Below, piece by piece: positions 1 to 21,910 of a DNA stretch of 21,910 bases; position 1 is the stretch's first letter, and the number at the start of each line of letters is the position of its first letter. The notes beneath the pieces were generated by a model. That model worked only from the letters and a program-made list of their open reading frames with translations, had not been told where the DNA came from and did not search any database. The position numbers and the translations under genes were made by a program. The DNA comes from a virus. The stretch is from the IMG/VR virus record IMGVR_UViG_3300007734_000471, positions 1 through 21,910 of that record; one strand, written 5' to 3'.

Positions 1-19
1 TCAGGTAATTTGAGGCCAT
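1..19 (-). CDS. Start of the next virion-module gene, cut by the window edge
   Basis: Only the first six codons (ATG GCC TCA AAT TAC CTG, giving MASNYL) are inside the window. The start follows the DUF5856 stop by eight bases, and the sequence AGGA, which includes that stop codon, lies at a suitable distance as a ribosome site. In P22-like gene order the scaffold or coat protein comes after the portal, so one of these is a reasonable guess. Six residues cannot show it. Confidence 0.5.
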
Positions 20-27
20 GATTTTTC

Positions 28-390
28 CTATGCCAGATATTTGAGTTTGTACAATGTCCTGGCGTACAACTCAATGATGTTGTCGATGAGTTGCTGCAAC
101 GCGCTATCAGACTTATCCACAACGTCATACCGGACGGATTCGATCTCTTGCATCTGATCTTCCAGAAACTCAATGATGTTGCCTGTCTTCTTGGCAGACA
201 TCAGCGAGATCGGGCCGATCAGACCGTAGCGGCCTTGGTAGGCTTCGGCAAAGTCGTCCGCAACGCCCACGACACGCTCGTAGAAGATGTTCAGCGCAAC
301 GTGCTTAGCGTAGCTGCGGGTATTAAGATGCACAGAATGCGCCACATCCCGCGCTAGAAACAGCATCCCTAGAAAGTCGTTGCATTTCAT
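28..390 (-). CDS. DUF5856 family phage protein
   Basis: A 120-residue protein resembling DUF5856, a family of short phage proteins often found near portal genes. Residues 18-55 carry the recognisable pattern: H18, H21, S26-Y27, H30, Y37, E49, then QGRYG at 52-56. Helical His/Asp/Glu/Tyr spacing of this kind recalls small helical-bundle metal proteins, but that comparison is inference and no function is established here. The C-terminal half (about 75-115) is predicted helical and acidic. The start ATG overlaps the portal stop as ATGA, so translation is probably coupled to portal. There is no signal peptide or membrane segment. The family call is from memory of the pattern, not from a search. 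Confidence 0.72.
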   Translation of the reverse strand: MKCNDFLGMLFLARDVAHSVHLNTRSYAKHVALNIFYERVVGVADDFAEAYQGRYGLIGPISLMSAKKTGNIIEFLEDQMQEIESVRYDVVDKSDSALQQLIDNIIELYARTLYKLKYLA

Positions 391-2576
391 TGCGGCAGTC
401 CTTGCGGTGGCATCTGACCCATGTCAGGCGGCGGCATCATTTCCATAGGCATGGACTGCTCACGCATCACCGGCATCATCTGGCTTTGCGATTCGATTGC
501 CGCAGCAACCACGCCCATTGCAATATCTTGAATCTGCTCTTCGCTCATCCCGGATTGCGTTGCAGAGATCCGTTTGGTTTCGGCATCGTAGGCTTTGACC
601 TGGCTATCAAACTCTTTGACCCTAAGCGTTTGGGCTTCCATCGACTGACTGACGTTTTGCAGCATCGCTTGCATCTGCTGCATCTCTTGAGCCATCCCCT
701 GCATCTGCTGGTTAGCCGCTTGCAGCGCCGGGTCGTCCTCGTTGGACAACAGCTTGGGATCGATCGTTTTGGCTAACCGTGCGGCCATTTCCTGCGCCCC
801 CGGCCAATCCATGTGCTTGACAAACAAGTCGCCAGCCACGGCCCACAGTTGCGGGTTGCCTTGCAAGAGCCGCGACATGGCATCCAGCGACTCCTGCCGC
901 TTGGTCATGTAGCTTGGGCCGGTCGTGACCGCAACATCGTACTTGCCGACGTTGGGGTTGTAGATCTTCTTGATGACGATGCCCGCCTCGTTCTGAATCC
1001 GCTTGACCGGCATGGGCTGCATCGGGTCAATCATGGCTTGTTCTGTCTCGCCGTCGATGCCAATGATGCGGGCGATGCGCTGCGTGTCGTAGATCTTCGG
1101 GATCAGATCAACCAGTTGCCGCGTGGCGTACCGGATCGCCCGCGCCAGGTTGTCAACATAGTGGTAGGTGCCGGTGTCGGACTGCTTCTCGCGGGCCAGA
1201 ATCGCCCGTCCCGACCGCTCGTTGCTGGTGGCCCCAAGGCTTGAGTCGTACTGCCCGGTCGACGACTTGATGTCGTCTGCCGCGCCCGCTTTGGCTTGCA
1301 ACAGGCCGCTTGAGGCCATCGGAGGTTGTGACCGTGCTGGCAACGGCAGCGGCCCGCCTTGGCCGTCGGTCACATCGGGGTTGACCTCAAGGTAGGGCCA
1401 GTTGTTGATGTTGGCCGTCTTCCACTGCTGCTCGTAGCCCTCAAACTGACCGCCGTAGCCGATAAACGGTGCCTTGGGTGCCAGCGCCAGCATTTCGGCC
1501 TCTTGGCTGACCCAGTAGTTGTACATCCGTTGCGCGTCCTTGGCGTTTCGCACCAAACCGCTGATGTACATCCGCCGATCTATCTCAAATTCGTTGCCAA
1601 TCACGCGGATAACGGGGATGTATTTGCCCGCCCAATCGCGCTCTTCCAGCACCTCAAACCCGTTGGTTTTGCACCATTTGACCGTGCGAACGTCTACATC
1701 GCGGGTCTTTACGGCTTGCAAACCCATCATTTCAATTTGCTTTGCCTCGGGCGAACCCGCCATTGCGGTCATTCCACCGGCGTACTGGTTCAGTTTCTTG
1801 GCTTCGTGCTTGATGTAGAAGTACTCGGCAATCCGCACCGTGTCTTGGTTAATCCACGCATTCAGTTGCCCATCGCCCACACCGTAGGCAAGGCTGGACA
1901 GGGGCGAGGCATCGGGGAACTCGCGTTCGTATTCTTCGGTGGTCAACTCTTGGTTGATGAAGCACCACTCGGCATCCGAGCCGCACGGGTCTTGGATCGT
2001 CGGATCCATGTACACGCTGAATGAGTCCCGAATGCGCCCGATCCGCAGATCCTGTTCAAAGGTGTTGTCGTCGCAGTACTCGGTCAGAATGCGGAAGTAC
2101 CCCTCGCCAAACGTGACCTGGTTGTCGCAGGCCGTGTCGTAAGCAACATCGGCATCCGAGATGTACTCAATGTGCCGCACCAGACCGTTGAATATCTCCG
2201 CGACCTCAACGTCGGCCTTGTCGTCCGCCGGGATGACCTTCCCGCTGGGCCGGTTCTGGCGCTGGTCGTTGGTCACTTGCAGCACATGCTGCGGCAGCTT
2301 GTTGATCGTCAGGCAGGGCCGAGCGTTGATCGTCTGGCCTTGCACCGAGCCACGGGTCGCCAGCACATCGGCGGGCCATTGCCACTGGTTGTCGGGAGAG
2401 GCCGCACGAAAGCGCAGGTCGTCCAGTTCGTCCTCACGCGAGTCCGAGTAGGCAGAGATTGCCATCGTCAGCCGGGTACGCATGGTCGCCAGCATCTCGC
2501 CGTTGCCACGGTCGGACTTCGTGCCGCCGCTTGCAACCGCGCCTGCTTCGTTGATGCCGGTGTCTTGATAGGCCAC
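387..2576 (-). CDS. P22-like portal protein
   Basis: A 729-residue portal, close to the 725 residues of P22 gp1. Portals form the dodecameric ring at one capsid vertex through which DNA is packaged and ejected. The N-terminal half has the P22-type pattern: a helical start with DELDDLRFRAA near 50, a conserved RPCLTINKLPQHV stretch near 87-99 followed by QRQNRP, and GEGYFRI near 157. The C-terminal region (about 615-680) is Gln/Met-rich and heptad-like, matching the helical barrel of P22 portals, and it ends in a Met/Pro/Gln tail. The start is GTG at 2574-2576, sharing one base with the preceding stop (TAGTG). No in-frame ATG lies near this point. The family assignment is strong; the detailed domain limits are approximate. 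Confidence 0.93.
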   Translation of the reverse strand: MAYQDTGINEAGAVASGGTKSDRGNGEMLATMRTRLTMAISAYSDSREDELDDLRFRAASPDNQWQWPADVLATRGSVQGQTINARPCLTINKLPQHVLQVTNDQRQNRPSGKVIPADDKADVEVAEIFNGLVRHIEYISDADVAYDTACDNQVTFGEGYFRILTEYCDDNTFEQDLRIGRIRDSFSVYMDPTIQDPCGSDAEWCFINQELTTEEYEREFPDASPLSSLAYGVGDGQLNAWINQDTVRIAEYFYIKHEAKKLNQYAGGMTAMAGSPEAKQIEMMGLQAVKTRDVDVRTVKWCKTNGFEVLEERDWAGKYIPVIRVIGNEFEIDRRMYISGLVRNAKDAQRMYNYWVSQEAEMLALAPKAPFIGYGGQFEGYEQQWKTANINNWPYLEVNPDVTDGQGGPLPLPARSQPPMASSGLLQAKAGAADDIKSSTGQYDSSLGATSNERSGRAILAREKQSDTGTYHYVDNLARAIRYATRQLVDLIPKIYDTQRIARIIGIDGETEQAMIDPMQPMPVKRIQNEAGIVIKKIYNPNVGKYDVAVTTGPSYMTKRQESLDAMSRLLQGNPQLWAVAGDLFVKHMDWPGAQEMAARLAKTIDPKLLSNEDDPALQAANQQMQGMAQEMQQMQAMLQNVSQSMEAQTLRVKEFDSQVKAYDAETKRISATQSGMSEEQIQDIAMGVVAAAIESQSQMMPVMREQSMPMEMMPPPDMGQMPPQGLPQ

Positions 2577-2920
2577 TATTTAGCCGCCCCGTAGGATTCA
2601 ACGTCTTGTTCCATAATCTTGTGCATTCGTTGTTCCGCCGCCAGAGCGTCTTTCACCGACTTGTACTCTGGAAAGGTTACGCCGCTTTTGGTTGCAAACT
2701 TCATCGCTTGCGGTACGTCCCTGACTTCGCCATGCCAATACGTCGGGAGAATCATTGCGCCGCCGCTTGGCGTATCCACAACAGAACCCATGAACGTAGT
2801 GGTCGAGCCATCCGCGTTCTTCAACCCCGTGCCGCCGGTTAAATGGTTGCGATGATATTGCAAAGCCGCCTGTTCATTAGGCGTGAACTTTGAAATATCA
2901 ACGAATTTCGGATCAGCCAC
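2576..2920 (-). CDS. Small phage protein between terminase and portal
   Basis: A 114-residue protein of unknown function. It starts at GTG (2918-2920), eight bases before the end of the upstream 49-residue gene, and its TAG shares a base with the portal start. This tight packing argues that it is a real late gene. The middle is Gly/Thr-rich and probably beta-structured (LTGGTGLKNADGSTTTFMGS). The C-terminal third (from about 80) looks helical and charged. Proteins of this general kind, with a 'hydroxyl-rich middle plus EYKSVKDAL-type helix', occur next to portals in related podoviruses. I recognise the context, not a named family. A role in packaging or virion assembly is inference from position. 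Confidence 0.7.
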   Translation of the reverse strand: MADPKFVDISKFTPNEQAALQYHRNHLTGGTGLKNADGSTTTFMGSVVDTPSGGAMILPTYWHGEVRDVPQAMKFATKSGVTFPEYKSVKDALAAEQRMHKIMEQDVESYGAAK

Positions 2921-3062
2921 GCCCTGCCTTCTTTTTCATCATCGCGCCGCGTTTGACCGCGTAGGCAACCGCCACCGCTTCTTTCACCGGCTTGCCCGCA
3001 GCTACTTCGGCCTTGATGTTCTTACGAAAGGCGGCGGGTGACTTCGATTTGACCAATGGCAT
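2913..3062 (-). CDS. 49-residue basic phage protein
   Basis: A tiny reading frame starting MPLVKSKSPAAFRKNIKAEV and ending in a Lys/Arg-rich tail (VKRGAMMKKKAGRG). Very similar short proteins recur across many phages, usually beside the terminase or portal, so the amino-acid pattern rather than length supports it. It starts at ATG 3062, two bases after the preceding stop at 3065, and overlaps the next GTG start by eight bases. It has no Cys, no membrane segment and a strong positive charge. DNA binding or packing is plausible from charge alone, but no function is established. Confidence 0.8.
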   Translation of the reverse strand: MPLVKSKSPAAFRKNIKAEVAAGKPVKEAVAVAYAVKRGAMMKKKAGRG

Positions 3063-3064
3063 GG

Positions 3065-3211
3065 CTACCTCTTCTTCGCGGTTTTGGCCGACTGCTTGAA
3101 CGCCTTGGCAGTCGGTGCGCCTGGGGAACCTGGCTTACGCATCTTCTCTTTGCTGCCTGCGGCTATCCGGTCTTGCTTGGCGTTGATGTTGGCATAGAGT
3201 CCGGCTTTCAT
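3065..3211 (-). CDS. 48-residue basic phage protein
   Basis: A tiny reading frame whose ATG immediately follows the terminase TAA (TAAATG). The protein begins MKAGLYANINAKQDRIAAGS, continues KEKMRKPGSPGAPTAKAFK and ends KTAKKR. This LYANINAKRxRIxAGS...EKMRKPGxxGAPTAxAF pattern is a recurrent small phage protein that I recognise from other phage genomes, where it has no assigned function. The C-terminal half is Lys/Ala-rich and probably disordered or helical. Its place between terminase and portal and its net positive charge suggest a virion or packaging accessory role. That is inference. Confidence 0.82.
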   Translation of the reverse strand: MKAGLYANINAKQDRIAAGSKEKMRKPGSPGAPTAKAFKQSAKTAKKR

Positions 3212-4561
3212 TTAAGCACCCATCCAAGAGGTTGCACCGCGATTGATGTTTTGGGTTGGCATAACGTGCTTGCGCTGCGCTTTGGCATCGGTCTTGATGA
3301 TGCCGGGGAACAGTTTGGTCATGGCCCAGACGAAGGCATCGGCGCGGTTCGGGCTGCGTTCGCCCGTGTACCCGTTTGTCGTCATGGAGCAAAGTTCGTC
3401 CTCAAGCTCGGGGAACATGCCGCCGAACCGGATCTTGCCCTGTTCAGTCAATGCCGAAACGGGTTCCGCTCTCACCGCTTTACCTCTGCTTGCGTTGATT
3501 AACTCGCATTTCAGGTACGGATTTGCGCTTTTTATCACATGTCTGACCATTTCGCCACCATAATTCTTCTCAGCCACCACCAAATCGGCTGCGTGACGGT
3601 CATAAGCGGTCGCTACGACATTGGCCCAGACGCTTGGACCAGCCTTCATTGTGCAGTCCTCGAGGACGTAGGCACGACCGTCAATGCCCAGACCGGCAAC
3701 AATGATTCCGATCTCGTCGTTCCCGGCGTTGTCGGTGTCCCCGCTGCCGGAGGGATCGACTGCCACTACCACCCGCAGCATATCGGGAAGCCCAGAGGTT
3801 TCGCGGTGGGTGTCGATCATTTCGACGTTCCAAAGAGCACCAGCGGCTATGTCAGCAAACTTGCCTTCCAAGAACCGCAAGCGCATCCGAGCCGGAAGGT
3901 TCTCCAGTTCCTTGATGTAATCGGGCGGGAGGTTCTCGAGGTTGTCTCGAGGATTGATGGTCATCATTGAGAAGTTGAGCAGGTCAGCCAGGGCTTTGCC
4001 CGACTCCGGTTCGATCTTTCGGACGAACATCTTGTACGTCCAATGGGCCATTGAAGGAGGGTTACAGTCGTAGAACGCCTTCAGGCGCATCTGTCGTTGC
4101 TGGTTGCCCACTACTGCCACGCAGTTCTGCGCGAGGCGGGTGATCGCCATGTTTCGGGCCGACAAGGGGATCTGGCTGCATTCGTTGAAGAAGATCGTGG
4201 CGTATTCCTGCCCGAGAATCTTCTCAGTCCTGTCTTTGTCGTCCAACCCGCCGAACCAGATCTGGGAACCGTTTGGCAGGGTTGCGTACCAGTCGGTCTT
4301 GTCGATAACGTAGGTGAGTTGCGGGAAGCAAAGCGCCATCACCTTCGGAAAGGTGTCGAGAATGACCGAGGATTTGACGTGGTTGAACCGAAACCGCAGG
4401 ACAACGTGCCTGCTCTTGGGTGCCAGGGTTGCCCTGATTATGAGCGCCCTAAGCGCAACAAATGTCTTCCCTGACCTTGACCCACCGACAAGCATCACAT
4501 GCTTGGCATCGCCGGTCATCAGCCCTGTGGCCCTGCTTTGGGCTGCTGTGGCGTTAAACAA
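3212..4561 (-). CDS. Terminase large subunit (ATPase plus nuclease)
   Basis: The 449-residue motor that pumps DNA into the procapsid and cuts the concatemer. Walker A is GGSRSGKT at 26-33. Walker B is about 121-127 (ATIFFNE, catalytic Glu 127). The coupling motif is near YDCNPPS at 164-170. The RNase H-like nuclease follows: Asp269 in VVAVDPS, an acidic Glu331 in LVVAEKN, and Asp408 in NRADAFVWA. Length and motif order fit the TerL family and all key residues are present. The start overlaps the upstream small gene by eight bases. The phage is likely a headful packager, judged from the P22-like portal, but TerL alone does not decide that. Confidence 0.96.
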   Translation of the reverse strand: MFNATAAQSRATGLMTGDAKHVMLVGGSRSGKTFVALRALIIRATLAPKSRHVVLRFRFNHVKSSVILDTFPKVMALCFPQLTYVIDKTDWYATLPNGSQIWFGGLDDKDRTEKILGQEYATIFFNECSQIPLSARNMAITRLAQNCVAVVGNQQRQMRLKAFYDCNPPSMAHWTYKMFVRKIEPESGKALADLLNFSMMTINPRDNLENLPPDYIKELENLPARMRLRFLEGKFADIAAGALWNVEMIDTHRETSGLPDMLRVVVAVDPSGSGDTDNAGNDEIGIIVAGLGIDGRAYVLEDCTMKAGPSVWANVVATAYDRHAADLVVAEKNYGGEMVRHVIKSANPYLKCELINASRGKAVRAEPVSALTEQGKIRFGGMFPELEDELCSMTTNGYTGERSPNRADAFVWAMTKLFPGIIKTDAKAQRKHVMPTQNINRGATSWMGA

Positions 4562-4835
4562 GGTTGCTGTCTTCGTTGTTGATTTGGATCACTATTCCGG
4601 CGCCATCTTTGCCGGTAATTTCAGACCTTGCAAGTTTAGGGATATGGTATTCAATGGCTTTTAAAAACAATTCTGCGGCCTTGCCGGGATCTTCCGTTGC
4701 CACTTGGCCCAGCCAGATCTCAAAGTTGCCCACATTACGCTGGGCAATCAATGCAATGGCTTCACGCACGTCTTGTGTGCTTTTGTTCGGCTTACCTTGC
4801 CGAGAACCGCCGCCGGTCTTTATTCCTTTTGCCAT
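4554..4835 (-). CDS. Probable terminase small subunit
   Basis: A 93-residue protein directly upstream of, and overlapping, the large terminase. The basic Gly-rich N-terminus (GGGSRQGKPNKSTQDVREAI) resembles DUF5681-type or small-terminase-type DNA-binding starts. The middle is helical (about 20-70), and a short segment KLARSEITGKDG precedes a hydrophobic beta-like tail. Small terminases recognise the packaging start site and recruit the motor. The call rests mainly on position and on this pattern; sequence similarity among small terminases is poor. It starts at ATG 4833-4835 with only a weak purine-rich ribosome site. Confidence 0.7.
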   Translation of the reverse strand: MAKGIKTGGGSRQGKPNKSTQDVREAIALIAQRNVGNFEIWLGQVATEDPGKAAELFLKAIEYHIPKLARSEITGKDGAGIVIQINNEDSNLV

Positions 4836-4891
4836 AAGTCTTTGTGGCTCTTAATCGCTGTTTGTCATAAGAACGAGTGTAACCGCTAACT

Positions 4892-5185
4892 TCATTTCTT
4901 GTTTCTTGCCGAAATTGCCGCAGCTTTAGACTTAGCATCGGACTTGCTGCTTGCCCCCCATGCTTTCAGAGACAGTAAAAGCCTTGTTGGTTCACCGTTG
5001 GGCTTCTTCTCTGGCCCCGGCATGTTGCCCATTCTAGCCAGAAAACTGGCGCGTCGGGGATTGTCGCCAGACTTGACCGGAGCTTTCAGGGTTCCGCCGG
5101 TTTCGGCTTTGTAGCTCGCTCGGCCCTTGGCGTTGAGGCCACCGGCAGGGTTTTTGCCTTCCTTGCGCGTCCAGGCAGCGGTCAT
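4892..5185 (-). CDS. DUF6321 family basic protein
   Basis: A 97-residue, very basic protein with the DUF6321 signature: AWTRKEGKNPAGGLNAKGRA at 4-23, then YKAETGGTLKAPV, NPRRASFLARMGNMPGP and RLLLSLKAWGASSK. The family is common in phages near terminase genes and has no established function. Lys/Arg content is high throughout and the C-terminus is Lys/Ala-rich. It is the first gene after the leader with promoter and hairpin at 5209-5370, and GAGG lies upstream of the ATG. A DNA-binding or capsid-internal role would fit its charge, but this is inference. Confidence 0.85.
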   Translation of the reverse strand: MTAAWTRKEGKNPAGGLNAKGRASYKAETGGTLKAPVKSGDNPRRASFLARMGNMPGPEKKPNGEPTRLLLSLKAWGASSKSDAKSKAAAISARNKK

Positions 5186-5208
5186 TGTTGCCTCAATTTC
5201 TGGTCATC

Positions 5209-5256
5209 AAAAGAATCCGGGGGCTATAGCTGCGCCCACGGGCAGCAGTCCCCGGA
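5209..5256 (-). terminator. Hairpin with T-rich tract in the late leader (terminator or attenuator)
   Basis: On the minus strand TCCGGGG (5222-5216 partner region at 5249-5256) pairs with CCCCGGA, and an inner stem CTGC-GCCC pairs with GGGC-GCAG around a GTG loop with one bulge. It is followed by TTCTTTT (5215-5209). A GC-rich stem followed by a U-rich tract is the usual form of an intrinsic terminator. The interrupted T run makes it weaker than a textbook case. It lies about 90 bases after the candidate promoter and 24 bases before the DUF6321 start. Confidence 0.6.
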
Positions 5257-5341
5257 CACAGCGCGTCGGGAAGGGGAGTTTTCCAGCGCGGTGGGCAAGC
5301 GCGAGGGGAGTCGCGCAAATAAGGGTTGCGGTCATTTTCTG

Positions 5342-5370
5342 AGGGTATTCTCCCAAAAAATAGATGTCAA
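5342..5370 (-). promoter_or_regulatory. Candidate promoter for the packaging/late operon
   Basis: A perfect -35 box TTGACA (5370-5365) overlaps the stop codon of the VRR-NUC gene. Seventeen bases further is TACCCT (5347-5342), a poor -10 match (3 of 6). A consensus -35 with a weak -10 can mean an activated promoter or simply chance. Its place in the only sizeable gap (181 bases) of the leftward block, just ahead of the packaging genes, supports a real promoter. Confidence 0.5.
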
Positions 5371-5648
5371 GCGAGGAATTTCATCGTTTTCACGGTTGAT
5401 TCGACTCCTGCCAGATCCCGAACGATTGCGCGACAGCCTTTCCAAGTAGCGGCGAATTCGACCTGGTCTTGGGTTTCCTTGCCTTTTGGCATTTTGACTT
5501 CGACCAGCCATGTGATACCGTCTGTTGCCACCAAGAGGTCAGGCACTCCTTTGCCCAAAGGGGCCAGCGATAACACGCTGCAACCCAATTTCTTAAAGAA
5601 ATCAACGATTTCTCCGTGATTCCCGTCTACTCTAGCAGCCCACCGCAT
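5367..5648 (-). CDS. VRR-NUC-like nuclease
   Basis: A 93-residue protein with the core of a small VRR-NUC/restriction-like nuclease: an early E13 (HGEIVDFFKKLG), GVPDLLVA near 34-41 (the catalytic Asp region), and VEVKMPKGKETQDQVEF (the ExK pair followed by a Gln). Stand-alone VRR-NUC proteins of phages cut branched DNA such as Holliday junctions or flaps, which suits a recombination/packaging boundary. The fold and PD-(D/E)xK residues are all present and the length is usual for the stand-alone type. It starts at ATG 5646-5648 with GAGGGA upstream and overlaps the preceding Ref-like gene by 22 bases. Confidence 0.86.
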   Translation of the reverse strand: MRWAARVDGNHGEIVDFFKKLGCSVLSLAPLGKGVPDLLVATDGITWLVEVKMPKGKETQDQVEFAATWKGCRAIVRDLAGVESTVKTMKFLA

Positions 5649-5917
5649 AATTCCCTCGTCTTTTCCAGTAATTCCATTTCCGTCCCGTACCGGGCCTCGA
5701 ATTCCCGCCGCCAGGGATGCCGACTAACCGCTTCAGCCGTGTTTATCAGTCCCCTGTGATGGATCTGGCACAGTCCCAGCACAAAATCCTCGCCAATGCG
5801 CCTACCGCCGCGCAGGAGATGATGGATCTCGCAGGGGCTATCTACCCCTTCACCGTGACACACAATGCAGCCAGCCGCTCTTACAGCGTTCTGGAAGCGT
5901 TTCTGCTTGTTGGTCAC
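5627..5917 (-). CDS. Ref-like HNH nuclease
   Basis: A 96-residue protein resembling the nuclease domain of phage P1 Ref, a RecA-dependent HNH endonuclease. Seen here: CIVC at 17-20, CEIHHLLRGGRR at 29-40, LCQIHHRG at 49-56 and HPWRREFEARYG at 67-78, the usual Ref spacing of metal-binding Cys/His and catalytic His. P1 Ref has an extra basic N-terminal region that is absent here, so RecA dependence cannot be assumed. I chose the GTG start at 5917, because GTGA overlaps the upstream stop, like other joints of this block. A longer in-frame ATG at 5989 would overlap NinB by 76 bases. It sits between NinB and VRR-NUC, in a recombination set. Confidence 0.85.
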   Translation of the reverse strand: MTNKQKRFQNAVRAAGCIVCHGEGVDSPCEIHHLLRGGRRIGEDFVLGLCQIHHRGLINTAEAVSRHPWRREFEARYGTEMELLEKTRELCGGLLE

Positions 5918-6246
5918 GGAATCATGCTTTCTGGCGCTGGAATCTTGATGCCGGCATGATGCGATGCAGCATTGAGCCAGTCGAGCCATTCGCTAAAGCG
6001 GCGCTTTCCGTAGCGCGAAGTCCTGCGGCCTAGCATCACCATCCCGCCCTCGAGCCCTGGCGAGATCCGAGGCGAGGTTTCGCCCTCAAAAGCCGCCGTT
6101 AAAATGTCCTTCCATTCCTCGTCGGTTAGCGTGGTCATGGACCCGTTTATAGGCCATTGCTTCTGCGCGGCCCACGCTTGAAGGATGGGCCATTGCGCGG
6201 CGTTCTGTCCCGCGTTGCGTCTTTCCTCACAGACAAGGCAAATCAT
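5914..6246 (-). CDS. ninB: NinB (lambda Orf-like) recombination mediator, short N-terminus
   Basis: A 110-residue NinB-family protein. Lambda NinB/Orf is a recombination mediator that binds ssDNA and SSB and can help load recombinases. The family pattern is visible: QNAAQWPILQAWAAQKQW, then EEWKDILTAAFEG, PGLEGGMVMLGRRTSRYGKR and FSEWLDWLNA. Phage NinB proteins are usually about 140 residues. Here the ATG at 6244-6246 (ATGA overlap with the preceding stop) leaves about 30 N-terminal residues missing. A longer ATG start at 6351 would overlap the upstream gene by more than 100 bases, and that extra peptide does not look like a NinB N-terminus. The protein may be N-truncated yet still folded. 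Confidence 0.82.
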   Translation of the reverse strand: MICLVCEERRNAGQNAAQWPILQAWAAQKQWPINGSMTTLTDEEWKDILTAAFEGETSPRISPGLEGGMVMLGRRTSRYGKRRFSEWLDWLNAASHHAGIKIPAPESMIP

Positions 6247-6905
6247 GCTTTCGCCTCCAGCAATTTGTAATCGTGGAAAACCACGCCCAGACTCGCATCC
6301 CCGACCTTGCATGATCTTACCCAGACCTGCTTGCCGGACAGGTTGCGCCAATGTCCCCGACGGTCATGCAGTCTCGGGCTTGCGTGAGTGCCGCCTTGAG
6401 AAACCGTTTTCTCTTGTTTCGGTCCAATTTCTACCGTTGTCCAGTCAAACGAAATCGCAGGCTTTCCTTTTGCTTTTCTCTTTTTATTGATAAACGTATT
6501 TTTTGGCGTTGCTTTATAGCCAGTCGATGCGTCAGCTAATTTCATTAATGTAGCAACGACCATTCGATGCACCGGCATTAATTCATCATAAGTTACTTCT
6601 TTGTTTTTTCGATACAGACTAATTCCTGTTTCCTGCCGCACATACGCAAACGGTTCGAAATAACTTTTGTGCCACATCGAGCCGCCGCTTACAGTAACTG
6701 AATCCTCGCCTTGTACGAGCCACAAACAAAAATCTTTTCCTGACGAATCCAACCCAGCAATGCCGGTTCGATTAAACGGCAAGTGCATCACGATATTTGG
6801 ATCAACTGTTTGCTCTTGCATATATTCCATTTGCCCAACGTCAAACCACATCGCTTTTTCGGGTTCAGGGGAAAACCGGACCGCCTTTTGAATTAACGGA
6901 GTCAT
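6243..6905 (-). CDS. Unknown phage protein with C-terminal RRGHWR motif
   Basis: A 220-residue protein of unknown function. The start ATG at 6905 gives an ATGA overlap with the HTH gene. A longer version would run in the shadow of that gene and is rejected. Residues 1-140 are not recognised: a mixed alpha/beta segment with CLWLVQGEDSVTVSGGSMWH at 60-79. A basic linker KKRKAKGK (141-148) follows. The C-terminus (172-213) carries THASPRLHDRRGHWRNLSGK, VWVRSCKVGDAS and GVVFHDYKL, a tail I know from other phage and mobile-element proteins without assigned function. The N-terminal coding part is clearly more AT-rich than the C-terminal part, which suggests a mosaic. Confidence 0.78.
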   Translation of the reverse strand: MTPLIQKAVRFSPEPEKAMWFDVGQMEYMQEQTVDPNIVMHLPFNRTGIAGLDSSGKDFCLWLVQGEDSVTVSGGSMWHKSYFEPFAYVRQETGISLYRKNKEVTYDELMPVHRMVVATLMKLADASTGYKATPKNTFINKKRKAKGKPAISFDWTTVEIGPKQEKTVSQGGTHASPRLHDRRGHWRNLSGKQVWVRSCKVGDASLGVVFHDYKLLEAKA

Positions 6906-7276
6906 GTTCCACCCCACGAGTATTGAGCAACCCGTTTCCCGCTGTTCGTCGTAATCGTCGAGGTCAGCACAGGCCAGCCCATGCGCTTTAGATCGCCCAC
7001 ACGCTGGCTCAGAGCGTACACGCCGAACTCCGTCAGGGCTTGGGCCACCGTTAGCTTTTCGCCGCGCTGGAGGGCTTGCAGGAGCGTTCCTAGCTGCGTT
7101 CCTGCGACTGGCATTGTTCCACGTGGAACGGATTTCATCCACGCGGGGCGCTTGTCAATGCTTACCTCGCCCTCGACAATCCGCAGAACACGGAGATCTG
7201 GGCCAAATAATTCCCGCATCTCGTCCACAAAAGCGGCTGATTGCGGTGCGGCAGCGCGAAGTTCTTCCTTTGTCAT
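6902..7276 (-). CDS. Helix-turn-helix protein (HTH_39-like)
   Basis: A 124-residue protein. The C-terminal half (63-122) fits the small phage winged-helix type often called HTH_39: LGTLLQALQRGEKLTVAQAL, then a short turn, ALSQRVGDLKRMGWPV, and a wing TTNSGKRVAQYSW. The N-terminal half (residues 5-45) is a charged helix plus short strands with no known match. Such proteins sit in early phage operons and probably bind DNA, but their targets are unknown. ATGA overlaps on both sides tie it to its neighbours. It could be a regulator or a replication accessory. Confidence 0.8.
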   Translation of the reverse strand: MTKEELRAAAPQSAAFVDEMRELFGPDLRVLRIVEGEVSIDKRPAWMKSVPRGTMPVAGTQLGTLLQALQRGEKLTVAQALTEFGVYALSQRVGDLKRMGWPVLTSTITTNSGKRVAQYSWGGT

Positions 7277-7656
7277 ATCGTGATCTCCATCAGTTCATCG
7301 TCCTCGCCAGGTACTCGCTCACGCACAAAAACACGCCCGAGAATCTTGTCTGCAAACTCTTGGGCCAGAGCCGTCTTCGGATGCTGCATCCAGCCGCGAT
7401 AGTCCTTTTGCGCCGTCAGCATTGACTTGGTATGAGCAATCTTCGCCTCGGTGGTCGTGAGGCCGTGCTTGGCGCAATAGTCATACGACGAATCTGCGTT
7501 GTCGTTGGCATAATGGAAATCGCAAAGGTTTGCCCACCCCTGCTTACGCTTGACCTTGCAGATCGCATGGCTCATGCAGTTCGCATAAGCGCAATCAATC
7601 AACTGGCGGCGGGGTTCAGGGTCTTGGTTGCGGAGCAGGGCCAAGGCGGGATTCAT
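7273..7656 (-). CDS. Small Cys/His protein of the replication operon
   Basis: A 127-residue protein, function unknown. C22, C27, C33, C45 and H48 (DCAYANC, AICK, LCDFHYA) form a likely zinc-binding site near the N-terminus. The rest is helical and charged, with a Trp-containing segment YRGWMQHPKTA and an acidic end. It directly follows the DUF1376 protein with ATGA overlap, so translation is probably coupled to that gene. A partner role in replication initiation is a fair inference from position, but there is no family evidence. Confidence 0.72.
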   Translation of the reverse strand: MNPALALLRNQDPEPRRQLIDCAYANCMSHAICKVKRKQGWANLCDFHYANDNADSSYDYCAKHGLTTTEAKIAHTKSMLTAQKDYRGWMQHPKTALAQEFADKILGRVFVRERVPGEDDELMEITI

Positions 7657-8426
7657 GCCGCCACCCGAGGATTAACCACACCCCGCCAGCAGGGATCGCA
7701 TTGCCTCCCGGTGAATTGCCGGGTTCTCGTCCCACAGGTTTCGCATTTAATCGTGCCGTCAGGGACAGCGATCGGCGCCGGACCAGCCCTCCCGTTTCCC
7801 CGCAGCTTCGCCCAGTCCTCCCGAATCGCCTCCATGAAAGCCAGATCCCAGTCAACGTATCGATAGGCATTCATTTCGGCTTTGCGCCTAAAAGCGTCTA
7901 GGTGGTCTGGAAGTCGGTCAAAGCCCTTTTCGGTAGCCCATGCCGAAACTCGAGGCGAAACTGCAAAATCGCTCGGCAGAGAAACCTTCTTACGGGCAGG
8001 GGTCGGGCGCGAAGCGTCCGATGTACTTTCTTTTCTATGGTTCTGGTTCTGGTTCTGGTTGCTATTAGGGGGTGATTGGGGGGGCGATGGGGGGGCTATA
8101 GCCTCCCTATCCCCTCCCTTTCCCCACCTCTTAGCCGCCCCATCCCTGCCCCCTTGTTTCATAAGGGAAAACTTGTCCAGTTCCTCATTGGCGCGTTTGT
8201 TGATAAAACCCGCCTCAGTAGCCTCAAAGAAGTCGGCAAGGATGGTTCCGACCTCCGCAACATGGTCGCGCATCCCGATCAATCGGGCGGTTTGTTCGGC
8301 TGGCTCAAGGGGTTTTTCGCTGACGTAGTACAAATCCAGCATCCGGCGGTAGGCCAGATCTTCCATCAGCGTCAGATAGCGCGTATGGGCGGCGTAATCG
8401 CCTATATGGAATGGGTAGTAATTCAT
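7653..8426 (-). CDS. DUF1376 phage replication-type protein
   Basis: A 257-residue protein. Residues 1-85 are a DUF1376/YdaU-type domain (MNYYPFHIGDYAAHTRYLTL, then EDLAYRRMLDLYYVSEKPL), commonly found as the N-terminus of phage replication initiators. A low-complexity linker of Pro/Ser and repeated Asn-Gln follows. A C-terminal helical segment (DHLDAFRRKAEMNAYRYVDW) and a four-Cys knuckle (C228, C231, C243, C246) complete it. Lambda O-type proteins use a similar plan of DNA-binding head and helicase-recruiting tail, but the function here is inferred. I chose the ATG at 8426 because GGAGG precedes it and the DUF1376 motif begins there; an upstream start adds 23 unrelated residues. No helicase gene follows, so a host helicase may be used. 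Confidence 0.85.
   Translation of the reverse strand: MNYYPFHIGDYAAHTRYLTLMEDLAYRRMLDLYYVSEKPLEPAEQTARLIGMRDHVAEVGTILADFFEATEAGFINKRANEELDKFSLMKQGGRDGAAKRWGKGGDREAIAPPSPPQSPPNSNQNQNQNHRKESTSDASRPTPARKKVSLPSDFAVSPRVSAWATEKGFDRLPDHLDAFRRKAEMNAYRYVDWDLAFMEAIREDWAKLRGNGRAGPAPIAVPDGTIKCETCGTRTRQFTGRQCDPCWRGVVNPRVAA
8039..8097. repeat. Hexamer repeats and G tracts inside the DUF1376 gene
   Basis: Plus-strand GGTTCT occurs three times in tandem (8039-8056), followed by a near copy GGTTGC. G runs of 5, 7 and 7 follow at 8068-8072, 8078-8084 and 8089-8095. In protein terms this is the Asn-Gln repeat and Pro-rich linker. Three tandem hexamers plus strand-biased G tracts in an initiator gene resemble iteron-like origins inside lambda O, and the G runs could form a quadruplex. 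Neither property has been tested. Confidence 0.6.
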
Positions 8427-8457
8427 CAAGCCTCCAGTAAGGTAAAGCGATGCGCCA

Positions 8458-8652
8458 TCACCCAGTACTTTTCCTCCGCTTGTACTTGGCCTCATCTACC
8501 ACCAGCTTCCCCGCGGTCATCACCTGGAGCCGGTACGCTGCACCTCTGGCAACAACCGTTCCCCAAGCGTAAACCGCCTGCCTGCTGATCCCAAGAACGT
8601 CAGCAATCGCTCGCCGACTCCCAAAATGCTGCACCGCGTCAAGTGTTTTCAT
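8458..8652 (-). CDS. Cro-like DNA-binding regulator (P22 Cro family)
   Basis: A 64-residue protein matching the P22 Cro family. Residues 9-32 form the helix-turn-helix (HFGSRRAIADVLGISRQAVY), followed by AWGTVVARGAAYRLQVMTAGKL, the usual Cro end. Cro-type proteins bind operators in a divergent promoter and shift the phage from repressed to lytic expression. It is the first gene of the leftward operon. The ATG has no ribosome site, and the best -10 ends seven bases upstream, so its message is probably leaderless. No partner CI repressor was found in this window, so either it lies outside or this is the only switch protein. Confidence 0.88.
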   Translation of the reverse strand: MKTLDAVQHFGSRRAIADVLGISRQAVYAWGTVVARGAAYRLQVMTAGKLVVDEAKYKRRKSTG

Positions 8653-8658
8653 GTGAGC

Positions 8659-8687
8659 ACAATATACCCAATAAATTTATTTGTCAA
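8659..8687 (-). promoter_or_regulatory. Leftward promoter of the cro/replication operon
   Basis: On the minus strand TTGACA (8687-8682) is followed after 17 bases by TATTGT (8664-8659), 4 of 6 to consensus. The predicted transcript start is about 8652, the A of the Cro-like ATG. An alternative -10 TATATT (8666-8661) has only 15 bases of spacing. The -35 box is shared in an inverted arrangement with the rightward promoter. Confidence 0.7.
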
Positions 8688-8705
8688 AAAGAGTTGACAT
8701 GACAA
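8681..8705. promoter_or_regulatory. Candidate operator between divergent promoters
   Basis: TGTCAA at 8682-8687 and TTGACA at 8694-8699 form a perfect inverted repeat with six bases between. TTGTCA (8681-8686) and TGACAA (8700-8705) give a second, wider dyad, and TGACA occurs twice in tandem at 8695-8704. A 12-base palindrome (AATAAATTTATT, 8670-8681) lies beside it in the leftward spacer. A Cro-like dimer bound here would cover both -35 boxes. Binding is not shown. Confidence 0.55.
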
Positions 8706-8723
8706 GATTACTTGATTTAGTAT
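8694..8723 (+). promoter_or_regulatory. Rightward early promoter
   Basis: TTGACA (8694-8699) with TAGTAT (8718-8723, 4 of 6 to consensus) after 18 bases. The predicted start near 8730 leaves a 26-base leader before the ATG at 8756, with GGAG at 8745-8748. It would drive the early right arm including ERF and YqaJ. Confidence 0.65.
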
Positions 8724-8755
8724 GGGTCATCGCAGCCAACAAACGGAGCAACAAA

Positions 8756-8944
8756 ATGCAAGACTTCCTAATCATCCACGCCGAATTTTCTGCCACCGAA
8801 TTCACCATTGAACCGGCAAACGAAAAAGCAGCAAAAGAGTTGCAGCGCAGATTTGGCGAATGCTGCACTTCGATCAATGTACGAAAGTCGCAGTTGCCCG
8901 ATTGCGTCAAGCAAATAAAACTTGCAGGATTCTCGATTGCCTGA
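8756..8944 (+). CDS. Small early protein, 62 residues, unknown
   Basis: First gene of the rightward operon. The protein (MQDFLIIHAEFSATEFTIEP...) has an alternating hydrophobic beta start and then a helix (EKAAKELQRRFG), with Cys36-Cys37 and a third Cys near 50. The ATG at 8756 is chosen because GGAG lies seven bases upstream; the longer in-frame TTG start at 8681 would lie inside the promoter. Small first genes after such promoters often encode antiterminators or host-takeover factors, but nothing here identifies a family. Confidence 0.65.
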   Translation: MQDFLIIHAEFSATEFTIEPANEKAAKELQRRFGECCTSINVRKSQLPDCVKQIKLAGFSIA

Positions 8945-9017
8945 TTCCTCTGCCCTTGCTCTGCGAGGGCTTAGGAATACGCAGCCAGAGCGAGTCTGGC
9001 GAATACTTGGAGATGAC

Positions 9018-9362
9018 ATGAGCACACAGAACGAAGCACACGGGGACGAAGACACGCGCCGCGAGTTGACGGAACGCGAACTGGAACTGGCGCTTGAGGA
9101 GATTGTCGAGTGCATCCTCGACCACGGTGGTTACCCAGCACAAGGTCGCCGCCAGTTTGATCTGTACGAATACTTAATTGAAAACCGCGATTCATCCTAC
9201 GCCTGGGAGATGTACGTTGCCAGCATGAGCAGCAACACTCGTGCATTTGAGATTCGCATTGTGCGTGAGCTGGGCGAAGTTGAAAGAATGCTTACAAAGC
9301 ACTTGACGGGCTCCGACATGGTGTCTGACCTCGCAAACGAACGCGCCTCGGAGGAAGAATGA
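9018..9362 (+). CDS. Early acidic protein, 114 residues, unknown
   Basis: A strongly acidic, mostly helical protein (MSTQNEAHGDEDTRRELTER start, LALEEIVECILDHGGYPAQG in the middle). GGAG lies upstream of the ATG at 9018. A longer in-frame start at 8922 would overlap the preceding gene and has no ribosome site. The C-terminal third (FEIRIVRELGEVERMLTKHL) is a likely amphipathic helix. Its stop overlaps the ATG of the following 25-residue membrane peptide. Function is unknown. Confidence 0.68.
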   Translation: MSTQNEAHGDEDTRRELTERELELALEEIVECILDHGGYPAQGRRQFDLYEYLIENRDSSYAWEMYVASMSSNTRAFEIRIVRELGEVERMLTKHLTGSDMVSDLANERASEEE

Positions 9363-9436
9363 GCATCTCGGAAATCGTATCCCACGCTTGCGCCATCGGC
9401 GCGGTCGTATGTTTCTTAATCTTGGTTTGGGAGTAA
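9359..9436 (+). CDS. 25-residue single-span membrane peptide
   Basis: ATG at 9359-9361 overlaps the preceding TGA as ATGA, and a strong GGAGGA lies directly upstream. The peptide reads MSISEIVSHACAIGAVVCFL with the end ILVWE: a short polar N-terminus and one hydrophobic stretch (about residues 10-23), long enough to cross a membrane. TAA at 9434-9436 is followed three bases later by the ERF start. Position, ribosome site and composition all support a real gene. It might act on the membrane, in host shut-off, exclusion or as a small toxin-like peptide; none of these is shown. Confidence 0.6.
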   Translation: MSISEIVSHACAIGAVVCFLILVWE

Positions 9437-9439
9437 TCA

Positions 9440-10042
9440 ATGAACAAATCAGAATCAATCGCAGGACTGGCGGCAGCACTTGCAAAAGCGCAAGGAGCCA
9501 TGAAGGGGGCAATCAAGGACTCAGCGAACCCGTTCTTCAAATCGAAATACGCTGACTTGTCGAGCGTGGTCGAAGCGATCCGCAGCGCGTTTTCTGCGAA
9601 TGGCTTGAGCTACATCCAGACAGTCCAATCGTCCGATCTTGACGAAGTGCGAGTCGAGACAATGATCCTGCACTCGTCGGGCGAGTGGATCTCCTGCGGG
9701 GTCCTGGCCCTGCCGGTAAGCAAAAATGACGCGCAGGGCTATGGGTCTGCGTTGACGTATGCCCGCAGGTATAGCCTATCGGCTGCGGTAGGGGTCGCAC
9801 CCGAGGATGATGACGGCAATGCCGCGGTCGTAGCCAAGCCAAACGCCAAGGATTGGAGCAAGCATTCTGAAGCCCTAAGCGCAGCCGCCACGCTCGATGC
9901 TCTGCAAAAGTTATTCACCCTCGCTTACAAGGAGGCGCAGCGGGACAACGATACGATGGGCATGGCAACGCTCACCAACGCCAAGAACAAGCGCAAAGAA
10001 GTCCTCCAGCGCACCGAGGGTTTCCTCGAGGGTAGTCAATGA
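9440..10042 (+). CDS. erf: ERF family single-strand annealing protein
   Basis: A 200-residue ERF protein. ERF proteins of P22 and relatives anneal complementary single strands during recombination and circularisation of phage DNA. The family core is visible: MNKSESIAGLAAALAKAQG, then KDSANPFFKSKYADLSSVVE (about 28-46), FSANGLSYIQTV, LPVSKNDAQGYGSALTYARR (about 92-111) and YSLSAAVGVAPEDDDGNAA. The C-terminal third is helical and charged, as in relatives. GGGAG lies upstream of the ATG and the gene overlaps the exonuclease by four bases. ERF plus exonuclease makes a Red-like recombination pair. Confidence 0.95.
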   Translation: MNKSESIAGLAAALAKAQGAMKGAIKDSANPFFKSKYADLSSVVEAIRSAFSANGLSYIQTVQSSDLDEVRVETMILHSSGEWISCGVLALPVSKNDAQGYGSALTYARRYSLSAAVGVAPEDDDGNAAVVAKPNAKDWSKHSEALSAAATLDALQKLFTLAYKEAQRDNDTMGMATLTNAKNKRKEVLQRTEGFLEGSQ

Positions 10043-10644
10043 GCATCCAAGGCACACCGGAATGGCTTGCTGAACGTGCTGGCAAAGTGACCGCCAGCAT
10101 GGTTTCGGCGGTCCTAGCAAAACCGGAAACGGCAGGGTTTCGGGACTACCAAGCGCAGCTCGTCGCGGAGGTCCTGACAGGCAAGACGCAGGGGTCGGAC
10201 TACACCAACGCCGCCATGCAGTTCGGGACGGAAATGGAACCCCTTGCCAGAAGCGCGTATGAGGCCGAGACGGGGTTTTCGGTGGACGAGGTAGGGTTTT
10301 GCCAGCACCCGACTATCGAACGCGCTGGAGCCTCTCCAGACGGTCTGGTGGGCGATTCTGGGCTAGTCGAGATTAAATGCCCAAAGGTCGCCACCCATCT
10401 GGCGTATTTGATCGCCGGAGTTGTGCCGGTGGGGTACAAAAACCAGATGATGTGGCAGATGGCGTGTTCTGGAAGAGATTGGTGCGATTTTGCTAGTTTC
10501 AGGCCCGATTTGCCTGAGCACCTTCAGCTTTTCATTATTCGCTTCAAGCGCGATCCAGAGCGCATCAAGGAACTGGAAACCGCGGTGGTCGCCTTTTTGG
10601 ACTCTGTGGACAAAATGGTTAATCAACTCAAAAAGGTAGCTTAA
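10039..10644 (+). CDS. YqaJ-type (lambda-exo-like) exonuclease
   Basis: A 201-residue exonuclease of the YqaJ family, which resects double-strand ends so that an annealing protein can act. Catalytic PD-(D/E)xK core: GASPDGL with Asp101, then VEIKCPK with Glu111 and Lys113. Early residues GTPEWLAERAGKVTASM are the typical YqaJ start, with the Trp-Arg helix region. Length is normal. Start ATG overlaps ERF by four bases (ATGA), so they are probably made together. All key residues are intact. Confidence 0.94.
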   Translation: MSIQGTPEWLAERAGKVTASMVSAVLAKPETAGFRDYQAQLVAEVLTGKTQGSDYTNAAMQFGTEMEPLARSAYEAETGFSVDEVGFCQHPTIERAGASPDGLVGDSGLVEIKCPKVATHLAYLIAGVVPVGYKNQMMWQMACSGRDWCDFASFRPDLPEHLQLFIIRFKRDPERIKELETAVVAFLDSVDKMVNQLKKVA

Positions 10645-10923
10645 ATGGCTGATATCGAATTTGTAAACGGTCTGATCGTCAAGGCTCCGCATGAGAACGC
10701 GCCCGAATTCGTGAAGGCGCAAATCAGCATCAAGGTTGCCGATCTGGGCGTGTGGCTCCGCGAGAAGCACAAGGCCGGAGAGGAATGGGTAAACGTGGAT
10801 GTGAAGGAAAGCAAAGGCGGAAAATGGTACGCCGCCGTCAGCACCTTCAAACCGAAGGAAAAGGCCGCGCCGCAGGAGCAAAAGCGCCCGATGGACGATA
10901 TGACAGACGATATCCCGTTTTGA
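10645..10923 (+). CDS. Small protein with SSB-like acidic tail
   Basis: A 92-residue protein whose ATG follows the exonuclease TAA without a gap. A strand-rich N-terminus (FVNGLIVKAPHENAPEFVKA) and the segment WVNVDVKESKGGKWYAAVST recur in phage genomes beside SSB or recombinases. The last residues, DDMTDDIPF, match the acidic tail ending in IPF of bacterial SSB proteins, which recruits recombination and replication partners. A role as phage ssDNA-binding protein or SSB-tail mimic is a good inference, but an OB fold has not been verified. Confidence 0.75.
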   Translation: MADIEFVNGLIVKAPHENAPEFVKAQISIKVADLGVWLREKHKAGEEWVNVDVKESKGGKWYAAVSTFKPKEKAAPQEQKRPMDDMTDDIPF

Positions 10924-10924
10924 C

Positions 10925-11065
10925 ATGACTCCCGCCGAAGCAATCCGCCGAGCAGAAAGCATTGTGGCAAAGGACTACCAGACGTTCTCCACCGCTGAGG
11001 CAAGGGAGATCATGGCTGGTCTACTTGAGGCACTAGACGCTAAAGCATTGGAGAAATCAAAATGA
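10925..11065 (+). CDS. 46-residue helical protein
   Basis: A short frame starting MTPAEAIRRAESIVAKDYQT, then STAEAREIMAGLLEALDAKA, ending EKSK. It starts one base after the preceding stop and its TGA overlaps the next ATG. Two amphipathic helices are likely. It was identified by gapless packing and sensible composition; there is no family match and no clear ribosome site. Confidence 0.6.
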   Translation: MTPAEAIRRAESIVAKDYQTFSTAEAREIMAGLLEALDAKALEKSK

Positions 11066-11214
11066 CGACCGAGGAAAAGCTAGCAGCCGCCATTGAATGG
11101 CTCGACACACGCTGGGTCGGTCATCCGGTCAATCGGGTGCAAAGACTCAAGGAACCGCTGCCCGAGGTTTTTACCTGGACTCCAAAAGTGCTAAAAAAAG
11201 GAGCGAAGAAATGA
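11062..11214 (+). CDS. 50-residue small phage protein
   Basis: The ATG overlaps the preceding stop as ATGA, and its own stop overlaps the next ATG in the same way. The peptide (MTTEEKLAAAIEWLDTRWVG...) has a helical N-terminus with two Trp, a Pro-containing middle and a Lys-rich end (KVLKKGAKK). GGAG lies upstream, inside the preceding gene. No family is recognised. The double overlap makes chance unlikely. Confidence 0.62.
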   Translation: MTTEEKLAAAIEWLDTRWVGHPVNRVQRLKEPLPEVFTWTPKVLKKGAKK

Positions 11215-11366
11215 TCGAAGTCAGACTGTTCGGCCCAAGGGACGATCAATGGGCCGTGATAAACCTCAAAGATCAATGGCTGGCGACAACGAGGGCAGTT
11301 TATGCGGAGGCGGTCAAAGCTGCGATTGCCGATGCGATTAGCCAGCAATCCAATCCGTCCGATTAG
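11211..11366 (+). CDS. 51-residue small phage protein
   Basis: Reads MIEVRLFGPRDDQWAVINLK, then QWLATTRAVYAEAVKAAI. It has strand-then-helix character. I chose the ATG at 11211 because AAAGGAG lies eight bases upstream; an in-frame upstream start at 11097 would overlap the previous gene along its length. Function is unknown. Confidence 0.65.
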   Translation: MIEVRLFGPRDDQWAVINLKDQWLATTRAVYAEAVKAAIADAISQQSNPSD

Positions 11367-11382
11367 GAAGGGGAGAACCAAG

Positions 11383-11574
11383 ATGAACAACCAAGACAAT
11401 CAATCTGAAATAGATGCCCTGCGTTCAAAAGTAAAGTCTTTGGAAAATACGCTTGTGCTGGTGGTGCAAGCGTGTGACGCAGAGAACGTGTGCGGTCTTG
11501 CGATGAACGTGACAAATGCTAGAAGCTACGCAGTTAATGCGCTCCATCCGTTCAACGGGGAAAATGGTGCTTGA
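11383..11574 (+). CDS. 63-residue coiled-coil protein
   Basis: The ATG at 11383 has GGGGAG seven bases upstream. Residues 8-32 (NQSEIDALRSKVKSLENTLV) form a heptad-like coiled coil, followed by a Cys-containing segment (ACDAENVC). An earlier start at 11302 lies inside the previous gene and is rejected. It overlaps the acetyltransferase start by 11 bases. No named family fits. Confidence 0.62.
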   Translation: MNNQDNQSEIDALRSKVKSLENTLVLVVQACDAENVCGLAMNVTNARSYAVNALHPFNGENGA

Positions 11575-12172
11575 TTTCGTCGTCCTGCAAACGCATCCGT
11601 CAATGATCGACTACGTTGACGCATTGCAGAAGAAGAACGCGGAGGCGCTGTCTTTCTATCCGCGCCAAGTGTTTGAGCGTGAGCAGGAGAAGGGGCGGCT
11701 GTTTCTCGGGATGCTCAACGGGGAGCCATGCGGTTACCTGTACGTTGGCGCGGCTACGCACAAGGATGTTAAGTGCCATCAAGTCTGCATCCAGTATGAC
11801 GCACGGCGCAGGCTTTACGGGGCCGCAATAGTGGCTGTGATGGAGCAGTTCGCGCAGGAAGCAAACGCGGCATCTATCACGCTGCGCTGCGGGTTTGACC
11901 TTGACGCAAACGATTTTTGGAAGTCGATGGGGTATTCCTGCATCGCGCACCAGGTTGGCGGCGTAAGACGCATGAGGACGATCAACGTATGGCGCAAGCA
12001 GCTTCGCGCCGAGTTGTTTGAGACTTTGGCGATAGAGCCTGCGGTTGGCGTGGTGGATGCGTCCGTATGGCGCAGGAACAAGCAGACCGGAACAGTTACT
12101 CAATTTGTGAGGGGGAAGGCCATGCAAGACTACAGGGCAAAATTAGTTGCAGAGGATAGCCGCGATGACTGA
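11564..12172 (+). CDS. GNAT-type N-acetyltransferase
   Basis: A 202-residue protein with a GNAT fold pattern: an N-terminal helix region, then strands RLFLGMLNGEPCGYLYVGAA, a strand HQVCIQYDAR followed by RRLYGAAIV (the acetyl-CoA pyrophosphate loop, R/Q-x-x-G-x-A/G), a long helix and SITLRCGFDLDANDFWKSMG, the usual late motif before the last strand. GNAT enzymes move acetyl from acetyl-CoA to an amine. The substrate is unknown; phage GNATs can modify host proteins or small molecules. A short C-terminal extension (from about 150) has no match. The start may be ATG 11564 or GTG 11567; GGGG lies upstream. Confidence 0.78.
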   Translation: MVLDFVVLQTHPSMIDYVDALQKKNAEALSFYPRQVFEREQEKGRLFLGMLNGEPCGYLYVGAATHKDVKCHQVCIQYDARRRLYGAAIVAVMEQFAQEANAASITLRCGFDLDANDFWKSMGYSCIAHQVGGVRRMRTINVWRKQLRAELFETLAIEPAVGVVDASVWRRNKQTGTVTQFVRGKAMQDYRAKLVAEDSRDD

Positions 12173-12218
12173 AGAGAACCATATGGCTACCAACAGCTAC
12201 GAGGACAACCATGAGTGA
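12165..12218 (+). CDS. Possible 17-residue leader peptide
   Basis: ATG at 12165 overlaps the acetyltransferase end, with AGAGGA upstream. The peptide is MTEENHMATNSYEDNHE and its TGA (12216-12218) lies just after the next ATG (12211), so its translation could couple the two genes. It is polar and has no recognised family. It may be a chance frame. Confidence 0.3.
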   Translation: MTEENHMATNSYEDNHE

Positions 12219-12486
12219 CCCAAACGCAACGCAGACTGTGTACGACGGCATGGCGCACCCACCTGCCAAAACATGGCCCACAAAAATCTGTGGCCCTAAC
12301 CTTGTTGAAGTGCTGAACGCGGCAGGGTTCTACCAGAAGAAAGAATGGGTAGGTCTGACTGGCCCAGAAGTAGATGAAGCCTACAGATCAGTAAGTGATG
12401 AAGAATGGGCGATTGGGGGACTGACTGATGCGCGAGTATTTTTTTGCGCCATCGAAGCCAAACTCAAGGAGAAGAACGGTGGCTAA
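12211..12486 (+). CDS. 91-residue hypothetical phage protein
   Basis: Reads MSDPNATQTVYDGMAHPPAK, then TWPTKICGPNLVEVLNAAGF and a C-terminal Asp/Glu-rich helix ending KLKEKNGG. GAGGAC lies upstream of the ATG. The segment VSDEEWAIGGLTDARVFFCA resembles short modules in lambdoid accessory genes. No function is known. It overlaps the next GTG start. Confidence 0.66.
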   Translation: MSDPNATQTVYDGMAHPPAKTWPTKICGPNLVEVLNAAGFYQKKEWVGLTGPEVDEAYRSVSDEEWAIGGLTDARVFFCAIEAKLKEKNGG

Positions 12487-13024
12487 ACTAGACGACCTGC
12501 GCGAATGGCTTGTCTCCAAAATCGACGGCAGCGAGGAAACTCGCGGGGATGACAGTCTGATAAGCGGATTCATCCGCCAGATTGACGCGCTGGAGGCCCA
12601 AGTCCGCAGCCTGACGCAGCCGAAAACGATTGCCGAGTGGCAGGCCGCGAAAGCGTCACCATCCGCAACGGCAGCGCCGGTCGCGTGGCTGTACGAGGAA
12701 AACGGGGAGCGTATGTTTGGACACCCTGACGGCTACAGGCCGCTGGGTGCGGTGCCGCTCTACGCTGGATCGCCCCCCGTGGAAGAAAAAGCCGTAGGCC
12801 ACGCTCGGTATGAATACGTCCGCACACTCAACCCGCGTCGGTTCGCGGCGTTGTACAACGAGTGGCTGATGGGTGTCCATCAATTTGACGATTTGGTGGA
12901 TCGCCGCCGTGTGAAAGGGGAGCCGGTCGAGTGCGGCTACGACCGGACGGCAAGTCTCAACGCAGGGCATTACGTCTGCCTATGCGGGGGAGCCTGTAGC
13001 CACCACACCACAGGGGAGCGATAG
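12479..13024 (+). CDS. Mosaic phage accessory protein, 181 residues
   Basis: I chose the GTG at 12479, with AAGGAG upstream, because the in-frame longer form from 12428 reads through the previous gene. Segments can be seen in order: a helical coil (LDDLREWLVSKIDGSEET to QIDALEAQVRS), a linker, VAWLYEENGERMFGHPDGYR with PLYAG (a module I know from Ea22-type proteins), ARYEYVRTLNPRRFAALYNE with FDDLVDRRR, and GYDRTASLNAGHYVCLCGG with several Cys/His. The last two recur in lambdoid accessory proteins, usually as separate proteins, so this looks like a fusion or shuffling product. No function is known. Confidence 0.75.
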   Translation: MAKLDDLREWLVSKIDGSEETRGDDSLISGFIRQIDALEAQVRSLTQPKTIAEWQAAKASPSATAAPVAWLYEENGERMFGHPDGYRPLGAVPLYAGSPPVEEKAVGHARYEYVRTLNPRRFAALYNEWLMGVHQFDDLVDRRRVKGEPVECGYDRTASLNAGHYVCLCGGACSHHTTGER

Positions 13025-13026
13025 GG

Positions 13027-13473
13027 GTGCTGACCGTAACGCCCATCGACTTCGCGGAGGCCAATGCTTTTGTTGCGACCCTGCACCGTCACCATAAGCC
13101 GATGCCGGGGTGCAAGTTTTGCATCGCAGTATCAGATCAGGACGGGAAGGTGCGCGGGGTGGCTATGGTCGGCAGGCCGGTAGCAAGAAACAGCGATAAC
13201 GGCTACACGCTGGAGGTCAACCGCTGCTGTACAGATGGGGCTAGGAACGCCTGTTCGATGCTCTACGGGGCCGCATGGCGGGTTGCGAAGGCATTGGGCT
13301 ACCGCAGGCTGATGACGTACACACTACCAGCAGAGGGCGGGGCTAGTCTTCGCGCAGCAGGTTGGAAACTGATTGGCGAACGGGGGGGGGGGAACTGGAA
13401 CGTGCCGAGCCGCCCTCGCGTTGATACCGCAGAAATACTACAAGGGCAGAAACTACTATGGGAAGCCCCGTGA
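13027..13473 (+). CDS. XF1762 family (GNAT-like) protein
   Basis: A 148-residue protein matching the XF1762-type family: HRHHKPMPGCKFCIAV, then VRGVAMVGRPVAR, LEVNRCCTDGARNACSMLYG, AAWRVAKALGYRRLMTYTLP and SLRAAGWKLIGERGGG, NWNVPSRPR. The fold resembles GNAT acetyltransferases, but activity is unproven for the family. It starts at GTG 13027, two bases after the previous stop. The GERGGG segment is encoded by a run of 11 G (13382-13392). The in-frame C-terminal end beyond the run still fits the family, so the stated frame is the main one. It is the second acetyltransferase-like protein in this operon. Confidence 0.84.
   Translation: MLTVTPIDFAEANAFVATLHRHHKPMPGCKFCIAVSDQDGKVRGVAMVGRPVARNSDNGYTLEVNRCCTDGARNACSMLYGAAWRVAKALGYRRLMTYTLPAEGGASLRAAGWKLIGERGGGNWNVPSRPRVDTAEILQGQKLLWEAP
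13382..13392 (+). repeat. G11 homopolymer inside the XF1762 gene
   Basis: Eleven consecutive G after GAAC. Runs of this length are prone to length change in replication and to slippage during transcription. Losing one G (or adding two) moves the frame to the one that continues into the next gene at 13502. Read errors are also most common in such runs, so the length needs checking. Confidence 0.85.
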
Positions 13474-13501
13474 GCGCTACCGTTGCAAAGGGAGAAAACA
13501 A

Positions 13502-13819
13502 ATGAGTTACGCACGTTGGACGGAAAGCTGCGATGTGTATTGCTATGCAGATGTTTCTGGCGGGTACACGACGATGGTTTCGGACAAAGGGCCACCGTGG
13601 GCATACAACGATCCAGACTTACCTTCGTTCCTCGCTCGTTTGGAGGAGCTTAAAGAAAACGGCCTGTTAGTTCCTGATGAATTGATCGACGGACTGCGCG
13701 AGGATATGGCTACTATTGCAAAGTGGGAACGCCGCGTGAAACCGTGGCCTGACTGGGCGCTCTGGGCCATGTTTGTCCTGTGCCTGGTCGCCAGCATCGG
13801 CATTGCTTTGTTCACATGA
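13502..13819 (+). CDS. Small phage protein with C-terminal membrane segment
   Basis: A 105-residue protein. The N-terminus MSYARWTESCDVYCYADVSG with GYTTMVSDK matches a recurring phage family of unknown function (MSYCRW...CDVYCYEDVSGG type). Residues 35-75 are helical and acidic. The end (WALWAMFVLCLVASIGIALF) is one clear transmembrane helix, so the protein is probably tail-anchored; many relatives I recall lack this segment. GGGAG lies upstream of the ATG. The open frame extends backwards without a stop to 13373 through the G11 run, so a fused form is possible. Confidence 0.8.
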   Translation: MSYARWTESCDVYCYADVSGGYTTMVSDKGPPWAYNDPDLPSFLARLEELKENGLLVPDELIDGLREDMATIAKWERRVKPWPDWALWAMFVLCLVASIGIALFT

Positions 13820-13828
13820 GGTGCTAAG

Positions 13829-14380
13829 ATGATTCTGCTAGGCGACACACCATACACGCCCTGTTTTGTGCGAAACGAATTCTTGTTTGACGAAAAACGT
13901 GGGCATGGAGAATTCACGCCAGCGGTTGCTTTTGCGTTTCGCGCCGAGCCAGCGCGTGTACCCATGTTTCAGGTCATGCTCAACAGCGGCGCACAATGGG
14001 CCAGAGTGCCGATCCACATGATATGCAGCAAGCCCTGCGACCCGCTGCCGGTTGAGCAGTCGTGCTGGTGGGACAGTTACGGGTACGAATTCACGGTTAT
14101 TGCGCTGCCGTTCCTGAAAAACCATGCGGTTACGGCGTTGGGCCGGGACGGGCAGATCCGCAAGGGAAACTACCTGTTCACGGTGGACTGGATGCAGACG
14201 GGTTGGAGCGAAACGCCAGACCAGCACAAGAACCACCATGTGATTGCGTTAGAGTCTGGGCCGTGGATCGCGTACCCCAACAATCGGCTGGTATGGCACG
14301 ATCTGTCATGGATCACGCCAGCACCAAACAAAGAATGGCAGACTCCGACACACAGCTATTCGGTTGAAGGTTTGATTTGA
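13829..14380 (+). CDS. 183-residue hypothetical phage protein
   Basis: Starts MILLGDTPYTPCFVRNEFLF with GAGGTG upstream. Trp-rich middle (CWWDSYGYEFTVIALPF, FTVDWMQTGWSETPDQHKNH) and several conserved-looking Cys/His/Trp residues suggest a compact beta fold. Related proteins seem to occur in the early right arms of phages of this kind, but I know no function. It is the last gene before the strong terminator at 14420. Confidence 0.72.
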   Translation: MILLGDTPYTPCFVRNEFLFDEKRGHGEFTPAVAFAFRAEPARVPMFQVMLNSGAQWARVPIHMICSKPCDPLPVEQSCWWDSYGYEFTVIALPFLKNHAVTALGRDGQIRKGNYLFTVDWMQTGWSETPDQHKNHHVIALESGPWIAYPNNRLVWHDLSWITPAPNKEWQTPTHSYSVEGLI

Positions 14381-14419
14381 CGTTGCGGGGTCTGCTCCTA
14401 TCACTCGCTGCGTCTTTGG

Positions 14420-14451
14420 CGGCTGGCTTGCACAGGTCAGCCGTTTTTTTT
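14420..14451 (+). terminator. Rho-independent terminator, plus strand
   Basis: CGGCTGGC (14420-14427) pairs with GTCAGCCG (14436-14443) over eight base pairs including one G-T pair, with an eight-base loop, followed at once by T8 (14444-14451). This is a near-ideal intrinsic terminator, about 40 bases after the 183-residue gene. Two small genes still follow on the same strand. Confidence 0.9.
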
Positions 14452-14469
14452 CTTAACTTTAGATCAACA

Positions 14470-14649
14470 ATGACAAAACGAAAAGTGCCTGTACCGATAA
14501 CGTCTCTACCCTCATGGCTTGCGCCGCCAAAACTCCCCTCCGCTGACTGCGATCAAGTAACAGTCATTCGCCAAGGAATCAACACGCCAGATCAGATCGA
14601 GAAGAAATACCAACGTGCTCGAGTGGCGCTCAGGATGCGGAAACTATGA
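14470..14649 (+). CDS. 59-residue small protein after the terminator
   Basis: Reads MTKRKVPVPITSLPSWLAPP, then ADCDQVTVIRQGINTPDQIE and a basic helix KKYQRARVALRMRKL. It has no good ribosome site, and an upstream in-frame TTG start would lie across the terminator. The gene and its partner would need read-through, antitermination or a promoter I cannot see. Overlap with the next gene (ATGA) supports reality. Function is unknown. Confidence 0.58.
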   Translation: MTKRKVPVPITSLPSWLAPPKLPSADCDQVTVIRQGINTPDQIEKKYQRARVALRMRKL

Positions 14650-14798
14650 ACAAAAACCCGCTCCAGAAGTTATGCGGATCTTGCCAGATATACCCCGGCG
14701 TGAAGCTGGTTCCAAAAGGTCGCGGCGGCAAGATTAAGACTTGGCGCTGTCAGGGTTGCCTACACCGCCGCCAGCCGAGTTGGATCAGCGGGAAATAG
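14646..14798 (+). CDS. 50-residue zinc-ribbon protein
   Basis: ATGA overlap with the preceding gene. The peptide MNKNPLQKLCGSCQIYPGVK has C10 and C13; C35 and C38 (WRCQGCLHRR) complete a four-Cys zinc ribbon, with a basic stretch KGRGGKIK between. Such tiny ribbons in phages often bind nucleic acid. Its last 39 bases overlap the end of the oppositely oriented endolysin gene. It is too short for usual gene calling, and no family can be named with confidence. Confidence 0.65.
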   Translation: MNKNPLQKLCGSCQIYPGVKLVPKGRGGKIKTWRCQGCLHRRQPSWISGK

Positions 14799-15209
14799 CC
14801 GCGTTCCGGTCTTGTCAATAATCAGCGCCATCTTGCGGGGGGCCGCTGTAGCTAGGTTGGGGATGCTCAGATGCGTCCAACTATCCATTTCTCGTATAAG
14901 CTGGTCATAAGCCAGCCCAGAAGCCATCACAGCCCTTACCACAGCGTCCGGAGTCATCCCCGGTACTCGTATGTCAGCAGCGCAGCCGAGCCTGTGCTGG
15001 CTCTTGTCAGAGCTTCCTACAGCATCGTTTACAGCTTTGCTGCGGAAAGCAGAATTGACCATCACCGGCTTACCACCCAGAACTTCTCTGACCCGCTCCA
15101 GAAACTCTGCCAGCCGGTGCAAGTTGGCTAGGGCTATGGGATCTGGAGTGTTGTCGAGTGTCCGGTGGTCGGTGCGAGTCAGTTCTGCAAGGGTGAAATG
15201 CGGGGTCAC
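14760..15209 (-). CDS. Endolysin, M15 peptidase (D-Ala carboxypeptidase type)
   Basis: A 149-residue Peptidase_M15_3-type enzyme that cuts peptide links of peptidoglycan. The zinc ligands are H72 and D79 in SQHRLGCAADI, and H113 in WTHLSIP; the preceding segment VNSAFRSKAVNDAVGSSDKS is the typical substrate-side loop. Length is normal for this single-domain lysin. The start is GTG at 15207-15209, overlapping the holin-like stop as GTGA. There is no signal peptide, so release needs a holin. It is the last gene of the leftward lysis cassette. Confidence 0.92.
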   Translation of the reverse strand: MTPHFTLAELTRTDHRTLDNTPDPIALANLHRLAEFLERVREVLGGKPVMVNSAFRSKAVNDAVGSSDKSQHRLGCAADIRVPGMTPDAVVRAVMASGLAYDQLIREMDSWTHLSIPNLATAAPRKMALIIDKTGTRLFPADPTRLAAV

Positions 15210-15376
15210 TTGTTACCCGGATCTGCCCGTCCAGCCGCACCCAGCCCCAGCGCAGCCGCTAGACCCTGCACAAGCATTTGATACTGCGGGGGAACCATCG
15301 GGATGCCAACTGCAAACAGAATCCCCAGACCTGCAAGCGTCGAGGGTTCGCCAAACCGTTTCCTGAGAAAGCCCAT
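15206..15376 (-). CDS. Small holin-like membrane protein
   Basis: A 56-residue protein starting MGFLRKRFGEPSTLAGLGIL and continuing FAVGIPMVPPQYQMLVQGLA, AALGLGAAGRADPGNK. The basic N-terminus and two short hydrophobic stretches (about 13-24 and 32-47) fit a small holin topology, and it sits directly before the endolysin with GTGA overlap. AGGAG lies six bases before the ATG. The holin call is from position and form; similar short proteins are annotated as holins in related podoviruses. Confidence 0.7.
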   Translation of the reverse strand: MGFLRKRFGEPSTLAGLGILFAVGIPMVPPQYQMLVQGLAAALGLGAAGRADPGNK

Positions 15377-15385
15377 ATTGTTCTC

Positions 15386-15910
15386 CTAGAAGTTTCCGCC
15401 TACGGGGTTCAATACTCCAACTGGAGCATCGGTAATGATTGTAGCCCCCGGCTTGATATGCCCATTCGTGAAGGGTGATTCGTTGATCGGGCCGTAGCAA
15501 GAGGCAAGCTGTACGCCGTTTACTTTCTTGGCTTGCTTATCGCACAGAAACGACCATTGATTGCTCATGCCCTCTGTCTTGCTCAGGACAAAGGTGCGGT
15601 GAACCAGCGGAGCAACGGCCCATGTCGGCGCTTGGGGGGCTTCGCTGACGGTACTGAAAAGACTCCAAACTTTGCCGGGAGGCGCATCGCAGGAGTTCTT
15701 CATCAGCGCACCGTTGGCGATACTGCGGCCCGTAAGGACAGGGCAGACTGCCATCCCCTCCGCAAACTCCTTGCCCTTGACCATGATCTTCTTGCCGGTG
15801 GGCGTGGAACCGGAAGCCGCACACAAGGCGTATTCGCCGTTGCAGATCATCAGATCGGCAGCAAACACGTTGACCGGCAGCAGCAAGAGGAGGAGCAGCT
15901 TTTTCATCAT
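15386..15910 (-). CDS. Secreted six-cysteine protein in the lysis cassette
   Basis: A 174-residue protein with a clear Sec signal (MMKKLLLLLLLPVNVFA, probable cut after residue 17). The mature part has exactly six Cys (C23, C30, C56, C74, C123, C138), which could make three disulfides in the periplasm. There is no lipobox, so it is probably soluble or loosely bound. I do not recognise the fold, although similar proteins seem to occur in related phages. Between two holin-like genes it could be a spanin substitute, a lysis inhibitor or a superinfection factor. The start is ATG 15910, overlapping the preceding gene's stop; a second ATG follows directly. Confidence 0.76.
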   Translation of the reverse strand: MMKKLLLLLLLPVNVFAADLMICNGEYALCAASGSTPTGKKIMVKGKEFAEGMAVCPVLTGRSIANGALMKNSCDAPPGKVWSLFSTVSEAPQAPTWAVAPLVHRTFVLSKTEGMSNQWSFLCDKQAKKVNGVQLASCYGPINESPFTNGHIKPGATIITDAPVGVLNPVGGNF

Positions 15911-16077
15911 AGTCCTTTGACGGTCAGGTGGAGCAGCATGAGGATGATTGCACCCGCAATGCTGATGCCGATCTGTTCAATCCGCTTCAACCGGGCGTTG
16001 ATGGTGTCGTATCGCAGTTCACAGACCGCCTCATGCGAGGTCAGGCGAACGTCGAGTTCGTTGGTGGTCGCCATCAT
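15907..16077 (-). CDS. Coiled-coil membrane protein of the lysis cassette
   Basis: A 55- or 56-residue protein (ATG at 16074 or 16077). The N-terminal part TNELDVRLTSHEAVCELRYD, TINARLKRIEQIG is a heptad-like helix; ISIAGAIILMLLHLTV is one transmembrane helix. This helix-then-membrane plan resembles XhlA-type lysis helpers. Its stop overlaps the next start. With the 56-residue protein it may make a holin/antiholin pair, or one may anchor the lysis complex. Confidence 0.68.
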   Translation of the reverse strand: MMATTNELDVRLTSHEAVCELRYDTINARLKRIEQIGISIAGAIILMLLHLTVKGL

Positions 16078-16118
16078 TCTTCTTTGACTACGGGTGTGGG
16101 GATCAGCGATGCGGTCAT
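16074..16118 (-). CDS. Possible 14-residue leader peptide
   Basis: Frame MTASLIPTPVVKEE, with AAGG upstream of the ATG at 16118 and TGA overlapping the start of the membrane protein. It is located in the 104-base gap after the 611-residue gene. Coupling to the lysis gene is possible. Chance is also possible. Confidence 0.3.
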   Translation of the reverse strand: MTASLIPTPVVKEE

Positions 16119-16181
16119 GGTGATTGCCTTAGTGAGTTTTGATTTTCAGACGGGGCCAGTTGGACTACGCAGCAAGTGCCA

Positions 16182-18017
16182 TCACGGAATTAAAGCGTTG
16201 AAATTAACGGCTTCGCTTACTCTTTTTTCTCTGGCCTTTTTTGATGCCATTTCTGCGGCTCCGCTTGCAACAGAACGCACAACAGGAATTCTGCTTACTA
16301 TCGCGTTTTTAGCTATGGCATCCAATGACCTAATCAACACACTTGCGGTGCCGGGGCTAACGGTTCCAGGCACAGGAGAATAAATATCCCCGCCAAGTTG
16401 CACCAGATCTCTAACTCGTTGCGCCTCTTCTTTGCCAAACAAGAGATCTAGCTTTCCATCCCTATCAAGTTGCTTAACAGAATTTCGCAATGCCTTTGCG
16501 TTTGGAATCGGGTTTCCCGCCGCGTCCTTGCTAATGTTAGCCATTGCCCGCTCTTTTAGCTCATTTGCGGATTGTGCGCGGATTTGATTCCAAGCAAAGC
16601 TGCCTTCTTCACCAGCTTTCAATAAAGTATCGCGCACCAGTTTCAAATCATCGGCGCTTCCGCTATGGACGACATGATTGTATATATCTTCAAACGCAAC
16701 AGCGCGATCTTTAGTGCCGGGTTTGTTACGCAACAACTTAGAAATTACTGCATGGTCTTTAAATTCGTTTGCAAACTTGGTGTTCTCGGCCCTAGCCGCT
16801 TTGTAAAGATCGCCGCCCTTACCTTCGGTTATTTTTTCAAATAAAGGTCGCAATTCGCCCATGTAAACTTCATTTACACCACTGCCGGGAAACGATATTT
16901 TATTTGCGCTTTTTCTCAATTGTTCCAAGTCGTAAATTGATAACGTATCGGCAGCGCCTAGTTTTGACAATTGCATTTTTAGGTTTGCAAGTACCGGAGC
17001 GTTATTGGTTGCTATTTCTGTTTCGTGATTGGCAATATATTCGATTAATGGATTTATGTTGACTTGTTCTTGTGTTTCACCAGCCGCATCAGCAGCGTCA
17101 TATTTCTTTTTAACTTCCGCTTTTGCTTCCTTGAACCGTCTTACTAACGGAGCATCTACAACCTTTCCAATCGGGACAAGTTGTGTTTCCCCGTAGATCT
17201 CGCCGCCCATAGCTTCCGCTGATGCGTCAAAATTCTTTAGGAAATCTTCGTTTAGTTTTTGCTGTTGCAACAACAACGGTTTCCCTTCTTTTTCAGGGTA
17301 CGTTTTTGCTGTTTCGTGTTCAAACTGTTGTTGCTCTAAATTGCGAGTGACTTGTCCCTTGCTCAGTTTCAAAGGGATTCTTGCGCTTGCTGCCATCGTT
17401 TGCCGTTGGACAGGCAATTCAGTTGCCGCAGCACCCATTCCGACCATTTGCGGGCTTTCAGTCGGCTGCAACATATTTACTATTTGAGGAGCCGCTGCTT
17501 TTGCTCTGGCGGTCAACGCATTAATTGCTGGCGGTGCGGTTCTTCCGAGTGCGTTTAGTGTCGGGATCGGAACGCCAATCAAAGGAGACAACGCTTCGCC
17601 TATAGCAGACACCGCTTGCTGGCCCATTTCATTTCTGGGCCGGTATGTAAACCGTTCCAGCGCCTCATTGCCTGCTGCGGTCATTTGATACATATCGCCG
17701 CCAGTAGCTTGAGTTGCTAATGCAGTCAGCGGCGCAATTACCCCGCTGGCAACTCCCGATAGAAGCGTAGCCGGAACCTCTAACGCCAACGACCCAATGT
17801 CGGCACCAGCTTGGACAATGTTTCCCAATACGCTTTTGTTCGGATCTCCACGAAAGAACGATTGTTGTTTTCTAGGGTTTTGAGGTATTGAGTCCGGTAT
17901 TTGTTTTTGTGCTTTGCTGTGTTCGATATTAGCCCAACGCCATGCCGTTGCTTCGTCTGGAGCATCAACGTCATACGTTACGCCGCCAACATTCACTTCG
18001 TAGGGTTTCGCAGCCAT
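16182..18017 (-). CDS. Large internal virion/ejection-type protein
   Basis: A 611-residue protein that shares the base of its ATG with the previous stop (TAATG). N-terminal residues 5-35 form a small beta/helix unit (VNVGGVTYDVDAPDEATAWR) that occurs at the start of many phage virion proteins. Residues 60-115 are Gly/Ala-rich and hydrophobic, with a possible membrane-active helix (LALEVPATLLSGVASGVIAP). The rest, about 210-590, is long alpha-helical and charged. This plan and the place beside the DNA transfer protein match ejection proteins of P22-like phages, which form a channel into the host. Coding GC is clearly lower than in neighbouring genes. Sequence identity to P22 gp16 or gp20 is not evident to me. 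Confidence 0.78.
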   Translation of the reverse strand: MAAKPYEVNVGGVTYDVDAPDEATAWRWANIEHSKAQKQIPDSIPQNPRKQQSFFRGDPNKSVLGNIVQAGADIGSLALEVPATLLSGVASGVIAPLTALATQATGGDMYQMTAAGNEALERFTYRPRNEMGQQAVSAIGEALSPLIGVPIPTLNALGRTAPPAINALTARAKAAAPQIVNMLQPTESPQMVGMGAAATELPVQRQTMAASARIPLKLSKGQVTRNLEQQQFEHETAKTYPEKEGKPLLLQQQKLNEDFLKNFDASAEAMGGEIYGETQLVPIGKVVDAPLVRRFKEAKAEVKKKYDAADAAGETQEQVNINPLIEYIANHETEIATNNAPVLANLKMQLSKLGAADTLSIYDLEQLRKSANKISFPGSGVNEVYMGELRPLFEKITEGKGGDLYKAARAENTKFANEFKDHAVISKLLRNKPGTKDRAVAFEDIYNHVVHSGSADDLKLVRDTLLKAGEEGSFAWNQIRAQSANELKERAMANISKDAAGNPIPNAKALRNSVKQLDRDGKLDLLFGKEEAQRVRDLVQLGGDIYSPVPGTVSPGTASVLIRSLDAIAKNAIVSRIPVVRSVASGAAEMASKKAREKRVSEAVNFNALIP

Positions 18018-19621
18018 TACCTACTCCCACGCGGCCTTACTGCGCCGGGAGGTGGTTGGGATACATTTGCAGGCGCATAATTATCAATAAATGCAGAGCC
18101 AGATTTTCCAGCTGAAATTTTCATTCCTTGAATTGCTCGTTCTCTTGCTGCGGATTTTTGGTTAATAACTTCTTGGCCTTCGCCTTGTAACGGGAAGTAT
18201 TCTTGTATTGTATTTGCAACTTCTTGAGGGCCAAAAGCAGCGCCAGATGTAGCTCTCAAATAGCCAATTGCAAAACCTAATTGCGCTTGCGCTAGTCTTT
18301 GTTGGTTTACATCTGGGCCAACCAAACCTGTCGGATCGGCCCTAAACATTGATTCCACCGCATTTGCCGCTGCGTCACCAACACCGAGCGGGGCTAACTT
18401 TACAATTCCTGCAATTAGCCCAGGAACAACCGCCGGTTTAACTGTTCCTTTTGTTTCTAGTTCTTTAATTACGGTGTTTGATTGTTGCATAGCAGAACCA
18501 AACAAAGCCGACTTTGCTTGCACTTCGTTGAGTGGTTTTCCATCCATTCCTTGAACAGGTACAAATTTACCTTGTGGGTTATCCGATGAAGGTTTGTAAA
18601 TAAACCCTTGTGCCTCTGCATTGAATATTGGTTGTTCTGGTTTTGGCCCTAACACACTTGGCCCTGCTACTGGTTGACCTGCTGGTGCTTGGCGCTGCCC
18701 AGGCACACCCGTAGGCACACCCGTAGGCGCAACCATAGGAACGCCGCTTTGAACAGCAGGCGCACCGCCAACAGAAGCAGCAAGAGGGCCACCCGTTTGC
18801 GACATCAACGTAGAAATTGGCTTTGATAGACCAAGCCGCGCATTAACACCAATGCCGCGCTCAGTGTCAAATGTCCAACCTTGTTGCGCTAAATTCTCAA
18901 GATGATTTCTTCTAGCGGCAGCAATGGTGGCAGTAGTGTTTGGTGAAACTGTTTTATCTAATTTCTGTTCCATCCCAGAAGGGTTGCCCTGTGCATCAAA
19001 GTATTGACGACCAATATACCCGCCTCGATCTGTGTCTACATGTTTCAACGCACTTTGCGTTAACTGTTCAGATGGATTCAACATCCGTGTCAAAGTTTCA
19101 AGTTTCCATTTCGGAAAGTTTTCTGGCGTTAAACCTTGGCGCAGCCGGTCTGCGGTTGGTTTATCTATAAGGTTGTTTGAAAGACGGTAATCAATAGCTG
19201 CGTTAGCCGAACCTGAGTCAGGATACCCAGCAATTTCTACAATCGTTTTATGTTTAGCTTCGTCCACTAGCTTTGCTGTTTCTGCGCTTATTTTTGCTCT
19301 TGCACCGGGTTGTGCAAGTATTTCTCCGCGCAGTTTATCTTGTGTTAATTGTTCGCTTTGCATTTTTGACGCTACATCTGGCTTACCAACCCGCTGGTAG
19401 GCGCGATATATCTCTTCGGGTGTAGTTGCAACCCGTAGATCGCCGAGCAACTGATTCGTCAGTTCATCCTCGCGCTTTGCTTTGCCCAAGGTGTACTGAG
19501 ACAGCGCGTTCTGGTTCTCTTGCGCCCTAGCCGCCGCTGCTTGATCCATGCCGGAGACAAACGCATTGCCGACGCTTTGTGAGCCTGGCGGGGTCAACAA
19601 TCCAAAGTTAAGTTCAGCCAT
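18017..19621 (-). CDS. Internal virion/ejection-type protein with Pro-Gly linker
   Basis: A 534-residue protein. Residues 20-200 are helical and Gln/Ala-rich; 270-320 is a linker rich in Pro, Gly, Val and Thr with a repeated PTGVPTGVP segment; the C-terminal part (about 350-515) is again helical, with hydrophobic VVPGLIAGIVKLAPLGVG and a segment QLGFAIGYLRATSGAAFGPQ. It lies directly between the gp7-like and the other ejection-type protein, so it is probably packaged in the head and injected. AT content is raised as in its neighbour. AGGA lies upstream of the ATG. I know no named family. Confidence 0.74.
   Translation of the reverse strand: MAELNFGLLTPPGSQSVGNAFVSGMDQAAAARAQENQNALSQYTLGKAKREDELTNQLLGDLRVATTPEEIYRAYQRVGKPDVASKMQSEQLTQDKLRGEILAQPGARAKISAETAKLVDEAKHKTIVEIAGYPDSGSANAAIDYRLSNNLIDKPTADRLRQGLTPENFPKWKLETLTRMLNPSEQLTQSALKHVDTDRGGYIGRQYFDAQGNPSGMEQKLDKTVSPNTTATIAAARRNHLENLAQQGWTFDTERGIGVNARLGLSKPISTLMSQTGGPLAASVGGAPAVQSGVPMVAPTGVPTGVPGQRQAPAGQPVAGPSVLGPKPEQPIFNAEAQGFIYKPSSDNPQGKFVPVQGMDGKPLNEVQAKSALFGSAMQQSNTVIKELETKGTVKPAVVPGLIAGIVKLAPLGVGDAAANAVESMFRADPTGLVGPDVNQQRLAQAQLGFAIGYLRATSGAAFGPQEVANTIQEYFPLQGEGQEVINQKSAARERAIQGMKISAGKSGSAFIDNYAPANVSQPPPGAVRPRGSR
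18702..18737. repeat. Tandem 12-base repeat in the ejection gene linker
   Basis: GGCACACCCGTA occurs twice in tandem (18702-18725), followed by a degenerate copy GGCGCAACCATA. It encodes the repeated Pro-Thr-Gly-Val linker of the 534-residue protein. Slipped replication could change the linker length between strains. Confidence 0.8.
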
Positions 19622-19624
19622 GAT

Positions 19625-20410
19625 TTATCCTACGTTGGAGTAAGGATCGTAATTATTGTCAAAGTCGCCCGGCCCCATAGATGATCCGGTCAACGGCTTG
19701 TACCCGTAGTTTCCGTACCCACCAGCAAGTTGCGGCCCGTACATCCGGCCCAGCACGTTAGCTGCACCGCCATAAGCTGAGTTGCGTATCCCCGCAGCGG
19801 CCATTGCTGCGTTGCCGGTATTGGCCGCGCTGGTCATGTTGAGGTTGCCGATGTTGCTTGCCATGTTTGTGCCTTGTGCGCCGATCTGACCTGTTGCCGT
19901 TTGCCCCGTTCCAGCAACACCGGCCAATCGGTTGTAAAGCGCATTGCGTTCGCCCGTGTTAGCGTTAAATCCGGTCAAGTATTCATTGAACGCATTTTGA
20001 CGCGACCCAGTAGCTAGGTCTTGTCCAAAGCGTGTTGCGCCCCTAAGCGTTGGGCCTGACAAAAGACCGCCTCTGGCCGCAGCACTTCGGTCAAGTGCCT
20101 TCATGCCCTCAGAAAAACGAAACGCATACCCCGGGTCAGTGTCCGCGTTGTACTGAAAATCAAACGGCCTCGCGGCCCCAAACTCACCACCGTACCCTAC
20201 GCCAGCCGCTAACCGATTAACCGCTCCCGTGCCAGCAGCAAGGTACGGCGCTTGGTCGGCGCGGTTTTGGTCGTACTGTCGGCGCTGTTCGGCAATGGAC
20301 GCGGCAGAGGCTTCCCCCGACGCTTGGGCAGCGGTGCTAGCTGCGTCAGACGCGCCTTCGGACGCAAGATACCCGCCAAGAAGCGCGCCCCCACCAATTA
20401 TCCATGGCAT
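19625..20410 (-). CDS. DNA transfer protein (P22 gp7-like)
   Basis: A 261-residue protein with the pattern of phage DNA transfer proteins. The N-terminus is Gly/Ala-rich and may insert in membrane (IIGGGALLGGYLASEGA). The conserved core is at 92-132: DPGYAFRFSEGMKALDRSAA, ARGGLLSGPTLRGATRFGQD, then QNAFNEYLTG, RNALYNRLAGVAGTGQTATG (155-174). The C-terminus is Asn/Gly/Tyr-rich. P22 gp7 is ejected with the DNA and helps form the trans-envelope channel. Start: ATG 20410 with AAGGAG that overlaps the end of the cupin gene. The family call is confident; sequence details outside the core vary. Confidence 0.9.
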   Translation of the reverse strand: MPWIIGGGALLGGYLASEGASDAASTAAQASGEASAASIAEQRRQYDQNRADQAPYLAAGTGAVNRLAAGVGYGGEFGAARPFDFQYNADTDPGYAFRFSEGMKALDRSAAARGGLLSGPTLRGATRFGQDLATGSRQNAFNEYLTGFNANTGERNALYNRLAGVAGTGQTATGQIGAQGTNMASNIGNLNMTSAANTGNAAMAAAGIRNSAYGGAANVLGRMYGPQLAGGYGNYGYKPLTGSSMGPGDFDNNYDPYSNVG

Positions 20411-20411
20411 A

Positions 20412-20774
20412 TCAATTCTCCTTACGCAACGTCTGCGCGATAGTGTTTACTTGTTGCGCGATAGCCGGAGCAATGAGCAGGCTATCGACCTCATTTTCGT
20501 CTACGCAATCTGTTGCGTGTATGCAGTACCAAATAACGTCCGTCAAGGATCTCACGCCGTGGTGCTGGTTGGCCTTGATCGTAATGCAAGCTGGAGCCGT
20601 AATGACCTGAGTACCCGCGTCCGTTATCAGTTCAACCGATCCCTGCGCCAGAATGGACAGGTGGTCAAAATGATGAACATGCTGCACCAACCAATTCCCG
20701 GCGGGAATAATGGTTTCCTTGGCGTACACACCGCCGCCAAAGTGATGCCGGATCTCAGGTTCTATAAAACTCAC
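20412..20774 (-). CDS. Cupin-fold protein in the virion module
   Basis: A 120-residue single-domain cupin. Metal-binding pattern: G26 then H32, H34 and H38 in QHVHHFDHLS, G45 in ILAQGSVEL, and H71/H72 near the second motif (NQHHGVRS). The length is right for a one-domain beta-barrel. Cupins of this type recur beside tail genes in podoviruses. Whether it acts as an enzyme, a sugar binder or a virion part is not known. GTG start (20774) overlaps the preceding stop as GTGA. The end merges with the ribosome site of the DNA transfer gene. Confidence 0.82.
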   Translation of the reverse strand: MSFIEPEIRHHFGGGVYAKETIIPAGNWLVQHVHHFDHLSILAQGSVELITDAGTQVITAPACITIKANQHHGVRSLTDVIWYCIHATDCVDENEVDSLLIAPAIAQQVNTIAQTLRKEN

Positions 20775-21106
20775 GACACCTCCCGCCCACTTGCCCGAAT
20801 GTTGATGGCCGTGGCCGTTCCAGCGATGGTGGAGATAAACCCGCTTGCCATCAGCACCTGGCCGACAATCTCGGGGAAAGTGTACACCTCAGACGCGGCC
20901 AAAGTCTTGGTCTTGGTAATCAAGTTCTGGTTGCCCGCCGTGTCCGCCGCCGTGACCAAGTTAACGCTCAGGGTCGCAGCCGTGGCGCTGTAGTTGGTCG
21001 CCGTAAACTTGTCGATGATCGTGGTGACGTTGGTCGCGGTGTATTGGGTGGTCTGGGCATTCTCGGCGGTCTTAGCCGGAATTAAAACCTTAACTGTAAC
21101 TGTCAA
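20771..21106 (-). CDS. Beta-rich virion protein, 111 residues, TTG start
   Basis: Starts MTVTVKVLIPAKTAENAQTT, followed by Thr/Ala/Val-rich alternating segments (YTATNVTTIIDKFTATNYSA). The whole protein looks beta-stranded, with no Cys. This resembles small head-decoration, neck or tail proteins of podoviruses. No ATG or GTG exists near the start. TTG at 21106 is chosen because AAGGAG lies seven bases upstream. The ribosome site overlaps the TAA that ends the remnant frame described at 21118-21201. Confidence 0.76.
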   Translation of the reverse strand: MTVTVKVLIPAKTAENAQTTQYTATNVTTIIDKFTATNYSATAATLSVNLVTAADTAGNQNLITKTKTLAASEVYTFPEIVGQVLMASGFISTIAGTATAINIRASGREVS

Positions 21107-21117
21107 TTTAATTCTCC

Positions 21118-21201
21118 TTAGCTAACTGGTACAATTATCTTGCGGCTAACCCGACGGGGGACATACGACTCATCATCGTATGCCGCGCTTTTCGATGACT
21201 T
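21118..21201 (-). pseudogene. Likely 3' part of a small gene split by the homing endonuclease
   Basis: A 27-codon open frame reading KSSKSAAYDDESYVPRRVSR then KIIVPVS and TAA (21118-21120). It has no ATG, GTG or TTG, and an in-frame TGA at 21202-21204 blocks extension. Its TAA runs into the AAGGAG of the next gene, as usual in this operon, and composition is GC-rich like the phage. Two other frames are open here for short stretches, including MSRMSPVGLAAR. It is read here as the tail of an interrupted gene whose start is at 21711; this remains inference. Confidence 0.4.
21162..21182. repeat. Seven-base perfect inverted repeat
   Basis: CATACGA (21162-21168) and TCGTATG (21176-21182) are separated by seven bases. 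It lies between the endonuclease gene start and the next leftward gene. It could be a recognition site for the endonuclease, an operator or a chance stem. No T tract follows on either strand, so a terminator is unlikely. Confidence 0.6.
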
Positions 21202-21221
21202 TCACTTTGATGAGGTGTTGT

Positions 21222-21704
21222 ATGCTTACCCAAACAAGGCTTAAAGCGGTATTTTTCTACGACCCGGTTGTCGGCGTATTTATCCGCAGGCTTAAACAAC
21301 CTGGAGCTAAAGTCGGCAAAATTTCTGGTTGCCTCCGCTCCGACGGATATTTGACCACTTCGATTGACGGAAAACCCCATAAATGCCATCGATTGGCATG
21401 GTTGTATATCACGGGTAATTGGCCCTGTTACGAAATAGATCATATTGATGGTAATCGCGCTAACAATAAATTTGCAAATTTAAGAGATATACCCAAATGG
21501 GCTAATGTCCAAAACCAACGCAAGGCGCAAAAAAGTAACCGTAGCACTGGCGTTTTAGGAATTTTTCCGAACGGTAACCGGTTTTCCGCAAGGCTTTCGG
21601 TAAATAACAAAAAAGTTTACTTAGGCATTTTTTCAACCAAAGAGGAAGCGCATCAAGCGTATTTAACCGCAAAACGGGCGTTACACGTTGGCTGTACGAT
21701 TTGA
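21222..21704 (+). CDS. HNH homing endonuclease with AP2 DNA-binding domain
   Basis: A 160-residue free-standing endonuclease in the opposite direction to the virion genes. The HNH core is around 55-92: SIDGKPHKCHRLAW, then EIDHIDGNRANNKFANLRD with the His-Asn-Asn set. An AP2-type domain follows at about 107-157: GVLGIFPNGNRFSARLSVNN, YLGIFSTKEEAHQAYLTAKR. Such enzymes cut phage DNA lacking the element and spread by repair. The ATG at 21222 has GAGGTG upstream; a longer TTG start at 21180 is less likely. The gene is more AT-rich than its surroundings, a sign of insertion. Confidence 0.93.
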   Translation: MLTQTRLKAVFFYDPVVGVFIRRLKQPGAKVGKISGCLRSDGYLTTSIDGKPHKCHRLAWLYITGNWPCYEIDHIDGNRANNKFANLRDIPKWANVQNQRKAQKSNRSTGVLGIFPNGNRFSARLSVNNKKVYLGIFSTKEEAHQAYLTAKRALHVGCTI

Positions 21705-21712
21705 CGGTCATG

Positions 21713-21910
21713 TTATGCGCTCCTTACGGTTACTCGGTCGCCAGCGGAAAGGCCAGGTGACACAAAGGTGATCGTGGTGCTGTTGGTTTCTGTGTACGCC
21801 ACGTTGTACTCCTCAGTCAACCCGTTGACCGCCACAATCGTGCTGCCGCCCATCAAATACGGCAAAACAGTAACCACCGTCTGCCCTGCGGTCGCCACAA
21901 CGGCGGGCTG
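21713..21910 (-). CDS. C-terminal part of a tail or virion protein (5' end outside)
   Basis: The frame is open to the window edge and shows 65 residues: QPAVVATAGQTVVTVLPYLM, GGSTIVAVNGLTEEYNVAYT, ETNSTTITFVSPGLSAGDRV and TVRSA. The pattern VNGL...YTET.STTITF...GD.V is typical of beta-structured modules in phage tail fibres and similar virion proteins. The visible part may be nearly the whole gene, because the same module also occurs at protein starts. Downstream is an AAGGAG ribosome site overlapping its last codons, which serves the small gene start at 21711. Confidence 0.75.
   Translation of the reverse strand, partial: QPAVVATAGQTVVTVLPYLMGGSTIVAVNGLTEEYNVAYTETNSTTITFVSPGLSAGDRVTVRSA

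Follow-up and report, generated by a model that had tools for sequence, protein, structure and literature searches.

The 21,910-nt viral sequence analysed here (the window, meaning the whole stretch) carries an HNH homing element that has probably invaded a conserved gene of 111 amino acids just past its third codon, on the opposite strand, and remade the start of that gene. We put the probability of this reading, in which homing itself is what we infer, at roughly 0.8. At the level of sequence, comparisons with related loci show where the element was inserted, which start was displaced and which one replaced it, that such insertions recur at this gene and that other genes display the same arrangement. 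At its right edge, the element brings a new ribosome site together with codons 1-3 (TTGACAGTT), and the full-length gene is thus remade, while the old ribosome site with its codons 1-3 (ATGACCGTC) is, judged by alignment, a dead remnant start. The features are listed in Table 1.

Table 1 Features of the invaded gene start and of the inserted element (window coordinates)
Feature	Coordinates	Strand	Evidence
Intact conserved 111-aa gene (target)	20771..21106	-	Intact relatives 96-100% identical
Replacement ribosome site AAGGAG (21119-21114) and codons 1-3 TTG ACA GTT	21098..21120	-	Found in L024 and L102-L104
Inserted element of ~605 bp (HNH gene, leader and replacement 5' end)	21098..21702		Absent from L002, L003, L006, L007 and L008, present in L024
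Structured HNH leader RNA	21141..21221	+	Pattern hits, pair counts, permutation test
Leader stem and leader hairpin	21142-21145 with 21183-21186; 21162-21168/21176-21182	+	
Leader loop CTCATCA and complementary TGATGAG at the HNH ribosome site	21169-21175; 21208-21214	+	
HNH_3/AP2 endonuclease gene, 160 aa	21222..21704	+	Pfam HNH_3 4.6e-11; PHROG 99 3.3e-53
Displaced ribosome site AAGGAG (21725-21720) and codons 1-3 ATG ACC GTC (21711-21703)	21703..21725	-	Aligns to the intact empty-site start
3' end of the upstream gene (C-terminus of a tail/receptor-type protein, leaves the window)	21713..21910	-	Homologous C-terminus in relatives

The target gene and the HNH gene

The window belongs to a P22-like podovirus (P22 portal, E 3.4e-171). 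The 111-aa gene has at least 576 relatives in IMG/VR, and 80 loci were compared. It sits between a variable receptor gene and a short-tail-fibre-like cupin gene, and the same order is found in podophage DSL-LC05 (variable tail gene, 111-aa gene, tail fibre protein, DNA transfer protein). The C-terminus encoded upstream in the window has homologues in L002, L003, L006, L007, L008, L019 and L024. The gap before the 111-aa gene looks like a cargo hot spot: in L019 (5802-5990), L012 and L005 it is filled by a small membrane/holin-like gene (MIIQLLKSKTVWFAILIAVLSVVQGY...), which is shortened in L005. Elsewhere in the window, a Ref-like RecA-dependent nuclease is encoded at 5627-5989 on the minus strand (PF16786, E 1.7e-18).

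The plus-strand HNH/AP2 frame noticed in an earlier sequence-only reading of this DNA was borne out by Pfam, with an AP2 match (E 0.0018) under its curated cut-off in addition to HNH_3 (PF13392); the motif residues of the nuclease domain are intact, and D73 H74, N82, N86 and N95 are among the invariant columns. The protein groups with the HNH endonucleases of PHROG 99 and matches the HNH homing endonuclease 1u3e_M (E 4e-4). Identity to the window's HNH is 94% in L082 and 61% in L064. The differences from L064 (57, 35 and 93 at the three codon positions) are concentrated at third positions, which supports coding. The start of the gene is better placed at ATG 21222, preceded by the ribosome site GAGGTG (21212-21217), than at 21180. 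As for a group I intron or an intein, no Rfam match was found in 20900-21910 at E<=1, the HNH gene lies on the opposite strand, and the target gene is restarted rather than spliced.

Empty sites and the insertion point

In five relatives (L002, L003, L006, L007 and L008), no sequence separates the homologue of the upstream gene from the 111-aa gene. The empty site reads GTAAGGAGCATCTGAA ATG ACC GTC ACC GTA AAA, and the junction in L002 reads GGCGACCGCGTAACCGTAAGGAGCATCTGAA ATG ACC GTC ACC GTA AAA GTG. In blastn comparisons, the two edges of the insert align to a single ~25-bp segment of the empty site (21702 corresponds to position 5834 of L003 and 21120 to position 5810), so that the left-hand ATGACCGTC is identified as the start that the 111-aa gene originally had, now displaced. 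Together with the AAGGAG before it, this sequence is the conserved start of the gene in relatives and not a chance resemblance. At its far edge, the element reads TAAGGAG AATTAAA TTG ACA GTT and restores the 111-aa gene. L024 carries the same element, and there the common allele ACC GTA AAG resumes after TTGACAGTT; this places the right edge at codon 3 and gives the element its length of about 605 bp, with a one-base ambiguity at the left edge. The TGA stop codon of the HNH gene (21702-21704) straddles the left junction and takes two of its three bases from the displaced GTC codon. One and the same site exists in occupied copies (the window, L024, L064, L185, L186 and L188) and in empty ones (the five relatives above and L066), the sporadic presence that marks an HNH homing element.

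These alignments also bear on the proposal of the sequence-only reading, namely, that the HNH element had cut in two a further small gene (~30 codons) lying between the neighbours. The sequence features behind it are right, and direct reading confirmed them: AAGGAG at 21725-21720 on the minus strand is followed by ATG ACC GTC AAA from 21711, one base past the upstream stop TAA (21715-21713), and on the other side, the TAA of a start-less frame merges with the AAGGAG (21119-21114) that precedes TTG 21106. There are, then, a good ribosome site and start on one side and a start-less frame with a stop on the other, as a split gene would leave them. The interpretation is partly supported, since an opposite-strand HNH element does follow a genuine start; the separate gene itself is hardly credible. 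Alignment of the relatives lacking the endonuclease revealed no uninterrupted small gene, since in the five empty-site relatives the upstream gene directly abuts the 111-aa gene, to which the left-hand start belongs. The GC-rich frame of 27 codons, taken as the other fragment, spans the HNH leader RNA; it is shared solely with other HNH leaders, and the empty sites hold no match to it.

An intact conserved gene of 69 residues beginning at 21711, a possibility raised in the same reading, was likewise dropped. The antisense frame opened by the displaced start is 69 aa long in L024, where the DNA is 92% identical, and 29 aa long in L064; in L185, L186 and L188 it runs for about 160-180 codons through the HNH antisense in an unrelated frame (from 1608, 2480 and 1524, respectively, in the reverse complement of each locus). 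Length and frame are therefore unconserved, with 29 to ~180 open codons.

The origin of the replacement start deserves separate consideration. The right-hand sequence resembles ordinary alleles, e.g., those of L001 and L027, and alleles with the replacement start (CCAGTTAGCTAAGGAGAATTAAATTGACAGTT) occur without an HNH gene in L102 (the same contig as L027), L103 and L104, where the upstream gene differs. Either these alleles are remnants that have lost the HNH gene, or the right flank was derived from them. We also considered whether the replacement start had been recoded synonymously for protection, but dropped the idea, as L001 naturally has nearly the same codons.

The existence of such TTG-start alleles would also suit an intergenic HNH gene in a TTG-start donor, with ATGACCGTC present by chance, or a start that was first duplicated in tandem and then received the HNH gene between its two copies; the duplication at this site, just three codons long, points the same way. 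We nevertheless consider both variants very unlikely, because in several lineages the remnant follows the uninvaded sequence as far as one and the same codon and because HNHs of the same family interrupt duplications of 16-27 codons in other genes (see below). No tandem double start without an HNH gene was seen among the relatives. With three duplicated codons, a start carried by the element and one borrowed from a recombining allele are not fully separable.

Recurrence at the same gene start

Is the insertion a single event, or has the start of the 111-aa gene been hit repeatedly? Antisense HNHs 61-63% identical to that of the window were found at the same start in L064 (the same contig as L187), L185, L186 and L188; in all four of these, as in L024, the hit in the 111-aa gene lies at codon 3 or close to it. 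The window and L024, as occupied contigs of one element, may share a single event. To the left of the HNH gene, L064 reads GTGACGTT, where its uninvaded neighbour L066 reads GTGACCGTT; the corresponding sequences are ATGACTGTT in L185 and L186 and ATGACCTTC in L188. The right-hand side has a new ribosome site with a full start (GAAAGGTCATAACATGACAGTTACAG in L064 and GAAAGGTCATAAACATGGCTGTCACAG in L185). The occupied lineages differ in their upstream genes, and their target genes are 64-97% identical, the target protein of L185, L186 and L188 being 64-66% identical to that of the window. The upstream-gene ending of L185 and L186 is also present, with no insert, in the uninvaded L032-L034, L038 and L039. 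In L185, L186 and L188, the left remnant diverges after codon 3 by ~12 nt, which means that not all joins are alike.

This recurrence helps to weigh whether the site is simply a boundary of mosaic exchange, at which the HNH gene and the new start arrived passively with a swapped receptor cassette and without active homing. The gene upstream of the 111-aa gene varies widely among relatives, L019 and L012 hold a different small gene in the same gap, and nuclease genes are known at exchange boundaries (PMC10448857). However, insertion at or next to codon 3 recurs with HNHs just about 61-63% identical, and the window shares its upstream gene with the uninvaded L002 and L007, which makes a cassette swap unnecessary. 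We therefore regard passive arrival as unlikely and prefer invasion of the gene start by a homing element.

More distant HNHs (~45-50% identical to that of the window, with the same leader) were observed in L195-L202, L207 and L208, where they are convergent to a gene that lies two positions further downstream than the place of the 111-aa gene; the stop codons of the HNH gene and the convergent gene overlap in one TTAA in several of these loci, L195 among them.

The same arrangement in other genes

Screening of the HNH relatives for repeated flanks showed that HNHs of the same family are accompanied in other genes by duplicated 5' coding ends. In L084, the beginning of ssb (27 codons) continues in frame into the HNH gene, beyond which an entire ssb is present together with a ribosome site of its own. 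In L170, VGVIADWIDHELRNW is followed by the HNH gene and then by MTLIPDWIDAELRNW and the remainder of the gene, with 16 codons duplicated. In L228 and L230, MTTITLVKLPDGSLRGMSESD is fused to the HNH gene and MPEITLVKNNENKIVGLSPAD heads the intact gene (~22 codons duplicated). These four loci, representing three distinct cases, score at least 28, against 0.03 expected, the permuted-pair maximum being 30. Two further loci flagged by the DNA flank-repeat screen were set aside: the repeat in L152 is not at a gene start, and L122 was left out of the count on account of an ambiguous frame in the left copy.

Taken more broadly, there may be a recurrent class of phage HNHs that invades the first codons of conserved genes (the 111-aa virion-region gene, ssb and others) and brings a replacement ribosome site and N-terminal coding end, with translation of the enzyme gated in part of the class by a leader that resembles int-alpA RNA and pairs through its hairpin loop with the HNH ribosome site; we consider the chances for and against this generalization to be evenly balanced.

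Proposed mechanism and comparison with known systems

In the mechanism that we propose, the HNH enzyme would cut the start of an uninvaded 111-aa gene near codon 3. The broken right side would be repaired by homology across the conserved gene, from the copy of the invader; the phage encodes an ERF-family protein (9440-10042) and a YqaJ exonuclease (10039-10644), a pair suited to homology-driven repair. On the left, phages differ in their upstream genes, and the broken end would there be joined directly to the end of the HNH gene, which would place the junction inside the HNH stop codon. Altering and displacing the start would also abolish the target site.

The closest described parallel is provided by the mobile ORFs of fungal mitochondria, which replace the C-termini of genes (atp6 in Allomyces macrogynus; atp6, atp9, cox2 and nad3 in Glomus; PMC3630166), and the present element is an N-terminal phage counterpart. 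In both, an endonuclease ORF within a coding sequence supplies the replacement, and the native part is left as a displaced duplicate; here, ATGACCGTC is the displaced end and TTGACAGTT the supplied one, and long duplications of this kind are those of L084, L170 and L228. The fungal elements, however, replace the 3' end and encode LAGLIDADG or GIY-YIG enzymes, whereas the phage element replaces the 5' end, encodes an HNH_3/AP2 enzyme and, at the 111-aa site, lies on the opposite strand.

Like the mob genes of T4 and the HNHs of Skunavirus, in the parts of the sources covered here (PMC2988022, PMC12724721), the gene is a free-standing, intron-less HNH gene amid structural genes, and the same parts offer a precedent for antisense placement in T4 segD, a GIY-YIG enzyme. 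The T4 elements are described there as intergenic and as possibly displacing promoters, with no mention in those parts of replaced ribosome sites or N-terminal codons. Elements of the ShiLan type in phage methylase genes (PMC11855218) also consist of an HNH gene placed directly in coding sequence without an intron or intein, with its stop codon at the last bases of the insert; there, however, the host gene reads through in frame, whereas the 111-aa gene is restarted from a new start past the insert. No description of start replacement by phage HNHs was found in the literature searched, whose coverage mostly excluded subscription journals.

An intron-less homing element could thus enter a conserved coding sequence without killing the gene, through a new start instead of splicing. 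The predicted cut site, at codon 3-4 of the 111-aa gene, makes the choice of target directly testable. For annotation, a strong ribosome site and ATG facing an antisense HNH gene can be a dead start.

The HNH leader RNA

The 84-base stretch that finishes with the HNH start codon follows the pattern GC.GCTWACCYGACGGGGGACA-hairpin-GC.GC, then TGATGAGGTG. A pattern scan placed this motif 69-70 nt ahead of an HNH gene in 40 of 43 viral contigs and in none of the 16 bacterial-genome hits, which, with no HNH gene adjoining, were taken as chance matches. The proposed structure, including a pseudoknot between CTCATCA and TGATGAG, is 96.4% paired over 22 distinct leaders, clearly above slid controls; three pairs are changed on both sides among these leaders, the double changes coming solely from the branch of the window. 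Minimum-free-energy folding is unremarkable (z -1.7 to 0), and since this method does not model pseudoknots and the key pairing is one, pair counting and a permutation test were used.

The pairing between the loop and the ribosome site is kept with unrelated sequences, such as CCTTAAT/ATTAAGG in L155, CTTATTC/GAATAAG in L142 and TAAGCAA/TTGCTTA in L210. At least six complementary loop bases were counted in 19 of 127 dereplicated leaders, compared with 4.8 (maximum 11) when ribosome sites were swapped between loci, and at least seven in 9 of 127, compared with 1.1 (maximum 5). Such pairing suggests that the loop probably holds down HNH production; the element would then be quieted by its own leader, with the hairpin loop lying on the HNH ribosome site. 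In T4-like phages, hairpins that hide the ribosome sites of endonuclease genes are known, according to the part of the source covered here (PMC2988022).

A covariance model of the leader yielded weak further matches only, and four of the next five (L210, L106, L152 and L083, E 0.2-0.8) end at an HNH start. In Rfam, the leader of the window matched no relevant family and had no int-alpA match up to E 10. The leader of the HNH relative L106 (2406-2471, plus strand), immediately ahead of the HNH gene, passes the gathering cut-off for int-alpA RNA (RF02996) with 36.7 against 35.8 bits and shares the order of closing stem, small hairpin, hairpin and ribosome site. Rfam types int-alpA as an sRNA, whereas here it is an HNH leader whose loop is complementary to the ribosome site, which suggests that some members of this family are cis leaders. 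The leader RNA offers a concrete hypothesis for the silencing of such endonucleases and may give some of the int-alpA class a function. As a conserved structure of this HNH lineage, the window's leader was also observed before the HNHs of L195-L202, L207 and L208 and before most of those in L260-L301.
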